Part shown: one piece after another, positions 1 through 64,000 of the stretch
Position numbering within the stretch: the stretch's first letter is position 1
How the letters are laid out: each line of letters opens with the position of its first letter
Assembly: GCF_003585765.1 (NCBI RefSeq)
Contig: NZ_CP021235.1
Span: forward strand, 3,968,001-4,032,000
Direction of reading: 5' to 3'
Source: Pontibacter actiniarum
GTDB taxonomy: Bacteria > Bacteroidota > Bacteroidia > Cytophagales > Hymenobacteraceae
Length of the DNA stretch: 64,000 bases
Made by a program: the position numbers and the translations under genes
The notes under the pieces: model-generated
The model's database searches: none
What the model saw: only the letters and a program-made list of their open reading frames with translations
What the model was told of the DNA's origin: nothing

Positions 1-3000
1 TGCCGATTCTTCTCCAGCCTTAGCCGTAAAGTTCAGTTCGTTTGTGCTTACCGTAATCACCGGAACAATCACAGTAAAGGTCTGGCTGCTTACCGCGGCA
101 GGGCCTGCCAGCGTGTAAACTGTCACTTTTCCTGTTGCGGCGCCTTTCGGCACTACTACACTCAAAGAAGCACCGTCAGCAGATTCAGTAAACTGAGAGG
201 TGGCAACGCCGTTGCCAAACTCCACCTTACCAACATCGTGCAGGTTCACACCTTTAATGACCAATGTAGAGCCAATCTTGCCTGACGTAGGAGTCAGGTT
301 ATCAATGATCGGGCTTGTTACAACAAAGTCTTCTGTGTTGGTCACAGTGCCTCCTGGCGTGGTAACGGCAATTTTGCCGGTACGGGAGCCTGTTGGGATC
401 CTTGCCGTTAACGTCTCATTGTCTACTCTAACCAGGTTTGTCGCTGTTACACCATTCACAGTTACGCGAGTCGCGTTGATCAGTGACATACCTTTTATCG
501 TGATGCTTGTCCCAAAAGGACCTTCTTTGACACCCGGTTCGCCGGTTACATAGAAGTCATAGAGCTCTGGTATGATTTTGTAGCTGGCGCTTACTCCTGT
601 GCCACTCAGTGTCTCCACACCAATAGAGCCTGTTCTGGCTCCTTGTGGAACTGCCAGTGTAAGCACAGTTCCAGATTTGGATAGTAAGTCTGCAGCCTGC
701 ACTTCTACATCATCAGCTGTAGAGGCTGCATTCGGTCCTCTGAAAACGACTTTGATGAGATCTTCAAAGTATGATCCAGTGATTGTAATTGTTTCTCCGA
801 CCTTACTTCCTTCTGTTGGTTCAATACTCGTGATAAAAGGAGTTAGAACTGTAAAGTCCATTTCGCTTATGGCTGTTCCGCTTGGAGTCGTTACACTGAT
901 TCTTCCTGTTTTAGCCCCGACAGGCACAGCAACAGTAAGCTGGCCATCAGTGTTTACAAAGAACATTGTCGCATCTACATCTGGCGCGCTGCCACTCAGG
1001 AACGTTACTTTCGTTGCATTTGTAAAGTACTGCCCATTAATAGCAAACATTGTTCTGTTTACCTGGCCTTTCTCAGGAGAGAAGCTCGTGATAACCGGCG
1101 CTAGCACCGTGAAGGTTGGGCTGTTATCTGTGCCGCTTGGAGTTGTTACCGCAATTGGTCCTGTCTTGGCTCCTGCCGGCACTTCTACACTTATCTCTGT
1201 ATCACTTACAACCGAGAAGCTTCCAGTGCTCAGCACCACATCGTCAGCGCTGGTCGTCACGTCACCAAGGAACGTTACCTTTGATGCCTGATCAAAGTAC
1301 TGGCCAGTAATTTTTACAACAGTTAACGCCACGCGGCCCTCGGTAGGGTCGATTGTCATTACATCTGGCGCAAGCACGGTAAAGTTAGTTGCCGAGGCAC
1401 CCGTTCCGCTTGTTGTGGTAACCGAGATAACCCCGGTGTTTGCGTCTACCGGCACCTGTACTGTAAACGACGTTACTTCGTCCCCCGTAGGGTTAGTTTG
1501 TCCTTCGCTTGATATACCAACAGATGCTCCGTTAAAGTTGATAGAGACAACATTTTTAAGGTACACGCCACTAACTGTAACTTCATCTCCAACTCTTCCC
1601 TGTGCAGGAGTAAACGTAATCTGCTCCGGAACCAAGGTTTTAAACGTCTCTTCGCTTTCTCCGGTACCGCTTTCTGTTGTTACAGAGATTGGAGCTACGC
1701 TTTGGTTAAACCTGGCTTGCGGCACCATGGCAACTAGCTTTGTTGTCTCTTCACCGGCCACTGGTGTAAACGTTGCTGTCACTTCGCCAAACTTCACCTC
1801 TATGTCGGTTCCCTGGAAGTAGTTACCAACAATCGTCACCTCTGTTCCAGCATAGCCTTCATTAACGGTGTTCTCCGGAACATTTACATAGACATCTGTG
1901 ATTTCAGGAGACAGTACTTTGAAAAGGCTTTCGCTACTGCCACTGCCACTTGTGGTATAAACCGTAATCACACCCTCACCTGCGCCTGCTGGCGGGTAAG
2001 CTGTAATCTGTCCGTCATTGTCTACAGTGAAGCTTGCAGACGTTACACCGTTGAACATTACAGAGTCGGCACCAGTAAAGTATTGCCCCGCAATCACCAC
2101 CGGCTCTCCTACAAATCCTTCTGTTTTATCCAACCCGGTGATGCTCGGTGCCGGCACCTCAAACATAGTGGACTCTATACCCTCCATGCCTTCTGTGCTA
2201 GCAGTACCGGCAGGGTTGGTGATGGTGATAAAGCCTTTTGCTGCATCTTCAGGCACGATTGCCGTTATGCTATCGCCATCTGCGGTAACAGTGTAAGAAA
2301 CAGCATCTAAGTCGTTAAACTTAACAGCGGAGATATCCGTGAAGTTGTTACCTGTAATCGTTACCTCTGTACCTACCGGCCCAACTTTAGGGCTGAAGTC
2401 GGCAATTTGTGGCGGCAGAACAACAGTGAAGCTTTCTGTGCTTGTAGCCGTTCCGTTTGCTCCTGATATAGTAATTGTACCTGTGGTAGCATCTGCCGGC
2501 ACAAGCACCACTACCTGCGTTGCGGAAGCAGACACTGGGGCAACGGCAGCGCTGGCGCCAAAGGTGACACCGTCAATCTGACTTAGCAGTTTACCGGTAA
2601 TCGTTACCTCTGTACCCACCAATCCTTTTACTGGGTTGAATCCGGTAATTAATGGCGTCGTCAGAACAGTAAACTCACCCTCGCTAACACCCGTACCGGC
2701 TGCGTTTGTTACGGCTATTACACCGGTCACTGCGTTCGGGGTAAGTGTTACCTTTATTTCCTTATCATCTACAAACGTGTAATCTACGGCCTCACCTCCA
2801 ACAGTCACAGCTGTAACGCCCGTAAAGTTATCGCCAGTGATGGAGAACGTATCTCCGGCACGGCCTTCTGTCGTAGCGAAGGCTATGTTTATCGGGTCAA
2901 GTATTACCGTCAGTTCTTCTGTGCTTGTGGCTGTGCCTGCATCAGTCGTTACACTTACAGCACCCGTCGTCGCACCCGCAGGGATAGCCACTGTCAGGCT

Positions 3001-5004
3001 CTGAATTCCGTTCTCTTCTGTTACAACCGTAACGTTTGTGAGATCAGCAGGAATATCGTTGAAGAACGTTACAGCCGTAGCGCCCGACAGGTTTTGACCT
3101 ATGATCGTGATGTTATCTCCTACGATTCCCTCTGCAGGAGAAAGGCTGCTAATGTATGGTGTTGGGTCTACCGTAAACTCACTTGGCGTTAGGGCACCTG
3201 TGGTTCCTGTACCGGCAGCGTTCGTAACAGCCAGTTCACCAGTAACGGCCCCTGTTGGCACCACCACCGTTATTTCTGTATCTGTTACAGAGGTGGTCGC
3301 CACTGATAGGTCGTCCGCACCGTTCTCGCTCAGGCCTAAGAAGGTTACCTGCTCAACTCCGGTAAACCCTGACCCTGTGATGGTAATGACATCTCCCGGG
3401 CGTGCCGTAGTAGTGAAGCTGGCAATAACAGGAGTCTGATACACAACAAAATTTTCTGTGCTAGTGGCTGTGCCACCCGGAGTGGTAACGCTTAGCGGCC
3501 CTGTAACAGCACCCTGTGGCACCGTTACCCTAAAGCTTGAGGTTCCATCACCGTTGTCTACCAGTGCAGCACCTGTTACATCTATCGTAGCATTATTTGC
3601 AAACGCCACCTGCGTTACACCTTCGAAGTTTCTGCCTGTAATGGTTACTTCAGTGCCTGGAGCCGCTTCTGTGCCTGCCAAGCCAACAGCCGGACTAAAG
3701 CTGGCGATTACCGGAGCAGGGATAAAGGTGAAGGTACCGGTACTGGTTGCAGTACCGTTCAGGCTTGTAAGCTTCAGCTTACCTGTTTTAGCAGTAGCGG
3801 GCACATTTACCACCAGTTCTGTATCGCTGCTTGCTGGGGAGGCAACATCCACGGTAACGTCGTCCGAGGCATCCGCCTCAACACCCAGGAAAGTAACCTT
3901 TGTAACACTTGACAGGCCTGTGCCTGAAATGGTAAGCGCAGCATCAGTTGCAGCCGTAGCAGGGGTAAACTCTGGAGCAGTAAATGCCGGGGCAGGTACT
4001 GTGAAGAGCGCAATGCTTTTACCTGTGCCTGCCGGAGTAGTAACAGAGACCTTTCCGGTTGTGGCACCCAAAGGAACAACGGCCTTTAACTGTGTATCGG
4101 AAACGGAACCCGCTACGATGGAGCCTGTCACCCCGTTAAAGGCGACTTCTGTCGCCCCTGAGAAGTATTGACCGTTAATAGTAACAATGGTGCCGGCCGC
4201 ACCAGACAACGGCGACAGCTTTGTTGTGATAACAGGCGCATACACTGTAAAGTCAGTGTAGCTCTCGCTCGTGCCGCTTGGCAGCTCTACCGCAATTTTA
4301 CCTGTTGGGGCACCAGCAGGCACATTAGCTATAATTTCTGTGTCTGAGTTAACACTCACTACAGTGGCAGCCACACCTCCGAAGTACACTGCTGTAGCAC
4401 CTGTAAAGCCGCTACCTACGATCGTTACTGGGGTGTTAAACCCGCCCTCTGCGGGAGAAAAAGAGAAAATCTCCGGAGCCACGGCAACTTTGATAGCATC
4501 TAACAATAAGTTAGCATCCGTCCGCCCTGTCATCCTGAATCGCACATGCGTTGTGTTTTCAGGCAGTGAGTAGGAATAGCGGCTTTGCTCATCCTTCGAT
4601 TGCCCGGAGATAGTGGCCAGCGTACTGCTGTAGTCCACACCGTCTGTAGAGCTTTCCACAGTCATGCTCGTGCTATACGTCTCTTGCGTGGTCGCCGCTT
4701 TCAGTGAGAAGCTTAGGCGTGCCCCAGCAGGAACGGCACCAAAGTTTACTGTCACGACAGACGAAGTGCTCTTAAACTGCGCAGAGCCGCCACTTGTGCT
4801 CGGGTCCAGTTCGGCGCCATCCGCGCTTAGGCCCGCTGTAGCAATGCCAGCCTGTGCTCCCTTAGCCCAGGGGCCATCAAAGGAAGCCAAAGCCGGTGCC
4901 GCTGTTTGTGCGAAGCCCTGGGTTATGAGACCAGTCAAGAACAAACACTGCAGCAGCAGCGCCCTGAGGAGTCGGTGAATAGGGGGATTGTAGAGTTGTG
5001 CCAT
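1..5004 (-). CDS. Giant secreted IPT/TIG-repeat surface protein (5' part; runs off the left edge)
   Basis: An uninterrupted minus-strand reading frame starts at the ATG at 5004 and is still open at base 1, giving at least 1668 codons; I spot-checked the frame at several points and found no stop. A signal peptide (hydrophobic stretch at about residues 13-27, then GFA|QT) precedes a beta-rich N-terminal module of about 140 residues. About 17 tandem IPT/TIG immunoglobulin-like units follow, each about 86 residues (259 bp), with the recurring pattern 'G..vtI.G.nF..a..V.fngv.a.....s.t.l...vP.GattGkI.VttpaG'. The last repeat ends near base 70, and a different domain starts there (VPVITVSTNELNFTAKAG). 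It is probably an exported adhesin or cell-surface protein. A type IX C-terminal signal is plausible given porP and gldJ elsewhere in the window, but the C-terminus is not visible. No recognisable enzyme domain is seen in this part. Confidence 0.85.
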   Translation of the reverse strand, partial: MAQLYNPPIHRLLRALLLQCLFLTGLITQGFAQTAAPALASFDGPWAKGAQAGIATAGLSADGAELDPSTSGGSAQFKSTSSVVTVNFGAVPAGARLSFSLKAATTQETYSTSMTVESSTDGVDYSSTLATISGQSKDEQSRYSYSLPENTTHVRFRMTGRTDANLLLDAIKVAVAPEIFSFSPAEGGFNTPVTIVGSGFTGATAVYFGGVAATVVSVNSDTEIIANVPAGAPTGKIAVELPSGTSESYTDFTVYAPVITTKLSPLSGAAGTIVTINGQYFSGATEVAFNGVTGSIVAGSVSDTQLKAVVPLGATTGKVSVTTPAGTGKSIALFTVPAPAFTAPEFTPATAATDAALTISGTGLSSVTKVTFLGVEADASDDVTVDVASPASSDTELVVNVPATAKTGKLKLTSLNGTATSTGTFTFIPAPVIASFSPAVGLAGTEAAPGTEVTITGRNFEGVTQVAFANNATIDVTGAALVDNGDGTSSFRVTVPQGAVTGPLSVTTPGGTATSTENFVVYQTPVIASFTTTARPGDVITITGSGFTGVEQVTFLGLSENGADDLSVATTSVTDTEITVVVPTGAVTGELAVTNAAGTGTTGALTPSEFTVDPTPYISSLSPAEGIVGDNITIIGQNLSGATAVTFFNDIPADLTNVTVVTEENGIQSLTVAIPAGATTGAVSVTTDAGTATSTEELTVILDPINIAFATTEGRAGDTFSITGDNFTGVTAVTVGGEAVDYTFVDDKEIKVTLTPNAVTGVIAVTNAAGTGVSEGEFTVLTTPLITGFNPVKGLVGTEVTITGKLLSQIDGVTFGASAAVAPVSASATQVVVLVPADATTGTITISGANGTATSTESFTVVLPPQIADFSPKVGPVGTEVTITGNNFTDISAVKFNDLDAVSYTVTADGDSITAIVPEDAAKGFITITNPAGTASTEGMEGIESTMFEVPAPSITGLDKTEGFVGEPVVIAGQYFTGADSVMFNGVTSASFTVDNDGQITAYPPAGAGEGVITVYTTSGSGSSESLFKVLSPEITDVYVNVPENTVNEGYAGTEVTIVGNYFQGTDIEVKFGEVTATFTPVAGEETTKLVAMVPQARFNQSVAPISVTTESGTGESEETFKTLVPEQITFTPAQGRVGDEVTVSGVYLKNVVSINFNGASVGISSEGQTNPTGDEVTSFTVQVPVDANTGVISVTTTSGTGASATNFTVLAPDVMTIDPTEGRVALTVVKITGQYFDQASKVTFLGDVTTSADDVVLSTGSFSVVSDTEISVEVPAGAKTGPIAVTTPSGTDNSPTFTVLAPVITSFSPEKGQVNRTMFAINGQYFTNATKVTFLSGSAPDVDATMFFVNTDGQLTVAVPVGAKTGRISVTTPSGTAISEMDFTVLTPFITSIEPTEGSKVGETITITGSYFEDLIKVVFRGPNAASTADDVEVQAADLLSKSGTVLTLAVPQGARTGSIGVETLSGTGVSASYKIIPELYDFYVTGEPGVKEGPFGTSITIKGMSLINATRVTVNGVTATNLVRVDNETLTARIPTGSRTGKIAVTTPGGTVTNTEDFVVTSPIIDNLTPTSGKIGSTLVIKGVNLHDVGKVEFGNGVATSQFTESADGASLSVVVPKGAATGKVTVYTLAGPAAVSSQTFTVIVPVITVSTNELNFTAKAGEESA

Positions 5005-5443
5005 AGCTCGAGTTAAAATATGTAATTAAAATTCTTTATTGTGCTTATCTATATTTCTGTAATTGCCACAAAATAAGATAATTTATCTTTCATTTTGACA
5101 ATTTATTGTTCAATTTTTATGTGAAATTTAGTAACATCTTTATAAAAGCATATATTAATCTTGGTCGCTTACTACATCACAACTGCTGCATTTTCTGCCA
5201 GACAGAACTACAGCACCACACATACCCGCCACATGGCCAGCACCAGTGTTTATACATCTGTTTTAAACGTCTATTTAGAGGTAAAAATATAGTGAAATTT
5301 AAATTTATCACTTCTCTCAGAAGAATACAATATACTGTAGCACAATTTTTTAGGAGCCTTCTTGTGGGATTACAAGAAAAAGCTATACGCGCAATGTTAT
5401 TCAGAATGAATTAAACTTTTCGAGGAGCAGCAGCCGGAACGGG
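5005..5443. other. AT-rich intergenic region upstream of the TIG-repeat gene
   Basis: These 439 bases are markedly more AT-rich than the flanks and contain no convincing gene. A 102-codon plus-strand reading frame exists, but its composition looks random and no family is recognisable. The segment presumably holds the promoter of the minus-strand TIG gene. I looked for a TAnnTTTG element within 100 bases of its start and found none that is exact. Confidence 0.6.
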
Positions 5444-6139
5444 TTAGCTCTTCCGTGCGACAGCATAAGGGCGATCCAGGTTGGGCTGGACAAAAAGCTC
5501 CTGAGAGTCCAGGTCGAGCGCAACCAGGTTGCCGTAGGCGGCGTTTTTGTAGTAAACACAGCCAGCGTCCAGGTTCAGTTGGCGGCTTTTGTGCGCCACC
5601 GACTTTTTGATGGCATGAAGGGCCGTGGGCGTGTGGCCGTGCAGCAGGTTTTTGCTGTTGATTTTACCCCAGTCTACCTTGTAGTCGCGGATATTAAGCA
5701 TGGCATCCTTGTCAGAGAATATATTTCCCTGCCTAAAATCGAAGCCAGCGTGCACCAGGTAGTAGTCGGGCAGCTCAATGTAATAGGGGAGGCTTTTCAG
5801 AAACCGCACATACTTCTTGGGCAAGTCTTCGAAAGCATCGATGCTAAAGCTCTGCAGCAGCAGTTTCTTCTCTGTAGCCGTCAGGCTGAGCGCCTTTTCG
5901 CCTTTCTTGGCAGACTTCAGCAGCATCTGGTCGTGGTTGCCGCGCAGGCAGTGCACCTGGTAACCCTGGCTTTGCAGGTGCAGCACATAGTCGATAACAC
6001 CTTTTGAGTCCGGGCCTTTGTTTACCAGGTCCCCGAGCAGGTACAGCTCGTCTGTCTTCTGTAGTTGAAGCTGGTCTTGCACCAGTGCCTTAAGGGTACG
6101 GGCACAGCCATGTATGTCGGTAAGGGCGTAGCGGGCCAT
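5444..6139 (-). CDS. Metallophosphoesterase, PrpE/ApaH-like serine/threonine protein phosphatase
   Basis: The 231-residue protein has the full calcineurin-like metallophosphatase signature: DIHG at residues 8-11, GDLVNKGPDS near 36-45, GNHD near 67-70, a later VHAGFDF and LLHGHTP. These supply the Asp/His/Asn ligands of a dinuclear metal centre. The size fits the PPP-type bacterial phosphatase group (PrpE, ApaH, PphA), which removes phosphate from phosphoproteins or diadenosine polyphosphates; the sequence alone does not decide the substrate. No signal peptide is present, so it is cytoplasmic. It has its own -7 promoter element at 6171-6178 just after the terminator of the preceding minus-strand gene, so it is probably transcribed alone. 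Confidence 0.85.
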   Translation of the reverse strand: MARYALTDIHGCARTLKALVQDQLQLQKTDELYLLGDLVNKGPDSKGVIDYVLHLQSQGYQVHCLRGNHDQMLLKSAKKGEKALSLTATEKKLLLQSFSIDAFEDLPKKYVRFLKSLPYYIELPDYYLVHAGFDFRQGNIFSDKDAMLNIRDYKVDWGKINSKNLLHGHTPTALHAIKKSVAHKSRQLNLDAGCVYYKNAAYGNLVALDLDSQELFVQPNLDRPYAVARKS

Positions 6140-6170
6140 GGTTTATGTTTTGCGCTGCCAGAGCGGCAGG

Positions 6171-6178
6171 CAAAGATA
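6171..6178 (-). promoter_or_regulatory. Bacteroidetes -7 promoter element for the metallophosphatase gene
   Basis: On the minus strand this reads TATCTTTG, an exact match to the Bacteroidetes -7 consensus TAnnTTTG. It lies 31 bases upstream of the ATG at 6139. No clear -33 TTTG is seen at the usual spacing, because the upstream terminator hairpin occupies that position. Confidence 0.6.
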
Positions 6179-6183
6179 GCACA

Positions 6184-6224
6184 TAAAAAAAGGACAAGCA
6201 CCTGTTTTTGCAGGTGCCTGTCCT
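6184..6224 (-). terminator. Rho-independent terminator after the small hydrophilic gene
   Basis: A hairpin pairs 6191-6204 with 6211-6224 (GCACCTG/CAGGTGC core extended by AGGACA/TGTCCT with one mismatch). On the minus strand a run of T follows it (6184-6190). Confidence 0.8.
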
Positions 6225-6244
6225 TTCATCTGTGTTAGGTACTT

Positions 6245-6484
6245 CTAATTATACTTGCCGTTGTCAATCTCGGGCTTGTTGGTGTTACGGTTCGGGTTGT
6301 TCTTCATGGTGTTTTCACCCGCCGCATCGTCCGGTCCGTTAGTATGCTTTTTCTTCAGCTCTTCGTGCTCAGCGCGTGTCTGGCTTGGGTCCACCGGCTT
6401 TCCGCCAGCGGCTTTGTCCTGACCGCGGCCTGTTGGTTTTCCTTCGTTTTCTGAGCTTGGCTGTGTGTGCTTATATGATGGCAT
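6245..6484 (-). CDS. Small hydrophilic, probably disordered protein (79 aa)
   Basis: The 79-residue product is almost entirely polar (rich in K, N, G, E, P, D, T) with no hydrophobic segment, signal peptide or known motif, so it is probably intrinsically disordered. It ends just before a good terminator. Upstream lie a second small hydrophilic gene and an SDR of the general-stress type, all on the same strand. This resembles desiccation or osmotic stress clusters, but that role is inferred from composition and neighbours only. I do not recognise a family. Confidence 0.6.
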   Translation of the reverse strand: MPSYKHTQPSSENEGKPTGRGQDKAAGGKPVDPSQTRAEHEELKKKHTNGPDDAAGENTMKNNPNRNTNKPEIDNGKYN

Positions 6485-6566
6485 TTTTTTCCTCCTTCTT
6501 ATTTAATTCAACATCACGGCCCAGGCAGTTATACTTGCCCGGCCTTTCTTCTACTTCAAAATCTAT

Positions 6567-6869
6567 TTACGAGCCGCGGCCTTCTTCCTCCGTCCGCAGG
6601 TTATCCTTTGGCGGGACACCGTCGTCGGAAAAGTCGTTTACTCCGGTGGCGCTGGGGCCGTTGCCAGCTGTATCGCTGCCAAAGCCTTCCTTGCCGTCGC
6701 GGTTTCCGAAACCACCGCGCTGGTGCTCGTTCTTAGGCGGGTCTGCACCCGGTATTATGTGCCCGGCGCGCATTTCCTGCTCACCGGTATCTTCGTCTAT
6801 CTCTCGGAAGCCCCTCTTGTTTGGGCTCTGGTTCTTTAGATCTTCCTTCTTATTTCTATCTTCAGCCAT
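6567..6869 (-). CDS. Small hydrophilic, probably disordered protein (100 aa)
   Basis: A 100-residue product starting MAEDRNKKED, very rich in charged residues, Gly, Asn and Pro, without any hydrophobic core or membrane segment. The composition is like that of the 79-residue neighbour 82 bases downstream, and both follow the SDR gene on the same strand, so the three may form one transcript. The likely state is an intrinsically disordered stress-associated protein; no family is recognised and the function is unknown. Confidence 0.6.
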   Translation of the reverse strand: MAEDRNKKEDLKNQSPNKRGFREIDEDTGEQEMRAGHIIPGADPPKNEHQRGGFGNRDGKEGFGSDTAGNGPSATGVNDFSDDGVPPKDNLRTEEEGRGS

Positions 6870-6950
6870 AATTGTACTTCTTTTGGTTAAGGTGGCGCCC
6901 TGTTGGCAGAGCGCCTGTAAGTAGTTTTACTCTTTTCTGGCTGCTTAGGT

Positions 6951-7808
6951 TTAGGTAGTTACCATCTCGCCGCCGTTAACGTGCAGCATTTCGGCAATAG
7001 TATAGGTAGAATCCTCTGACGCGAGGTATACATAGGCCGGCGCCACTTCTGACGGTTGCCCCGCGCGCTTCAGCGGTGTGCTCTGCCCAAAGCTCTTCAC
7101 CTTGTCTTCGTTAAAAGAGGCCGGGATAAGCGGCGTCCAGATCGGGCCGGGGGCCACGCCGTTTACGCGTATCTTCTTGTCTGCCACCATCTGCGCCAGT
7201 GTGCGGGTAAAGGCCACGATGGCTCCTTTGGTAGAAGAGTAATCGAGCAGCAGTTTGTTACCGTGGTAAGCCGTTACAGATGCCGTGTTGATGATGGCAC
7301 TGCCTTCTTTCATGTGGTTGAGGGCCTCCTTCACGAAGTAGAACATGGCAAAGATGTTGGTAGTAAAGGTGCGCTGCAGCTGCTCCGCGCTTATGTCCCG
7401 GATATCATGCTGCTCGTGCTGCTCCCCGGCGTTGTTCACCAGGATGTCCAGCTTCCCGAGCTCCTTTACCGTGCGCTGTACGGCCTCTTTGCAGAAGTCT
7501 TCACCGCCCACGTCTCCGGCGATCAGCAGGCACTTTCGGCCCTCCTTCTCCACCATGCTTTTGGTGTCCTGTGCGTCTTTGTCTTCCTCCAGGTACACGA
7601 TGGCCACATCGGCCCCTTCGCGGGCAAAATGCACGGCCACCGAGCGCCCGATGCCACTGTCGCCCCCCGTAATCAGGGCCACTTTATCTTTAAGCTTGCC
7701 GCTGCCTTTGTAAGAGTCTTTGATAATCTCCGGCTCCGGAGTCATTTTATACTGATCGCCGGGCTGCTCCTGCCGCTGCCCCGGAAAAGATTTCGGTTTG
7801 TTTTCCAT
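6951..7808 (-). CDS. SDR family oxidoreductase, general-stress (YhdF/YhxC) type
   Basis: Classical short-chain dehydrogenase: the Rossmann motif TGGDSGIGR near residue 50, NNAG near 130, the catalytic Ser in 'INTASVTAYHG' and the YSSTK active-site Tyr-Lys near 195-199, with a total of about 285 residues. The N-terminal extension 'PKSFPGQRQEQPGD' is the hallmark of the YhdF/YhxC/general stress protein 39 subgroup, predicted NAD(P)-dependent dehydrogenases with unknown substrate. I chose the ATG at 7808 (MENKPKSF); an ATG at 7817 is equally possible, while the longer frame to 7913 encodes an unlikely extension that overlaps the divergent promoter. Two small hydrophilic genes follow on the same strand, suggesting a stress-response group. 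Confidence 0.85.
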   Translation of the reverse strand: MENKPKSFPGQRQEQPGDQYKMTPEPEIIKDSYKGSGKLKDKVALITGGDSGIGRSVAVHFAREGADVAIVYLEEDKDAQDTKSMVEKEGRKCLLIAGDVGGEDFCKEAVQRTVKELGKLDILVNNAGEQHEQHDIRDISAEQLQRTFTTNIFAMFYFVKEALNHMKEGSAIINTASVTAYHGNKLLLDYSSTKGAIVAFTRTLAQMVADKKIRVNGVAPGPIWTPLIPASFNEDKVKSFGQSTPLKRAGQPSEVAPAYVYLASEDSTYTIAEMLHVNGGEMVTT

Positions 7809-7891
7809 AGTTTTCATAGCTTTAAACACATACCCCACAGGGGTAACGTTATAGCTATACGCCGGCAACAAAAGCCATGTTACCGGCCGGC

Positions 7892-7925
7892 GCAAAGTAT
7901 AAACGCGAATCAAAGTATAAACACG
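7892..7925. promoter_or_regulatory. Two near-identical 15-bp direct repeats between divergent genes
   Basis: CAAAGTATAAACGCG (7892-7906) and CAAAGTATAAACACG (7911-7925) are direct repeats offset by 19 bases. They lie between the SDR gene (minus) and the PCD gene (plus), immediately upstream of the PCD start. They may be an operator or simply two copies of the AAGTATA motif that is frequent throughout this window. Confidence 0.4.
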
Positions 7926-7936
7926 ACATAAAAAAG

Positions 7937-8191
7937 ATGTGGCAGGAACAGGACAATAAGCTCAGCAGCAGCCTTACCTTCAGAGACTTTAAGCAGGCGA
8001 TGGCCTTTATGAACGAAGTGGCAGACGTAGCCGAAGAGATGGACCACCACCCCTGGTGGAGCAATGTGTACAACAAGGTGGAGATAGAGCTGACTACCCA
8101 CGACACCGGCAACACCGTCACGGAAAAGGACCACCGGCTGGCGGCGCGGATCGAGCAGATTTACAGGGACATCACGGGCTCTGAGGCTTAA
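7937..8191 (+). CDS. 4a-hydroxytetrahydrobiopterin dehydratase (pterin-4-alpha-carbinolamine dehydratase)
   Basis: The 84-residue product carries the PCD/DCoH signature 'HHPWWSNVYNKVEIEL' followed by 'TTHDTG..VTEKDHRLA', with the conserved His pair and the later His of the active site. The enzyme dehydrates 4a-hydroxy-tetrahydropterin and so recycles the cofactor of aromatic amino acid hydroxylases. I take the ATG at 7937 (MWQEQDNKL), which gives the normal family length of 80-100; the longer open frame from 7877 runs through the repeat region. Transcription is divergent from the SDR gene. No phenylalanine hydroxylase gene is adjacent. Confidence 0.88.
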   Translation: MWQEQDNKLSSSLTFRDFKQAMAFMNEVADVAEEMDHHPWWSNVYNKVEIELTTHDTGNTVTEKDHRLAARIEQIYRDITGSEA

Positions 8192-8306
8192 ACCTTGAGC
8201 CGGCGTAGCAGCGCCTGGCGTAGCAGCAGGAGCGTATTGCCGGCCAATCGCCTGCCTTACGCACATGGCCGCGCGCCCGGAACTCGAAACTCAGCACTCC
8301 TTTTCG

Positions 8307-8314
8307 TATCTTTA
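8307..8314 (+). promoter_or_regulatory. -7-like promoter element directly upstream of rsmI
   Basis: TATCTTTA matches the Bacteroidetes TAnnTTTG element at 7 of 8 positions and ends only 4 bases before the rsmI ATG. If it is used, the transcript would be nearly or fully leaderless. Confidence 0.4.
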
Positions 8315-8318
8315 CCCC

Positions 8319-9029
8319 ATGCAGGAACAGGAAAAAACGAATTTATACTTGGTGCCGACGCCCATCGGCAATCTGGAGGATATCACCCTACGCGCTATTC
8401 GGGTGCTTAAAGAGGTGGATGTTATACTTGCCGAGGACACGCGCACCAGCGGTAAGCTGCTGCAGCACCTGGGCATCGAAAAGCGCATGCACAGCCACCA
8501 CCTCCACAACGAGCACAAGGCCACGGCCCACCTGGTGGACCGCCTGAAGGCAGGGGAGGTGATGGCCCTGATCTCTGACGCGGGCACGCCGGGCATTTCG
8601 GACCCCGGCTTTTACCTGGTGCGGGAGTGCCTCAAGCACGACCTGAAGGTGGAGTGCCTGCCGGGGGCCACGGCTTTTGTGCCGGCGCTGGTGAAATCCG
8701 GCTTTAGCACCGACCGCTTCACCTTTGAAGGCTTCCTGCCGTTGAAGAAAGGACGCCAGACGCGCCTGCAGAGCCTGGCGGAAGAGGAGCGAACCATGAT
8801 TTTCTACGAGTCCCCGCACCGCCTGCTCAAGACGCTCACGCAGTTTAAAGAGTACTTCGGAGCCGAGCGCGAGGCCTCTGTTTCACGTGAAATCACGAAA
8901 ATGTTCGAGGAAACCATCAACGGAACTTTAGAGGAGTTGATTGAGATTTTCAATAACAAAGCCATCAAAGGAGAGTTTGTACTGGTGGTATCCGGGGCGC
9001 CCAAGGGCGGAAAAGCCGATAAGGAGTAA
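8319..9029 (+). CDS. rsmI: 16S rRNA (cytidine(1402)-2'-O)-methyltransferase RsmI
   Basis: The 236-residue protein shows the tetrapyrrole-methylase fold with RsmI hallmarks: 'LVPTPIGNLEDIT' near residue 10, 'LAEDTRTSGKLL' near 38, 'SDAGTPGISDPG' near 84, 'PGATAFVPAL' near 110 and 'SREITKMFEE' near 190. It methylates the 2'-O of C1402 in the 16S rRNA decoding centre using SAM. The start is the ATG at 8319, since the longer frame to 8265 lacks conservation and overlaps the promoter-like element. The DUF4105 gene starts one base after the stop, so both are probably co-transcribed. A parS-like 14/16 palindrome lies inside the codons for SVSREI (8879-8894). Confidence 0.93.
   Translation: MQEQEKTNLYLVPTPIGNLEDITLRAIRVLKEVDVILAEDTRTSGKLLQHLGIEKRMHSHHLHNEHKATAHLVDRLKAGEVMALISDAGTPGISDPGFYLVRECLKHDLKVECLPGATAFVPALVKSGFSTDRFTFEGFLPLKKGRQTRLQSLAEEERTMIFYESPHRLLKTLTQFKEYFGAEREASVSREITKMFEETINGTLEELIEIFNNKAIKGEFVLVVSGAPKGGKADKE
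8879..8894. other. parS-like palindrome (14 of 16 bases) inside rsmI
   Basis: TGTTTCACGTGAAATC matches the ParB-binding consensus TGTTTCACGTGAAACA at the first 14 positions, including the perfect 12-bp palindrome TTTCACGTGAAA. It falls in codons for a conserved RsmI segment, so it could be coincidental. A perfect site exists at 51916. Confidence 0.4.
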
Positions 9030-9030
9030 C

Positions 9031-10263
9031 ATGAAGAACTACATCAAAAAAATAACGCTGGCTTTGCTGCTCAGCCTTTTTACCCTGCCAAGCTGGGCAC
9101 AGTTTGAGGAAATGCAGCTTTCGCCGCAGGCAAAGATCAGCCTCATCACCTGCTCCAGCGGGCCGGAGCTTTACGCGATCTTCGGGCACAGCGCCGTGCG
9201 CGTTAACGACCCCGCCTCCGGCCTGGACATCATCTTCAACTACGGCACCTTCGACTTTAACGAGCCGAACTTCTACCTCAAGTTCGCGCGGGGCAAGCTC
9301 AGGTACAAGCTCTCGGTGGCGTACTTCCGCGATTTTGTGTACAGCTACTCCATGGATAACCGCTCGGTGTATGAGCAGGAGCTGAACCTGACGGAGGCCG
9401 AAAAGCAAAAATACTGGGCCTTCCTGACAAACAACTACCTTCCGGCCAACCGCTTTTACCTCTACGACTTCTTCTTCGATAACTGCGCCACCCGCATCCG
9501 CGACGGTCTGGAGGCGACCTTCCCGAACCAGCTGGCCTTCAACATCAGCCAGTTCGACAAGGACTACAGCTTCCGTAACCTCATTGACCTGTACCTGGGC
9601 CCACAGCCTTGGGGCGACTTTGGGATAGACCTGGCTCTGGGCGCCCGCATTGACCAGGAGGCCACCCCGTACCAGTACATGTTTCTGCCGGAGTACCTCT
9701 CCAAAGGGTTTGCCAACGCCACACTGGCCCAAGGCGGCCAGCCCAAGCCGCTGACCCTGGAGCGCAGGGTTATTTTTGAGCGCGACCCCATACCGATGGA
9801 GGCCGGGTGGTTTACACCGCAGCTGTTGCTGTGGGCTTTCCTGCTCGTAACAGTGGCCCTCACGGTGGCGGATTTTGTGAAGCGCCGGCGCAGCCGCGTG
9901 TTCGACATGGTGCTGTTCTTTCTCATGGGCCTGCTGGGCATCGTGCTGCTCCTGCTTTGGTTTGCCACCGACCACCAGGCGACAGCCTACAACTTTAACC
10001 TGCTCTGGGCAGTGCCGACACATGCGGTGGTAGCCTTTTTCCTGGGCCGCCAGGTGCTCCGCGAATGGGTACGGAAGTACATGCTGGTAACGGCCATACT
10101 TGCCGCTGTGGTGCTTATTGGCTGGCCGCTGTGGCCACAGCTGTACCACGCGGCCTTTCTGCCATTAGTGGTGGCACTGGCACTTCGGGCGGCTTATACC
10201 GTATGGTTCTCTAAAAAGGCCACGGCCGTAGTCACAAACCAAAGTGTAGAACAGAAAATATGA
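9031..10263 (+). CDS. DUF4105 domain membrane protein
   Basis: The 410-residue protein starts with a signal peptide (cleavage around PSWA|QF). It continues with a DUF4105 domain marked by 'SGPELYAIFGHSAVRV', 'FNYGTFDF' and 'YDFFFDNCATRIRDG'. This domain is widespread in Bacteroidetes and belongs to a papain/NlpC-like cysteine peptidase-type fold according to family descriptions, with conserved His and Cys visible here; the activity is unknown. Four to five membrane segments occupy the C-terminal third (from about residue 270). The start at 9031 follows the rsmI stop by one base, and the end overlaps the next gene by four bases (ATGA), so rsmI, this gene and the IMPase gene form an operon. Confidence 0.85.
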   Translation: MKNYIKKITLALLLSLFTLPSWAQFEEMQLSPQAKISLITCSSGPELYAIFGHSAVRVNDPASGLDIIFNYGTFDFNEPNFYLKFARGKLRYKLSVAYFRDFVYSYSMDNRSVYEQELNLTEAEKQKYWAFLTNNYLPANRFYLYDFFFDNCATRIRDGLEATFPNQLAFNISQFDKDYSFRNLIDLYLGPQPWGDFGIDLALGARIDQEATPYQYMFLPEYLSKGFANATLAQGGQPKPLTLERRVIFERDPIPMEAGWFTPQLLLWAFLLVTVALTVADFVKRRRSRVFDMVLFFLMGLLGIVLLLLWFATDHQATAYNFNLLWAVPTHAVVAFFLGRQVLREWVRKYMLVTAILAAVVLIGWPLWPQLYHAAFLPLVVALALRAAYTVWFSKKATAVVTNQSVEQKI

Positions 10264-11063
10264 ACCTACAGGAAACAGCGAACAAACTAAACATACTTTG
10301 CCGCAGCGTCGGCACGTTTATAAGCCAAGAGGGCGAGCGCTTCGACCGCTCCAAGGTGGAAATGAAAGGCTTTAACGACCTCGTGTCTTATGTAGACAAG
10401 GAGGCGGAGAAGCAACTGGTGGACGGGCTGCAAAGCATTCTGCCCGAGGCTGGCTTTATCACTGAGGAGGGCACCGCCACCACCCGCGGCGAGCGCTACA
10501 ACTGGGTCATCGACCCGCTGGACGGCACAACCAACTTTACCCACAGCCTGCCGGTTTACTGCGTGAGCGTGGGCCTGCTGGACGGCGACAAAGTCGTGCT
10601 GGGCACTGTGTACGACCCAAACCGCGACGAGTGCTTCTGGGCCTACAAAGGCGGCGGCGCCTACTGCAACGACACCGCCATTAAGGTGTCTGACGCGCCC
10701 GCGCTGAAAGACGGCCTCATCGCCACCGGCTTCCCGTACCATGACTTCGGGCTGACGCAGCAGTACCTGCAGGTGCTGGGCTCTTTCATGTCTAAATCGC
10801 ATGGGGTCCGCCGGATGGGGTCTGCCGCCATTGACCTGGTGTATGTAGCCTGCGGGCGGTTCGAAGGCTTCTTCGAATATAACCTGAACCCCTGGGATGT
10901 TGCGGCAGGCGCCGTAATTGTGCAGGAGGCAGGTGGCAGGGTCAGCAAGTTTACCGAAGACGGGGACTTTGTGTTTGGCCGGGAGATTATCGCCAGCAAC
11001 GGCCATGTGCACCCGGAGATGCAGCAGACCATCGCCGAGTTCTGGAAAAAAGACCTGGACTAA
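10260..11063 (+). CDS. Inositol monophosphatase family protein
   Basis: The 267-residue protein carries the inositol monophosphatase metal-binding motifs: E69/E70 in 'ITEEG', 'DPLDGTTNF' at residues 85-93 and 'WDVAAGAVIV' near residue 213. These bind the Mg ions that position the phosphate ester. Family members hydrolyse myo-inositol-1-phosphate, and homologues such as SuhB also affect transcription and ribosome assembly; the physiological substrate here is not evident. The start codon overlaps the stop of the DUF4105 gene (ATGA), which implies translational coupling in the rsmI operon. Confidence 0.9.
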   Translation: MNLQETANKLNILCRSVGTFISQEGERFDRSKVEMKGFNDLVSYVDKEAEKQLVDGLQSILPEAGFITEEGTATTRGERYNWVIDPLDGTTNFTHSLPVYCVSVGLLDGDKVVLGTVYDPNRDECFWAYKGGGAYCNDTAIKVSDAPALKDGLIATGFPYHDFGLTQQYLQVLGSFMSKSHGVRRMGSAAIDLVYVACGRFEGFFEYNLNPWDVAAGAVIVQEAGGRVSKFTEDGDFVFGREIIASNGHVHPEMQQTIAEFWKKDLD

Positions 11064-11094
11064 ACTTTTTATACCTCAGCAGAGTTTTAATGTT

Positions 11095-11274
11095 ATGATA
11101 CAGCAACTCCTCATACTGCTCATATTTCTGGTAGCAGTGGCCTATATGGGCCGCATGCTTTACCGCAGCTTCGCAGCCAAAAGCGGCTGTGCCAAAGGCT
11201 GCGGCGGCGCCTGCTCCACCATTGATTTCAAGAAAATACAGAAGGACCTGGAGAAGCAGCAGGCAAAGGCCTAA
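11095..11274 (+). CDS. Small Cys-rich single-pass membrane protein (FeoB-associated type)
   Basis: The 59-residue product has one N-terminal membrane helix (residues 4-22, LLILLIFLVAVAYMG), then the cysteine cluster 'SGCAKGCGGACS' and a charged tail. This is the layout of the FeoB-associated Cys-rich membrane protein family (PF12669), proposed to assist ferrous iron transport. No feoA or feoB is seen in this window, so the iron link is family-based only. The ATG at 11095 lies 31 bases after the IMPase stop and may belong to the same transcript. Confidence 0.75.
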   Translation: MIQQLLILLIFLVAVAYMGRMLYRSFAAKSGCAKGCGGACSTIDFKKIQKDLEKQQAKA

Positions 11275-11383
11275 AGCCCCTGACCGTTGCTCCAGATACA
11301 GTTTTCGTGCATCCCTTTGTATCTAAACTTTCTTTTTGCGTATAGTTCAGTACTTGAGTTTGTAACCACTTAAATAAGATACT

Positions 11384-11722
11384 ATGCAAGATAAAGTTGA
11401 AGAAAGATCTTTAGTGAACGTACTTAACCGCCTCCGCAAGGACGGCTTTAAGCATGATTTTAAAGTGTCGGACGATGGCAAACTGCGTACGATGGACGAA
11501 AAGGAGCAGTACAGCCCAGAGGAGGTGCGTATTGTAGACCACTACCGGTTCGAAGGCGAAAGCAACCCGGATGACATGTCGATCCTGTATGCGCTGGAGA
11601 CGAAGTCTGGCCTGAAGGGCACCATTTCAAACTCCTTCGGCCCTTATGCCGACGAAAAAGTGGACACGTTTCTGAAGCAGGTAGAGGACCTGGGCAAAAA
11701 CCTGGATAAAGACGATAAGTAA
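11384..11722 (+). CDS. Conserved hypothetical protein (112 aa, soluble)
   Basis: This 112-residue, charge-rich soluble protein starts MQDKVEERSLVNVLNRL. Related short Bacteroidetes proteins are often labelled 'phosphoribosylpyrophosphate synthetase', but no PRPP-synthase motif is visible here and I would not repeat that name. There is no signal peptide. The stop codon overlaps the left arm of a perfect 20-bp terminator hairpin. The role is unknown. Confidence 0.75.
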   Translation: MQDKVEERSLVNVLNRLRKDGFKHDFKVSDDGKLRTMDEKEQYSPEEVRIVDHYRFEGESNPDDMSILYALETKSGLKGTISNSFGPYADEKVDTFLKQVEDLGKNLDKDDK

Positions 11723-11763
11723 CAACAGAAAGGGCCGATACGATATCGGCCCTTTCTGTTGTT
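11721..11763. terminator. Perfect 20-bp bidirectional terminator
   Basis: Arms 11721-11740 and 11744-11763 are perfectly complementary over 20 bp with a 3-nt loop (CGA). The hairpin lies between two convergent genes and can serve both. The left arm begins inside the TAA of the plus-strand gene. Confidence 0.85.
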
Positions 11764-11785
11764 ACTGTTTCTGCATCAGCGAACC

Positions 11786-12718
11786 TTATTGGCCATTGCC
11801 GCTCAGGCCCTGGCCATTTTTTATGGAAGCGGAAATGGTTTTGAGCTCCTCGCTTAGCTTTTCGCCGCCCTTTATACCGAAGTCGAGGGTGCGAATCGGG
11901 AACGGGATCAGGATATCATTGGCATCGAAGGCTTTCTTGATTCGGATGATGGCATCGCTTTTGGCCCCAACATAGTCCACCTGGCGGCTGTAGCTGATCC
12001 AGAAGCGGGCTTTAAAGTTGATGGAGCTGTCGCCGAAGGCATCGTACATCACCTCAACGTCACGCGTCTTCACACGGTTCTTCACATCCTGCAGCGCCTC
12101 TATCACAACCTGCTGCACCTGCTCCAGGTCCTCGGCATACGAAACGCCTACCTCCACATCTACCCGCCGCACCCCATGGACCGAGAAGTTGGTCAGTGGG
12201 TTTTCGAACACCATTTTGTTCGGCAGCTTCACCAGCTCCCCTGTCACCTTGCGGATATCCACGGTGCGGAGAGTGATGCGCTCAATGATGCCGAAGTAGT
12301 CGTTGGTTTCAATCATATCGCCCACACCGAAAGGTTTCTGCATGGCAATGATCACCCCGGAGATAAAGTTGGCCGCGATATCCTGAAAGGCGAAACCCAA
12401 CGCCAAACCGATGATACCGACACCGGCTAAGAGCGAGATAACGACCTTGTCGAGGTTGAGCACATTCAGCACAAAGAAGAAACCCAGAACAAGCACCCCC
12501 AGATACACCAGCGTCGTCACCAGGTTATTTAGCGCTGCGCTGTGCGAGAAGCGCCCCATCACGCGATCCACGGTGTTGCGCACTACTTTGGCAATGTAAA
12601 AAGTGAGGATGAGCAGAACGAGGGCCACAAACAAGTTTGGCAGCATCAGGATGATATCATCGCTCCAGTCCTCCAGCTTGCTCCACAGCAGCGCTACCGT
12701 TTCATTCAGATCTTTCAT
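11786..12718 (-). CDS. Mechanosensitive ion channel of the MscS family
   Basis: About 310 residues with three N-terminal membrane helices (roughly residues 23-45, 68-90 and 94-115). The pore-lining helix has the MscS pattern 'LAGVGIIGLALGFAFQDIAANFISG', followed by the beta domain 'PFGVGDMIE' and a C-terminal alpha/beta region. It is a small-conductance channel of the inner membrane that releases solutes on hypo-osmotic shock. I prefer the ATG at 12718 (MKDLNETV); an upstream ATG at 12754 would add 12 residues. The gene shares the terminator at 11721-11763 with the convergent gene. Confidence 0.9.
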   Translation of the reverse strand: MKDLNETVALLWSKLEDWSDDIILMLPNLFVALVLLILTFYIAKVVRNTVDRVMGRFSHSAALNNLVTTLVYLGVLVLGFFFVLNVLNLDKVVISLLAGVGIIGLALGFAFQDIAANFISGVIIAMQKPFGVGDMIETNDYFGIIERITLRTVDIRKVTGELVKLPNKMVFENPLTNFSVHGVRRVDVEVGVSYAEDLEQVQQVVIEALQDVKNRVKTRDVEVMYDAFGDSSINFKARFWISYSRQVDYVGAKSDAIIRIKKAFDANDILIPFPIRTLDFGIKGGEKLSEELKTISASIKNGQGLSGNGQ

Positions 12719-12773
12719 ATAGTTCGAAAAGGTTGTTTCTCTTTTAGCCAGCACCCGTTAACCGGCACGAGGT

Positions 12774-13796
12774 TCAGGCCCATACTTTTGTGCCTTCCGT
12801 ACAGTTGCGGCACATCTCTACTTCGCTGCGTGAGCGTAGCAGCGTTTGCCGGAACCGCCCGTACTTCTCGCCGCGCCATACTTGGGTAAAGCTCTGCTGC
12901 TGCAGGTCGCCCTGCCTGTATTCAGCATCCTTGTCAAAGCAGCAGGGCACCACCAGCCCGTCCCAGGTTATTACGCAGGAGTGCCACATCTTCCAGCAGT
13001 GGTTGAGCAGCTTGTTCTTTATGCTGTAGCTGCCGTCGCCGTTGTTGCGGTACCTGGAGTAATAGTCGATGGTGGGGATGAGCGGGGAGCCTTGGCCGTA
13101 ATCGTAGATTTGCGCGGTTTTAAACACCACCTCGTCCACGCCCAGCTCCTTTGCCAGCTCTTTTACGTCCTCCAGCTGGTGCTCGTTGGGCCGCACCACT
13201 AAGAACTGAAACATGATGTGCGGTGTTTTCGAGTTCAGCGCTTTTTTCCACTTCACCACGTTTTTTGTCCCCTCCAGCACCTTTTCAAGTTTTCCGCCCA
13301 CCCGGTAGGCGGCATAGGTGTCCTGCGTGGTGCCGTCTATAGATACGATCAACCTGTCCAGGCCGGATTCCACTGTTTTGCGGGCCGTCTCGTCATCCAG
13401 AAAGTGCGCGTTGGTAGATGTGGCCGTGTAGATGCCCCGGTCAGAGGCGTACTTTACCAGCTCCAGCAGGCTCTTGTGCAAGTACGGCTCCCCCTGAAAA
13501 TAGAAGATCAGGTACATCAGGCGGCGGTGCAAGGCATCGATGGTGCTTTTGAACAGCTCGTCCTGCAGCATGCCGGTGGGGCGGGAGAAGGAGCGGAGGC
13601 CGCTGGGGCACTCGGGGCAGCGCAGGTTGCAGGAGGTAGTCGGCTCCAGCGAAATGCTAAGGGGGTAGCCCCAATGCCTGGCTTTTCCGGTAAGTTTGGA
13701 GTACAGGTAGCTAGCCACCACCTGCAGTGCGTTAAACGCGCGCAGCGGTGTCAGCTTCGATAGAAAGTTAAACCCATCCGTTAGTTGAAGTGCCAT
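12774..13796 (-). CDS. Radical SAM/SPASM domain protein
   Basis: The roughly 340-residue protein has the radical SAM cluster motif 'CNLRCPECPSG' (CxxxCxxC) near residue 60, binding the 4Fe-4S that cleaves S-adenosylmethionine. Its C-terminal SPASM-type cysteines sit in 'CWKMWHSCVITWDGLVVPCC' and 'EMCRNC', likely binding an auxiliary cluster. Proteins of this architecture modify peptides or act as anaerobic enzyme maturases, but no precursor peptide or partner gene is adjacent, so the substrate is unknown. I chose the ATG at 13796 (MALQLTDGF). The downstream MscS gene is on the same strand with a 55-base gap. Confidence 0.88.
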   Translation of the reverse strand: MALQLTDGFNFLSKLTPLRAFNALQVVASYLYSKLTGKARHWGYPLSISLEPTTSCNLRCPECPSGLRSFSRPTGMLQDELFKSTIDALHRRLMYLIFYFQGEPYLHKSLLELVKYASDRGIYTATSTNAHFLDDETARKTVESGLDRLIVSIDGTTQDTYAAYRVGGKLEKVLEGTKNVVKWKKALNSKTPHIMFQFLVVRPNEHQLEDVKELAKELGVDEVVFKTAQIYDYGQGSPLIPTIDYYSRYRNNGDGSYSIKNKLLNHCWKMWHSCVITWDGLVVPCCFDKDAEYRQGDLQQQSFTQVWRGEKYGRFRQTLLRSRSEVEMCRNCTEGTKVWA

Positions 13797-13844
13797 ATAC
13801 AGGACGCAGGAGAGGCAGCGGCTAACCAACAGCCACCGCCAAAG

Positions 13845-13878
13845 AATTAGGGGTAGCCACAGTGGCTACCCCCTAATT
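13845..13878 (-). terminator. Hairpin terminator after the BaeRF3-like gene
   Basis: Bases 13845-13860 pair with 13862-13878 (GGGGTAGCCAC/GTGGCTACCCC core, AATT at both ends). It lies 38 bases beyond the stop of the minus-strand gene at 13916. Confidence 0.7.
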
Positions 13879-13915
13879 TATACTATCTGGCGCTAATGGC
13901 CAAAAAAGCGGCAAT

Positions 13916-15106
13916 TTAGTACCTGAAAAGTGCTTTTACACTAGCACCCCCGTTGGAGCTTTCGGCCAGCCCGTTGTAGCTGCTTACAAAGACCTTACCT
14001 CCCTGCGCCAGCGTTTTCGTGGCAGCCAGGTTTATCAGGTCGTCGTCGCCGCGCTGGTACTCGCTGTGTATCTCAGCAGTGGCGCTCTTGGCGTTGTAGC
14101 TGCCCCACACCGGCTCGCTCGGTGCGATAAAGAGCGTGTCCACGCGGCCATGCACTGCCTCGGCGGCCACGGTGGCAATGTCTTCGGAAGTCGCCCCGGT
14201 TCCGGCCACGTTCTGGTAGCGCGTCAGCGACTCCGTGTGGCTCTGCTGCATCATCGGCTTCACAATCTCCAGCGCTTTCTCGTGGATGTTCTTGATATTG
14301 ATCAGGTCCGCGTTTTCGTCTACCGGCACGTTCTCCGGCACAATGTTTTTGTAGTTGCTGGTCTTGCGGTAGATAGCGCAGTAATGGTCTATACCGGCAA
14401 GCACCAGTGGCTCGTGGGCATCATGCAGGATCTTCTGCAGGCTGTTGTCTACATCGTTCAGGAACTCCCGCACGCGGTCATGCTGCTGGTCGCCCTTAGA
14501 GAAACCACTGGGGTTGCCGAGAATGTTGGTGCCGTTTACCGTGGTTCTGCTGGTGTTAAAGTCCTGGTCGTTGCCCTTCACGTCAAACTTCAGAGACTCG
14601 TTCATCGACTCAGGCACGAACGAGCTGATGTCAATCGGCCTGATTTTCTCGATGGTCGCCTCAAAGAAGCCGATCTTCTCGCGGTACAGGCACAGAATAA
14701 AGAAGCGCCCGTTCTGGCTCAGGATCGGCAGCATCGGCGTGATGTAGAACTGATCCAGCACGTACACCACGTCCGGCATGGTGATAGGCAGCGTGTAATG
14801 CGCCGAGTAGCCTTTGGTGATAAACACGGCCAGCCCCTCCGCCTGGTGGCGCCAGAAATTGTTATCGTTCAGCAACTCTTCGGCTGGTTTCATGTATTCC
14901 TCGATCTCTGCCTCCGGCACGTCGTGCCTTTGCAGCAGGTTGCGGGCTTCTCTGATTTTGTTCTTGAAGAGAATATGGTCCTGACCATTGAGTGTTTCCT
15001 TGCCTGCCCGGTGCGTGGGAATGTATATAGAGATGCACAAGGCGTTCTGTGTGTTGTTCTGCACATTAAGCAGCGTCTCAATGTCATTCTTATTGATTAA
15101 TGCCAT
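13916..15106 (-). CDS. BaeRF3-like (bacterial archaeo-eukaryotic release factor) family protein
   Basis: The 396-residue soluble protein resembles the bacterial archaeo-eukaryotic release factor family, BaeRF3 group. It has an N-terminal 'CISIYIPTHRAGKE' segment, a central 'NGRFFILCLYREKIGFFEA' strand set, the 'LVLAGIDHYCAIYRK' region, and a C-terminal 'GRVDTLFIAPSEPVWGSY' followed by a beta-rich end. The family is predicted to act on ribosomes, possibly in rescue or in response to translation block; biochemical proof is limited. The gene stands alone between a terminator and a structured 5' leader (15143-15193), which may regulate it. Confidence 0.75.
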   Translation of the reverse strand: MALINKNDIETLLNVQNNTQNALCISIYIPTHRAGKETLNGQDHILFKNKIREARNLLQRHDVPEAEIEEYMKPAEELLNDNNFWRHQAEGLAVFITKGYSAHYTLPITMPDVVYVLDQFYITPMLPILSQNGRFFILCLYREKIGFFEATIEKIRPIDISSFVPESMNESLKFDVKGNDQDFNTSRTTVNGTNILGNPSGFSKGDQQHDRVREFLNDVDNSLQKILHDAHEPLVLAGIDHYCAIYRKTSNYKNIVPENVPVDENADLINIKNIHEKALEIVKPMMQQSHTESLTRYQNVAGTGATSEDIATVAAEAVHGRVDTLFIAPSEPVWGSYNAKSATAEIHSEYQRGDDDLINLAATKTLAQGGKVFVSSYNGLAESSNGGASVKALFRY

Positions 15107-15142
15107 ATGTTTAGTGGTTAAAGTAGAGTATCATTACTTGTT

Positions 15143-15193
15143 TTAAATCCTGTATAAAATAACCTCTGAAACGTGCAGAGGTGTAGGATTTAA
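15143..15193 (-). promoter_or_regulatory. Nested stem-loop in the leader of the BaeRF3-like gene
   Basis: An outer stem (TTAAATCC 15143-15150 with GGATTTAA 15186-15193) encloses an inner stem (CCTCTG 15163-15168 with CAGAGG 15176-15181). It lies 37-87 bases upstream of the start codon at 15106, without a T tract, so a regulatory leader structure is more likely than a terminator. Confidence 0.4.
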
Positions 15194-15261
15194 GTACGCA
15201 GCAAAACAAGCAACGGTTATTGGAACCCTACTTACGGGGCTGGCAACTGGGCAGCGCACGC

Positions 15262-15293
15262 AAAAAAGCCCGGCTCCTTCTCAGGGGCCGGGC
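15262..15293 (-). terminator. Rho-independent terminator after the TlpA-like gene
   Basis: GCCCGGC (15268-15274) pairs with GCCGGGC (15287-15293). On the minus strand six T residues follow (15262-15267). Confidence 0.85.
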
Positions 15294-15321
15294 CAGTACC
15301 GGTCAAAGCCAAACATAGCCG

Positions 15322-16740
15322 CTAGTGCAGGGAGGCCTGCCGCAGCTCCAGGTGCTGCAGCATGTCGTTCACAGCCTCCGGGCTGCTGGGGCGGCGCGCT
15401 TTCAGGCTGATAAAGCGTCCTTTCTCGTCGATCAGAAAGTATGCCGGCACATCCTTCAGGTTGTAGCGCTGCTGCAGTTCGGCAGCCGCGCCCCCGGCAA
15501 ACAGTTGTTCTCCCTGCAGCTTCCTGTCCTGCACCTTCTTCCGCCACTGCGCCTCATCCGTATCCAGGGCCACGTTCAGCACCACGGCCTTCTTCCCTTT
15601 CAACCTGGCGATGAGCTGCTGCAGGTTCGGCAGCTCCATCTGGCAAAGGCCGCAGTCGCTGCGCCAGAAGTTTAAATACACCAGCTGGCCCTGAAAGTCG
15701 CTCAGCGAAACCGTGTCACCGCTTATGCGCCGGAGCGTAAAGTCCGGGGCAGGGCTGCCGATGGCGAAACTTTTGTTGGCACTGTAGCTTTCGGCCAAAT
15801 ACGCGTTAAGGGCGGCATCCTTGCTCTTGGAGGTAAAATCCTGTAACATCTGCTCTGTATAGGCCAGGTGCCCAAACAGGATAGACTGCTTCAGGATCTG
15901 CGCCTGTGCCATCAGGCGTGCCTGGCCCTGCAGCCTCTGCGCCGCAACCTCGTAGCTGGCTTTGTAAAACTGCGCGTTTGCTTCGCCATAGCCGGCCTCC
16001 TGGGCAAAGTAACCCGTGTAGCTGCGGAGAAAGCTCACGAAGGAGGGGCTAAGCCGGTTGGCCGGGCGCTGCATGTCCAGGTTGTTCAGGTAAGTATAAA
16101 AGCCTGCAGAGGGCTTGGAAAGAGCCACCTGCAGCGACTGCTGCCGCAGCGGGTGGTAGCTCAGTTTATCCTTGGCGTAGCTAAACTCCATCTCAGCCAG
16201 CAGGTACTCTTTAAACTGGCCCGACACCGGGCTCTTGGCGGCATACTTCTCCAGGCTCTTCAGCTGGTCCTCGCGGCGGTAGTCCAGAAATTCGGTGAAC
16301 TCCTGCTCATTCAGCTTGATGTTCTCGGGCAGTACCTGGTAATCCTCCTCTTCGTCGAAACGGTTGGTGTAGGCCACCAGGTAATTGTTCTCGTTCGCCC
16401 CTTTGCCGCTGTACTTCAGTGTTTTCAGAAACTTCTCGCCGTTAAAGGTGAGCTCCAGGGCATATCCCGGCTCCAAGTACACCTGCACCACCTCGTCGCC
16501 GTGTAGCAACTCGGCCACCATGGCACCCTCCAGCGGTACTTCCATCCGGAAGCTGTCGCCCTGCAGTGCTACTTCCGTTTTCACCTCCTCCGGAATCAGC
16601 GGGTTAGGGTAGGTAATGAGCTCCAGGTAATCGGAGAGGGGCTTGTTGATCTTGCCGCTGATAACGGCTTTGCCCTGGGCCAGCAGTTGGGTAGCAAAGA
16701 GCAGGAGCAGGGCAGGCAGCAGCAGAGAGAGCTTTTTCAT
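15322..16740 (-). CDS. TlpA-family thiol:disulfide oxidoreductase (exported)
   Basis: The 472-residue protein starts with a signal peptide (MKKLSLLLPALLLLFATQLLAQ). An N-terminal beta-rich DUF4369-like domain and a long helical middle region follow. The C-terminal thioredoxin fold begins near residue 330 ('GSPAPDFTLRRISGD') with the active-site CGLC at 363-366 and the cis-Pro segment 'LKDVPAYFLID'. This is the standard Bacteroidetes TlpA/ResA architecture. It is a periplasmic or outer-membrane-associated reductant for disulfides, for example in cytochrome c maturation; the true substrate is unknown. The residues between the cysteines (Gly-Leu) differ from the usual TlpA Pro/Gly pairs. Confidence 0.87.
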   Translation of the reverse strand: MKKLSLLLPALLLLFATQLLAQGKAVISGKINKPLSDYLELITYPNPLIPEEVKTEVALQGDSFRMEVPLEGAMVAELLHGDEVVQVYLEPGYALELTFNGEKFLKTLKYSGKGANENNYLVAYTNRFDEEEDYQVLPENIKLNEQEFTEFLDYRREDQLKSLEKYAAKSPVSGQFKEYLLAEMEFSYAKDKLSYHPLRQQSLQVALSKPSAGFYTYLNNLDMQRPANRLSPSFVSFLRSYTGYFAQEAGYGEANAQFYKASYEVAAQRLQGQARLMAQAQILKQSILFGHLAYTEQMLQDFTSKSKDAALNAYLAESYSANKSFAIGSPAPDFTLRRISGDTVSLSDFQGQLVYLNFWRSDCGLCQMELPNLQQLIARLKGKKAVVLNVALDTDEAQWRKKVQDRKLQGEQLFAGGAAAELQQRYNLKDVPAYFLIDEKGRFISLKARRPSSPEAVNDMLQHLELRQASLH

Positions 16741-16840
16741 GGGGCAGAGGTATTATCGCTTTGGCGTAAGATTTATTGGATTACTACTAGTTGCGCGCGC
16801 TGGCGCCGCACGGCAGCCGCAACAACAAGCCCTTGAACAG

Positions 16841-16871
16841 CAACGCCCCGGAAGATAATTCCGGGGCGTTG
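16841..16871 (-). terminator. Hairpin terminator after radA
   Basis: CAACGCCCCGGAA (16841-16853) pairs perfectly with TTCCGGGGCGTTG (16859-16871). It lies 59 bases beyond the radA stop. A T-rich stretch follows on the plus side, so the hairpin may work in either direction. Confidence 0.65.
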
Positions 16872-16929
16872 CGTTTTTCTATACTTTATCAGAAAATCCA
16901 AATAGCACCTTCTTTAAGCACAAGCCGCT

Positions 16930-18309
16930 CTACCCGAACAGGCTGCTAAAGACTTCCTCCAGGCGGCCGTAGGCATGCACGTTAATGGAGAACTTGCTCA
17001 AATCCACACCTTTCTTGTTATACTTGGAAATGTAGATGTCTGTGAAGCCCAGCTTTTCGGCCTCTGTGATGCGGTTCTCCACGCGGTTTACAGCCCGCAC
17101 CTCGCCCCCCAAGCCCACCTCTGCGGCAAAGCAGGCGGTGTTCGAGATCGGCATGTCCTCAAACGAGGAGAGGATGGAGGCACACACCGCCAGGTCCAGC
17201 GCCGGGTCTTCCACTTTCAGGCCCCCGGCAATGTTCAGGAACACGTCCTGCGCCCCCAGGCGGTAGCCGCCGCGCTTCTCCAGCACGGCCAGCAGCATGT
17301 TCAGGCGCTTGGCGTCGAAACCGGTGCTGGTGCGTTGTGGTGTGCCGTAGGTAGCAGGGCTTACCAGGCTCTGCACCTCTATTAGCAACGGGCGGTTGCC
17401 TTCCAGCGTGGCCCCGATAGAAATACCGCTAAAGGCGTCCTCGCGCTGCGAAATCAGGATCTCCGACGGGTTGCTCACTTCGCGCAGCCCTGAGCCCATC
17501 ATCTCGTAAATACCCAGCTCGGAGGTGGAACCGAAGCGGTTTTTTGTGGTGCGCAGGATACGGTAGGTCATGTGGCGGTCGCCCTCAAATTGCAGCACCG
17601 TATCCACCATGTGCTCCAGTATCTTCGGGCCGGCCAGATTCCCTTCTTTGGTGATGTGGCCGATCAGGAAAACCGGCGTGCCGCTCTCTTTGGCAAACTT
17701 CAAAAGCTCGGCCGTACACTCGCGCACCTGGCTGACGCTGCCCGCACCCGCCTCTATGAAAGAGGAGTGGAGGGTTTGGATGGAGTCGATGATCAGCACC
17801 TGCGGGCGAATCTGCTCTACCTGCTTAAAAATATTCTGCGTACCGGTTTCGGTGAGGATAAAGCAGTCGGAGGTTTGGGCCAGGAGGCGCTCGGCGCGCA
17901 TTTTAATCTGCTGCTCGCTCTCCTCTCCGCTCACATAGAGCACCTTCAGGCCGCGCAGGCTCAGGGCGATCTGCAGCATCAGGGTACTTTTGCCAATCCC
18001 CGGCTCGCCGCCGATCAGCACCATGGAGCCCGGCACAATGCCGCCGCCCAGTACCCGGTTCAGTTCCTGGTCCTGCGTAACAATGCGCTGCTGCTCCTGA
18101 TAACTGATATCGGCAATGGGTTTGGGTTTGTTGGACACCTGCGCAGAGCTGGTGCCCACTTTCCAGGCGGTGGTAGGAGTTACCTCCTCGCGCTGCACCA
18201 CCTCTTCTACATAGGTGTTCCACTCGCCGCAGGCCGGGCACTTGCCAATCCATTTGGCTGACTGTGCGCCGCAGTTCTGGCAGAAGTAGGATGTTTTTAT
18301 CTTAGCCAT
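16930..18309 (-). CDS. radA: DNA repair protein RadA (Sms)
   Basis: The 459-residue protein has the RadA layout: an N-terminal zinc finger (C10, C13, C24, C27), a RecA-like ATPase with Walker A 'GGEPGIGKST' near residue 98, the RadA-specific 'TKNRFGS' motif near residue 255 and a C-terminal Lon-protease-like domain with 'AEVGLGGEVRAV'. RadA is a DnaB-type helicase that promotes branch migration of recombination intermediates with RecA. Length and motifs are normal. The gene is bounded by hairpin terminators on both sides and therefore probably monocistronic. Confidence 0.95.
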   Translation of the reverse strand: MAKIKTSYFCQNCGAQSAKWIGKCPACGEWNTYVEEVVQREEVTPTTAWKVGTSSAQVSNKPKPIADISYQEQQRIVTQDQELNRVLGGGIVPGSMVLIGGEPGIGKSTLMLQIALSLRGLKVLYVSGEESEQQIKMRAERLLAQTSDCFILTETGTQNIFKQVEQIRPQVLIIDSIQTLHSSFIEAGAGSVSQVRECTAELLKFAKESGTPVFLIGHITKEGNLAGPKILEHMVDTVLQFEGDRHMTYRILRTTKNRFGSTSELGIYEMMGSGLREVSNPSEILISQREDAFSGISIGATLEGNRPLLIEVQSLVSPATYGTPQRTSTGFDAKRLNMLLAVLEKRGGYRLGAQDVFLNIAGGLKVEDPALDLAVCASILSSFEDMPISNTACFAAEVGLGGEVRAVNRVENRITEAEKLGFTDIYISKYNKKGVDLSKFSINVHAYGRLEEVFSSLFG

Positions 18310-18371
18310 TAAATGTTGTTAGTCGTGTTTCGGTGATCGTTCCTCAGATGTATCCCCATCTATCCAGAACA

Positions 18372-18405
18372 AAATAAAGGGGCAGAAAGATCAGTTTCCT
18401 GCCCC
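18372..18405 (-). terminator. Terminator after the CHASE-PAS histidine kinase gene
   Basis: GGGGCAGAAA (18379-18388) pairs with TTTCCTGCCCC (18395-18405) with one bulge. On the minus strand it continues into TTTATTTTG. Confidence 0.7.
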
Positions 18406-18504
18406 TGCTGCGCAGGTTTTCTGCCTTACGCATGCATCTCCTTCTGCTCCAGCAGGCGTGGCAGATATCCCTGCTGCAAGTACGTACCCGTGCAAGCCTG
18501 GCGG

Positions 18505-21426
18505 CTATACTTCCTGCACCACAGCCGCCTCCTTAAAGTATACCCTGAACGTGGTCCCTTTGCCGAGCTCGCTCTCTACCTCAATCTTGCCGCCGTTGTT
18601 TTCGATAATGCGCTTCACAATATACAGGCCGATACCCGTGCCCTCCACATGCGAATGCAGGCGCTTGAACATGCTGAACAGCTTGTGCTGCTGCTCTTTC
18701 TTAATGCCGAGGCCGTTGTCCTTCACCTCCAGCACCACATAGCCCTCTTGCAGGTAGGTGCTGATGCACACCTCAGGCTTTCGCTGCGGCGCTTTATACT
18801 TGATTGCGTTACTGACCAGGTTATAGATAATGCTGCGCAGGTTTTTGCGGGCGTACAGGATATTCTCTACCTGCAGGTCTGTTTTAAACACAGCGCCGGC
18901 TTCCTGCACCATGCCACTGATATCAGCGGTAATGTCCTGCAGCATGTGCTCAAACGAGAGCGGCTCCACGGATGAGTGCAGCTCCTTTTGCACCTTTGTG
19001 ATTTCTGCCAGGTCGGCGATGGTGCCTTTTAGCTTGTTGATGGCGTTCTGCACCATATCCAGCACCTGCATGTCCTCCGCCTCCAGCTTGCCCTGCAGGA
19101 TGTCGCGGAGGAGCGTGGCCAGCCCCTCCATGTTGGCGATCGGCGACTTCAGGTCGTGCGAGGCGGTGTAGACAAAGTTATCCAGGTCGTTGTTGATGCG
19201 CAGCAGCTCGTCGTTTTTCCCGCTCAGCTCGTCATTGGTCAGCAGCAGCTCTTTTCGCGCATTTACCAGCTCGGTTACCTCTACGGCAAACACAAGCACG
19301 GCCTCCACCTTCCCGTCCGGGTCAATCAGAGGCTGGTACACCAGGTTGAAGTAACCGTACACCACTTCTCCGCTGTTGTTGCGGTCTATCGCCGTCGAAA
19401 CCTCGTTGCCGATAAACGGCTGCCCTGTCCGGAAAACCTCCTCTAAGCGCCCAAAGAAGCCGCGCCCCTCCTGCTCGGAGTGCGCCTCGTAAATGGTTTT
19501 GCCCACCAGCGGGCGGTTGCCGTACAGTTTGCGGTACTGCGGGTTGGCCAGCACGTACTGGAAGTCCGGGTGGCGCACCAGGCCCACCACTGCCGGCACC
19601 TCCAGGAACAGCTTCTGCAACAGCTCGGCGTTCTGCTTTACCTTGCGCTCCGCCTCCTTTATCTCGGTAATGTCGATCACAGAGCCGATGTAGCCCAGGA
19701 AATCGCCGTTTGCCCCGAAACGAGGCGTGTTGGTGCCCACCACCCAGCGGTATTCCCCGTCGAAGCGGCGCATCCTGTACTCCACCCGGAACACCACCTG
19801 CTCTTTTATCGCTTCGTTTGTTAGCCTTTCCTTTTCCTCGATATCGTCCGGGTGCACCACCTCTTTCCAGCTCATGTTAATGGTGTCTTCGAAGCTGATG
19901 CCGGTAAAGTCGAGCCACTGCTTGTTAACGTACAGGAAGTTGGAGGCGTCATCCATGACCTTGATCATCACCGGGGCACTGTCGGCCATGTTCCGGAACC
20001 GGGCCTCGCTCTCGATAATGGCCTGCTGCGCCTGCTTCTCATCGGTGATATCGCGCACCTCTATGATGGCATAGCTCTCGCTGCCGCTCTCCACGATCGG
20101 CTGCACGGCGCACATCACATTGAACATCGTCCCGTCTTTGCGCACAAACATGTCCTCATAGGCGCGCATCGGCTTGTTTATAGTCAGGGCGCTACGGATC
20201 GGGCACATGGACACCGGGTAAGGCGAGCCGTCGGCGTACTTGTAGTGCACCATGTCGTGCAGCGTTTTCTCCTGCATCTCCTCAAACGTGAAGCCGGTCA
20301 TTTCCTCGGCTGCCGGGTTCATAAAAGTACAGTACCCTTTCTCGTCTATGATGAAGAGGGCGGCCGTGGCGTTGTCGGTAATGGTCTGCTTCAGGCGGTT
20401 GGAGCGGCGCGTGTTGGAGAGCGACCAGATGATAAAGAACATCAGGAAGCTGATAATGCTGCCTCCCAGAAGTATAAAGTATGGGAGCTCAGAGTCTGCG
20501 GACCTGCTAAAGCCGGCTTTGGCCGATATGTAGAGGCGCCAGGTATGGTTCCCGATCGTGATGGTGTTCAGTTCGCTGTACTCCCTGTCGTGGTCGGTGT
20601 GGTAGTAGAGAGTGGAGTCGGTGCTGAACAGCAGGTCTTCTTTGGCCAGCTTGCTGCCATCGTACACCTCCACATCCAGGTCCTGGAAATCATCCGTGAG
20701 CACGGCCATCATGAGGTCTTTGGCCCGGAAGGGGCTGTACACATAGCCTTTGATCAGCCGCTGGCGCTCCTGGATAGACTCCGGCTCTGCATTATTCTCA
20801 TACACGGGCAGGTAGATCAGGAAGCCCGCCTGCTCATCTTTACCTGTTTCCTGCATCAGCCTTACCTTGCCTGACATGGCCGGCTGCCTGGTGTCGCGGG
20901 CAATGCGCATGGCCGACTGCCTGACGGGCTCGCTGAACATATCATACCCGAAGGCCCGCAGGTTGCGGTCAGAGAACGGCTCCAGGTAAACAATGGAAGT
21001 ATACACATCCCGCTTACCCTCCGGGTATATGCCGTAGTTCTTAAAGCCCTCTTTCCGAATCATCTTAACGTGCGCCGGAACGTTGTCTGCATTGAGCACC
21101 ACCGCATAGCCAAAGCCCTGCATGCCCGGGTAGTTCTCCTCCAGGTTAAGGGTTTTGTAATAGGTGTGCCAGTCCTTGCGCGTAACCGTATCAGCAGAAA
21201 TAAACAGCGCCTTGCCTCCGATCAGGATCTGAATGTAGTCGCGCATCCGCTTATTGATGGACTCCGTCACCTGCTCGGCCCGGAGGGAGAACATTTTGGC
21301 GCTTCGCTCCTCTGCCTTCTTCTTAGTTTCAGAATAAATAAAAAAGGTAAGCAGGAAAATGAGCAGGAAAGAGAAAACCGCAATAAAATAATCTCTTATA
21401 AAGGAAGCCAGTCTGGCGAATTTCAT
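18505..21426 (-). CDS. CHASE-domain multi-PAS sensor histidine kinase
   Basis: The 973-residue protein has a membrane helix at about residues 12-32, a periplasmic CHASE domain (about 75-290, including 'GMQGFGYAVVL' and 'GYDMFSEPVRQSAM') and a second membrane helix near 318-340. Three PAS/PAC modules (about 350-710) and a short coiled coil follow. The kinase core has the HisKA box 'YTASHDLKSPIANM' (His phosphorylation site), the N box 'NLVSNAIKYK', and G boxes 'DNGLGI' and 'GTGIGLYIVKRI'. CHASE senses small extracellular ligands and PAS domains sense redox or small molecules; the signal is unknown. There is no response regulator next to it and no receiver domain, so it is an orphan kinase. Confidence 0.9.
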   Translation of the reverse strand: MKFARLASFIRDYFIAVFSFLLIFLLTFFIYSETKKKAEERSAKMFSLRAEQVTESINKRMRDYIQILIGGKALFISADTVTRKDWHTYYKTLNLEENYPGMQGFGYAVVLNADNVPAHVKMIRKEGFKNYGIYPEGKRDVYTSIVYLEPFSDRNLRAFGYDMFSEPVRQSAMRIARDTRQPAMSGKVRLMQETGKDEQAGFLIYLPVYENNAEPESIQERQRLIKGYVYSPFRAKDLMMAVLTDDFQDLDVEVYDGSKLAKEDLLFSTDSTLYYHTDHDREYSELNTITIGNHTWRLYISAKAGFSRSADSELPYFILLGGSIISFLMFFIIWSLSNTRRSNRLKQTITDNATAALFIIDEKGYCTFMNPAAEEMTGFTFEEMQEKTLHDMVHYKYADGSPYPVSMCPIRSALTINKPMRAYEDMFVRKDGTMFNVMCAVQPIVESGSESYAIIEVRDITDEKQAQQAIIESEARFRNMADSAPVMIKVMDDASNFLYVNKQWLDFTGISFEDTINMSWKEVVHPDDIEEKERLTNEAIKEQVVFRVEYRMRRFDGEYRWVVGTNTPRFGANGDFLGYIGSVIDITEIKEAERKVKQNAELLQKLFLEVPAVVGLVRHPDFQYVLANPQYRKLYGNRPLVGKTIYEAHSEQEGRGFFGRLEEVFRTGQPFIGNEVSTAIDRNNSGEVVYGYFNLVYQPLIDPDGKVEAVLVFAVEVTELVNARKELLLTNDELSGKNDELLRINNDLDNFVYTASHDLKSPIANMEGLATLLRDILQGKLEAEDMQVLDMVQNAINKLKGTIADLAEITKVQKELHSSVEPLSFEHMLQDITADISGMVQEAGAVFKTDLQVENILYARKNLRSIIYNLVSNAIKYKAPQRKPEVCISTYLQEGYVVLEVKDNGLGIKKEQQHKLFSMFKRLHSHVEGTGIGLYIVKRIIENNGGKIEVESELGKGTTFRVYFKEAAVVQEV

Positions 21427-21696
21427 GCGTTTCGGATTAATGCCAAGGGATTATTAGAAATCTTATAACCGCAACAGCTGTTGCAGGCCACCCGGCATAT
21501 GTTTCTGTTCTACTTCAAATGTATGAAAATTCAAATCCACAGCCAATACAAAAAGTTCAATTCAGGGGCTCAAATAAAACCTAGGCTCCTGATAAATAGC
21601 CTGTACCCAGTTTGATATGTGGGCGCAATTGCGTATTTTTCTTTTAGCTTAAGCAGCCAGCCACCGGCAGTTTCGAACAGCTTTAAGAACTCCCCT

Positions 21697-22179
21697 ATGA
21701 GAACAATGCAACAATGGTTTGACGAGTACGGCCAAAGCCACCAGAACCATACGAACAAGCTTATCCACTGGGTTTGCGTGCCCTTGATCTTCTTCAGCGT
21801 TATTGGGCTGCTGGCCAGTATCCCAAGCGGGGCCCTGAAAGCGCCTTTCCCGCCTCAGGTGCAGCCGTATGTGCACTTCGGCACGGTGGTGGTGGCGCTG
21901 GGGCTGCTGTTTTACCTGCGCCTGTCGGTAGGGATGTTTCTGGGCATGGCGCTGGTTTGCGCAGTGGTACTGTGGGCCGTGCACGCGGTGCAGGCGAGCT
22001 TCGACACGCCGCTCTGGCTTATCTGCCTGGTTATCTTCGTGCTGGCCTGGGCCGGGCAGTTCTACGGGCATAAAGTAGAGGGCAAAAAACCGTCCTTTCT
22101 AAAGGACCTGCAGTTCCTGATGATTGGCCCGGCGTGGTTACTGGGTTTTATCTATCGGAAATTGGGGATACCGTATTAA
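21697..22179 (+). CDS. Mpo1-like (DUF962) membrane protein
   Basis: The 160-residue protein begins with 'WFDEYGQSHQNHTNKLIHWVCVPLI', the Mpo1/DUF962 signature with conserved His residues, and has four membrane helices. A late segment 'WAGQFYGHKVEGKKPSFLKDLQFLMIGPAWLL' contains the second His motif. Yeast Mpo1 is an Fe(II)-dependent dioxygenase that oxidises 2-hydroxy fatty acids; bacterial homologues are less studied. I use the ATG at 21697; an ATG at 21706 is an alternative, and the longer frame to 21619 is not supported. Its stop codon overlaps a promoter element for the next gene. Confidence 0.85.
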   Translation: MRTMQQWFDEYGQSHQNHTNKLIHWVCVPLIFFSVIGLLASIPSGALKAPFPPQVQPYVHFGTVVVALGLLFYLRLSVGMFLGMALVCAVVLWAVHAVQASFDTPLWLICLVIFVLAWAGQFYGHKVEGKKPSFLKDLQFLMIGPAWLLGFIYRKLGIPY

Positions 22180-22184
22180 CTTTG
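22177..22184 (+). promoter_or_regulatory. Bacteroidetes -7 element upstream of the 22204 gene
   Basis: TAACTTTG matches TAnnTTTG exactly, shares its TAA with the stop codon of the Mpo1-like gene and lies 19 bases before the ATG at 22204. No -33 TTTG is evident at the expected distance. Confidence 0.5.
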
Positions 22185-22203
22185 CGGTGTCAACACTTAC
22201 CCT

Positions 22204-22920
22204 ATGCTGGAGATTCTCAAAAGCTTGCTGATTGCCTTTTTTGCCGTTGCCGTACTGCTGCCGGTTGTTCGTTTCGCGTTGCGCCGCCTGTCACCGGCAC
22301 CTCATGCACCGGCTGTTTCTGCCGATGAGGCGAAGTATCTCCAAAAGCAGGAGCTAAAGCTTACTATTGCCTATTTCTTTTTCGCCTGCCTTCTGGCGGT
22401 GTTCAGTTCCGGATCGCTGGCGCTGCTCGCCAGCATCATCCACGCCTCCAAAGAGCAGCTGTACGTGCTCACGCCTAACTTCCGGGCTCTTTTTGCCCCG
22501 GGGCTGCTGCTGGGCCTGACACTGGCGGTGCTGCCGCTGCGCCTGGTGCAAAGCGCCCTGTTAGGCCACGACTATGACCTGTACAAAAGCTACATGAGCA
22601 GTGTGGAGGGCCACAGGTCGAATAGAATCTACAACGTACTGCTGGCACTGATGCTGGTAATCTCGGGTTTGGTAGCCTGGTATGCCATGCGCTGGCACGT
22701 AACCATAAATGAGCAGCAGGTGAAGATATCGAACCTACTGCTGGAGCAGCGCTCTTACCAGATGCAGGATATCCAGACGATTCATTTCCTGGGAGAGGAA
22801 GGGGCTTACCTGATCACTTTTAACGACCAGACCACCGTAAACACCTCTTACCTGAAGCCTGTGCCGCTGGAGATGATAGCGCTGCTGTCGCAGCAGTCTG
22901 GGCAGCGGGTGATCCGGTAA
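22204..22920 (+). CDS. Hypothetical membrane protein (238 aa)
   Basis: The 238-residue protein has about four hydrophobic membrane segments (near residues 5-22, 53-75, 95-115 and 147-165). A C-terminal soluble beta-rich part follows ('MRWHVTINEQQVKISNLLL...'), which resembles a small PH-like or regulatory domain. I do not recognise the family. A -7 promoter element overlaps the end of the preceding gene, and a strong terminator follows, so it is probably transcribed on its own. Confidence 0.75.
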   Translation: MLEILKSLLIAFFAVAVLLPVVRFALRRLSPAPHAPAVSADEAKYLQKQELKLTIAYFFFACLLAVFSSGSLALLASIIHASKEQLYVLTPNFRALFAPGLLLGLTLAVLPLRLVQSALLGHDYDLYKSYMSSVEGHRSNRIYNVLLALMLVISGLVAWYAMRWHVTINEQQVKISNLLLEQRSYQMQDIQTIHFLGEEGAYLITFNDQTTVNTSYLKPVPLEMIALLSQQSGQRVIR

Positions 22921-22945
22921 AGCATTCTTTGCCAACCAGGCAAGT

Positions 22946-22981
22946 AAGGCAAGGCTGCTTTTGGGGCCTTGCCTTTTCTTT
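22946..22981 (+). terminator. Rho-independent terminator
   Basis: AAGGCAAGGC (22946-22955) pairs with GCCTTGCCTT (22966-22975), followed by TTCTTTTTT on the plus strand. Confidence 0.85.
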
Positions 22982-23289
22982 TTTCCTCATCCAGGTGCCG
23001 CTTCTTTTCACCTGTTGCCCGGGTGCCTTGGCGGTGTGGCCTTTGCTATTTGTAAAGCATGGAGCCTACGCTACAGTAGTTCAGCACCGTACCGGCAGTT
23101 CCTTCCTGGTCACCTCCCGGTTAGCGCGCCAGACCGGGCCGACTAGTAGAGAAGGGGCGCAATACCTCCAGCACCTGCCTCCGCTGGCACAAGGCCCCAC
23201 AATTCTCTTTCCTTCGAAAAGCCTCTTTACAGAATATTTTATAGTTTTGCTACGTACAGAGTAATCCTATAAACCAAACATAAACTGAC
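22982..23289. other. Intergenic region upstream of fumC
   Basis: These 308 bases contain no supportable gene; short open frames here look random. The only recognisable signal is a TAnnTTTG element (TAGTTTTG) at 23242-23249, 40 bases upstream of the fumC start. I see no riboswitch family here. Confidence 0.5.
23242..23249 (+). promoter_or_regulatory. Bacteroidetes -7 element upstream of fumC
   Basis: TAGTTTTG fits TAnnTTTG exactly and lies 40 bases upstream of the fumC ATG in an AT-rich patch. No exact TTTG is present at the -33 distance. Confidence 0.5.
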
Positions 23290-24687
23290 ATGCAAGTTCG
23301 CGTAGAGAAAGACACGATGGGCCCTATCGAGGTGCCTGCAGACAAATACTGGGGCGCGCAGACACAGCGTTCGAAAGAAAACTTCACCATTGGCGGCCAG
23401 CGTATGCCGCAGGAGGTGGTAGAGGCCTTTGCTATACTTAAGAAATCAGCCGCACAGGCTAACGCTGAGCTGGGCGTACTGGCGCAGGACAAAGCCGAGA
23501 TCATCTCTCAGGTATGCGATGAGATTCTGGAGGGCAAGCTGAACGACCAGTTCCCGCTGGTGGTGTGGCAGACAGGCTCAGGCACACAGTCGAACATGAA
23601 CGTGAATGAGGTGGTAGCCAACCGCGCACACGTACTGCTGGGCGGCGACCTGATGGATGAGAAGAAGAAAATTCACCCGAACGACGACGTGAACAAGTCG
23701 CAGTCTTCTAACGACACCTTCCCGACAGCCATGCACATTGCCGCTTACAAAAAAGTGGTGGAGCACACGCTGCCAATGGTACAGAAACTGCACGACACGC
23801 TGAAAGCGAAGTCTGAGGAGTTTATGGACGTGGTGAAGATTGGCCGCACGCACCTGATGGACGCCACGCCGCTGACGCTGGGCCAGGAGCTGTCGGGCTA
23901 TGTGAAGCAGCTGGAGTACGGGATGAAGGCGCTCAACAACACGCTTGATCACCTGAAAGACCTCGCGCTGGGCGGATCTGCCGTAGGTACAGGCTTAAAC
24001 ACGCCGGAGGGCTATGCAGAACTGGTAGCGAAGAAGATTTCTCAGTACGCGGGCCACGAGTTCCGTACGGCTCCAAATAAATTCGAGGCGCTGGCCGCAC
24101 ACGATGCCATGGTAGAAACTTCTGGCGCGTTGAAGCAGCTGGCTGTTTCCCTGATGAAGATCGCCAACGATATCCGTTTGCTGGCTTCTGGCCCACGCTC
24201 TGGTATTGCGGAAATCACGATCCCGGAAAACGAGCCGGGCTCTTCTATCATGCCGGGTAAGGTAAACCCAACGCAGGCTGAGGCCATGACCATGGTTTGC
24301 GCCCAGGTAATCGGTAACGACGTGGCCATCTCGGTTGGCGGCATGAACGGCCACTTCGAGCTGAACGTGTTTAAGCCGGTGATGATCTACAACCTGCTGA
24401 TGAGCGCCCAGCTGATCGGCGATGCCTGCGACTCTTTCGACAAGCACTGTGCCGTGGGTATCGAGCCAAACAGAGAGCGCATCAAGCACAACCTGGAGAA
24501 CTCGCTGATGCTGGTAACTGCCCTTAACCCGCACATCGGGTACGACAACGCCGCCAAGATCGCGAAGAAAGCCCACAAAGAGGGTACTACGCTTCGCCAG
24601 GCAGCCATCGACCTTGGCCTGCTTACCAACGAGCAGTTCGACGAGTGGGTGAAGCCAGAAGACATGATCGGCAGCTTGAAGAAGTAA
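23290..24687 (+). CDS. fumC: Fumarate hydratase, class II
   Basis: The 465-residue protein is a full-length class II fumarase. It has '[11 protein letters not shown]' near residue 98, '[13 protein letters not shown]' near 137, '[16 protein letters not shown]' near 185 and the superfamily signature '[16 protein letters not shown]' near 318 with the catalytic loop serine. It interconverts fumarate and L-malate in the TCA cycle without iron-sulfur clusters. The window also encodes Mqo, the next oxidative step for malate, about 19 kb away. A terminator follows at 24743. Confidence 0.95.
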
Positions 24688-24742
24688 GACGTTAGATAGT
24701 AGACGTTAGACAAAAGATTTATACTTGTGCGGATAAAGGAAA

Positions 24743-24770
24743 GGCAGCCCCACAGGGGCTGTCTTTTTTT
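24743..24770 (+). terminator. Rho-independent terminator after fumC
   Basis: GGCAGCCCC (24743-24751) pairs with GGGGCTGTC (24755-24763; one G-T wobble), followed by a run of seven T. It marks the left border of the AT-rich island. Confidence 0.85.
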
Positions 24771-24892
24771 GTTTTAAAAGGTACTAATTGAATATACATA
24801 ATAGTATATTCGGTAATACGATTACGGTTATCTGCAGAAATCAACAGTAAACCGTATATTATTACTTATATACTTTAGTTACCCAACATTTG

Positions 24893-25531
24893 ATGAAACA
24901 GACTATACTAATATTAATGCTTTTGATTCTTGGATGTAACTCCAAGGAAAAGAGGATTATAGCCTCTGGTGAAATAATTGATCGGACCTATTATTCCAAT
25001 CAGCTTGATTAGAATATTGATATTCCAGAAGAATATACTGTTGAAACTGACGACAAACTGGAACAAAGTACGGATCTGAGAAATAGAATGATTACAGCTC
25101 CAGAAGGATTTAAAAACGTGCCCACTGACTTAAATTTAATCACGTTTCGAAAAGGTCAGGACAACTTTTTCAGTTCTTCAGTAACTTCAATGAACAATAC
25201 AAATCTGACTTTTCCAAAACTACAAGAAGCTTTAGTCAGGACTATAAATCAGACTTATTCTAATTTGAAGAACACACAATACAAATTACAGACATCAGAA
25301 ACCACAATTGGAGATATAAGTTTCAATAAAATACAAATCCAGGTTTACGATAAAACTACAGGTGAATTAATTATTAAGCAAGACATTTATAATTCTTTAG
25401 TTGATAATAAAATTTTTAGTGCTTCAATTAATTATAACTCTGAAAAAGAAAAAGAAGTTATGGAAGAAGTTTTCTTTAAATCGGTAAAATCAAAAAAACG
25501 TTGGGTAACAATATATAAAAACAATGCTTAA
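24893..25531 (+). pseudogene. Lipoprotein gene interrupted by an in-frame TAG
   Basis: The frame from ATG 24893 encodes a classic lipoprotein signal (MKQTILILMLLILG|CNSK, lipobox Cys at residue 15). It hits a single TAG at codon 40 (25010-25012) and then stays open in the same frame for 172 more codons to 25531. The downstream part is coherent: 'ITAPEGFKNVPTDLNLITF', 'SETTIGDISFNKIQIQVYD', and a lysine-rich end. No family is recognised; the C-terminal part looks like a PsbP/DUF1795-type alpha-beta fold, which is a guess. The gene is much more AT-rich than the flanking core genes. Either the stop is a real inactivating mutation or a base error; translation could also restart at ATG 25088 without the export signal. 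Confidence 0.7.
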
Positions 25532-25534
25532 ACC

Positions 25535-25640
25535 TGTCTCGAATCGAAAGTCCGTGCTTGCTTGCAACGCCTGATTGTTCTGCGGACAATCAAGCTCGCC
25601 GGCTCGCACAGTTTTTATATGAGACGTTGGCGGTCATGCT
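25535..25640. repeat. attC-like imperfect palindrome between island genes
   Basis: AACCTGTCTC on the left pairs with GAGACGTT on the right (outer stem GTCTC/GAGAC plus AAC/GTT). Inside is the hairpin GATTGT-tctgcgg-ACAATC near 25573-25591, and GC-rich segments lie between. The right end reads CGTTGGCGGTCATGC and lies just before the ATG at 25656. The layout is like an integron attC site (paired AAC...GTT ends, internal arms), but the GTTRRRY core is not exact (GTTGGCG), so this is a tentative reading. Confidence 0.4.
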
Positions 25641-25655
25641 AAAGCTATAATTCAA

Positions 25656-26987
25656 ATGGAAATGGGTAATGATAAAATTGAAAATAACCCTTCTTATCAG
25701 AAACTAAAGAAGGACTTACAGGGAGCAGAAGCTTTTCATACAATTGCAAAGTTCCTTTCTGTTTTAGGAATTAAAAATGAAAAGGTAGACGAAGCGTTTA
25801 GTGCTTTGCCAGAAATGAAAAAGCAACTGGAACTTCTCTCAAAAAGCCCTGATAGATTTAACGAACACTTTTCTAAGAGTGGCTGGATTGCACACGAATC
25901 TATGAACTCAGATTTGATGCTAACTTCAATTGAGTTAGCTGAAAAAGGTTGTTTTGAAGTAGCAGAGCAAGGATTAGTAGATTACTACAGCTCAGATAAA
26001 ATGCAATGGCTGGTGCATCAACTTAGAAGAATCGAAGCTTTTTCAATTAGATATAATTTCTTTCTACTTGCTTATGAAGATACATTAGCAGAACGATATC
26101 ATTCAGTAGTTCCAAATTTACTAATGATGATTGACGGTGCAGTTAATGACATCGACAAAGAAAAAGGATTTTTTGCCGAGAAAACAAATTTAACAGCTTG
26201 GGACTCTATAGCGGCTCACAGTACTGGATTAACGGCACTGAAGACTATATTTAGCGATAGCAGAAAAAAAACAACAACTGAAGAAATGCTTTTACCATAT
26301 AGGCACGGCATCTTACACGGCAGAGATTTAGGATTTGCAAATAAAACAATTACAGCTAAATGTTGGGCAGCTGTTTTTGCAATAAAAGATTGGGCATTCG
26401 CCTTAAAGCAGGGAAAAGGAAATCCACCACCACCAGAACCTAATTTATCATTTACTGAAAGTCTTTCTCAATTGAAGCAATCGATAAATGATTATTCGGA
26501 GAGTAAAAAGAAAACAGAGGTAGTCAGTCGAAAGGTTGGAGAATGGAAGCCAAGGCAATTAACTGTTGGTGTTGACCTTCCTGAAAATGGCAGCTCCTCT
26601 GATTATGAAAGCTTTACACCAGAACAGGCTGCCATTAAATTCATAGAACTTTGGAATAAGAAAAATTTTGGTGGTATTGCCCAACAAATTCATCAATTCT
26701 CAAAGGCTCCCATTAATCTCAAAAAGGAGGCAGGTAAGGTAAGAAAAGCTTTAGAGGGTAAATCAATCAAAGATTACAGAATAGTAAAAATTATTGACTG
26801 CTCACCAGCAATTTCAGAAGTTACTTTAGGAATCTCAATTTTATTTAATAATGAGCTATTTGAAAAAGAAATCACTCTTCGGCTCATCTATGAAGGAGAT
26901 AATTATGAAATCCTAATATTTGGAGATAAGGGTGGGCAATGGAGATTTATTGATAGCTTTTTTCATCAAGTTGAATACTTATTCTAA
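25656..26987 (+). CDS. HEPN-motif protein with C-terminal NTF2-like domain (AT-rich island gene)
   Basis: The 443-residue protein is mostly helical in its N-terminal 260 residues. There 'LLPYRHGILHGRD' gives R216-x4-H221 with His after Arg, the RHxxxH form of the HEPN catalytic motif found in ribonucleases of toxin-antitoxin, Abi and CRISPR systems. A proline/lysine linker follows (about 255-310). The C-terminal part 'PEQAAIKFIELWNKKNFGGIAQQI' to 'YEILIFGDKGGQWRFI' resembles the NTF2/SnoaL fold. No signal peptide or membrane helix is seen. Base composition is much lower in GC than that of neighbours, and attC-like boxes flank it. A pseudogene of a cREC domain follows. HEPN assignment rests on the motif and helical context only; an RNase or defence role is inferred. 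Confidence 0.65.
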   Translation: MEMGNDKIENNPSYQKLKKDLQGAEAFHTIAKFLSVLGIKNEKVDEAFSALPEMKKQLELLSKSPDRFNEHFSKSGWIAHESMNSDLMLTSIELAEKGCFEVAEQGLVDYYSSDKMQWLVHQLRRIEAFSIRYNFFLLAYEDTLAERYHSVVPNLLMMIDGAVNDIDKEKGFFAEKTNLTAWDSIAAHSTGLTALKTIFSDSRKKTTTEEMLLPYRHGILHGRDLGFANKTITAKCWAAVFAIKDWAFALKQGKGNPPPPEPNLSFTESLSQLKQSINDYSESKKKTEVVSRKVGEWKPRQLTVGVDLPENGSSSDYESFTPEQAAIKFIELWNKKNFGGIAQQIHQFSKAPINLKKEAGKVRKALEGKSIKDYRIVKIIDCSPAISEVTLGISILFNNELFEKEITLRLIYEGDNYEILIFGDKGGQWRFIDSFFHQVEYLF

Positions 26988-27021
26988 TATTTATGACAAA
27001 GAAATGGAATAAGCAAAAAGC

Positions 27022-27086
27022 GCGAACCGCCAACACCACCCAAAAAGCATTAAAAAGCTTTTTAGCCCAACCGTTAAGCATCATAT
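27022..27086. repeat. attC-like box between island genes
   Basis: The segment begins GCGAACCGCCAACACC, whose CCGCCAAC is the reverse complement of the GTTGGCGG at 25626. It contains the palindrome AAAAAGCTTTTT, and ends with CCGTTAAGCATCAT (GTTAAGC fits GTTRRRY). CGTTnnnnnTCAT therefore occurs just before both the HEPN-like gene and the cREC pseudogene. This is consistent with cassette boundaries; no integrase is visible in the window. Confidence 0.35.
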
Positions 27087-27091
27087 AAATA

Positions 27092-27399
27092 ATGAAGAAG
27101 CTCTTTTAGATGATATAAGAGCCGTAGATATGGTCTATGATAAGGCTATAGAAAAAGAGTTTGATGTAGTTAGGACGTATCATTAACTTATAAACTATGT
27201 TCGATCACATAGACTTTCAGACTTTATAAGCTTTGACAATGACTTTGGAGTACATGAGAATGGGAAAGTAGCGCTAAACTTCTTTCACAAAAGCTTACTA
27301 TTAAAGCCTTTCACCCCGATAGAAACTATCCAAAACGAGTGCTTGAACTCTTACATAAAGCTTGAGATCAATATTAAGTTGCAGGACCAGTTTAAGTAA
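27092..27399 (+). pseudogene. Cyclic-phosphate-processing receiver (cREC) domain pseudogene
   Basis: From ATG 27092 the reading begins MKKLF. With one T restored in the T run at 27104-27107 it continues in frame as LDDIRAVDMVYDKAIEKEF DVVRTYH, then a TAA at 27184-27186, then LINYVRSHRLSDFISFDNDFG VHENGKVALNFF to a final TAA at 27397. 'LFLDDIR' and 'ISFDNDFG' are the two diagnostic motifs of the cREC family (LDDIR...ISFDHDLG), which is predicted to act on 2',3'-cyclic phosphate ends. The TAA stands where this family usually has Glu or Gln. So at least one frameshift and one nonsense change have inactivated it, and the 3' end does not follow the usual family pattern. It is AT-rich like the rest of the island. 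Confidence 0.65.
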
Positions 27400-27604
27400 A
27401 ACCTCATACCCAACACTGCTGGAGCCTCTTTACTGAGCTCTAAACCGCTTTAAAGTAAAGAATAAGAAGTAGTTCTTATTGAAGGCAATGTATCACCTGA
27501 AAAATCAGTATTAACCTAGGATAATTCGTACAGCATACCATAGAACTTGGTTAAGAGAGGCCACTCCATCAAGGCATCTACCTGAACATAAAGCTCACAT
27601 CCTC

Positions 27605-27955
27605 ATGACTGAGAACAATAAAACGATACTAGAAAAAGCGAACGCGGCAGTTACTGCAGGCGACAATGAGGGGTTTCTATCTTTCTGCACCGAAGATATA
27701 GAGTGGACATTTGTAGGTGACAAAACCATACAAGGGAAGGAGGCCGTTCGACAGTGGATGGCAACGGCATATATAGAGCCTCCAAAATTTAATGTAGAGA
27801 ACTTAATTGCCGAAGGTGATTTTGTTACGGCTCTTGGCACGATCAGGTTGAAAGACGAGAACGGAAAAACGGCTGGCTACTCATACTGCGATGTATGGAG
27901 GTTTCGCGACGGTAAGATGACAGAGCTTAGAGCCTTCGTCATCAAAACAGAGTAA
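27605..27955 (+). CDS. NTF2-like/SnoaL-like domain protein
   Basis: The 116-residue protein matches the SnoaL/NTF2-like pattern: an N-terminal helix 'LEKANAAVTAGDNEGFLSFCTEDIEWTF', then 'IQGKEAVRQWM', and strands 'FVTALGTIRL' and 'YCDVWRFRDGKMTELRAFV'. Such small cone-shaped proteins include ketosteroid isomerases, polyketide cyclases and many uncharacterised single-domain proteins, so a precise function cannot be given. It is cytoplasmic (no signal peptide). It sits at the right end of the AT-rich island, with composition closer to the core genome than the two pseudogenes. Confidence 0.8.
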   Translation: MTENNKTILEKANAAVTAGDNEGFLSFCTEDIEWTFVGDKTIQGKEAVRQWMATAYIEPPKFNVENLIAEGDFVTALGTIRLKDENGKTAGYSYCDVWRFRDGKMTELRAFVIKTE

Positions 27956-28532
27956 AGGTGAACACTCATGACGGGGCGTAGGCAATTAGGAATAGCCACT
28001 CCCGCTAATGCGAGCTTGTAGATCGTATTCATATTCCTATCAAAAGAAGAAGCACGAGCTAAAAGTCTGCCCCAGCAAAAACAAAAATTCAAGTCGATAA
28101 CATACATCCCGCAAGTTTAGCAACGGCGTAACTTATGGGTATACTTTGCAGCCAGTTTGTAACTGGCATTTCATTCCCTTCTTTATACTTCCGCAAGTTG
28201 AAAACTTGCCTCCATTTCCCCCACAAGTTACCGTTGCACTCAAACTTGCGGGATATAAAGAGGATGTAAAGAGATGCTCAAGAGCGGTTTGGGAAGTCAA
28301 TACGCTGACTAAAACAAGATTAGCAGCCTTTCAAAGCAGGGGCTTTGGGCAGAAGTATTATGCTTGACCTCCTGCAAAAGCTGATACCTGTAGTAGGGTA
28401 CGCTTCACACCGGCTTTTCAACAATTAAGGAGCTGTACCGTTATTGTTTGAGAAATCATAAATTAACAAACCGGCTTATCCCCCGAGGCCAGTGGGTTAG
28501 TAACTGTGAACGGCATCATACAACGGGAAACA
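27956..28532. other. Gene-free region holding a structured repeat
   Basis: No coding region can be supported here; a 73-codon open frame at 28146-28367 lies across the inverted-repeat element and is not believable. The dominant content is the cloverleaf-like repeat at 28106-28254. The 3' part (28260-28500) shows nothing recognisable. Confidence 0.6.
28106..28254. repeat. Cloverleaf-like inverted-repeat element (full copy)
   Basis: The outer arms 28106-28139 and 28219-28254 are imperfect inverted copies (shared blocks CCCGCAAGTTT, CAACGG and TAACTT). Between them are two perfect hairpins: GCCAGTT-TGT-AACTGGC (28151-28167) and GCAAGTT-GAA-AACTTGC (28193-28209). The right half, from CTTTATACTTCCGCAAG to CTTGCGGGA, occurs again at 29527-29605, so it belongs to a dispersed family. 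No transposase is associated; a REP/MITE-like element is the closest class. Confidence 0.65.
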
Positions 28533-29462
28533 ATGAAGATAAACAAGAACCTTTTAGTAGCTGCTTTACCGCTTGTTGGAGCAGCAGTGGTCTATAAGTG
28601 GAGCACCTGGAAAACTGAGCTTGTAAAGGCGCTGATAAAAAGGCAAAAAGAAAAAGGAGATTACAACCGCTTTATCAAAAACTTCCCTGACCCACCTGAA
28701 AGCCTGCACAAGAAGTATACATTTGAAAAAATAGATATAAGCGGCGCCCGCGGCTACTGGATAAACAAGGCAAAGGCTAGTAAAGGCGTTTTGGTATACT
28801 TACACGGCGGCGGCTACGTGTTCGGCCCCCTGGAAGTACAGTGGAAATACATTGCCAGGATGAGCGACGAAGTGGGCATGGCCGCGGTGGTCATCGATTA
28901 TAAAATGGCCCCGGAGCATCCTTTTCCGGCGGGGCTACACGACGTGGAAAAGATCGTTACCACGTTGCAGGCTGAAGGAGCCATACCCGGAGCGTATTAT
29001 ATGTTGGGCGATAGTGCCGGAGGAGGCATGGCAATAGCTGCAACAAACCTGCTGATGGAGAAAAAGGCACCTCTCCCTGAAAAGCTGATCCTGATGTCGC
29101 CATGGCTGGACCTTTCGATGCGTAACCCAGCCATAGCGTTTACAGCGGATAAAGACATCATGCTTCCGCTGGAAGAGATTAAAAACTCGGCTAAAAAGTA
29201 TGTGCCGGATGGAGACTTTCAGAACCCGCTGGTGTCGCCTCTCTATGGAAACGTAGCAGGCTTGCCGCCAACACTTATCCAGCTCGGCACGGCCGAAGCG
29301 TTTTTGTGGGACAACCGCAAGTTTGTCCAGAAGCTAACCGAAGCAAATGTAGAAGTGCAGTATGAGGAATACGCTGAGATGTTTCATGTGTTTGCTTTGG
29401 TCCACATGCTAAAGGAAGGCAGACAGGCGCTGAAGTCGCAGGTACGTTTTCTGGAAGGGTAG
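28533..29462 (+). CDS. Alpha/beta hydrolase (HSL-type esterase/lipase)
   Basis: About 309 residues. The oxyanion motif 'YLHGGGYVFG' lies near residue 90, the nucleophile elbow 'GDSAGGGMA' near 160, the acid in 'GTAEAFLWDNRKF' and the catalytic His in 'YEEYAEMFHVFALVH', all in the order of hormone-sensitive-lipase family esterases. It likely hydrolyses short-chain acyl esters. An N-terminal hydrophobic stretch (LLVAALPLVGAAVVY) may anchor it in the membrane or serve as a signal. I prefer the ATG at 28533 over the GTG at 28506. Copies of a non-coding repeat lie on both sides (28106-28254 and 29527-29605). Confidence 0.87.
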   Translation: MKINKNLLVAALPLVGAAVVYKWSTWKTELVKALIKRQKEKGDYNRFIKNFPDPPESLHKKYTFEKIDISGARGYWINKAKASKGVLVYLHGGGYVFGPLEVQWKYIARMSDEVGMAAVVIDYKMAPEHPFPAGLHDVEKIVTTLQAEGAIPGAYYMLGDSAGGGMAIAATNLLMEKKAPLPEKLILMSPWLDLSMRNPAIAFTADKDIMLPLEEIKNSAKKYVPDGDFQNPLVSPLYGNVAGLPPTLIQLGTAEAFLWDNRKFVQKLTEANVEVQYEEYAEMFHVFALVHMLKEGRQALKSQVRFLEG

Positions 29463-29526
29463 GAACTGCTTTGCTCTTGCCCTGGGTTGTTATGGATTGA
29501 TGGTAGTTTGTACCTGGCGCTGCCTT

Positions 29527-29605
29527 CTTTATACTTCCGCAAGCTGAAAATCTGCGGCCATACTTCGCCACAGGTTAGCGCTATGCTCATACTTGCGGGA
29601 CGGAT
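29527..29605. repeat. Half copy of the cloverleaf-like repeat element
   Basis: The segment runs from CTTTATACTTCCGCAAGCTG to CATACTTGCGGGA and aligns with the right half of the element at 28106-28254, including the CACA(A/G)GTTA block. The inner hairpin keeps pairing (CCGCA/TGCGG) although its bases differ from the first copy. Confidence 0.6.
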
Positions 29606-29670
29606 GTGGCACCAAGACAAGCAAGAATGGCAGCTACACTTGTGCTGACTTCCTGCTCTCACCTTTTACT

Positions 29671-30201
29671 ATGAAGCACACCAGATTAACCGACGCATTA
29701 CACAGGCTGTTCTATGAGGCGTGGGCGCTGTATGAGCAGGCTTTTCCTTTGGAGGAACGCCGGCCTTTGCCCTGGCAGCTTGAGATTATGCCCCATGCCA
29801 GCTACCACTTTGAGGTGATACTACAAGAGGAGGAGCTTATCGGTATTTTGCTCTGGTGGGGCTTTGACGAGGTACGCTACGTAGAGCATTTTGCCACTGC
29901 TCCGGCGCTGCGTGGCAAGGGGTACGGCAAGGTCATACTACAAGCGTTTACAGACCGCGACACTCGCCCCGTGCTGCTGGAGGTTGAGCCACCAGAAAGC
30001 AAGGTCAACCGCCGCCGCATCAGGTTTTACGAGCGTAACGGCTTCTGCCTGAACCACCACTTTTACCAGCAGCCTCCTTACCACCAGGGGCAACCACCGT
30101 TAACGCTGCGACTCATGTCTTACCCCACACCTATCACGGCCGGGGAGGCAGCTGCCTTTGCGCGCCGGCACCACCCGCTCATTTACCGTACAGCACAGTA
30201 G
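29671..30201 (+). CDS. GNAT family N-acetyltransferase
   Basis: The 176-residue protein has the GNAT acetyl-CoA binding region 'VEHFATAPALRGKGYGKVILQAF' (motif A, R/QxxGxG/A as RGKGYG) near residues 72-94, and a C-terminal 'RIRFYERNGFCLN' motif B. It probably transfers an acetyl group to an amine; the acceptor is unknown. I chose the ATG at 29671 because the upstream extension passes into the repeat element. The end lies about 130 bases before rlmF, in the same direction. Confidence 0.85.
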   Translation: MKHTRLTDALHRLFYEAWALYEQAFPLEERRPLPWQLEIMPHASYHFEVILQEEELIGILLWWGFDEVRYVEHFATAPALRGKGYGKVILQAFTDRDTRPVLLEVEPPESKVNRRRIRFYERNGFCLNHHFYQQPPYHQGQPPLTLRLMSYPTPITAGEAAAFARRHHPLIYRTAQ

Positions 30202-30332
30202 AAAGCTTTTTACTGTACCTATAGTTGGCGCTGCCCTGTACAGAAGCTGCTTATACTTATATTTGCGTTGTTAAATTTTTTACCGTTGCATTTAGCCTGC
30301 TGCGACGTTCCCATTCAGGCTCTTTTACCCTC

Positions 30333-31325
30333 ATGCCTCCTAACAAGAAATCTCACCCGAAAGAGAAATCCGGCCTGCACCCGCGCAACAGGCACCGCGC
30401 CCGCTATGACTTTAAGGAGCTTGTTAAAAGTTGTCCGGAGCTAAGGCCCTTCGTGCAGGTAAACGCTTACAACGATGCATCTGTCGACTTCTTTGACCCC
30501 AAAGCGGTTAAACTACTGAACAAGGCGCTGCTGGCGCACTTCTACGGTATCCGCAACTGGGACATCCCGAAGGGTTACCTTTGCCCGCCCATACCTGGCC
30601 GAGCCGATTATATACATCATGTCGCAGATTTGCTGGCTGCCACCCACAAAGGGCAAATCCCTAAGGGCAGCAGAGTAACAGGCCTGGATGTTGGGGTAGG
30701 GGCAAGTTGCGTGTACCCGATCATTGGCAACAGGGAGTACGGCTGGTCTTTTATCGGCACAGACATTGACCCTGTTTCTGTTCAATCATCCCGTAAAATT
30801 GTGGAGGCTAATACTGCTTTAAGCGGCAATGTGGAGCTACGGCTTCAAAAGAACCCGAAAGATGTCCTTCAGGGTGTGCTAAAGCCAGGGGAGCAGGTTG
30901 ATTTTACGGTTTGTAACCCTCCATTTCATGCCTCGTTGGCAGAGGCACAGGCCGGTAGCGTACGCAAGCTTTCTAACCTGAAGCAGCAGAAGGTGGCAAA
31001 GCCAACCTTAAACTTCGGAGGGCAGAAAGCAGAACTGTGGTGTGAGGGAGGGGAGCTACGGTTTGTGCGGGATATGGTGTTCCAGAGCCGGCACCTGGCA
31101 ACGTCCTGCCTGTGGTTTACCACACTGGTTTCGAAGCAAGCAAACATCAAAGGCATTTTGCAGGCACTAAAGCAGGTAAAGGCCTTTGAGGTACAGACAA
31201 TAACCATGAGCCAGGGCAACAAAACGAGCCGCCTTGTAGCCTGGACGTTCCAAAACAAGGCCCAACAGGAAGAGTGGGCAAAGGAGCGGTGGCAGGCAGA
31301 GGCAAGGGCGTCTGAGCACCGGTAA
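30333..31325 (+). CDS. rlmF: 23S rRNA (adenine(1618)-N(6))-methyltransferase RlmF
   Basis: About 330 residues with the RlmF signature: 'GLHPRNRHRARYDFKELV' near the start, 'WDIPKGYLCPPIPGRADYIHH' near residue 75, the SAM loop 'GLDVGVGASCVYPIIG' near 115 and the catalytic 'NPPFHAS' near 200. It methylates N6 of A1618 in 23S rRNA. The ATG at 30333 (MPPNKKSHPK) gives normal family length; upstream codons are not conserved. Two hairpins follow the stop, the second a perfect 21-bp terminator shared with the convergent gene. Confidence 0.93.
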   Translation: MPPNKKSHPKEKSGLHPRNRHRARYDFKELVKSCPELRPFVQVNAYNDASVDFFDPKAVKLLNKALLAHFYGIRNWDIPKGYLCPPIPGRADYIHHVADLLAATHKGQIPKGSRVTGLDVGVGASCVYPIIGNREYGWSFIGTDIDPVSVQSSRKIVEANTALSGNVELRLQKNPKDVLQGVLKPGEQVDFTVCNPPFHASLAEAQAGSVRKLSNLKQQKVAKPTLNFGGQKAELWCEGGELRFVRDMVFQSRHLATSCLWFTTLVSKQANIKGILQALKQVKAFEVQTITMSQGNKTSRLVAWTFQNKAQQEEWAKERWQAEARASEHR

Positions 31326-31361
31326 AGGCTTTCAAAGCTTACGGAGAGCCTGTTTCATGGA

Positions 31362-31396
31362 ACCCAGGTGGCGCACCAGCCAAGCGGCACCTGGGT
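31362..31396. terminator. Hairpin downstream of rlmF
   Basis: ACCCAGGTG (31362-31370) pairs with CACCTGGGT (31388-31396). It precedes the longer perfect terminator at 31409-31463. Confidence 0.5.
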
Positions 31397-31408
31397 AAAC
31401 AGCACAAC

Positions 31409-31463
31409 AAAGGCCTGCCAGGCGGTAGTGGCAGAACACCATACTACCGCCTGGCAGGCCTTT
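31409..31463. terminator. Perfect 21-bp bidirectional terminator
   Basis: Arms 31409-31429 and 31443-31463 are perfectly complementary over 21 bp with a 13-nt loop and begin and end with AAA/TTT. The hairpin lies between the convergent rlmF gene and the minus-strand gene ending at 31536. Confidence 0.8.
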
Positions 31464-31535
31464 GTGCGTCGCACGCTTTATGCGGCACGGGTACTCTTTG
31501 CTCCGGCGCGCGCAGCACGCCTGTCTCATACTTTA

Positions 31536-31976
31536 CTACCAGTGGTACAGCTCAAAGGGCACGTTTTCCCAGGTAGTCTTATCGGTTGCTTTCACCTGCA
31601 TGGTACCGTTAGAGGTCAGGGTCACGTTTTTGAGGGTGTAGAGCCCCTCTTTAAGGTCGGCGGGTATGGAAAGGCCTTCCACTTTGGCCTGCGGCGGAAT
31701 GCCGGCCCCGTCGCCGCTCGTCATGGTTTCCAGCACCTCAATGGATTTCATGGGGCAGAAGTACAGCACCATCTTCCCGCGGCTTTTCTCCAGGCGCACA
31801 GGAGACAGGTTCGCCATCACTGTTTCACCGTGAGAGAGTTCCCCTTCCTGCATTCTCTTCTGCAACACCTCCGGCTGCGAAGAAGACGTAATAATTACCT
31901 GCCTTGGCTCTCGGCCACCTGAAGATTGATCCTTGGCACCGAATAGATTTCTAAAAAAAGAAGTGTAAATGTTCAT
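31536..31976 (-). CDS. Hypothetical protein (146 aa)
   Basis: The product from ATG 31976 (MNIYTSFFRNLFGAKD) has a polar N-terminal linker followed by a beta-rich domain with 'GLYTLKNVTLTSNGTMQVKATDKTTWENVPFEL'. No signal peptide or membrane helix is evident and no family is recognised. The longer frame to 32030 would add 18 residues without support. It is divergent from the msrB genes, separated by a 341-base region with direct repeats; whether both sides share regulation cannot be told. Confidence 0.65.
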   Translation of the reverse strand: MNIYTSFFRNLFGAKDQSSGGREPRQVIITSSSQPEVLQKRMQEGELSHGETVMANLSPVRLEKSRGKMVLYFCPMKSIEVLETMTSGDGAGIPPQAKVEGLSIPADLKEGLYTLKNVTLTSNGTMQVKATDKTTWENVPFELYHW

Positions 31977-32317
31977 AGTGCTTAACTTTAAGGTATAACT
32001 TGATTTGATTGGATCAACTGCCTTCGTCATGCATCAGGTTGATGTTGCCGCACGCTGCCGCTGTGTACCGGGCTTATTTTCTGAGAACGGGCATACTTCT
32101 GCTCTTGTTCTTCTTGAACCTCTATAAGTGATTATGTATCAGTTTTTTGATGCGAACGGAGCAAAAACAACGGCAAACGGCACCCTGTGTTATAAGGCAT
32201 TCCTACACCCTGTGTTTAGCGCCTGTGAGCAGGGCATAGGGCAAGGGCCAAAACTTTCCGGCCTTCATCGCTGTTCTTAAAACCACACGTATAAAAAGCA
32301 AACCAGAAAAATAACCC
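31977..32317. promoter_or_regulatory. Divergent intergenic region with direct repeats upstream of msrB
   Basis: No gene is visible in these 341 bases. CACCCTGTGTT occurs twice as a direct repeat (32181-32191 and 32206-32216), 25 bases apart start to start, about 100 bases upstream of msrB. The spacing suits a dimeric regulator bound on one helix face, but no regulator is identified. Confidence 0.35.
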
Positions 32318-32716
32318 ATGAAAATAGCCAAAGCCCCCTCAGAGTATAACAAGCTTACCCCGGAGGAAGCCCGCATTATCGTTAACAAAGGCACGGAGTA
32401 CCCGGGCACCGGAGAGTATGAGCACAACAAAGCCGAAGGAGTGTACCTGTGCCGCCGCTGCAACAACCCGCTCTACACGTCAGAGTACAAGTTTGAGTCG
32501 CACTGCGGCTGGCCGAGCTTCGACGATGAGATAACCGGGGCCGTAAAGCGCGTGCCGGATGCCGACGGACGCCGCACCGAGATCGTCTGCGCCAACTGCG
32601 GAGGGCACCTGGGCCACGTGTTTGAGGGCGAGTACCTGACCCCGAAAAACATACGTCACTGCGTCAACTCCCTCTCCATGAAGTTTGTGCCCGTGGAACA
32701 GCTGGAAAAGCAGTAG
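32318..32716 (+). CDS. msrB: Peptide-methionine (R)-S-oxide reductase MsrB
   Basis: The 132-residue protein has all MsrB landmarks: zinc-binding pairs C45/C48 (LCRRC) and C91/C94 (CANC), 'HCGWPSFDD' near residue 62, '[12 protein letters not shown]' and the catalytic Cys115 in '[11 protein letters not shown]'. It reduces methionine-R-sulfoxide in proteins, using thioredoxin. No signal peptide, so cytoplasmic. It is the first of four methionine sulfoxide reductase genes in a 2.2-kb stretch; the second MsrB starts 38 bases downstream on the same strand, so the two are likely co-transcribed. Confidence 0.93.
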
Positions 32717-32754
32717 CCGGTACGGGTAGCTGCTGCAAATTACAGGCATAAAGC

Positions 32755-33078
32755 ATGGTCCGGAACCAGAAGATAAATTCGGCGGAGCGGCAACAGGAGC
32801 AGGGTGTGTACTCGTGCACGTGCTGCGGGGAAGCCTTGTTTGAAGCCAGCAAAAAGTTTGACGTTGGCTCCGGCTTTCCCAGCTTTTGGGCGCAGATAGG
32901 AGCGAACGTACAGCACAAGCCGCTGGACACGTACGGCCGGGAGCGCATCCAGCTCCTGTGCCACCAGTGTGGGCAGCACCTGGGCCACCTCTTCGACGAT
33001 GCCCGAACGCCCTCGCTGGTGCGCTACTGTATTAACCGGGAGGCCGTGGCACTGGAGAAGGAGAGGGAAGAGAAATAA
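32755..33078 (+). CDS. Second, short divergent MsrB-like protein
   Basis: The 107-residue protein keeps the MsrB frame: zinc pairs C21/C24 and C69/C72, 'GSGFPSFWAQI', 'GQHLGHLFDD' and Cys92 at the catalytic position in 'RYCINREAVAL'. It is 25 residues shorter than its neighbour. The usual 'GWPSF' and 'N(S/R)xSL' contexts are changed (GFPSF, NREAVAL), which suggests altered substrate preference. The catalytic Cys and metal ligands are present, so activity is plausible. It lies downstream of msrB in the same direction and tail to tail with an MsrA-like gene, only 7 bases apart. Confidence 0.8.
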   Translation: MVRNQKINSAERQQEQGVYSCTCCGEALFEASKKFDVGSGFPSFWAQIGANVQHKPLDTYGRERIQLLCHQCGQHLGHLFDDARTPSLVRYCINREAVALEKEREEK

Positions 33079-33085
33079 CGCCGGC

Positions 33086-33760
33086 TTAACCGGCACAGCT
33101 AATTTGGCGGCGGCTCCCGGCCTTCCGGAGCAGCACTTCCTGGGCAGCAGGCGACAGGCCGAGGCTGCTAACCTCGTGCAGAAGCTGCTCTTTGGACCCG
33201 TACCCGTAGAGGTAGCCGTTTACGCGTGCTGCAGCTGTCGTGTTTAGCAAATCCTCCGTCTCCGGGTACAGCTCCTGAAGCTCCCCCAGGATGTCCGGCT
33301 GCCGCTGCAGTTTGTACTTCTGGTGCCGTACTTCTGCCAGGAAAAACTCTTTGAAGGGATAAATGGCAGTATAAACCTGTTGGGCCTTGTTTGCCTCCAG
33401 TTGCCTTTTGTGCTCCCAGGCCAACGCTTCCTGCGCCGGGGTGTGGTAAAAAACGGCAGAGGTGTACTGCCGCTTCCAGGGTGGCTTTGTGGGGTTATGG
33501 TTGGCGAAGAAAACGTGCAGGAGGTCAGCGTAAGAGATTTCGCCGGGGTTAAAATCCAACTGCAGGGTTTCCATATGATCTGCCAGCGCCCAGTAGGTGG
33601 GGGTTGCAGTGGTGCCGCCGGCGTAGCCCACCCTTGTACGCACGACACCTGCCATGGCACCAAACAGGGCATCGGGGCTCCAGAAGCAGCCCATTGCAAA
33701 CGTGGCTGCCTCGGTAGCTACAGCTGCGGGAAAGATACTGGCCTCGGGTTTAGAACTCAT
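33086..33760 (-). CDS. Divergent MsrA-like peptide-methionine (S)-S-oxide reductase
   Basis: The 224-residue protein has the MsrA active-site motif MGCFW (Cys25), 'RVGYAGGTTATPTY' and 'DHMETLQLDFNPGEISYADLL', which identify the MsrA fold. It departs from canonical MsrA at usually fixed places: 'KRQYTSAVFYH' replaces the usual 'GTQYRS', and 'RHQKYKLQ' replaces 'NYHQNY'. A C-terminal extension of about 60 residues is also present. It reduces methionine-S-sulfoxide if active. It is encoded on the opposite strand from the other three msr genes, back to back with the canonical msrA. Confidence 0.8.
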   Translation of the reverse strand: MSSKPEASIFPAAVATEAATFAMGCFWSPDALFGAMAGVVRTRVGYAGGTTATPTYWALADHMETLQLDFNPGEISYADLLHVFFANHNPTKPPWKRQYTSAVFYHTPAQEALAWEHKRQLEANKAQQVYTAIYPFKEFFLAEVRHQKYKLQRQPDILGELQELYPETEDLLNTTAAARVNGYLYGYGSKEQLLHEVSSLGLSPAAQEVLLRKAGSRRQISCAG

Positions 33761-33874
33761 TTATACCTTGGGATTATACTTTTCTGCTTCATTCGCTTTA
33801 GCTTAGTGCAGGAGCCGGCAAAGTATAACTAGGCCGGGCTGCCGCACCGTATACTTAATTTAACCTGGTACACC

Positions 33875-33882
33875 TAGCTTTG
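33875..33882 (+). promoter_or_regulatory. Bacteroidetes -7 element upstream of msrA
   Basis: TAGCTTTG matches TAnnTTTG exactly, 45 bases upstream of the msrA ATG. The expected -33 TTTG is not clear. Confidence 0.45.
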
Positions 33883-33927
33883 TTGCGCAGGCAACGGGGC
33901 TGCTGTACTTTAAAACGATACAGATAC

Positions 33928-34473
33928 ATGGAAATAGCAACATTCGGCAACGGGTGCTTCTGGTGTACAGAAGCCATCTTTCAGGATTTGAACGGGGTGG
34001 AGAAGGTGGTTTCGGGCTATGCCGGTGGCCAGGTAGAGGACCCTACTTACAAGCAGGTGTGCTCCGGCTCCACAGGGCATGCAGAGGTACTCCAGATTTC
34101 CTACGACCCGCAGGTTATCAGCTATGCGGAGCTGCTGGAGATCTTCTGGAAGACCCACGACCCTACCACGCTCAACCGCCAGGGGAACGATGTGGGGACG
34201 CAGTACCGCTCCGTTATCTTCTACCATAACGAGGAGCAAAAGCAACTGGCCGAGAAGTACAAGCAGGAACTGGATGCCTCCGGTGCCTTCCCCGATCCCA
34301 TCGTGACGACCATAGAGCCGATGACCAAGTTCTGGCCAGCCGAAAACTATCACCAGAACTACTTTAACACGCACGGCGAGGAGCCCTACTGCCGGTTTCT
34401 GATTCGCCCGAAAGTGGAGAAGTTCAGACAGGTGTTTAAGCACAAGCTAAAGGCTGAGCACAGCGGCAGCTAG
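33928..34473 (+). CDS. msrA: Peptide-methionine (S)-S-oxide reductase MsrA
   Basis: The 181-residue protein is a canonical MsrA: 'GNGCFWCTEAIF' with catalytic Cys10, 'GYAGGQVEDPTYKQVCSGSTGHAEV', 'DVGTQYRSVIFYH' and 'FWPAENYHQNYF'. It reduces methionine-S-sulfoxide in proteins. The start is the ATG at 33928 (MEIATFGNG); the frame to 33880 adds unconserved residues. It completes a cluster of two MsrB-type and two MsrA-type genes and has its own -7 promoter element. Confidence 0.93.
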   Translation: MEIATFGNGCFWCTEAIFQDLNGVEKVVSGYAGGQVEDPTYKQVCSGSTGHAEVLQISYDPQVISYAELLEIFWKTHDPTTLNRQGNDVGTQYRSVIFYHNEEQKQLAEKYKQELDASGAFPDPIVTTIEPMTKFWPAENYHQNYFNTHGEEPYCRFLIRPKVEKFRQVFKHKLKAEHSGS

Positions 34474-34634
34474 CGCTGCCGCCGCTGTACTGTTTTACCC
34501 CTGTGGCAGCACCGGGAGCGGTACTTTGTTTGCTGCCAGGTTGGCGCCCGCTGGAGGCACAGGCTGTTGCTTTAACTCCAGCGGCCCTGCACAAGTATAA
34601 CCCGGGCAAAACTCCGACTAACTTCTGATATCCC

Positions 34635-35033
34635 TTGCGCACCTACTTCAAGAAACGCTACAACAGCTTTAAGTTTGCCTTCCAGGGCCTTGTCTCCGCC
34701 GTCAGGTCAGAGCCGCACATGCGCCTGCACCTGCTTTCGGCAGTCGGTGTGGCGGCGGCCGGCTTTGCCTTCGGCATCACCAAAACGGAGTGGTGCCTGG
34801 TGGTGGGGTGCATCGGGCTGGTGGTAACGGCAGAGGTGCTCAACACGGCCATCGAAACGGTGGTGAACCTGGTGTCCCCGGAGTTTCACCCGCTGGCAGG
34901 CAGGGCAAAGGACCTGGCAGCCGCTGCCGTGCTGATAGCCGCTATTGCGGCGGCAATTGTAGGCCTCATCGTTTTCCTGCCTTACGTTCTGTCTTTTGCC
35001 GAACTGTACTTCGGGGCCGAAACCACAGTGTAA
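34635..35033 (+). CDS. dgkA: Diacylglycerol/undecaprenol kinase (DgkA family)
   Basis: The 132-residue protein has three membrane helices and the DgkA family signature 'AEVLNTAIETVVNLVSPEFHPLAGRAKDLAAAAVL', with the conserved Glu, Asn and Asp residues of the active site. Enzymes of this group phosphorylate diacylglycerol or undecaprenol in the inner membrane to recycle lipid carriers. The start is a TTG at 34635: an in-frame TGA lies at 34626, so no upstream start is possible, and the N-terminus 'TYFKKRYNSFKFAFQGL' fits the family. Confidence 0.87.
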   Translation: MRTYFKKRYNSFKFAFQGLVSAVRSEPHMRLHLLSAVGVAAAGFAFGITKTEWCLVVGCIGLVVTAEVLNTAIETVVNLVSPEFHPLAGRAKDLAAAAVLIAAIAAAIVGLIVFLPYVLSFAELYFGAETTV

Positions 35034-35105
35034 CGGTTAAGCGGCGACAGTACTGGTCGGGAGAAAAAGATGTTTTAAACCTCAAATTGCCTAAATTGCA
35101 CCCGT

Positions 35106-35510
35106 ATGAACAAAGAGCAACAGGCACCCTCCTTCAGAAGCAGCCTCTGGGCAGTAGCCTTTAGTGCCTGCCTGGCTGTAGCGGGTTGCAAACCTGCCGA
35201 CACAACGGCAAGCACCGCCACTGCTGCACAGGCACACCCGGACTGGCTAACCAAGCTGATCGGGGAGCTGGAGCTGGAGATGCCAGCCAATCCGCCGGCC
35301 AGAATTTACAGCTATACTTATAACGGCCAGCAAGTATACTTCCTCACCGGCAGGTGCTGCGATGTGCCCAGCAAGCTGTACGATGCCCAAGGCAACGTGC
35401 TGTGCGAGCCGGACGGAGGCATAACGGGTAGGGGAGACGGCCGCTGCACCGATTTTTTTGAGCAACGCCAGAATGAAACCATAGTTTGGGAAGATAAAAG
35501 AAAAAGCTAA
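35106..35510 (+). CDS. DUF6970-like lipoprotein
   Basis: The 134-residue protein has a lipoprotein signal (hydrophobic WAVAFSACLAVAG|CK, lipobox Cys at about 28). A compact domain follows, 'WLTKLIGELE...PPARIYSYTYNGQQVYFLTGRCCDVPSKLYDAQGN', then 'GDGRCTDFFEQR', with three cysteines that may form disulfides. This resembles the DUF6970 family of Bacteroidetes secreted proteins; function unknown. The DinB gene begins 5 bases after the stop, so they are probably co-transcribed. Confidence 0.75.
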   Translation: MNKEQQAPSFRSSLWAVAFSACLAVAGCKPADTTASTATAAQAHPDWLTKLIGELELEMPANPPARIYSYTYNGQQVYFLTGRCCDVPSKLYDAQGNVLCEPDGGITGRGDGRCTDFFEQRQNETIVWEDKRKS

Positions 35511-35515
35511 CACAC

Positions 35516-35992
35516 ATGACCGGAAACGACGTACTGAAGAACCTATCAGAATATAACATCTGGGCAAACAAAACCATGCTGGATGTATTCAGCAGCCTGC
35601 CTGAGGTACCTGCCAACGCGCTGCGCCTGCAAAGCCACGCCCTAAACGCGCAGGCCATCTGGATTGCTCGCATTACCGGCACCGAAAGCCCTGTGAAAGT
35701 ATGGCAGGAGCACAACCTGGAGGAGCTGAAGAAACTGCACGAAAGTGCTTCCTACAGAATCGCGGAGCTGGTGGCCAACGCAGACGAAGCAGAGTTCAAC
35801 CGCCTCATCGACTACACTAACAGCCAGGGGCACAAGTACAGCACGCGCGTACTCGATATCCTGACGCACGCCTTTAACCACGCCACCTACCACCGCGCAC
35901 AGGTTGCCACCGACCTGCGCAAAAACGGCCATACCCCTCCCAACACAGATTACGTTACCTACGTGCGTGAGCTGATGGGCCAGGTATACTAG
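35516..35992 (+). CDS. DinB family protein
   Basis: The 158-residue protein is a four-helix-bundle DinB/DfrB-type protein. It has an N-terminal 'YNIWANKTMLDVF', and the metal-binding His set in 'HAFNHATYHRAQV' (H118, H122, H126) with a further His in the second helix (about residue 42). Such proteins bind divalent metal; some act as thiol-dependent transferases such as bacillithiol S-transferases. No pathway partner is adjacent apart from the lipoprotein upstream. A perfect 20-bp terminator follows. Confidence 0.87.
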   Translation: MTGNDVLKNLSEYNIWANKTMLDVFSSLPEVPANALRLQSHALNAQAIWIARITGTESPVKVWQEHNLEELKKLHESASYRIAELVANADEAEFNRLIDYTNSQGHKYSTRVLDILTHAFNHATYHRAQVATDLRKNGHTPPNTDYVTYVRELMGQVY

Positions 35993-36039
35993 GTATTTGA
36001 CGAAAGAACTCCTTGATGAAGGAGAAAGGACAAAAGAGA

Positions 36040-36084
36040 AAAATAAAAGAGGGCTCTTCTTTGAGAAGAGCCCTCTTTTATTTT
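36040..36084. terminator. Perfect 20-bp bidirectional terminator
   Basis: Arms 36040-36059 and 36065-36084 are perfectly complementary over 20 bp, with a GAGGGCTCTTC core, flanking A and T tracts and a 5-nt loop. It separates convergent DinB and DUF4382 genes and can act in both directions. Confidence 0.9.
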
Positions 36085-36150
36085 ATGGCAGAATTTCAAC
36101 GTGTTCTACAAAGCCAAGTTTCTTTGTCTATTAGTCCTTTGCCAAAGGCA

Positions 36151-36942
36151 CTACTCCTGTGGCAGCTCCACCACGCCTAAGTCTTTGATCTGGTCCTGCG
36201 ACACGCTTACGTTCTCCACCGTTTTGTTGTGCAGGTCGCCCTCGGTGTAGAACTTAACGGTATACGTACCCGCCGGAACGCCCTTGATCAGGAAATCGCC
36301 GTTTTCGTTGGCGTACCCGCCGATGGTGTCGTTGGCAGCTGAGATAACGTAGATGCCGGGCTTGTATGCAGCAGGGGTTACCTGGCCTTTAATGCCTCCG
36401 GCAATCGCCTTGGTAATGGTGCGTACCACCGGCTTCAGGTTATAGCCACCGTTGCCCTTCGGCACCACAGATTTGGCTGCATCAAAGTCGAGCAGCACCA
36501 TGTAGGTTACATCATCCTCCAGGTCGGCATTCAGTTGCAGCTTTACGCCTGAGGTTTGGCCGCTTGGTGTTTTCAGCTTCACCTCCGTGCCGTCTTTCAG
36601 CACCACAGAGTTATCGTCGCCAAGTATAAGCCGGATCTGGGAAATGCGGCCCACAGGCAGCTCTGCACTGGCTAGCAGCGTGTCGCGGCCGTTGGCAAAG
36701 TCCAGCAGGTTGTATACCCCCGGGTGAATCTCATCCAGCGTTATCCAGCCGTTTTCCTCATCGCCATCGCCTTTGTGCACCTGCACCGATTCGATCTCAA
36801 CGTTAACCTTGGCATAGTCGCCCGGCGCGTCGGTCATGCGTACTTCCATACGGGCTGTGCCGTCGCTATCACTGTCGCTGTCGCAAGAGCTGAACCCCAT
36901 CAGCCCGCTCAGCAGCAAAGGGAAAAAATACTTTTTCTTCAT
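36151..36942 (-). CDS. DUF4382 domain lipoprotein
   Basis: The protein of about 263 residues starts at ATG 36942 with a lipoprotein signal (MKKKYFFPLLLSGLMGFSS|C) and an Asp/Ser-rich linker (DSDSDSD). A DUF4382 domain follows: 'ARMEVRMTDAPGDYAKVNVEIESVQVH', 'YNLLDFANGRDTLLASAELPVGRISQIRLIL'. The C-terminal part looks like a carboxypeptidase-regulatory beta fold ('GGIKGQVTPAAYKPGIYVI', 'DFLIKGVPAGTYTVKF'). This is a common exported Bacteroidetes protein of unknown function, probably on the outer membrane. Confidence 0.85.
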   Translation of the reverse strand: MKKKYFFPLLLSGLMGFSSCDSDSDSDGTARMEVRMTDAPGDYAKVNVEIESVQVHKGDGDEENGWITLDEIHPGVYNLLDFANGRDTLLASAELPVGRISQIRLILGDDNSVVLKDGTEVKLKTPSGQTSGVKLQLNADLEDDVTYMVLLDFDAAKSVVPKGNGGYNLKPVVRTITKAIAGGIKGQVTPAAYKPGIYVISAANDTIGGYANENGDFLIKGVPAGTYTVKFYTEGDLHNKTVENVSVSQDQIKDLGVVELPQE

Positions 36943-37033
36943 AAGTAATTGCACTAGTTAAACACACTATGCTTAAAGGAAAGCTCCTTTTACAGACCTA
37001 AACGGAGGAAAGTTGCACTTTAATATATAGTGA

Positions 37034-37075
37034 ACAAAAAATAAACCCCAGCAGAAGAAATTCTTCTGCTGGGGT
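37034..37075 (-). terminator. Rho-independent terminator after the AsmA gene
   Basis: CCCCAGCAGAAGAA (37046-37059) pairs with TTCTTCTGCTGGGG (37061-37074), a perfect 14-bp stem. On the minus strand TTTATTTTTTG follows. It is 42 bases beyond the stop of the gene at 37117. Confidence 0.9.
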
Positions 37076-37116
37076 CAGGGCAACGCCCGCAGGCAGGGCA
37101 GGCTTGCGGGTGTCGC

Positions 37117-40100
37117 CTATTGATTTTTAGTTGTGTCCGGCTGCGCGGCAGGTTTGGTCAGGCCCTTCAGAAAGCCCCCCACTTTATCGGCGGCCTGTTT
37201 CTTTATCTGCTGCTCTGCCTCCAGGCGCTTCTTCTCCAGCTCTTGACGCGCCCTCTGCTCTGCCTCCAGCTTCTTTCGGTTCAGCTCGGCCTGCACGCTA
37301 TCCTGCAGCTGCTGCTTCCGCTCTGCCGCCTCCTGCTTCACCACGTTCAGTTTGTCTTCTACCACCGTCTTCACAATGTCGGTTGCCTTTTCTTTTACAG
37401 AGCCGCCAGCCAGGGATATTCTAGGGTTGCTGTAGGTTCCCTCCACGTTCAGCTTCAGGGTAACGCGCTCAGTGTTACCCAGGCTCTGGCCGCCCAGCAG
37501 GTTCGTTAAGCTGGCATTCAGTTGCTGGCCTACCTTTCCGGTCGGCACGTTTAGCGCGGTTACATAGTCTATGCTGCCGTCTGCCGCCGTGCTGCCGCCC
37601 ACCGTCATACCCATGTTTCCGACGTTCATGTCAAAAGGCTTCACCACCAGCTTTCCGTCCACAATCTCCGCGTCTATCACCTTGTTCTCCACCACAAAGC
37701 TGCGGAGCTCTTCAAAGTTGGTCAGGTTGCTGATCTTCTCTACAATCGGCACATCGCGCACAGCGGCCCGCAGCACCTTAATAACACCGGTACCGTCCAA
37801 GGTCTGGAAGACCGGCACCATGTCTTGCCCAAGCTCACCGGCAAAGGCAAAGTTGGTAGAGAACTTACCCTCCAGCACTTTGGCGATAGGAGCGAAGGCC
37901 TGCACCGTGTTAAAGGCGCTGAAAGCCTCTTTAAACCCGAGGTTCTGGATATCCAGCTTCATGTCGAAAAGCGGGCGCAGCAGGTCCTGCGTGTTATAGC
38001 TTCCGCTGGTGGCAAAGGTACCGCCCAGCGTATTGAAGGTTACTTTATTCAGCCTGGCCACCTTGTCCTTCACCTGCACCTGGCCGCTCACGTTGTTGAG
38101 CTTGAGGTTAGAGTACAGCACCTGCTTGGCATCGATATTCATGGTCACGTCCATGTTGGCAGGCACCTCCACCACACCTTCTGTAGATGCATCCGCAGGG
38201 GCTCCCTCATCATCCACCATCCATTCGTTCACATCGAAGCGGTTGGAGCTGATGTTGAAGTTGCCGCGCAGCGACTGGTTATCGGCCAGGGCATAGCCCA
38301 GGTAGTTCGACACAGAGCCGCTAGCCGCGAAATCGCTCTTGCCCAGGTAGCCGTTCATGTTCTGCAGGTTAATGCGCTCGTTGTTAAAGTTGGCGTTGGC
38401 GCTGGAGATCTTCATCCCCTGCGGCAGCTCCTCGCTCACGAAGTGGAGGTCATTGATGGCCATGGTACCGTTTGCCGTGATGTTGTTGTACTTCTCAGCC
38501 TCCACATCGCTCAACTTACCTTTCGCAGCGATGTCGGCTTTAATACGGCCGGACACCGTCATGCCTTCCTGCGGGAAGATCTTCGTTAGCTTTGTCAGGT
38601 CCAGGATACCCTTGATGCGGCCGTCGAAAGCAGGTTTGTCTACCCCCACAATCAACATACGGCCCTCCAGCGGCTCCCCATCCAGGCTCATGTTAAAGCG
38701 CTCCACGTTGATGCGGGTGTCGTCGGTGTTGCCGGTGGTGTTAACCACATTGGTTACCATGTTCAGGTTCTGAATAGGCGCCGGAAAATCTTTGGACTTG
38801 ATGTAGCCGTTGATCAGGTTCAGGTCCGCGTCGATGACCGGCATGCGCGATTCGGAGTAGGTGCCTTTGGCGTCTGCATCCACTTTCAGCAGTCCGCGCA
38901 GCGTCAAGCCCTCAATCGGGTACACCTTCGTCAGTTCGGCCAGGTCCACGTTGGCCTTCACGTTGCCGTCCACCTGCATCACATCCAGGCCATTGATCAG
39001 GACCCTGGCATCGATCGGGTTCTTGCCCAGATCCACGTGGAACTGGCGCACGGCGATGTTGGTGTTTTGCGGTGTGCCGTCTTTGCTCACCACACTCATA
39101 TCCACGTTAATGTTGCGGGCCGCCTCCGGCAGGTCCGGGTACTTGAACATACCCTCCGCTATCTTCAGGTCCACACCATAGCCGGGCATCAGGGTGTCGA
39201 TCATGCGGCCCTTCAAGAAGCCGTCGAAGCTCAGCTTGCCCGCTGTTTTAATATCCTCAAACTGCTCACTGTACATACCCGGCACCACCGACAGCACATT
39301 TCGGAAATCTGTTTCGGTAGCGCTGAAGGTCAGGTCAAAGTCAATGGCCTCCTCCGGCATCAGGATAGTACCGTCGAACTTAAACGGAAAGGCATTTACC
39401 CGGATGTTGTTGTCCTTGAAAGTATAAAGCGATTTCTCCAGGTCTATGGCCATGGTCACATCGGCGTCCAGCTTGGCGTTCTCGAGGTAGTTCACCCCGT
39501 CAAAGGTCACCGTCACGCGGTCTGAGGTCGTCTCCGACACCATGTCGAACACATCCTGCTCAAAGTCACCGCTGCCGGTATGCTGCACGTTGTAGGCGGC
39601 AAAGCCAAACGGAATGCTCAGGTCGTCGTAAAAGATGGTGCCGTTGTTGACCTCCCAGCCTTTAATGGCCATGTTGAAGTCTGAGGCGGCGGTATCAGCC
39701 GCTGTAGCGGCCGTGGTGTCTTCTATAAAGATATCCCAGTTGGCCTTGCCGCTTTTCAGCACCAGGAGCCGGATTACGGGCTCTTCCAGTTCGATGGAGT
39801 TTACCTTTACCTCATCCCCGAAAACGCTGAAAAGGTTTAGCCCCATGCGGAAGGAGGGGATCTTGGCCAGCGTGTCGGTAGCGAAGGAATCCTGCCCTAT
39901 CACCGTGAGGTTCTCCACGCCCAGCGAAAGGTTCGGGAAGTTGCGCAGCAGCGAGAGGCTCACATCTTCTGTTTTGTATAAAACTTTGGCATTGATATTT
40001 TTTGCGATCTCTTTGTCTAGGGCCTGCTTGATTTTATCTTTGAAAAGAAGCGGCACCAGCGCCGCTGCGGCAAACAGCAGGGCCAGGAAGATAAAAAAGC

Positions 40101-40119
40101 CTATGACTACTTTTTTCAT
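37117..40119 (-). CDS. AsmA family protein (1000 aa)
   Basis: An N-terminal membrane anchor (VVIGFFIFLALLFAAAALVPLLF, residues 4-26) precedes the AsmA N-terminal region ('LSLGVENLTVIGQDSFATDTLAKIPSFRM'). A long series of beta-strand repeats follows, of the kind forming the hydrophobic groove of AsmA/TamB/YhdP-type bridge proteins. The AsmA C-terminal region includes 'DKVARLNKVTFNTLGGTFATSGSYN'. The last 110 residues are a highly charged K/E/Q helix (RKKLEAEQRARQELEKK), probably coiled coil. AsmA-like proteins are proposed to move phospholipids to the outer membrane. The length of exactly 1000 residues is in the normal range for Bacteroidetes. Confidence 0.88.
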   Translation of the reverse strand: MKKVVIGFFIFLALLFAAAALVPLLFKDKIKQALDKEIAKNINAKVLYKTEDVSLSLLRNFPNLSLGVENLTVIGQDSFATDTLAKIPSFRMGLNLFSVFGDEVKVNSIELEEPVIRLLVLKSGKANWDIFIEDTTAATAADTAASDFNMAIKGWEVNNGTIFYDDLSIPFGFAAYNVQHTGSGDFEQDVFDMVSETTSDRVTVTFDGVNYLENAKLDADVTMAIDLEKSLYTFKDNNIRVNAFPFKFDGTILMPEEAIDFDLTFSATETDFRNVLSVVPGMYSEQFEDIKTAGKLSFDGFLKGRMIDTLMPGYGVDLKIAEGMFKYPDLPEAARNINVDMSVVSKDGTPQNTNIAVRQFHVDLGKNPIDARVLINGLDVMQVDGNVKANVDLAELTKVYPIEGLTLRGLLKVDADAKGTYSESRMPVIDADLNLINGYIKSKDFPAPIQNLNMVTNVVNTTGNTDDTRINVERFNMSLDGEPLEGRMLIVGVDKPAFDGRIKGILDLTKLTKIFPQEGMTVSGRIKADIAAKGKLSDVEAEKYNNITANGTMAINDLHFVSEELPQGMKISSANANFNNERINLQNMNGYLGKSDFAASGSVSNYLGYALADNQSLRGNFNISSNRFDVNEWMVDDEGAPADASTEGVVEVPANMDVTMNIDAKQVLYSNLKLNNVSGQVQVKDKVARLNKVTFNTLGGTFATSGSYNTQDLLRPLFDMKLDIQNLGFKEAFSAFNTVQAFAPIAKVLEGKFSTNFAFAGELGQDMVPVFQTLDGTGVIKVLRAAVRDVPIVEKISNLTNFEELRSFVVENKVIDAEIVDGKLVVKPFDMNVGNMGMTVGGSTAADGSIDYVTALNVPTGKVGQQLNASLTNLLGGQSLGNTERVTLKLNVEGTYSNPRISLAGGSVKEKATDIVKTVVEDKLNVVKQEAAERKQQLQDSVQAELNRKKLEAEQRARQELEKKRLEAEQQIKKQAADKVGGFLKGLTKPAAQPDTTKNQ

Positions 40120-40256
40120 GTTTTGTGGCAGTAGTTTGGGTGTTGAAATTGATACTATAGCTAAACTAGTTAATTTATAGCTAAAACCGTGCTAATTACG
40201 TTTAGCTTTTAATTTGTACATACTTTAACTGTAGCGCGAAGAATAGATTGCACAGC

Positions 40257-41276
40257 ATGGGCAGAGGTTTAAAGAAATTATTTTTGTTGTACATCGCCTG
40301 CCTGAGCGCCTGCTGTGCCGCCGCGCAGGATGTGCAGTATACGCAGCAGTACGCAAACCGCCTGTACCTGAACCCCGCCTTTGCCGGCATCAACAGTGGC
40401 TGGAGCGTAGCGCTCTCGCACCGGAAGCAGTGGCCCGCCCTCAACGGCTCCTTCATCACCAACTCCCTTGCGGCAGACCTCCGCATACCTGATTCGAAAA
40501 GTGCAATTAGCCTACTGCTGCAGCAGGACCGCACCGGCATCGGAGGACTACAAAAACTACAGGGCAGCCTCGCCTACGCCTACCATACGAACATCAGCAG
40601 CAGTTGGTCGGCCTCCGCGGGCCTGCAGGCAAGCGTGGCGTCGCTCCGGGTAAACTACGGCAACCTGGTCTTCGGCGATCAGCTTTCCGACAACGGCATG
40701 GTGGCCGTAACCTCGGCAGAAGTAAATCAGTTTCAGCCAAATACTTATGTGGATTTCACGGTAGGCGGCCTCGTGTACTCCGACCAGTTCTGGGCCGGCC
40801 TAACGGCGGCACACCTGAACAAACCCTCCTACGGCTTCGGTGAGCAAACGGAGCTGCCCCTGCGCTTTACGGCCATTGCAGGCTATAAATTTTACGCCAG
40901 GTCATACGTAGAGCAGGGAAATCTGTTTGAACTGAGCTTTTCTCCCACCGCCACCTACATACATCAGCAAAGTTCTAAAAGATTAGATTTAGGGCTGTAT
41001 ACTAATTACACACCGCTTACGTTAGGTTTTATATACAAAGGAGTACCCGTCATCGGGGGAACTAACCAAGACCAATCCTTGTCAGTAATAGCAGGCCTGC
41101 AGCTAAAGCAGCTAAAGGTGGGCTTTAGCCATGATGTTGGCCTGAAAGGGTTGAGCAGGGAAGTAGGCGGAACAAACGAAATTTCACTCATTTTTGAACG
41201 CAGGGCTATTAACAATTTGTTTAGAAGCCGCTTAAGCGACAAATTTAACAGAAACATTGTTTGTCCGGCATTCTAA
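40257..41276 (+). CDS. Type IX secretion system membrane protein, PorP/SprF family
   Basis: The 339-residue protein has a signal peptide (LKKLFLLYIACLSACCAAA|QD), then the family start 'DVQYTQQYANRLYLNPAFAGI', 'LSHRKQWPALNGSF' and a beta-barrel-like series of strands to the C-terminus. PorP/SprF proteins are outer-membrane partners of T9SS and gliding. I chose the ATG at 40257 (MGRGLKKL) over an upstream TTG at 40248. gldJ follows 63 bases downstream in the same direction, a common T9SS pairing. It may be one of several paralogues, so I give no gene symbol. Confidence 0.9.
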   Translation: MGRGLKKLFLLYIACLSACCAAAQDVQYTQQYANRLYLNPAFAGINSGWSVALSHRKQWPALNGSFITNSLAADLRIPDSKSAISLLLQQDRTGIGGLQKLQGSLAYAYHTNISSSWSASAGLQASVASLRVNYGNLVFGDQLSDNGMVAVTSAEVNQFQPNTYVDFTVGGLVYSDQFWAGLTAAHLNKPSYGFGEQTELPLRFTAIAGYKFYARSYVEQGNLFELSFSPTATYIHQQSSKRLDLGLYTNYTPLTLGFIYKGVPVIGGTNQDQSLSVIAGLQLKQLKVGFSHDVGLKGLSREVGGTNEISLIFERRAINNLFRSRLSDKFNRNIVCPAF

Positions 41277-41339
41277 TATTATTTATAATTGCACATTAAT
41301 CTACGTTACAAGAACCTTATCTTAATTGGTTACTATTTT

Positions 41340-42569
41340 ATGAAGTTAATCAAGTATTTATCGGCTGCGGTTGTGGGGGGCTTCCTGTTGACCGCCTGCT
41401 CAAAGGGCGGCCAACCGACAAGCACAAACCCAGGAGACTATAGCTCTGCCACCGGCGCTGAGTATGGCGAGGACGAAGAGGCTTTCGATGTTGCCGACTA
41501 TGCTGAGTTTCCGCAGGGGCCGGGCCTGATCTTTATTGAAGGTGGCCGTACGGTGCTGGGCTCTATGGAAGAGGATATTGCCATGACCCGCGACAACGTG
41601 GAGCGTACGGTAACGGTAGCCTCGTTCTATATGGACGAAACCGAGGTAGCAAACATTCACTGGCTGGAGTACCTGCACGACCTGAAGCGTGACTCTCTGC
41701 CAGAAGTATACCAGGCGGCTTTGCCAGACACAACTGTGTGGTCTCGCCAACTGTCTTTCAACGACCCTTACGTAACGTACTACCTACGCTACCCAGGCTT
41801 CCGCTTCTTCCCTGTAGTGGGTGTGAGCTGGCTGCAGGCAAACGACTTCTGCGTATGGCGTACGGCTAAAGTAAACGAAAACCTTGCTAAAGAGGCCACT
41901 GGCGGTGGTGGCAGAAGAGGCCTGTTTGGCCGCGGTGGCGGCGACGAAGCGGTAGAAGGCGAAAAGCCGTCTATCGAGTCTGGCTATGTACTGCCGAACT
42001 ACCGTCTCCCAACAGAGGCAGAGTGGGAGTACGCTGCACAGGCCATGATCGGTACGCAGTACTCTGAAGACGAAAACCAGAACAACCGCCGCCTGTACCC
42101 ATGGGATGGCCACCAGGTGCGTAACCCGTATGGCAAAGAGATGGGTAAGTTTATGGCTAACTTCAAGCGTGGCCGCGGTGACTATGCCGGTATCGCCGGT
42201 TCCCTCAACGACGGTGCGATGATCACGGATTATATCTACGCTTACCCGCCAAACGACTTTGGTCTGTATAACATGGCCGGCAACGTAAACGAGTGGGTAC
42301 AGGACGTTTACCGCCCGCTTTCTTACCAGGACGTAGAAGACCTGAACCCTTTCCGCCGCGATGGCTACCTGGACGAGTCCAACAACTACGACTCCAGCGA
42401 AGGCTACCATTCTTTGGTTAACGATGAGGTTCGCGTGTACAAAGGAGGTTCTTGGAAAGACGTAGCATACTGGTTGTCTCCGGGCACACGCCGCTTCATG
42501 GCGCAGGACTCGTCTACCGCTACTATCGGTTTCCGTTGCGCCATGATCAACGCAGGCTCAAACAGATAG
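41340..42569 (+). CDS. gldJ: Gliding motility lipoprotein GldJ
   Basis: The 409-residue protein starts at ATG 41340 with a lipobox signal (AAVVGGFLLTA|C). The FGE-sulfatase-type domain (formylglycine-generating-enzyme fold) spans about 60-400: 'GLIFIEGGRTVLGSMEED', 'FYMDETEVANIHWLEYLHDL', 'NDPYVTYYLRYPGFRFFPVVGVSWLQA', 'YRLPTEAEWEYAAQ', 'GLYNMAGNVNEWVQD', 'VYKGGSWKDVAYWLSP' and 'IGFRCA'. That order and the 'DYSSATGAEY' start match GldJ, an outer-membrane lipoprotein needed for gliding and T9SS function. A Gly/Arg-rich loop (GGGGRRGLFGRGGGDEAVEG) near residue 185 is an insertion. A terminator follows immediately. Confidence 0.9.
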   Translation: MKLIKYLSAAVVGGFLLTACSKGGQPTSTNPGDYSSATGAEYGEDEEAFDVADYAEFPQGPGLIFIEGGRTVLGSMEEDIAMTRDNVERTVTVASFYMDETEVANIHWLEYLHDLKRDSLPEVYQAALPDTTVWSRQLSFNDPYVTYYLRYPGFRFFPVVGVSWLQANDFCVWRTAKVNENLAKEATGGGGRRGLFGRGGGDEAVEGEKPSIESGYVLPNYRLPTEAEWEYAAQAMIGTQYSEDENQNNRRLYPWDGHQVRNPYGKEMGKFMANFKRGRGDYAGIAGSLNDGAMITDYIYAYPPNDFGLYNMAGNVNEWVQDVYRPLSYQDVEDLNPFRRDGYLDESNNYDSSEGYHSLVNDEVRVYKGGSWKDVAYWLSPGTRRFMAQDSSTATIGFRCAMINAGSNR

Positions 42570-42590
42570 AACCACAGTAACATACTATAC

Positions 42591-42620
42591 AAAAAGCCCG
42601 GAAGCAGTTCCGGGCTTTTT
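42591..42620 (+). terminator. Rho-independent terminator after gldJ
   Basis: AAAAAGCCCGGAA (42591-42603) pairs with TTCCGGGCTTTTT (42608-42620) around a GCAG loop. It sits 22 bases after the gldJ stop and ends in a T run. Confidence 0.9.
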
Positions 42621-42635
42621 ACATTTATACAATAC

Positions 42636-43112
42636 ATGAGCAAGAACACACAAGGGCATAAAATCATCTTCCGCTTCCACAGCGACTTGTTTGGCAAAGA
42701 AATCACCGAAACGCTTTGGGCACTGGAGGTGGACGCCAGCCAAAATCTCTACCAGATAGACAGCATCCCGACGTTTGCGCCACTTATAGCCACCGAGGAT
42801 GTTGTGCGCGCTGAGTTTGACGCCATGGAGGAGGGCCTGCTTTACAAGGAAACAGTAACCCCGTCGGGCAACTCCACCATACAGGTTATCCGCCAGAACG
42901 AAGACACGCCCCTGCTGGACCTGCGCAAACGCTTTGCGGAGCTAGGCTGCGTGTCAGAAGAGGTGAACGAAGACTTTTTTGTGCTGGAGGTGCCAATGAA
43001 CGTGAATTACGCCGTTGTGAAGGAAGTGCTGGATGAGTTGGAGGAGCAGGAAGAGGTAGAGTATGCAGAGCCATCGCTTTCTGATGTGCACCGCGAGCAA
43101 ACAGGCGGATAA
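42636..43112 (+). CDS. DUF4265 domain protein
   Basis: The 158-residue soluble protein matches DUF4265: 'ETLWALEVDASQNLYQIDSIPTFAPLIATEDVVRAEF' near residue 25, then 'SGNSTIQVI' and an acidic tail (DELEEQEEVEYAEP). No enzyme motif or signal peptide is visible and the family has no known function. It begins 16 bases after the gldJ terminator. A 298-base gap without recognisable genes separates it from the mqo terminator. Confidence 0.8.
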   Translation: MSKNTQGHKIIFRFHSDLFGKEITETLWALEVDASQNLYQIDSIPTFAPLIATEDVVRAEFDAMEEGLLYKETVTPSGNSTIQVIRQNEDTPLLDLRKRFAELGCVSEEVNEDFFVLEVPMNVNYAVVKEVLDELEEQEEVEYAEPSLSDVHREQTGG

Positions 43113-43349
43113 GCATAGGAACCGCCTCTGGTGCAAGCGTCCGCTCGTGCCGCTTACCGCTGTGGTGAAAGTATACCTGCTCGGATGCAGCAACGGCTGT
43201 TGTGGCTTGTGTAAAAGCCATTTGCGAAGGCATAAACGTACGAGCATGCCACATCACACCGCCTTGGTGAAGTATGCGTAAAGTTAGTTCTGTACAAGTA
43301 GGCCAAGCAGGCGTTCCGGCAGAAACGGCCACACGAAACAAAAGAAACT

Positions 43350-43385
43350 ACAAAAGGGGATGCCGGTAGCGGCATCCCCTTTTGT
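43350..43385 (-). terminator. Terminator after mqo (perfect 16-bp stem)
   Basis: 43350-43365 pairs perfectly with 43370-43385 (core GGGGATGCCG/CGGCATCCCC, outer ACAAAA/TTTTGT) around a GTAG loop. It lies 26 bases beyond the mqo stop and could act on both strands. Confidence 0.85.
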
Positions 43386-43410
43386 AAGCTCAGGCCTGCA
43401 GGCAAGGCGG

Positions 43411-44925
43411 TTATTTCTTCTCCACCGCCGGCACCAAGCCCAGCACTTCGCTAGTATAGCCTCTTATCTTCTCCAGCAGCTGCGGGTTATCGGCAAGCGA
43501 CTGCCCGTAGGAAGGAATCATCTCCTTCATCTTCTTTTGCCACTCCTCCGTATTCAGGCGCTCCATAAAGCAGCGCTCCAGAAGCCCCAGCATGATAGAC
43601 ACAGCCGTAGACGCGCCAGGGGAGGCACCCAGCAAAGCAGCCAGCGTACAGTTGGCACCACTCACCACCTCTGTACCGAACTCCAGCACCCCGCCTTTTT
43701 CAGGGTCTTTTTTGATGATCTGCACCCGTTGCCCGGCAACCTCTAGCTCCCAATCCGCTGCCTTGGCATCCGGGAAGTACTGCCTCAAAGCTTCCAGCCT
43801 GTCCTCCGGCGACTGTCGCACCTGGTCGATCAGGTAGCGGGTCAGGGCCAGGTTCTTTATCCCCGCCGACAGCATGGGGCGCAGGTTGTTTGGCTTGATA
43901 GACTTCGGCAAATCAAAGAAGGAGCCTTTTTTGAGGAACTTGGTAGAGAAACCGGCATAGGGCCCGAACAGCAGCTCGCGGCGGCCATTGATGTAGCGGG
44001 TGTCCAGGTGCGGCACCGACATAGGCGGCGAGCCAACGGCAGCTTTACCGTATACTTTGGCGCGGTGGCGTTCGATCACCTCGCGGTTCGTACACTTCAG
44101 CCACTGCCCGCTTACCGGGAAGCCGCCGTAGCCCTGGCCCTCCGGAATGTCTGATTTTTCCAGCAGCGGCAGGGCTCCTCCTCCGGCACCAATAAAGACG
44201 TACCGGGCGTACACGTTCCGTTTCTCACCTGTTTTCAGGTCCTTCACCCTCACGCGCCAACGCCCGTCCTCCCGCTGGCGCAGTTTCCGAACCTCATGGC
44301 TAAAGTGCATCTTAACGCCCGCTTCCTCCTGCAGGTGCTTAAACATGCTGCGTGTCAGGGCGCCGAAGTTCACATCCGTCCCCAGGTCCATGCGCGTGGC
44401 GGCCACTTTTTCCGATGCGTCGCGCCCCTCCATAATCAGCGGCACCCACTCCTTTAGCTGCTCCCGGTCCTCGGAATAGATCATGTCGTCGAACAGGTGG
44501 CACTTTACCATGGCCTCATAGCGCTTGCGCAGGAAGTTCACATTATCCTCGCCCCACACGAAGCTCATGTGCGGTATGTTCTTAATAAACGATGTCGGCA
44601 GCTCTATAATGTTGTGCTGGATCAGGTAAGCCCAAAACTGCTTCGAGATCTCAAAGGACTCGGCAATGCGCACAGCCTTGGTCGTATCGATGGAGCCATC
44701 GGGTGTTTCGGGGGTGTAGTTCAGTTCACAGAAGGCAGAGTGGCCGGTCCCGGCGTTGTTCCAGGCATCGGAGCTTTCGGCGGCAGCTACGTCCAGCCGT
44801 TCAAAAACCTCCAGCTTAAGGTTTGGCTGCAGTTCCTTCAGCATCATGCCCAGCGTGGCGCTCATAATTCCCGCACCGATCAGCACGACATCCGGCATAT
44901 TCTCTGTATCGTCTTGTTGTCTCAT
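43411..44925 (-). CDS. mqo: Malate:quinone oxidoreductase
   Basis: The 504-residue protein has the Mqo FAD-binding start 'VVLIGAGIMSATLGMMLKEL' and the family signature 'ERLDVAAAESSDAWNNAGTGHSAFCELNYTP'. Further motifs are 'RMDLGTDVNFGALTRSM', 'GAGGGALPLLEKSDIPE' and a C-terminal 'GASPGASTAVSIML'. It oxidises malate to oxaloacetate and passes electrons to quinone at the inner membrane, bypassing NAD-linked malate dehydrogenase. Fumarase C in the same window makes its substrate. Length and motifs are normal. Confidence 0.94.
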   Translation of the reverse strand: MRQQDDTENMPDVVLIGAGIMSATLGMMLKELQPNLKLEVFERLDVAAAESSDAWNNAGTGHSAFCELNYTPETPDGSIDTTKAVRIAESFEISKQFWAYLIQHNIIELPTSFIKNIPHMSFVWGEDNVNFLRKRYEAMVKCHLFDDMIYSEDREQLKEWVPLIMEGRDASEKVAATRMDLGTDVNFGALTRSMFKHLQEEAGVKMHFSHEVRKLRQREDGRWRVRVKDLKTGEKRNVYARYVFIGAGGGALPLLEKSDIPEGQGYGGFPVSGQWLKCTNREVIERHRAKVYGKAAVGSPPMSVPHLDTRYINGRRELLFGPYAGFSTKFLKKGSFFDLPKSIKPNNLRPMLSAGIKNLALTRYLIDQVRQSPEDRLEALRQYFPDAKAADWELEVAGQRVQIIKKDPEKGGVLEFGTEVVSGANCTLAALLGASPGASTAVSIMLGLLERCFMERLNTEEWQKKMKEMIPSYGQSLADNPQLLEKIRGYTSEVLGLVPAVEKK

Positions 44926-45060
44926 ATTAGTTCCTCAGGTTTAAAGTACGCCCGCAAGGGCAGCAACAGCTTTAGAATAGATTACGGGAAAAAAGCCTTT
45001 TTTGATAAGAACCGGCCCAACCGCTTTGCCAGCCACGGGCACAAGCACCCAAAAGAAAGG

Positions 45061-45747
45061 TTAGGCTGCCGCGATGGTGGCTACGCTTACCTCTGCGGCT
45101 CCTGCCGCCAGCAAGGCCACGGCACAGGCCTCCAGCGTCGCGCCGGTGGTCATCACATCGTCCACCAGGAGCACGCGCTTGCCCTGCACCTGCTCCGGCT
45201 TTGCCACCCGAAACACCTGCTCCACATTCTGCCAGCGGTCAAAGCGGCTTTTGCGGGTTTGGGTTCCGGTGTCGGCAGTGCGGGCGAGCACCTGGCCATG
45301 GCAGGGCAGCTGCATACTTTGGCCCAGCCCGCGGGCAAAGCACTCGGACTGGTTATAGCCACGGCGGCGCTGTTTGTGCTTGTGCAGCGGCACCGGCACG
45401 ATCAGGTCAAAGTGCTGGCTGTAGGCGTAGTCGGAGAGGAGGGAGCCGTAGCGCTGCCCCAGGTGCTCCCCCAGCTCCTGGGCGCCTTTGTACTTGAGTT
45501 GGTGCAGGAGCCGCTGCACCCGCCCCTTCGGTATAAAGTGCAGGTAGGAGAAGGCAAACCGCACCGGCACCTTACCCCAGAACCTGCGCTGCAAAGGGTT
45601 CAGCTCGGTTGCCCCATGCACGTGGAAATCGGTGTACGGCAGCTTTACACTACAATTGGTACAGACGTAGTGCTCACCCCGCGCCAGCGATCCGCTGCAG
45701 GCGTAGCAGCTTTCCGGGAACAGCAAACTGAGCAGGTCTTCGAACAT
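45061..45747 (-). CDS. ComF family protein (phosphoribosyltransferase fold)
   Basis: The 228-residue protein starts with a four-Cys zinc ribbon (C14, C17, C29, C32). A type I phosphoribosyltransferase domain follows, with 'FDLIVPVPLHKHKQRRRGYNQSECFARGL' and the PRPP loop 'RVLLVDDVMTTGATLEAC'. In naturally competent bacteria ComF supports DNA uptake; in others the role is uncertain. It is a single gene between mqo (same strand, 135 bases away) and a divergent CMD-family gene. Confidence 0.88.
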   Translation of the reverse strand: MFEDLLSLLFPESCYACSGSLARGEHYVCTNCSVKLPYTDFHVHGATELNPLQRRFWGKVPVRFAFSYLHFIPKGRVQRLLHQLKYKGAQELGEHLGQRYGSLLSDYAYSQHFDLIVPVPLHKHKQRRRGYNQSECFARGLGQSMQLPCHGQVLARTADTGTQTRKSRFDRWQNVEQVFRVAKPEQVQGKRVLLVDDVMTTGATLEACAVALLAAGAAEVSVATIAAA

Positions 45748-45842
45748 TGGCCAGCGTGTGCGGTTTAAGGTATTCTAATGATTTTGACGTAACTTTATAC
45801 TTGGACTAAATTAAAAGCCATCCATAACAAGAATACCTAACA

Positions 45843-46196
45843 ATGAGCTTAGTAGAAGAATTCAACGACTACCGTACGCGCATGAACGAGCGCATTATGT
45901 CTTACGACAATAAAGTGATAAAGCGTTTCTTTAACCTCGACACCAACACCTACATGGAGGGTGCCCTGGATGTAAAAACGAAGGAGATGCTGGGCCTGGT
46001 GGCCTCTATGGTGCTGCGCTGCGACGACTGCATTAAGTACCACGTTGGCAAATGCTACGAAGAGGGCGTTTCCGACGAGCAGATCATGGAGGTTTTCTCC
46101 ATCGCTAACCTGGTGGGCGGCTCCATCGTGATCCCGCACTTCCGCCGTGCCGTAGAGTATTGGGAAGAGCTGAAGGAGCGCGGCTCAGCAGAATAG
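45843..46196 (+). CDS. Carboxymuconolactone decarboxylase family protein (AhpD-like)
   Basis: The 117-residue protein has the CMD/AhpD core 'LVASMVLRCDDCIKYHVGKCYEEGVSDEQIMEV' with the redox CxxC pair C60/C63 and H67. These residues form the AhpD active site, which links disulfide reduction to peroxiredoxins. It is helical and cytoplasmic. No AhpC is adjacent, so a peroxidase-associated role is inferred only from the motif. The next plus-strand gene starts about 87 bases downstream. Confidence 0.85.
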   Translation: MSLVEEFNDYRTRMNERIMSYDNKVIKRFFNLDTNTYMEGALDVKTKEMLGLVASMVLRCDDCIKYHVGKCYEEGVSDEQIMEVFSIANLVGGSIVIPHFRRAVEYWEELKERGSAE

Positions 46197-46282
46197 GTTC
46201 TTAACGGCGACAGAGTTTGGTTGTTGGTCTGCCTGCTTTAGCCACTCAGGCACCAACAGCCAAACAACTTAACAAGCAAAAC

Positions 46283-46645
46283 ATGTACGATAGCGACAAC
46301 CTGGAACATAACTGGACACAGCTGCGGGCTGACCTGATGAAGCGCTTCGGCAAAAAGCCGGACATGAACGCCATCCTGTTCCTGATCGGTATTCAGGAAC
46401 TTGGCATGGGCGTTCGGGAGTTTACCAAAGAGGAGAAGCAGGACCTGATGCACATTGCCACCTGCCGCGTCTTCGCCGAATCCGGTTATTACGAGTTCTC
46501 GGGCCGCGACGAGGATGGCTGGCCGCACTTCAAGGCTGTTAAGCCACTTCCTTTCGCAAACCTGAAAGAGCAGGAGAAGATGCTGAAGTGGCACGTAATC
46601 GAGTACTTTAACCGTGCCGACGAAATTCGCACGCCTAATCCGTAG
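46283..46645 (+). CDS. Conserved hypothetical protein (120 aa)
   Basis: The soluble 120-residue protein begins MYDSDNLEHNWTQLRADLMKRFGKKPDMNAILFLIGIQELG, continues with 'FTKEEKQDLMHIATCRVFAESGYYEF' and 'DGWPHFKAVKPLPF', and ends after 'EKMLKWHVIEYF'. I recognise this as a widespread short Bacteroidetes protein without known function. The ATG at 46283 is preferred over the longer frame from 46217. It follows the AhpD-like gene on the same strand. Confidence 0.75.
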   Translation: MYDSDNLEHNWTQLRADLMKRFGKKPDMNAILFLIGIQELGMGVREFTKEEKQDLMHIATCRVFAESGYYEFSGRDEDGWPHFKAVKPLPFANLKEQEKMLKWHVIEYFNRADEIRTPNP

Positions 46646-46803
46646 CACCTCTTTCCTGTCACGGCCTGCCGGTATACTTTATGAGAAACAAAGTTCTGAA
46701 GTTTATACTCCTCTCATCCCTCTTACTTCTTACAGGAGACTCGGAGAAGAGCAAAGGTCGTGATACTTGATACAGAGTACGTGCTACGCCATTATATACA
46801 CCC

Positions 46804-47565
46804 ATGAAGATTATTACCTATAACGTTAACGGCATTCGTGCCGCCCTTACCAAAGGCTTTGGCGACTGGCTCAAAGCCGCGAACCCGGATGTGCTGTGCC
46901 TGCAGGAAATAAAAGCCGATGAATCTAAATTCGACAAAGCGTTGTTTGAGGATATGGGCTACCATGTATACCTGCACCCGGCTGTAAAGAAAGGCTACAG
47001 TGGCGTAGCGATCCTTTCCAAAGACAAGCCGCAGCACGTTGAGATTGGCTGCGGCATGGACTGCTACGATGTGGAAGGCCGTGTGATCCGCGCCGATTAC
47101 GGCGATGTGTCGGTGATGAGCGTATACATGCCTTCCGGTTCCAGCGGAGAGGAGCGCCAGGGCTTCAAGTTTCAGTGGATGGATGATTTCCACGGCTATG
47201 TAGGCGACCTGAAGCAGACGCTGCCAGGGCTGGTGGTAAGCGGCGACTACAACATCTGCCACAAACCCATCGACATCCATAACCCGAAATCCAACGCCAA
47301 GAGCTCCGGCTTCCTGCCGGAGGAGCGCGAGTGGATGGGCAAGCTGGTGGATACCGGTTTTATCGACACGTTCCGCCACTTTAACCAGGAGCCCCACAAC
47401 TATACTTGGTGGAGTTACCGCGCCGGCGCACGCAACAAAAATCTGGGCTGGCGTATTGATTATAACATGGCAACTGACAACCTGCGCGACCGCCTGAAGC
47501 GTGCCGCCATACTTACCGAAGCCAAACACTCGGACCATTGCCCCGTGTTGCTGGAGCTGGAGTAG
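46804..47565 (+). CDS. xth: Exodeoxyribonuclease III (AP endonuclease, Xth family)
   Basis: The 253-residue protein carries all exonuclease III/APE1 motifs: 'YNVNGIRAA' at the start, 'LQEIKADESKF' near residue 37, 'GYSGVAILSK' near 65, 'VMSVYMPSG' near 105, 'VVSGDYNICHKPIDIHNPK' near 142 and 'GWRIDYNMATD' plus 'KHSDHCPV' at the end. It nicks DNA at abasic sites and removes 3' blocks in base excision repair. Length is normal. It opens the all-plus block that leads to mnmG. Confidence 0.94.
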   Translation: MKIITYNVNGIRAALTKGFGDWLKAANPDVLCLQEIKADESKFDKALFEDMGYHVYLHPAVKKGYSGVAILSKDKPQHVEIGCGMDCYDVEGRVIRADYGDVSVMSVYMPSGSSGEERQGFKFQWMDDFHGYVGDLKQTLPGLVVSGDYNICHKPIDIHNPKSNAKSSGFLPEEREWMGKLVDTGFIDTFRHFNQEPHNYTWWSYRAGARNKNLGWRIDYNMATDNLRDRLKRAAILTEAKHSDHCPVLLELE

Positions 47566-47704
47566 GGCAGGCATACTAAAATAGCTCTGTCGCAGTTATA
47601 CTTTTGAATTTGATGCAGGTGCTACCCTTTGGCACACAACAATTTAGCTGTAATTGACTATCTTACGAAACAGCCGCCATGCCTTAACCTTGTAACAGCG
47701 AGAT

Positions 47705-50700
47705 ATGAAACATACCGATGCACTCGATCAGTTGCTGCATCAATTGCAGGAGTTCAAGCAGAAGTTCTACCTCAACATGCTGTTGCGGGGGAGCATCTTT
47801 GCGGTTGGGCTCCTGCTTTCTGTTTATATCGTGTACAGCCTGCTGGAGTACATGTTTTACTTCCCGGAGTATGTACGCGCCTTCCTGCTGTTCTCTTTTG
47901 TGGCAGCGGTTGTGTATGTGTTTGTGCGGTGGATCGCCCTGCCTGTTTCGGCGCTTACGCGGCTGCGGCGGCTCCTTTCCGACGAGCAGGCGGCACAGCA
48001 GGTAGGGGCTTACTTCCCCGAGATACGCGACAAGCTGCTGAACGCGATCCAGCTGCAGCACCAGGACCGCACCAACGAACTTATCCGGGCAAGCATTGAC
48101 CAGCGTAGCCAGCAACTGCTCTCCTTCAGGTTTAGGGAGGCCGTTACCTACAGCGAAAACAAACCGCTCCTGAAGTATATCGCTCTACCTGCACTTGCCG
48201 CTGTGCTGATCATGCTGGTGTACCCGGCCATTTTTGTGCAGGGCACCGAGCGCATCATCAACTATAAAACGCACTACACCCCACAGGCCCCGTTTAATTT
48301 TCTTGTAAAGAACGATGCACTGCAAACCTACAGGGGAGAGGATTTTGAGCTGCAGGTGGCCGTGGTGGGCGAGGCCGTCCCCCGCGAAGTGTACATCAAC
48401 TATAACGGCCGCCGCCAGCAACTAAGCCAGCGCGCCGACGGCAGCTACACGTACACGTTTAAGCAGCTGCAGCGCCCTGTGGACTTTCAGCTGGAGGGCT
48501 CCGGCTTCTTCTCCGACAACTATACCCTGGACCTGCTCTCGCGGCCCAACCTGAAGGATTTCCGCATGCTGGTGCAGTACCCGCAGTACCTGAAGCGCAA
48601 ACCCGAGGAGATCCAGAACACGGGCAATGCCACTGTGCCCGAGGGCAGCACGATTACCTGGAATTTCTCCACCTCCGAAACCGACAGTGTGAAGCTGATT
48701 TTTGAGGAGCCTGCCCAACGTATAGTAGCGCAGAAAGACGGAGACACCTTTGCAGCCAGCAAAGACATTAACCGGAGCCAGAACTACAGCATTTCGCTCC
48801 GCAACGAGCACAGCGCCAATAAAGGCGAAATTAACTACCAGATCACCACCATCCCTGACCGCAACCCGCAGATCAGCCTGGAGCAGTTCCAGGACACGGC
48901 CCTGTATTCTTACCTGGTATTGGGAGGCGATGTATCGGATGACTACGGCCTAACGCGCCTGGCGCTGTTCTATCGTGTCAGCAATGCGAAGAACCCGCTG
49001 GCTAAGTATACAGCGCAGGCCTTGCCGCTTAACAGGCAGCAGCCGAGCCAAACCTACTATTACCAGTGGAACACTGCTGCGCTTAACATGCAGCCCGGTG
49101 ATAAGCTAGAGTACTTTGTGCAGGTGTGGGACAACGACGGCATCCGCGGCCCCAAAAGCACGCGCACGCGCACCTTCGAGCTGCGCCTTCCTGACAAGCG
49201 CGAGCTACAGAAAGAACTCGACAGCAATTCGCAGTCGGTGGCCAGCCAGATGAGCAAAACCCTTGAGCGGGCAAACCAGCTAAAGCGCGAACTCGCCAAG
49301 TCCGAAGATAAACTCAAGACGAAGCGTGACCTGAACTGGCAGGACAAAAAGCAGCTGGAAGACCTGGCCACCAAGAAAAAACAGCTCGAGCAGGACATTA
49401 ACTCCATGAAGGAGCTGTTCGAGGAGCTCAATAAAAAGCAGAACATGCTTAACGAGCCTAACAAGCAGCTAGCCGAAAAGGCGCAGGAACTGCAGAAGCT
49501 CATGAACGACCTGCTTGACCCGGAAACCAAAAAGCTGTACGAGGAGCTGGAGAAGCTACTGCAGCAGCAACAGCCAAACGATACGGAGCTGCAGAAACTG
49601 CTAAGCAAGCTGGACAACCGGGAGAAGAACCTGGAGCGCGAACTGGAGCGGGCACTGGAGCTGTTTAAGCAACTACAGTTTGAGCAGAAGCTCGACAACG
49701 TTGCCCAAAAGCTGGAGGAGATGGGAGAGAAGGAGCAGCAGCTGGCCCAGAAGACAGAACAGAAGCAAGAGAACAACGAGCAGCTACAGGAGCAGCAGCA
49801 GGAGCTGCAGCAGGAGTTTGAAGATGTGAAGGAGCAGCTGAAGGAGCTAAAGGAACTCAATGAAAAGCTGGAGCACCCCAACAGCATGGACGAGCAGCAG
49901 CAACAGCAGGAGCAGCAAAGTATAGAGCAGCAGATGAAGCAGAGCCAGGAGCAGCTCCAGAAGAATCAAAACAAAAAGGCCAGCGAATCGCAGCAGAAAG
50001 CGGGCAAGCAGTTGCAGCAGATGGCCCAGCAGATGGAGCAGATGAAGAGCAGCATGAGCATGTCTGGCATGCAGCAGAACCTCGACAACCTCCGCGACAT
50101 CCTGGAGAACCTCATCACCCTGTCTTTTGACCAGGAGGAGGTGATGAAGCAGCTACGCAGCGTGAGCCAGAGCGACCCGCGCTTTATTGAACTGTCTCAG
50201 CAGCAGCTGAGCCTCCGCGATAATGCCCAGGTGATTGAAGACAGCCTCTTTGCCCTTTCCAAGAAAGTGTTCCAGATCGAGTCTTTCGTTACCCGGGAGG
50301 TGGCCGCCATGAACCAGAGCATGGACAACAGCATGCAGGAGCTGCGCGACCGCAACCTTGGCAAGGCCACGGCCCAGCAACAGCTCGCCATGACAAGCAT
50401 GAACAACCTGGCTCTGATGCTAAACGATGCCCTGAAGCAAATGCAGCAGGCCATGCAGCAAATGCAGGGGAGCATGGCCGGAAAACAGAAGGGCAACAAG
50501 CCGCGCCCCGGCAACATGGGCGAATTGCAGCAACAATTGAACAAAAAAATAGAAGATCTGAAAAAAGGAGGCAAATCGGGTAAGGCACTTTCTGAAGAAT
50601 TAGCTAAATTGGCTGCGGAGCAGGAGGCTCTCCGGAATGCCATGAAAGAACTCGAGAAACAGGGCAAGAAACCTGGCGAAAAGGGGCAAAATGGCGATCT

Positions 50701-51016
50701 GGGAAATATTGGCAAGATGATGGAACAAACGGAAACTGATCTCGTTAATAAACGTTTGACCGAGCAAACGATCATGCGGCAGCGAGAAATACTGACGCGT
50801 TTGCTGGAGGCAGAGAAAGCGGCCAAGGAGAGAGAATTGGACAATAAGCGTGAGGCGAAGACAGCACAGGAAATTGCCCGCAAGGTTCCGCCGTCATTCG
50901 AGAAGTATTTAAAGGCAAAAGAAAAACAAACGGAGCTACTCAAGACTATACCTCCTGCACTGTCACCGTACTACAAGCAAAAGGTAAGCGAGTATTTCCA
51001 GAACATAAGCAAATAA
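47705..51016 (+). CDS. Large DUF4175-type membrane protein with long Q/E-rich coiled coil
   Basis: The 1103-residue protein has membrane helices near residues 23-47, 53-75 and 158-180. A beta-rich periplasmic region (about 190-480) follows, with 'FELQVAVVGEAVPREVYINYNGRRQQL'. A very long region extremely rich in Gln, Glu, Leu and Lys (about 490-840, e.g. KEQQLAQKTEQKQENNEQLQ) must form coiled coil. A Met/Gln-rich helix and a basic C-terminus follow. The layout matches large Bacteroidetes proteins labelled DUF4175; no enzymatic motif is seen. A structural or envelope role is possible. The gene stands between xth and the anti-sigma-type ATPase gene, with 31 bases to the latter. Confidence 0.75.
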   Translation: MKHTDALDQLLHQLQEFKQKFYLNMLLRGSIFAVGLLLSVYIVYSLLEYMFYFPEYVRAFLLFSFVAAVVYVFVRWIALPVSALTRLRRLLSDEQAAQQVGAYFPEIRDKLLNAIQLQHQDRTNELIRASIDQRSQQLLSFRFREAVTYSENKPLLKYIALPALAAVLIMLVYPAIFVQGTERIINYKTHYTPQAPFNFLVKNDALQTYRGEDFELQVAVVGEAVPREVYINYNGRRQQLSQRADGSYTYTFKQLQRPVDFQLEGSGFFSDNYTLDLLSRPNLKDFRMLVQYPQYLKRKPEEIQNTGNATVPEGSTITWNFSTSETDSVKLIFEEPAQRIVAQKDGDTFAASKDINRSQNYSISLRNEHSANKGEINYQITTIPDRNPQISLEQFQDTALYSYLVLGGDVSDDYGLTRLALFYRVSNAKNPLAKYTAQALPLNRQQPSQTYYYQWNTAALNMQPGDKLEYFVQVWDNDGIRGPKSTRTRTFELRLPDKRELQKELDSNSQSVASQMSKTLERANQLKRELAKSEDKLKTKRDLNWQDKKQLEDLATKKKQLEQDINSMKELFEELNKKQNMLNEPNKQLAEKAQELQKLMNDLLDPETKKLYEELEKLLQQQQPNDTELQKLLSKLDNREKNLERELERALELFKQLQFEQKLDNVAQKLEEMGEKEQQLAQKTEQKQENNEQLQEQQQELQQEFEDVKEQLKELKELNEKLEHPNSMDEQQQQQEQQSIEQQMKQSQEQLQKNQNKKASESQQKAGKQLQQMAQQMEQMKSSMSMSGMQQNLDNLRDILENLITLSFDQEEVMKQLRSVSQSDPRFIELSQQQLSLRDNAQVIEDSLFALSKKVFQIESFVTREVAAMNQSMDNSMQELRDRNLGKATAQQQLAMTSMNNLALMLNDALKQMQQAMQQMQGSMAGKQKGNKPRPGNMGELQQQLNKKIEDLKKGGKSGKALSEELAKLAAEQEALRNAMKELEKQGKKPGEKGQNGDLGNIGKMMEQTETDLVNKRLTEQTIMRQREILTRLLEAEKAAKERELDNKREAKTAQEIARKVPPSFEKYLKAKEKQTELLKTIPPALSPYYKQKVSEYFQNISK

Positions 51017-51047
51017 ACAGCACCTATTTTTACACTTAACGATTAAT

Positions 51048-51473
51048 ATGAATCAGGTTAAAATTCAGATTCCTTCTCTAATCGAAAACATCAGAGTAAT
51101 AGAAAGCTTTATCGACAACTCTAAAGATGAATTTGAGTTTGAAGATGACATCTATGGCAACATCATGGTGGCCGTTACGGAATCTGTGAATAATGCGATA
51201 CGTCACGGCAACAAATTCGACAAAGACAAGAACGTTTATCTGACGCTGCAAGTAGAGGAGAACACCTTAGTTTTTGAAGTAGCCGACGAAGGCCCCGGCT
51301 TTGATTACGAAAACCTGCCCGACCCAACTTCTCCGGAGAACCTGGAAAACCCTGGTGGCCGCGGCATTTTCCTGATGCGTAACCTTTGCGATGAGGTAAA
51401 CTTTTTAGACGAAGGCAAAAAAGTACAGCTAGTTTTCAACATACTCCCTTCCCAGAATGGATCAACCAATTGA
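51048..51473 (+). CDS. ATP-binding protein of the anti-sigma regulatory factor (RsbW-like) family
   Basis: The 141-residue protein has the GHKL ATPase boxes: N box 'AVTESVNNAIRHGN' near residue 42, G1 'VADEGPGFDYENLP' near 82 and G2 'NPGGRGIFLMRNLCDEV' near 105. This is the single-domain RsbW/SpoIIAB type that phosphorylates anti-anti-sigma factors. No partner antagonist or sigma factor gene is adjacent. Its last 17 bases overlap the start of ybeY, a tight coupling seen in related genomes. Confidence 0.87.
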   Translation: MNQVKIQIPSLIENIRVIESFIDNSKDEFEFEDDIYGNIMVAVTESVNNAIRHGNKFDKDKNVYLTLQVEENTLVFEVADEGPGFDYENLPDPTSPENLENPGGRGIFLMRNLCDEVNFLDEGKKVQLVFNILPSQNGSTN

Positions 51474-51885
51474 GTTCTTTAGCGAGGATATAGAGTTTGA
51501 GCTAGAAAACCCAGAGCAAGTTTCAGAGTGGATCGCCACAGTAATTGAACAGCACGATTATGAACTAAGTAACCTTACCTACGTTTTCTGCTCCGACAAC
51601 TACCTCCACCAGATCAACCTGGAGTATCTAGACCACGACACGTTAACAGATATTATCACCTTCGATAATGCCGACGAGGAAGGCATCATTGAAGGTGATA
51701 TTTTTATAAGCGTAGACCGCGTGCGCGACAATGCGCAGGACCACCACACTTCTTTCACGGATGAAATGCACCGCGTGCTCATACACGGCGTGTTGCACCT
51801 GCTCGGGTATAAAGATAAGTCCGAAGAGGAAGAGACACTTATGCGCAAAGAAGAAGATTCTTCGTTATCTTTGCGAAAGTTTTAG
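51457..51885 (+). CDS. ybeY: rRNA maturation endoribonuclease YbeY
   Basis: The 142-residue protein has the UPF0054 core: 'LNxxYLxxDxxTDIITF' (NLEYLDHDTLTDIITF) near residue 54, 'EGDIFISVDRV' near 79 and the metal site 'HGVLHLLGYKD' at residues 110-120. H110 and H114 are present, while the third ligand position is Asp120 rather than His, as is usual in Bacteroidetes members. YbeY acts in 16S rRNA 3' maturation and ribosome quality control. The start overlaps the preceding ATPase gene by 17 bases. A parS palindrome follows 30 bases after the stop. Confidence 0.92.
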   Translation: MDQPIEFFSEDIEFELENPEQVSEWIATVIEQHDYELSNLTYVFCSDNYLHQINLEYLDHDTLTDIITFDNADEEGIIEGDIFISVDRVRDNAQDHHTSFTDEMHRVLIHGVLHLLGYKDKSEEEETLMRKEEDSSLSLRKF

Positions 51886-51915
51886 TCTCTAACGGAATTA
51901 CCAACCCTCTGTAGA

Positions 51916-51931
51916 TGTTTCACGTGAAACA
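51916..51931. other. Perfect parS centromere site (ParB binding)
   Basis: TGTTTCACGTGAAACA is identical to the 16-bp parS consensus and is part of a 20-bp perfect palindrome (51914-51933). It lies between ybeY and mnmG, 22 bases upstream of the mnmG ATG. parS sites usually cluster near the replication origin and are loaded with ParB for chromosome segregation. parA and parB themselves are not in this window. Confidence 0.85.
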
Positions 51932-51953
51932 TCTCGAAAAACAATCAGAATAC

Positions 51954-53816
51954 ATGTTTCCAGAATACGATATCATTGTTGTTGGAGCTGGGCACGCAGG
52001 CTGCGAAGCCGCGGCGGCCGCAGCTAAAATGGGTTCAAAGGTGCTGTTGGCAACCATGAACATGAACACGATCGCCCAGATGTCCTGTAACCCGGCAATG
52101 GGTGGCGTGGCCAAAGGGCAGATCGTTCGTGAGATCGACGCCCTAGGAGGTATGAGCGGCATCATCACGGATCAGACCATGATCCAGTTTCGCATGCTTA
52201 ACAAATCAAAAGGACCGGCCATGTGGAGCCCGCGGGCGCAAAGCGACCGCATGCGTTTTGCAGAGGCCTGGCGCCTGAGCCTGGAGCAAACAGAGAACGT
52301 GGACTTCTGGCAGGAGATGGTAACAGGCATCGAAACAGAAGGAGGGAAGGCCGTAGGAATACGCACCAGCCTGGGGATAACTATCCGCGGAAAAGCTGTT
52401 ATATTAACCAACGGCACGTTTTTGAATGGAATTATCCACATCGGCGAAAAGCAAATGGGAGGGGGGCGCTCGGCAGAGAAGTCAGCAAAAGGCATTACCG
52501 AGCAACTGGTGGAGCTGGGCTTTGAAGCAGGCCGCATGAAGACCGGTACCCCGCCGCGCGTAGACGGACGCTCGCTTGACTACAGCAAAATGGAAGAGCA
52601 GTTCGGAGACGAGAACCCCAGCAAATTCTCCTACACCGACACACAGCCACTGGCACAGCAACGCAGCTGCTACATCACGTACACCAACCCGGAGGTACAC
52701 GACATCCTGAAGACCGGCTTTGAAAAATCTCCGATGTTCCAGGGCCGCATACAGGGTTTGGGCCCGCGCTACTGCCCCAGCATAGAAGATAAAATCAACC
52801 GCTTCGCCGACCGTGATCGCCACCAGATATTTGTGGAGCCGGAAGGATGGAACACGGTAGAGGTATATGTGAATGGTTTCTCCAGCTCATTGCCGGAGCA
52901 CGTGCAATACGAGGCGCTACGAAAAATAGAAGGTTTTGAGAACGCAAAAATGTTCCGCCCAGGCTACGCCATCGAGTACGACTTCTTCCCGCCAACCCAG
53001 CTGAACCTGACCCTGGAAACAAAGCCAGTGGAGAACCTCTACTTTGCAGGCCAGATAAACGGCACCACCGGTTATGAAGAGGCCGCGTGCCAGGGATTGA
53101 TGGCCGCCATAAACGCCCACAATAAGATAAACGGCAAAGAGCCATTTGTACTGAAGCGCTCCGAAGCATACATAGGCGTACTGATAGACGACTTGGTGAA
53201 TAAAGGGACGGACGAACCGTACCGCATGTTCACCTCCCGCGCTGAGCACCGCATCCTGCTGCGCCAGGACAATGCCGACATCCGCCTGACAAGAAGAGGA
53301 TATGAACTGGGCCTGGCTGAGGAAAGCAGGTTGAAAGCAGTGGAAAAGAAGGTAGCGGAGACGGCCGAAATCATAGCCTACTTAAATAACAAGCCACTTG
53401 AGCCCGGAGATATCAACAGCAAGTTAGAGGAATTGGGCTCCGCTCCGATAACAGAGAAGCAGCGTGCTGGCCAGCTGATAAAGCGGCCTAACGTAGAGAT
53501 TGAAGACATCGCAAAAGCAGTTCCGGCGATAGGCGAGTACCTGAGCAAATTCAGGAAAGAGAGCGTGGAGCAGGCGGGTATCTCAGTGAAGTATGAAACC
53601 TACATTGAGAAAGAGTACGCCATGGCTGCCAAGATGAGCGAGCTGGAGAACTATAACATCAAAGGCAAGATTAACTACCGCGACATACCTGCGTTATCTA
53701 AAGAGGCGAAGGAAAAGCTGCTCAAAGTAGAGCCTGAAACAATTGGCCAGGCCTCCAGAATAAGCGGCGTTTCGCCGGCAGACATATCGGTGCTAATGGT
53801 ATACCTAGGAAAATAG
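51954..53816 (+). CDS. mnmG: tRNA uridine 5-carboxymethylaminomethyl modification enzyme MnmG (GidA)
   Basis: The 620-residue protein has the FAD-binding start 'IIVVGAGHAGCEAAAAAAKMG', 'MNTIAQMSCNPAMGGVAKGQIVREIDALGG', 'MKTGTPPRVDGRS', 'GQINGTTGYEEAACQGLMAA' and 'SRAEHRILLRQDNADIRLT', all MnmG hallmarks. With MnmE it installs cmnm5 at U34 of tRNAs. I use the ATG at 51954 (MFPEYDIIV). The frame opens at 51915 with codons that lie inside the parS palindrome and are not conserved. mnmG is next to oriC in many bacteria. The methyltransferase gene begins directly after its stop. Confidence 0.95.
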   Translation: MFPEYDIIVVGAGHAGCEAAAAAAKMGSKVLLATMNMNTIAQMSCNPAMGGVAKGQIVREIDALGGMSGIITDQTMIQFRMLNKSKGPAMWSPRAQSDRMRFAEAWRLSLEQTENVDFWQEMVTGIETEGGKAVGIRTSLGITIRGKAVILTNGTFLNGIIHIGEKQMGGGRSAEKSAKGITEQLVELGFEAGRMKTGTPPRVDGRSLDYSKMEEQFGDENPSKFSYTDTQPLAQQRSCYITYTNPEVHDILKTGFEKSPMFQGRIQGLGPRYCPSIEDKINRFADRDRHQIFVEPEGWNTVEVYVNGFSSSLPEHVQYEALRKIEGFENAKMFRPGYAIEYDFFPPTQLNLTLETKPVENLYFAGQINGTTGYEEAACQGLMAAINAHNKINGKEPFVLKRSEAYIGVLIDDLVNKGTDEPYRMFTSRAEHRILLRQDNADIRLTRRGYELGLAEESRLKAVEKKVAETAEIIAYLNNKPLEPGDINSKLEELGSAPITEKQRAGQLIKRPNVEIEDIAKAVPAIGEYLSKFRKESVEQAGISVKYETYIEKEYAMAAKMSELENYNIKGKINYRDIPALSKEAKEKLLKVEPETIGQASRISGVSPADISVLMVYLGK

Positions 53817-54704
53817 ATGAGCTACGAAAGACTGGAACAGTGCCCAATCTGCGGCAAAGAAGAGTTCAAAAATTTTTTAGTAGTAAATGACAACGCTGTA
53901 TCGAAAGAGAGCTTTGTGATTGTGGAGTGCGAGAACTGCTCGTTCAAATTCACCAATCCAAGGCCAGAAGCCGCAAGCATAGGACAGTACTATGCCTCTG
54001 AGGATTACATTTCGCACAGCAACATCAAAACGGGAATTATCAACAGAGCGTACCACGTGGTACGCTCTATTACCATAAAGCAAAAGGTCGAACTTATCAA
54101 CAGGCAGTCTCCGGCAAAGGGAAGCATTCTAGACTATGGCTGTGGCACCGGCACGTTCCTGTCCGCTTGTAAAAAAGACGGATGGGAAATAAGGGGGGTA
54201 GAACCAAACCAGAAGGCCAGGGAAATAGCCTCAGAAGAAACGGGAGAGATCATAGCCGCCAGCCTGGACGATATACAGGGCGAGAAGTTCGAAGTGATCA
54301 CGCTGTGGCACGTGCTGGAGCACATCCATACGCTGAACGAGACAATGGCCCAGTTACTGGAGTGCCTGCAGGAAGACGGAACACTGATTATAGCGGTGCC
54401 CAATGCAGACTCCCACGATGCGCAGGAGTACAAGGAAAACTGGGCGGCCTATGATGTGCCGCGCCACCTGTACCACTTCACGCAGGGAACGATGAAGCGC
54501 TTCCTGAAGAAGCATAAAATGAAGCTGGAGGAAGTACTCCCGATGAAGTTTGACGCGTACTACGTGAGCATGCTAAGCGAGAAACACAAGGAGGGAAAGA
54601 CTAAGATGCTTAACAGTGTGGTGAACGGTTACCGATCCAACAGCTATGCAGAAAAGAACGGCAACGATTATTCGAGCCTGATTTTTATAGCAAAAAGAAA
54701 ATAA
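53817..54704 (+). CDS. Class I SAM-dependent methyltransferase with N-terminal zinc motif
   Basis: The 295-residue protein starts right after the mnmG stop. An N-terminal CPICG...CENC zinc-binding pair (about residues 8-42) precedes a Methyltransf_23-like domain: 'SILDYGCGTGTFLSACKKDGWEIRGVEPN' near 102 with the SAM loop, and 'FEVITLWHVLEHIHTL' near 160. The C-terminus continues as a short helical region. Substrate unknown; proteins of this layout often act on sugars, lipids or small molecules in envelope pathways. The coding sequence contains a perfect 24-bp palindrome at 54045-54068. Confidence 0.85.
   Translation: MSYERLEQCPICGKEEFKNFLVVNDNAVSKESFVIVECENCSFKFTNPRPEAASIGQYYASEDYISHSNIKTGIINRAYHVVRSITIKQKVELINRQSPAKGSILDYGCGTGTFLSACKKDGWEIRGVEPNQKAREIASEETGEIIAASLDDIQGEKFEVITLWHVLEHIHTLNETMAQLLECLQEDGTLIIAVPNADSHDAQEYKENWAAYDVPRHLYHFTQGTMKRFLKKHKMKLEEVLPMKFDAYYVSMLSEKHKEGKTKMLNSVVNGYRSNSYAEKNGNDYSSLIFIAKRK
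54045..54068. repeat. Perfect 24-bp palindrome inside the methyltransferase gene
   Basis: The half AGAGCGTACCAC (54045-54056) is followed without a spacer by its exact reverse complement GTGGTACGCTCT (54057-54068). It shares the CACGTG centre with parS but has different flanks. It encodes 'NRAYHVVRS'. A 12-bp half-site matching by chance in 64 kb has a probability of about 0.004. Confidence 0.7.
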
Positions 54705-54778
54705 TAGCACCAACTTTACGTGCAGTATGAAATAGGCAGACGCGAGTTTGCCTATTTTGATTTATAGACCCAAAACTC

Positions 54779-56389
54779 ATGAAGCTATTAAAAGTACTTG
54801 TAGCAGCAGGTGTGGTGACAGGCATGGCCTCCTGCGCTACCCAAAACCCTCCACAGGGAGGGCCCAAGGACGAGACGCCCCCGACACTGGTAAGCAGCAC
54901 CCCGAAAGACCAGCAGCTGAATGTGGATACACGCACGGTAAGCCTGACGTTTGATGAAGAGGTTCAGCAGAATAGCTTACAGAAAGAGCTGCTCATCACC
55001 CCGAATATCAACAACCCGTACCAGGTAAAAACAGATAAGAACACGTTGACCCTGGAGTTCGAAAAGCCTCTGATGGATAGCACGACCTATACCTTTAACT
55101 TCAGGGAGGGCATAACAGATATTACAGAGAAGAACAAAGCGCAGGGCCTGCGGCTTTCATTCAGCACCGGCACATTTATTGATTCGAGCCGGGTGAGCGG
55201 CAGCGTGGTGAGCCTGCTGAAGCAGACACCGGAGAAGGATGCAATCGTAGCGCTTTACCAGGCAGGCGATACGCTGAGCATCCGAAAGAACAGACCCTAC
55301 TACCTGGCCAATACAGACGCACAGGGAAACTTTACGCTGCAAAACGTGAAGGAAGGAAGCTACCGCATGTACGCACTGGTAGATAAGAACAACAACACCT
55401 ACTATGACACAGAGGAGGAAAGAATAGCCTACCTGACGGAACCAATTACCATTACGCCCACAACAGATTCTGTAAGGCTGCAAACGGTTCGGATCGATAC
55501 AAAGAAGCCCATACTACTGGCACGGGAAAAGTATACAGATCGGTTTGTGGCAAATTACAACGAGGGAGTGCAGCAGGTAAGAGCTACAGATCTTGCTACA
55601 CAAGACACCCTAACGACAAAGGTAGGCACGGACGGAAAGGTCGCATCCTTGTTTAAAACGCCTGGCTTCAGCGGAGGCAAAGCCATCCTTACGGCTGTGG
55701 ATTCCTCAGGGAATATAGCGGTAGACACTCTTGTGATCGCGTTTGAAGGGAAAAGATCACAGCGTGTAAAGGGCGCGCAACTGAAGGTTATCAACACGGG
55801 GCAGAACGGAGGATACCGAATAGGGCAGGAGGTAATGCTGGAGCTACAGACACCTATAAGGATAACAGGCAATGCACCGCTAAAGCTAATGGCCGACACA
55901 ACCGTAGTACAGGAGCTGCGCTATCCTGAACAGGTAAGCCTCGACAGAACAAACACAGAGCTCCGCTTTAATCTACCGAACATAAACAACCGCATAAAAC
56001 AGGTAACGGTGGTGCTGGACAGCACGGCAATTCAGCCGCTGGAGGGCGAGCCTCTCTCCTTTCCACAACTGCAGTTAAGCGTGGCAGAAGGCCGCGGCAC
56101 CGGAAGCCTGAGCGGCAAGATTAACACGGAATACAAGTCGTACACACTGCAGCTCCTAAACAGCGAGTACAAAGTTATAGAGCAGCAACCGGGGAAAAGC
56201 ACATTCAAGTTTAGAAATGTGGCGCCGGGTAACTATATCCTGCGGGTGCTGATAGACGAAAACAACAATGGCAAATGGGAGAAGGCGGATCCAGAGTTTA
56301 AGCAGAAGCCGGAGCCAGTATACATTTATCCTAGCCCAGTAGAAGTGCGTGCGAACTGGGAAATAGAAGACCTGAACCTGGAATTCTAA
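54779..56389 (+). CDS. Ig-like domain lipoprotein (Big_5/SbsA type)
   Basis: The 536-residue protein has a lipobox signal (LLKVLVAAGVVTGMAS|C) and an N-terminal SbsA-like Ig domain: 'PPTLVSSTPKDQQLNVDTRTVSLTFDEEV' and 'TYTFNFREGITDITEKN'. A carboxypeptidase-regulatory-like fold follows ('TDAQGNFTLQNVKEGSYRMYALVDKNNNTYYD'), then further beta domains and a second 'NVAPGNYILRVLIDENNNGKWEKAD' near the end. It is a common exported, probably surface-exposed Bacteroidetes lipoprotein of unknown function. A strong terminator follows, and after it begins the 2.7-kb gene-free tract. Confidence 0.85.
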   Translation: MKLLKVLVAAGVVTGMASCATQNPPQGGPKDETPPTLVSSTPKDQQLNVDTRTVSLTFDEEVQQNSLQKELLITPNINNPYQVKTDKNTLTLEFEKPLMDSTTYTFNFREGITDITEKNKAQGLRLSFSTGTFIDSSRVSGSVVSLLKQTPEKDAIVALYQAGDTLSIRKNRPYYLANTDAQGNFTLQNVKEGSYRMYALVDKNNNTYYDTEEERIAYLTEPITITPTTDSVRLQTVRIDTKKPILLAREKYTDRFVANYNEGVQQVRATDLATQDTLTTKVGTDGKVASLFKTPGFSGGKAILTAVDSSGNIAVDTLVIAFEGKRSQRVKGAQLKVINTGQNGGYRIGQEVMLELQTPIRITGNAPLKLMADTTVVQELRYPEQVSLDRTNTELRFNLPNINNRIKQVTVVLDSTAIQPLEGEPLSFPQLQLSVAEGRGTGSLSGKINTEYKSYTLQLLNSEYKVIEQQPGKSTFKFRNVAPGNYILRVLIDENNNGKWEKADPEFKQKPEPVYIYPSPVEVRANWEIEDLNLEF

Positions 56390-56416
56390 ACCAAAAGAGC
56401 AACTAGTAACACAAGG

Positions 56417-56447
56417 AAAAGGAGGCACCAGTCTGCCTCCTTTTTTT
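56417..56447 (+). terminator. Rho-independent terminator after the Ig-like lipoprotein gene
   Basis: GGAGGCA (56421-56427) pairs with TGCCTCC (56434-56440), extended by AAAA/TTTT and followed by a T run. Confidence 0.85.
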
Positions 56448-59130
56448 ATTTAGTACCTGTGCATAACTAAACAAGAAAGCCCCAAGAAGTGATTAAATGG
56501 AAGAAAAAGGAGGAGAAGGTTTAGAAGCAAAGAGGAACAAATCCACAAAGTAAAAGAATCAAAAGGTGTATTAGCTTAAGTAAGACATGACGAGGAACAA
56601 GGCGAAAAGAACTTGTGGAAAGCTCAACCGATAAGAGCAGAAATGCTGGTGGAAAACCAACTACAAAAGAGCAGAGGATAAAAGAAAGGAATAAAAATCT
56701 CCATACACGACAGCAGCAAAAAGGCACGTATCGTAGCTGAAGATAGCCAAAGCGACAGCACAGAAAACCGACAAATAGAGAAACAAAAAGCTGCTGAAAA
56801 ATTCGACAGGAAAAGATCAGAAAGGCAAAAGCGCATAAGAGCGGCACCGGCAGTACAAGAGAAAAAGATCAGCAAAAAAAGTAAACAACTCCCCAAAAAA
56901 GCGGCGCTCCGGTTAGCCACGAGAAAGCCAAGCTGTGTCTGCAAAAATAAGTTGAAGACAGAATCGTATAAAGGCCAGTCGCAAGAAAGCCAGAAAGCTA
57001 TCAGCGAGCTTACCGGATCTACAGGAAAACGCCTCATCTCCTTGAGCCAACCTAAAGGCCTCTCAAAAACATTTTTCTCGCGGCAAAGCTCTTGGCTCAC
57101 CTAAGGCGGCATTTACTTCCTTCTGCAGATGTTTCCTTTCCGAAGGCTTCTCCCCTGTACCGGAGCCCTTACAAACTGCTCCCGCAGCGCCATAAAGACG
57201 GCCAAACTGTCGGCCACCTAGGATAGTTTCTCCACAAGTTCAAAAAGCCAGAACAGCTACTGTGACTTGCCGGCATGGCTAGCCGGCAGGAGCACCTGTA
57301 GGGAAAGTCGCTGCAGTGAAGAAAATGCCTCGGCCAAGTCTCGGGCTGATCTTTTTTTGCCACGGCTGAGAGCGACTTATTGATGGTGGCGGCAAGAAAC
57401 TAAGCGTCAAGTCCGGGTAACTACACGCTGCAGGCGCAACCTTAGTTTAGCAAATACCCGCTCAAAGACTCCCTGCCGCCGTCACTCCTGAGCCGGGCGT
57501 ACACTGTCTGCCAAGGGCCGAACTTCTCGGCAAGACTCACCAGGAACTACCAGAACAAAGGATTTAGAAGATGCTGTTGAGCACCTACCTATCTTTCCGG
57601 CTGGGCCTGCCTTTTCCGTCTTCCCTGATCATTGGCTGCAGCAACTCAACATCAACCAGCTCCCAATGCCGTTGCCTTAGCACCTACCTGCCGTAACACA
57701 TCTGCTACCTTACTTCCCCATGTTACAACCACAGCATACTTAATAAACCTCCGCTCTTCGGACACAGCCTAGAATCATCAAAAGCTGGAAAACATAGCAG
57801 ACTAAGCAAGCAACAAGACCTGTGCCGCCAGTAAGAGAAGTTAGCCTCTACCCTTCATAAAATATTGGCTCCGCCACAAACTTCAGCAAACGCAGCAGCA
57901 GAAATTTCTGAACCCAAACTGGAAAACTCCCGAAGTAGCTTCGCTCGCCAGGCCGGCTCTACCTGTGCAGCGAAAAGGGCTGCAGACAAAAGTCAATAAG
58001 TATGGCTACTGCTTTCGAACGTGTATGGCAACGAGAAAGCAGCTGCACAGAAAATCAAAAAGGATGATGATCTCAAGATCCGTGGGAAGGACAGAAAATC
58101 GAAACAGCAGTGGCCGCAAATTCAGCCTTACTCCTGTCGTTAGTCGACCACAGCACTTCACCAGTCAGATTTCATACTTCAGTTACCGCTATAAACGGCG
58201 CTTCAGCCACACCATAATTCTAACACTTAGATGAAGGCACAGACAAAATCAGCATCAAATCCATTTAACATAAAAGTTTAACACGAAAGGAAAAGTACTG
58301 AGCCAGCACAAGCTTCAGAACCTGCCGCCGCCACACACGCTGAACGGGAAACACAGGAAAAAGAAGTCGAATGAGAGACAAAGCGTTTCCTTTGAGAGGA
58401 GCAGTGCTAACAAAAACTGTAGGCGCGGCTGAAAGAAAATTCAAACACAGGACCAGCGCCACCCTCTCTTAGCTGGCCAACTGCACATGTAAAATGGAGG
58501 GCGGAGGTAACAGTAACCTTTTACCGGTATACATGTGTAATAGGAGAGAAGGGCAAAAAAGAAGCAGATCTGAGTCGGTAAAACAACCGCCGGGTAAAGT
58601 TTTTTGATAATCCACAAAGCTGTGGTTAACTGTGTGGAAAAGGGTGGGTAACAATCAGGATAACTTACACACCCATAAATTACACACCGAAAAAGGACTT
58701 ACACAGAGGGTAAAAAGTGGATACCGGTGTATAATTTCCCCTACACAAAGCTGTTTTCCACGTTCTTGTGTTCTGTGTATAAAGAAATACACATAAAAGG
58801 GCAAAAAGTGGAAAAGATGGCTAAGAAGCTGAGACAAAAAGAAATGATATGCACAGTCAGCAACAGGATGTGGTGAAAAACTATCCGGGAGTAAACAAGT
58901 TATAAGCACTACACAAACCTGCGTAAAGTTTTCAACTTATGAACAGCCCTAGAAACAAAAGAAGAATCTCTTTAAAAAATTAAGCTAAAAAAATTATTAG
59001 GTATCGAAATGTGTGGAAAGGTGCGTAAAGGGGCTTGTGAAATGGAATCCCGCACTTACACAAGAAGGGTATACAAAAAGAAAATCTATATCTTTAAGCT
59101 GAAGAAAGCAGAACACAAGAAAAAAGAAGC
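56448..59130. other. 2.7-kb gene-free tract, candidate replication origin region
   Basis: No supportable gene lies between the terminator at 56447 and the antiporter ATG at 59131; open frames on the minus strand (56521-57100) arise from strong purine bias of the plus strand and look random. The first 600 bases are very A/G-rich on the plus strand, 57.1-57.9 kb is more pyrimidine-rich, and the last 500 bases hold a DnaA-box-like cluster. A perfect DnaA box TTATGCACA is read on the minus strand at 56458-56466. Together with mnmG and the parS site 5 kb upstream, this points to oriC. Against it, genes on both sides point the same way. Confidence 0.55.
58608..59020. other. Cluster of DnaA-box-like sequences
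   Basis: Within 413 bases I see one exact TTATACACA (minus strand, 58774-58782) and one exact TTTTCCACA (minus strand, 58633-58641). Matches with one mismatch to TTATnCACA or TTTTnCACA lie at 58608, 58621, 58726, 58753, 58807, 58847 and 59012. The first two boxes, TAATCCACA and TGTGGTTAA, face each other four bases apart. TTACACA also recurs near 58665, 58680, 58700 and 59056. The tract is AT-rich and lies just before the antiporter gene. Confidence 0.55.
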
Positions 59131-61200
59131 ATGCTGAATAAGGTACATTTATCGCTTCCGCTGGAGGAGCCGGTGGTAATTTTTACGCTGGTGCTTCTGA
59201 TCATACTGGTGGTGCCAATCATTCTGGGGCGGTTCCGAATCCCGGGCATAGTCGGGCTGATCGTGGCCGGGGTAATCCTGGGCCCAAACGGGTTCCATAT
59301 ACTATCGCGTGATGCAAGTATAGAGCTGTTCGGAACAGTGGGCCTGCTCTACATCATGTTCCAGGCAGGCCTTGAGATTGACATGATCGATTTCAAGAAG
59401 TACAAGGTCCGAAGTTTGGTGTTCGGAACGCTCACGTTTATGATCCCGATGGTAATCGGAACGCTGACGTTCCTGTACCTCCACGGCTATGACATAAAAC
59501 CAGCTATACTACTGGCCAGCATGTTCGCCCCGCACACCCTCCTGGCGTACCCCATCATTAGCAGGCTGGGCCTGAGCAAAAACGAAGCGGTAACACTAAC
59601 CATAGGAGGTACGCTTATAACAGACACCGCTGTGCTGTTCGTGCTGGCGGTCATCATTAACTCCACGCACGGCAGTACAAGTGTAGGATTCTGGGTGTGG
59701 ATGGTGGCCCAGATGGCTATATTCGTGGCCGTGGTACTGTGGCTGTTCCCGAAGATCGCCAAGTACATGTTCAAGCAACTGGAGAGCGAGAAAGGGGCCC
59801 AGTATATATTTGTACTGACGGTGGTGTTTGCGGCAGCGTTCCTCTCGGAGGTGGCAGGAATGGAGGCGATCATCGGAGCCTTCCTGGCAGGGCTGGCCCT
59901 AAACCCGCTGATCCCGCACGCCTCGGCGTTGATGAACAGGGTCGAGTTCGTAGGCAACAACATCTTCATCCCCTTCTTCCTGATCAGCACCGGCATGCTG
60001 GTGGATCTCAAAGTGCTGTTTACCGACACCAATGCTATTCTCATAGCCGTCACTATTATTATACTGGCTCCGTTGGCAAAGTATGCGGCGGCCTATGTTA
60101 CGCAAAAGCTGTTTAAGTTTAGCGTACTGCAGCGGAACCTGATCTTCGGGTTGAGCAGCGCCCACGCGGCGGCAACGCTGGCGGTAGTGCTGGCGGGCTT
60201 TGATATTGGGTTGTTGGGAGAGAGTGCGCTGAACGGAGCGGTTGTGCTGATCCTGGTGTCAAGTATGGTGAGCTCCTTCTCGACGGAGAAAGTGGGGCGG
60301 AAGCTGGCCATTCTGGAAAGCAGGAGAAAGCCGGACATCAGCGAGAAGCCGGACAGGATACTGGTGCCTATCGGTAACCCACAGACGATAGAAAGCCTGA
60401 TCGACCTGTCGGTGATGCTGAAGAACCCCAGCCACAGAGAGCCTATCTATCCGCTGGCAGTGGTGATAGACAACGAACACGCCGAAGAGGAAATCTACAA
60501 GAAGAATAAGATGCTGCAGGAGGCGATAAAGCATGCCTCCGCATCGGACAACGATGTGAACCTGGTGAGTAAGATCGATGTGAATGTATCCAGCGGTATA
60601 CTGCGCGCCATAAAGGAGCTGATGATTACGGAAGTGGTGCTGGGCTGGAACGCGAAGATCACCACACGAGACCGCATCTTCGGGACTGTGCTGGATAACC
60701 TGCTGGACAATACAGAGCAAATGATCCTGGTGTGCAAGATCATCCAACCACTGAACACCACGGGCCGGTTGATAGTGGTGGTGCCAACAAACGCCGAGCT
60801 GGAGAGAGGCTTTATGCGCTGGATCAGGAGCGTGAAGCTACTGTCGACACAGCTGGGGGCGCCCATTGTGTTCCGTGGCCGCAGGCGTACGCTAAACAAG
60901 CTTAAAAGCGTGATCGCTGACTCAAAGCCAACGGTAGAGGCAGAGTACGCCCCCTACAACAACCTGAACGAGTTCGCCACCACCAAATCTGACCTGCAGA
61001 ACGATGATATGGTGATTGTGATATCGGCCCGAAAACGAACCGTTTCCTATAACAGCAACATGGACTATGTGCCGCGCGTGCTATCGAGAAACTATAAAAA
61101 CAACAGCTTTATCGTAATCTATCCGGAGCAGTACCCGGTGTACCAGAACGTACCGATCAAACCGGCTTCTTATTCGGGCAACGAGGGGGAGGATGTATAA
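59131..61200 (+). CDS. Cation:proton antiporter (CPA2/KefB-like) with C-terminal USP-like region
   Basis: The 689-residue protein has about 12 membrane helices in the first 400 residues with CPA2 motifs: 'LGRFRIPGIVGLIVAGVILGPNG' near residue 31, 'GLLYIMFQAGLEIDM' near 72, 'FAPHTLLAYPII' near 132 and 'MEAIIGAFLAGLALNPLIP' near 248. The soluble C-terminal part (about 400-680, 'DRILVPIGNPQTIESLIDLSVML') resembles universal stress protein domains rather than TrkA-N. It likely exchanges Na+ or K+ for protons at the inner membrane. A TATCTTTA element lies at 59089-59096, 34 bases before the start. Confidence 0.9.
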   Translation: MLNKVHLSLPLEEPVVIFTLVLLIILVVPIILGRFRIPGIVGLIVAGVILGPNGFHILSRDASIELFGTVGLLYIMFQAGLEIDMIDFKKYKVRSLVFGTLTFMIPMVIGTLTFLYLHGYDIKPAILLASMFAPHTLLAYPIISRLGLSKNEAVTLTIGGTLITDTAVLFVLAVIINSTHGSTSVGFWVWMVAQMAIFVAVVLWLFPKIAKYMFKQLESEKGAQYIFVLTVVFAAAFLSEVAGMEAIIGAFLAGLALNPLIPHASALMNRVEFVGNNIFIPFFLISTGMLVDLKVLFTDTNAILIAVTIIILAPLAKYAAAYVTQKLFKFSVLQRNLIFGLSSAHAAATLAVVLAGFDIGLLGESALNGAVVLILVSSMVSSFSTEKVGRKLAILESRRKPDISEKPDRILVPIGNPQTIESLIDLSVMLKNPSHREPIYPLAVVIDNEHAEEEIYKKNKMLQEAIKHASASDNDVNLVSKIDVNVSSGILRAIKELMITEVVLGWNAKITTRDRIFGTVLDNLLDNTEQMILVCKIIQPLNTTGRLIVVVPTNAELERGFMRWIRSVKLLSTQLGAPIVFRGRRRTLNKLKSVIADSKPTVEAEYAPYNNLNEFATTKSDLQNDDMVIVISARKRTVSYNSNMDYVPRVLSRNYKNNSFIVIYPEQYPVYQNVPIKPASYSGNEGEDV

Positions 61201-61370
61201 AGCCCCACGCTGTTGCAGGGAAAGGTTCCGGTGAGAAAGTTCAGGCAAGTAAAGGCGAGCGCGGTTAAGACGAGAAAGCACTGGCACAAAGGCAGAAAAA
61301 GAAGCTAAAAGAGCAGGAGGAAAGCGAAGAAACTGAATAAAAAGTTAAACCTAAGAAAAGGGAATTCGCG

Positions 61371-61378
61371 TATCTTTG
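61371..61378 (+). promoter_or_regulatory. Bacteroidetes -7 element upstream of the 61403 gene
   Basis: TATCTTTG matches TAnnTTTG exactly and ends 24 bases before the ATG at 61403. The -33 element is not clear. Confidence 0.65.
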
Positions 61379-61402
61379 CACATAAAAACCACAAGATAGA
61401 TC

Positions 61403-61861
61403 ATGATCAACAAAGACATCAGGTTAGGCAAGGGGCTTGGCAAGATCAAGTTTGGCCTGACAATGGACGAAGTAGAAGAATTGTTAGGAGAACCTGAAGA
61501 AGTAGAGGAATCTGATGAGGAGGACGAGTTTGAGCATCAGGCCTGGAACTACTGGGAAGAAGGCTACTCGCTATACTTCGATAAAGAGGACGACTACCGC
61601 CTGAGCTGCATCGAAACAGCCAACCGTGAGGTTCAGATTTGGGGAGAGCGTGTGTTTGAAATGAGCAGAGAGCAGGTTCTGCAGCTCTTCGCCGACAACA
61701 ACATCACCAACCCGGAAGAGGAAGAGGCTGAGACAGGCGAGACCCGCATTTCTTTTGAAAAGGAAATGATCGACCTGTACTTCGACGAAGACCAGCTGAT
61801 TGCGATCAACTTCGGTGTGTTCATCAACGATGACCTGGAAGTTGTTTGGCCAGAGAAATAA
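61403..61861 (+). CDS. Small acidic conserved protein (152 aa)
   Basis: The 152-residue soluble protein is very acidic. It starts MINKDIRLGKGLGKIKFGLTMDEVEELLGEP and contains runs of Asp and Glu (EEVEESDEEDEFEHQ). 'GKIKFGLTMDEVEELLGEPEEV' is like the start of BamE/SmpA-type small alpha-beta domains, but it lacks a signal peptide, so it is probably a cytoplasmic relative. I know no function. It has its own -7 promoter and a strong terminator, which suggests a single-gene, well-expressed transcript. Confidence 0.8.
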   Translation: MINKDIRLGKGLGKIKFGLTMDEVEELLGEPEEVEESDEEDEFEHQAWNYWEEGYSLYFDKEDDYRLSCIETANREVQIWGERVFEMSREQVLQLFADNNITNPEEEEAETGETRISFEKEMIDLYFDEDQLIAINFGVFINDDLEVVWPEK

Positions 61862-61884
61862 GCAAGAAAGCATTTATAAAAGAG

Positions 61885-61918
61885 AAGCCCCGGCCTATAC
61901 ATAGGCCGGGGCTTTTTT
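61885..61918 (+). terminator. Rho-independent terminator
   Basis: AAGCCCCGGCCTAT (61885-61898) pairs perfectly with ATAGGCCGGGGCTT (61901-61914), followed by TTTT. Confidence 0.9.
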
Positions 61919-62003
61919 GTGTACGCTCGCCAAAGAACGCCTTGTGAGCAACAGAACCAAAGGTTGCTGCATCTGCTGTGTAAGCGGGATACAGGTCTGA
62001 TAA

Positions 62004-62036
62004 AAGCAAAAAAGCCCGGCACAGGTGCCGGGCTTT
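62004..62036 (-). terminator. Terminator after the PiT-like transporter gene
   Basis: AAAGCCCGGCAC (62011-62022) pairs perfectly with GTGCCGGGCTTT (62025-62036). On the minus strand TTTTTTGCTTTT follows. It lies 22 bases beyond the stop at 62059. Confidence 0.88.
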
Positions 62037-62058
62037 GGAAAATTAAAGGAAGGGGATC

Positions 62059-63195
62059 TTACTTAAAGAAGAAGTTCATTAGCTCTTCCTGGATAACCGG
62101 GTTGATGGACACGGCAAGAATAATTGAAATCACCAGGCCGATGGTAACCGACAGAACGTCTTTTCCGATCAGGTTAAAGGTTTTGGCAAACTTCACAGAA
62201 GAGTCGTGGGCACGCAGGCGCATTCCCAGTTCACGGCCGGCCAGCAAACCAACAAACACCCAGGTGGTACTCATCGGCACATTATTAACCTCTTTGAAGT
62301 AGTAAAGGATGATGGAGTACACTAGGTCAATGATCGTTGCGCTGCGTACATCGCGTACTTCAGATTTCTCGTTGATGATGTTCTGGATCTTCTCTCCGCG
62401 TCGGTAGAACATGAAGCCAAGCCCTATGAAGATAAAGCCGGCAAAAGCAGCGAACTCCCACACACCGAGCTGGCGAGGCAGGTAAACCGCCACGTTGGCC
62501 AAGTCCTGCGCAAGCCAGGTATGCCACAAGAAGCCGCTGATTACCCATTGCGCCACAATCCAGGAGCCGTGTGCCTTACCTTTAACAAAGCGCTTGATAA
62601 GCTTAGACAAGGCCAGATAGATGATAAAGGCAGCTATAAACGCGGCCACGTAACCCATCAAACTCTTACTAACCATACTTACGATTGCGCCGGAGCTAAC
62701 CGTAAACACGCTCAGGAGCATGAAGGTAGTGGATACCGGAATACGGAAGCGGGTTAACAGCAGCAGCACGATTGGCGCGGCCAACTGCAGGTACACAAAG
62801 TTGTCTATCGTTTGGTCGAAGCCTTTGGAGGACAAGCGTTGGTAGGTAACATCGCCATCGAAGGCATACCAGCTGTAGAAAACGGTGCCCAGGAAAATAG
62901 AGCCCATAAAGAGCCACTGCCAGTACCATTTCTTATCCTCGTTGGATACGATAAAAGTACCTATCGTCTGAATACTGTCGTTAGCGATGGCAGAGTAGCC
63001 TGCAAAGGCAAAGCCCACCCACATGGCAATGGAAGCGTAGGGATACACTAAGCCGGCAAGAATGAGCGAGAAGGCAATAAAATAGAGGAAGTTCTTTTCC
63101 TTGCGAATGTAGATGTCAACCTGCTTGTACCGTTTCCGGAACTTGTACGGCTGGATAGGGGCTACATTTTTTTTGGCTTTTTTAACTTTGCCCAT
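62059..63195 (-). CDS. PiT-family (inorganic phosphate transporter-like) membrane protein
   Basis: The 378-residue protein has a basic N-terminus (KKAKKNVAPIQPYKFRKRYKQ) and about 9-10 membrane helices. Two internal repeats typical of the PiT family are visible: 'GYSAIANDSIQTIGTFI' near residue 66 in place of the usual GANDxxNAxGT, with 'IPVSTTFMLLSVF', and the second repeat 'VNNVPMSTTWVFVGLLAGRELG' near 305. PiT proteins co-transport phosphate with Na+ or H+. The first motif retains Asn-Asp but changes the residues around it, so substrate preference may differ. The terminator at 62004 follows. Confidence 0.8.
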   Translation of the reverse strand: MGKVKKAKKNVAPIQPYKFRKRYKQVDIYIRKEKNFLYFIAFSLILAGLVYPYASIAMWVGFAFAGYSAIANDSIQTIGTFIVSNEDKKWYWQWLFMGSIFLGTVFYSWYAFDGDVTYQRLSSKGFDQTIDNFVYLQLAAPIVLLLLTRFRIPVSTTFMLLSVFTVSSGAIVSMVSKSLMGYVAAFIAAFIIYLALSKLIKRFVKGKAHGSWIVAQWVISGFLWHTWLAQDLANVAVYLPRQLGVWEFAAFAGFIFIGLGFMFYRRGEKIQNIINEKSEVRDVRSATIIDLVYSIILYYFKEVNNVPMSTTWVFVGLLAGRELGMRLRAHDSSVKFAKTFNLIGKDVLSVTIGLVISIILAVSINPVIQEELMNFFFK

Positions 63196-63389
63196 TATAA
63201 AAGGATTGGTAATAAATTAAAAAACGGCGCAAGTTACTTTAAAAAAAGCAGGGGCTGGGTAAGGCAGTGTTAAGAAATTGTTAACAGACGTAACACAGGG
63301 CGGCAAAGTTACCGCAGGCCCCTAAAAAGCCTGATTTCAAACTTTGTAGGGCGGCAGAGGCGACAGGAAACGAAAATCACTATCTTTAC

Positions 63390-63422
63390 TTTGGCAAACA
63401 CATCAGCTAAAACGTAACTTTG
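63390..63422 (+). promoter_or_regulatory. Complete Bacteroidetes promoter of glyS
   Basis: TTTG at 63390-63393 and TAACTTTG at 63415-63422 (exact TAnnTTTG) are 21 bases apart, matching the Bacteroidetes -33/-7 consensus. The -7 element ends 4 bases before the ATG at 63427, which predicts a leaderless or nearly leaderless mRNA. Confidence 0.65.
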
Positions 63423-63426
63423 CGCT

Positions 63427-64000
63427 ATGGCGACACAAGAAAAAACACCTGTAGAAAACGCACAACTGAAAGATATCATCTCGCACGCGAAGGAGTATGG
63501 CTTCATATTCCCGTCCAGCGAGATCTACGACGGTCTGCAAGCCGTGTATGATTACGGGCAGATGGGCGTAGAACTGAAGAATAACATCAAGAACCTGTGG
63601 TGGAAAAGTATGACGCAGCTGAACCAGAATGTAGTTGGTTTAGATGCAGCCATCTTTATGCACCCACTGGTTTGGAAGGCATCAGGCCACGTGGATAGCT
63701 TCAACGATCCGATGATCGATAACAAAGACTCCAAGAAGCGTTACCGTGCCGATGTACTGATAGAGGAAAAAGCCGCGCAGTACGAGAAAGAGGGAGATGT
63801 AGAAAGAGCAAACGCACTGACTGCTGAAATGGGAAGGCTGTTAGAAGCTGAAGACCTGGAAGGCGTACGTGAGCTGATCATCCGTGAAGATATCAAGTGC
63901 CCGATATCCGGTACTGCCAACTGGACAGAAGTTCGCCAGTTTAACCTGATGTTCTCTACGCAAATTGGTTCTGTGGCAGAAGATTCCCAGACGATTTACC
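63427..64000 (+). CDS. glyS: Glycyl-tRNA synthetase (5' part; runs off the right edge)
   Basis: The visible 191 codons begin MATQEKTPVENAQLKDIISH and continue with 'YGFIFPSSEIYDGLQAVYDYGQMGVELKNNIK' and 'AAIFMHPLVWKASGHVDSFNDPMID', the N-terminal signature of the single-chain (alpha2, eukaryote-like) class II glycyl-tRNA synthetase used by Bacteroidetes. 'EDIKCPISGTANWTEVRQFNLMFSTQIG' follows. It charges tRNA-Gly. The ATG at 63427 is the only sensible start, and it lies directly behind a full -33/-7 promoter. The gene continues past base 64000. Confidence 0.93.
   Translation, partial: MATQEKTPVENAQLKDIISHAKEYGFIFPSSEIYDGLQAVYDYGQMGVELKNNIKNLWWKSMTQLNQNVVGLDAAIFMHPLVWKASGHVDSFNDPMIDNKDSKKRYRADVLIEEKAAQYEKEGDVERANALTAEMGRLLEAEDLEGVRELIIREDIKCPISGTANWTEVRQFNLMFSTQIGSVAEDSQTIY

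Follow-up and report, generated by a model that had tools for sequence, protein, structure and literature searches.

The window, that is the whole stretch of DNA that we analysed, comprises 64,000 nucleotides (C1:3968001-4032000) of a genome consisting of contig C1 (4,770,770 bp) and a second contig, 4,974,797 bp in total. It contains a tract of 2,741 bp in which no gene is recognisable, extending from an ORF stop at 56389 to a start at 59131. The left neighbour of this tract encodes a protein with Big_5/DUF2141 domains and the right neighbour a Na+/H+ exchanger (antiporter) that is up to 91% identical to that of P. oryzae (Table 1). Judged by this antiporter, the nearest relatives are Pontibacter species, and the rows of the antiporter tree carry the label Hymenobacteraceae. 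As the initial annotation had remarked, the flanking genes on both sides are on the plus strand, and we counted this co-directionality against reading the tract as an origin. Four mechanically called ORFs of at least 80 aa lie wholly within the tract and had no Pfam match above the cut-off. Rfam gave no match at gathering score across the window and, with E values of up to 5 admitted, no convincing match in the tract. The Big_5 gene ends in a probable intrinsic terminator. The terminator scan placed its palindrome on the minus strand; direct inspection of the sequence showed the T run on the plus strand. The region held 8 terminator-like sites, little more than the 5.5 of shuffled sequences. 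The tract had been described as the only long stretch lacking genes. It is long, but not unique: when we measured runs devoid of a 120-aa ORF, a cruder measure that overlooks short genes, the tract accounted for 2,030 bp, and two longer runs (2,443 and 2,151 bp) were found elsewhere in the sampled part of the same genome.

Table 1. Features of the gene-free tract and its surroundings (window coordinates)
Feature	Position	Strand	Remarks
mnmG (gidA)	51915-53816	+	PF01134, E 2e-164; conserved left neighbour in 20/20 loci of five other genera
parS, perfect palindrome TGTTTCACGTGAAACA	51916-51931		At start of mnmG; predicted
Big_5/DUF2141-domain protein gene	54779-56389	+	Directly left of tract; Pfam and synteny
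Probable intrinsic terminator of Big_5 gene	56417-56449	+	Hairpin, then T run
Decayed IS5-family insertion sequence	56931-57769	-	Remnant terminal inverted repeats; outside predicted origin
DnaA-box array of predicted origin	58608-58880	both	Box count compared with null
Overlapping tandem DnaA boxes, TTTTCAACT (58929-58937) and TTATGAACA (58937-58945)	58929-58945	+	Putative platform adjoining the triplets
GC-rich spacer, GCCC	58946-58949	+	
DnaA-trio-like triplets, TAG AAA CAA AAG AAG AAT	58950-58967	+	All six have a middle A when read in this phase
AT-rich stretch, probable unwinding element	58965-59000		86% A+T
Last DnaA box, CTTTCCACA	59012-59020	-	TGTGG invariant in 42 loci
Na+/H+ exchanger gene (PF00999)	59131-61200	+	Right neighbour of predicted origin in Pontibacter

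At least nine DnaA boxes, two of them exact, had been claimed for the right end of the tract (58608-59020). Our count upheld this: 11 sites within one mismatch of TTWTNCACA were found in 58600-59030, including two exact ones (58633 and 58774). In 1,000 first-order Markov simulations the mean count was 2.15 and the maximum 8; thus a box cluster of the kind that marks a bacterial oriC is present in excess over chance. The background of such sites in the whole window was 1.67 per kb. The cluster is the only high one within the window and the densest 450-bp cluster in 1.3 Mb sampled from the genome. The earlier counts depend on the looser TTWTNCACA consensus, since the strict TTATCCACA yielded 4 cluster sites within one mismatch and no exact one (expected 0.18, at most 2 in 500 simulations). 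The array is made up of boxes at 58608+, 58621-, 58633-, 58726-, 58754+, 58774-, 58807-, 58847+ and 58872-, with further boxes at 58937 and 59012, and many of the array box columns are invariant or nearly so in an alignment of 20 sequences. The additional exact box noted at 56458 (TTATGCACA) is exact only for TTWTNCACA. We gave this site no weight; it adjoins the terminator hairpin and is 2.1 kb away from the cluster.

The second-densest box cluster of the sampled genome was observed about 100 kb from the predicted oriC, in the nrdB promoter (C1:3918881-3919330, or 10881-11330 of locus L158), between rplU-rpmA and nrdB-nrdA as assigned by Pfam (nrdB, PF00268). Among the 30 best of 55 nrdB matches in 50 genomes, all 30 Pontibacter loci carried 6-12 boxes per 650 bp in this promoter, compared with 0.79 elsewhere in the same loci. 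The gene was located 90-107 kb left of the core described below in the 18 genomes measured. DnaA controls ribonucleotide reductase in E. coli. It is possible that the nrdB-promoter cluster serves DnaA control of nucleotide supply or constitutes a titration site. Two weaker clusters were also seen, with 7 sites (C1:708922) and 6 sites (C1:4252132) per 450 bp, and the former adjoins long repetitive ORFs.

We aligned the region upstream of the antiporter gene in 42 loci of the Pontibacter group, namely the window and 41 of 43 fetched loci. The remaining two loci (L040 and L043, Chitinophagales), in which antiporter identity was 48-49% and no core was found, were dropped from all core counts. The order of elements over the 42 loci was overlapping DnaA boxes, a GC-rich spacer, A-rich triplets, an AT-rich stretch and a last box, and the overlapping boxes begin 173-249 bp before the antiporter start. 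A 17-base consensus probe of the overlapping boxes matched at 13-16 of 17 positions in these loci. It scored higher in the core than in the rest of the locus in 41 of the 42 and tied in one; outside the core, these loci gave best scores of 12-14, so the probe is weak by itself. The AT-rich stretch of the kind expected in an oriC is present as well: only 0.04% of 36-base windows in the 64 kb are as AT-rich as 58965-59000.

Further, we built a sequence model of the core and searched it against other genomes. It had one match in its own genome, at window positions 58923-59020, and it matched 203 of 204 genomes of the family Hymenobacteraceae (once in 193, twice in 10). All 196 family genomes of good completeness matched, and the single miss was a 78%-complete genome. 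Some overlap between the 50 Pontibacter genomes and the training set of the model is possible; among the remaining 154, 153 matched. Of 291 genomes sampled across the order, 87 matched, 43 of these from outside the family. An oriC should be single on its chromosome and conserved in relatives, and the one match in the genome together with those in 203 of 204 family genomes has this pattern.

The basal unwinding system (BUS), described for Bacillus subtilis and many other bacteria, consists of tandem DnaA boxes, a short GC-rich spacer and triplets with a middle A, followed by the DNA that is opened (PMC8287927). The core in the window has the same order of elements. The search pattern given for the BUS allows up to 2 mismatches in one box and up to 4 in the second, a spacer of up to 16 and at least three NAN triplets (PMC8287927). 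In the window, 58937-58945 has 2 mismatches to TTATCCACA and 58929-58937 has 3 (mismatches counted by eye), the spacer is 4 and there are six NAN triplets. Unlike the BUS, the boxes of the core overlap by one base, and over the family the triplets are clean only one base later. At least three NAN triplets were present in 36 of 42 loci, compared with 47% of shuffled controls, and the NAN rule therefore discriminates poorly in DNA so rich in A.

Over the family, the triplet phase one base later fits better than the phase that is cleanest in the window. In this later phase the first three triplets have a middle A in 40, 38 and 40 of the 42 loci, and their form is T-AAY-RAY-RAA. We had considered a third triplet without a middle adenine, and rejected it because the shift by one base restores the A. 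In 20 loci of other genera the corresponding counts in the later phase were 20, 20 and 9 of 20, and loci of genera g4 and g6 have about two clean triplets after the spacer. The published trio rule is thus followed only loosely in the family, which we counted against the oriC reading.

Of the 42 Pontibacter-group loci, 33 have TG and 9 have CA at the second triplet junction (58956-58957); neither TA nor CG occurs there in this set. About five switches between TG and CA were placed on the antiporter tree, four of them forced by well-supported branches. The equivalent dinucleotide in the 20 loci of other genera is CG in 7, TG in 6, CT in 4, CA in 2 and AC in 1, so the restriction to TG or CA is confined to the genus. 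The trio rule, as published, leaves the bases at triplet junctions free (PMC8287927). In the Pontibacter group they look constrained nonetheless. DnaA or another protein might read the step between triplets besides the middle adenines. We consider this unlikely: in other genera, 7 of 20 loci have CG at this junction, and 5 of 20 have a step other than pyrimidine-purine.

The left part of the tract is of a different nature. Positions 56931-57769 match an element of about 905 bp at 63-69% identity in eight other Pontibacter genomes, one of which holds four copies; two matches of 27-38 bases (in G033 and G039) were discounted. The copies in relatives have inverted ends of the TAGGGTGTGTCTGAAAAAT type and two transposase frames, and in one of them we detected PF13340, described as IS4/5 family (E 5e-28), and PF01609 (E 9e-20). 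The transposase domains, by way of the relative's copy, and the terminal inverted repeats assign the element to the IS5 family. The copy in the window is 74% identical to the consensus of relatives' copies and encodes nothing recognisable. We had read the element as a non-coding dispersed repeat, on the basis that no ORF of at least 150 aa covers it in L163 and L164; the two transposase frames and the PF13340/PF01609 domains of relatives' copies led us to reject this reading.

Among 43 loci of relatives, only that of P. litorisediminis (L006) has a copy of the element in the corresponding gap, 90% identical to a consensus that includes it. As this copy is far better preserved than the one in the window, an independent insertion is suggested, and the gap appears to tolerate insertions. 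The rest of the left part (56450-56930 and 57770-58600) had no match in the gaps of the 43 relatives save a piece of 42 bases in L002, which falls at the tract's left edge. The gaps in relatives span about 0.6-2.0 kb by mechanical ORF call. Judged from its sequence, the tract outside 58608-59020 would be a dead IS5-family element plus A-rich DNA and not origin. The whole 2.7-kb tract could alternatively be a long bipartite oriC with a functional left part, as its unbroken lack of genes and the extra exact TTWTNCACA box at 56458 might suggest. We regard this as most improbable, as the left part lacks a counterpart in the gaps of relatives beyond the L006 copy and the L002 piece, its middle is the decayed element, and those gaps are shorter. 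The left part was likewise rejected as a functional origin or RNA, Rfam having given no convincing matches. The proposal that the 2.7-kb tract is a candidate oriC therefore holds for its right-hand 410 bp or so (58608-59020), which carry the box cluster and the conserved core, and fails for the left 2.1 kb or so. Because a dead transposon lies beside the predicted origin, the gap without genes appears longer than the origin itself.

Left of the tract, mnmG and a perfect parS had been reported 5-7 kb upstream, and we found both of them at that distance from the core. The palindrome has no second copy in the genome, in which sites with two mismatches to the parS search pattern are no commoner than those of a reversed control pattern. 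All 40 Pontibacter-group loci long enough to include the start of mnmG (L011 and L019 excluded) carry the palindrome there, as do all 9 loci from genera g2, g3 and g5. In the 11 loci from genera g4 and g6, the 20 kb surrounding the core gave no site within one mismatch. The site is predicted from sequence to be an origin-proximal centromere. A parB-type gene lies distant from the predicted origin, at C1:1100950.

The gene order was also compared in 20 loci of five other genera that were chosen for the length of their contigs. All 20 have mnmG, methyltransferase, Big_5 protein, core and homologue of ORF 61403 in this order. The predicted origins of these loci contain 9-20 boxes per 650 bp, compared with 0.4-1.9 expected. 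The antiporter had no match within 10 kb of the core in any of them, and it therefore looks like an addition in Pontibacter.

We wanted to see how the locus relates to GC skew on the chromosome. Skew was sampled in 97 stretches of 12-20 kb, approximately one per 50 kb. Most stretches between about 1.55 and 4.0 Mb had negative values, and most of those from 4.02 Mb via the contig ends to about 1.3 Mb had positive ones. With arms fixed after inspection of the data (left 1.65-4.0 Mb, right 4.02-1.25 Mb) and 9 of the 97 stretches near both switch points omitted, the expected sign was seen in 46 of 47 stretches of the left arm and in 40 of 41 of the right arm. The best two-breakpoint fit to all 97 stretches placed the origin at the start of 4,020,001-4,040,000, the stretch that holds the tract (score 3.54). 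In two further Pontibacter genomes skew also switched at the homologous core (10 of 10 stretches with the expected sign in G028, 9 of 10 in G035), and in one genome each of two other genera skew was weaker (9 of 10 in G188, 8 of 10 in G097).

Origins adjacent to dnaA are common in bacteria. In this genome dnaA is at C1:403, approximately 744 kb from the candidate origin. If replication began beside dnaA, the cluster in the window would be a DnaA-titration or regulatory site, and box clusters do exist off origins in this genome, as the nrdB promoter with its 9 boxes in 450 bp demonstrates. However, sampled GC skew on the two sides of dnaA was +0.033 and +0.053, with no change of sign, and box density there was near background (10 sites in 4.5 kb). 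Setting the origin at dnaA lowered the two-breakpoint score to 2.46 (vs 3.54 at the tract), and the single match of the core model in the genome is that in the window. We therefore rejected an origin at dnaA on the grounds of skew, box density and fit, and leave it a very small probability. The initial annotation had named a skew minimum elsewhere, for example beside dnaA, as evidence that would speak against an origin in the tract; in the sampled sequence the switch was at the stretch bearing the tract and none was seen at dnaA.

The exact position of the minimum is less precise. A minimum at about 58.7 kb had been named as something that would support oriC. In a contiguous 192 kb the cumulative GC minimum came close to this, at window position 49303, which is 9.6 kb left of the core, and we counted the offset against exact placement of the oriC. 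The skew switch by which a bacterial oriC is recognised was thus found in the sampled stretches, with the local minimum 9.6 kb to the left of the core. Averaged over 40 loci (L011 and L019, on short contigs, excluded), GC skew at fourfold sites of plus-strand genes was positive from about 4.5 kb left of the core and returned near zero 2.5-6.5 kb right of it. Both the minimum and the averaged skew could point to a bidirectional start a few kilobases to the left, around parS and mnmG (about 49-54 kb), with the box cluster as the edge of a broader origin zone. Such a start is highly improbable: the minimum is only slightly displaced, in a region of co-directional genes, the cluster at 58.6 kb is the only high one in the window, and every relative examined has the same conserved element.

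The plus strand in Pontibacter was also observed to be A-rich on both sides of the predicted origin, with no change of sign (window approximately 51.9-63.2 kb). Fourfold-site AT skew in this interval was +0.31, +0.51 and +0.41, and +0.38 in a minus-strand gene. The values of +0.51 and +0.41 exceed those of every sampled gene more than 50 kb off (maximum 0.32 leading, 0.39 lagging), and a gene 18 kb away also had +0.41. In the dead IS copy, with the consensus taken as ancestor, T-to-A changes were counted at 21 of 191 sites and A-to-T changes at 3 of 140. Plus-strand genes in the 20 loci from the five other genera had no peak of A over T at fourfold sites, and we therefore built no mechanism on a replication-type mutation bias centred on the origin. 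The gap itself is A-rich in genera g3 and g5.

Taken together, the box cluster, the conserved core, its single match in the genome, the skew switch, synteny and parS are the basis on which we predict that 58608-59020 is very probably the chromosomal replication origin (oriC). How DnaA would bind and open this DNA, and how the helicase would be loaded and ParB would act, is envisaged by analogy with other bacteria. DnaA would bind the box array in both orientations, and a filament would grow rightward from the overlapping boxes (58929-58945) onto the triplets from 58950. This filament would open the AT-rich stretch (58965-59000), where the helicase may be loaded and from which the forks would depart both ways. 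ParB would bind parS, 7 kb off, and segregate the origin region.

Cytophaga hutchinsonii belongs to the same order. In a plasmid table for this species oriC is listed as a plasmid feature (PMC5288383). For Mariniflexile litorale an oriC beside mnmG was predicted by Ori-Finder and skew, with dnaA not aligned with the GC-skew plot (PMC11278836; the figure legend of this paper swaps ori and ter relative to its text). An mnmG-adjacent oriC was predicted with the same means in Algorimicrobium bowmanii, a member of the Flavobacteriaceae (PMC12843772). These predictions resemble ours in placing the origin beside mnmG within the same phylum; they differ in that they concern another family, and the oriC descriptions in these papers include no aligned origin core (PMC11278836, PMC12843772). 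Origins adjacent to mnmG and distant from dnaA have thus already been predicted in Flavobacteriaceae, and the origin described here is well supported but ordinary. Our search of titles and abstracts found no Pontibacter origin, and databases such as DoriC, outside that search, may list one; the search likewise found no test of DnaA-trio rules in Bacteroidota.

In summary, the predicted origin lies about 744 kb from dnaA, in a gene order that was kept in every locus examined in six genera, so a genome record that begins with dnaA does not necessarily begin at the origin. Analyses of origin and terminus, or of growth rate from read depth, in these bacteria should use the 58608-59020 locus. In Bacteroidota, DnaA-trio rules could readily be tested on the aligned core.
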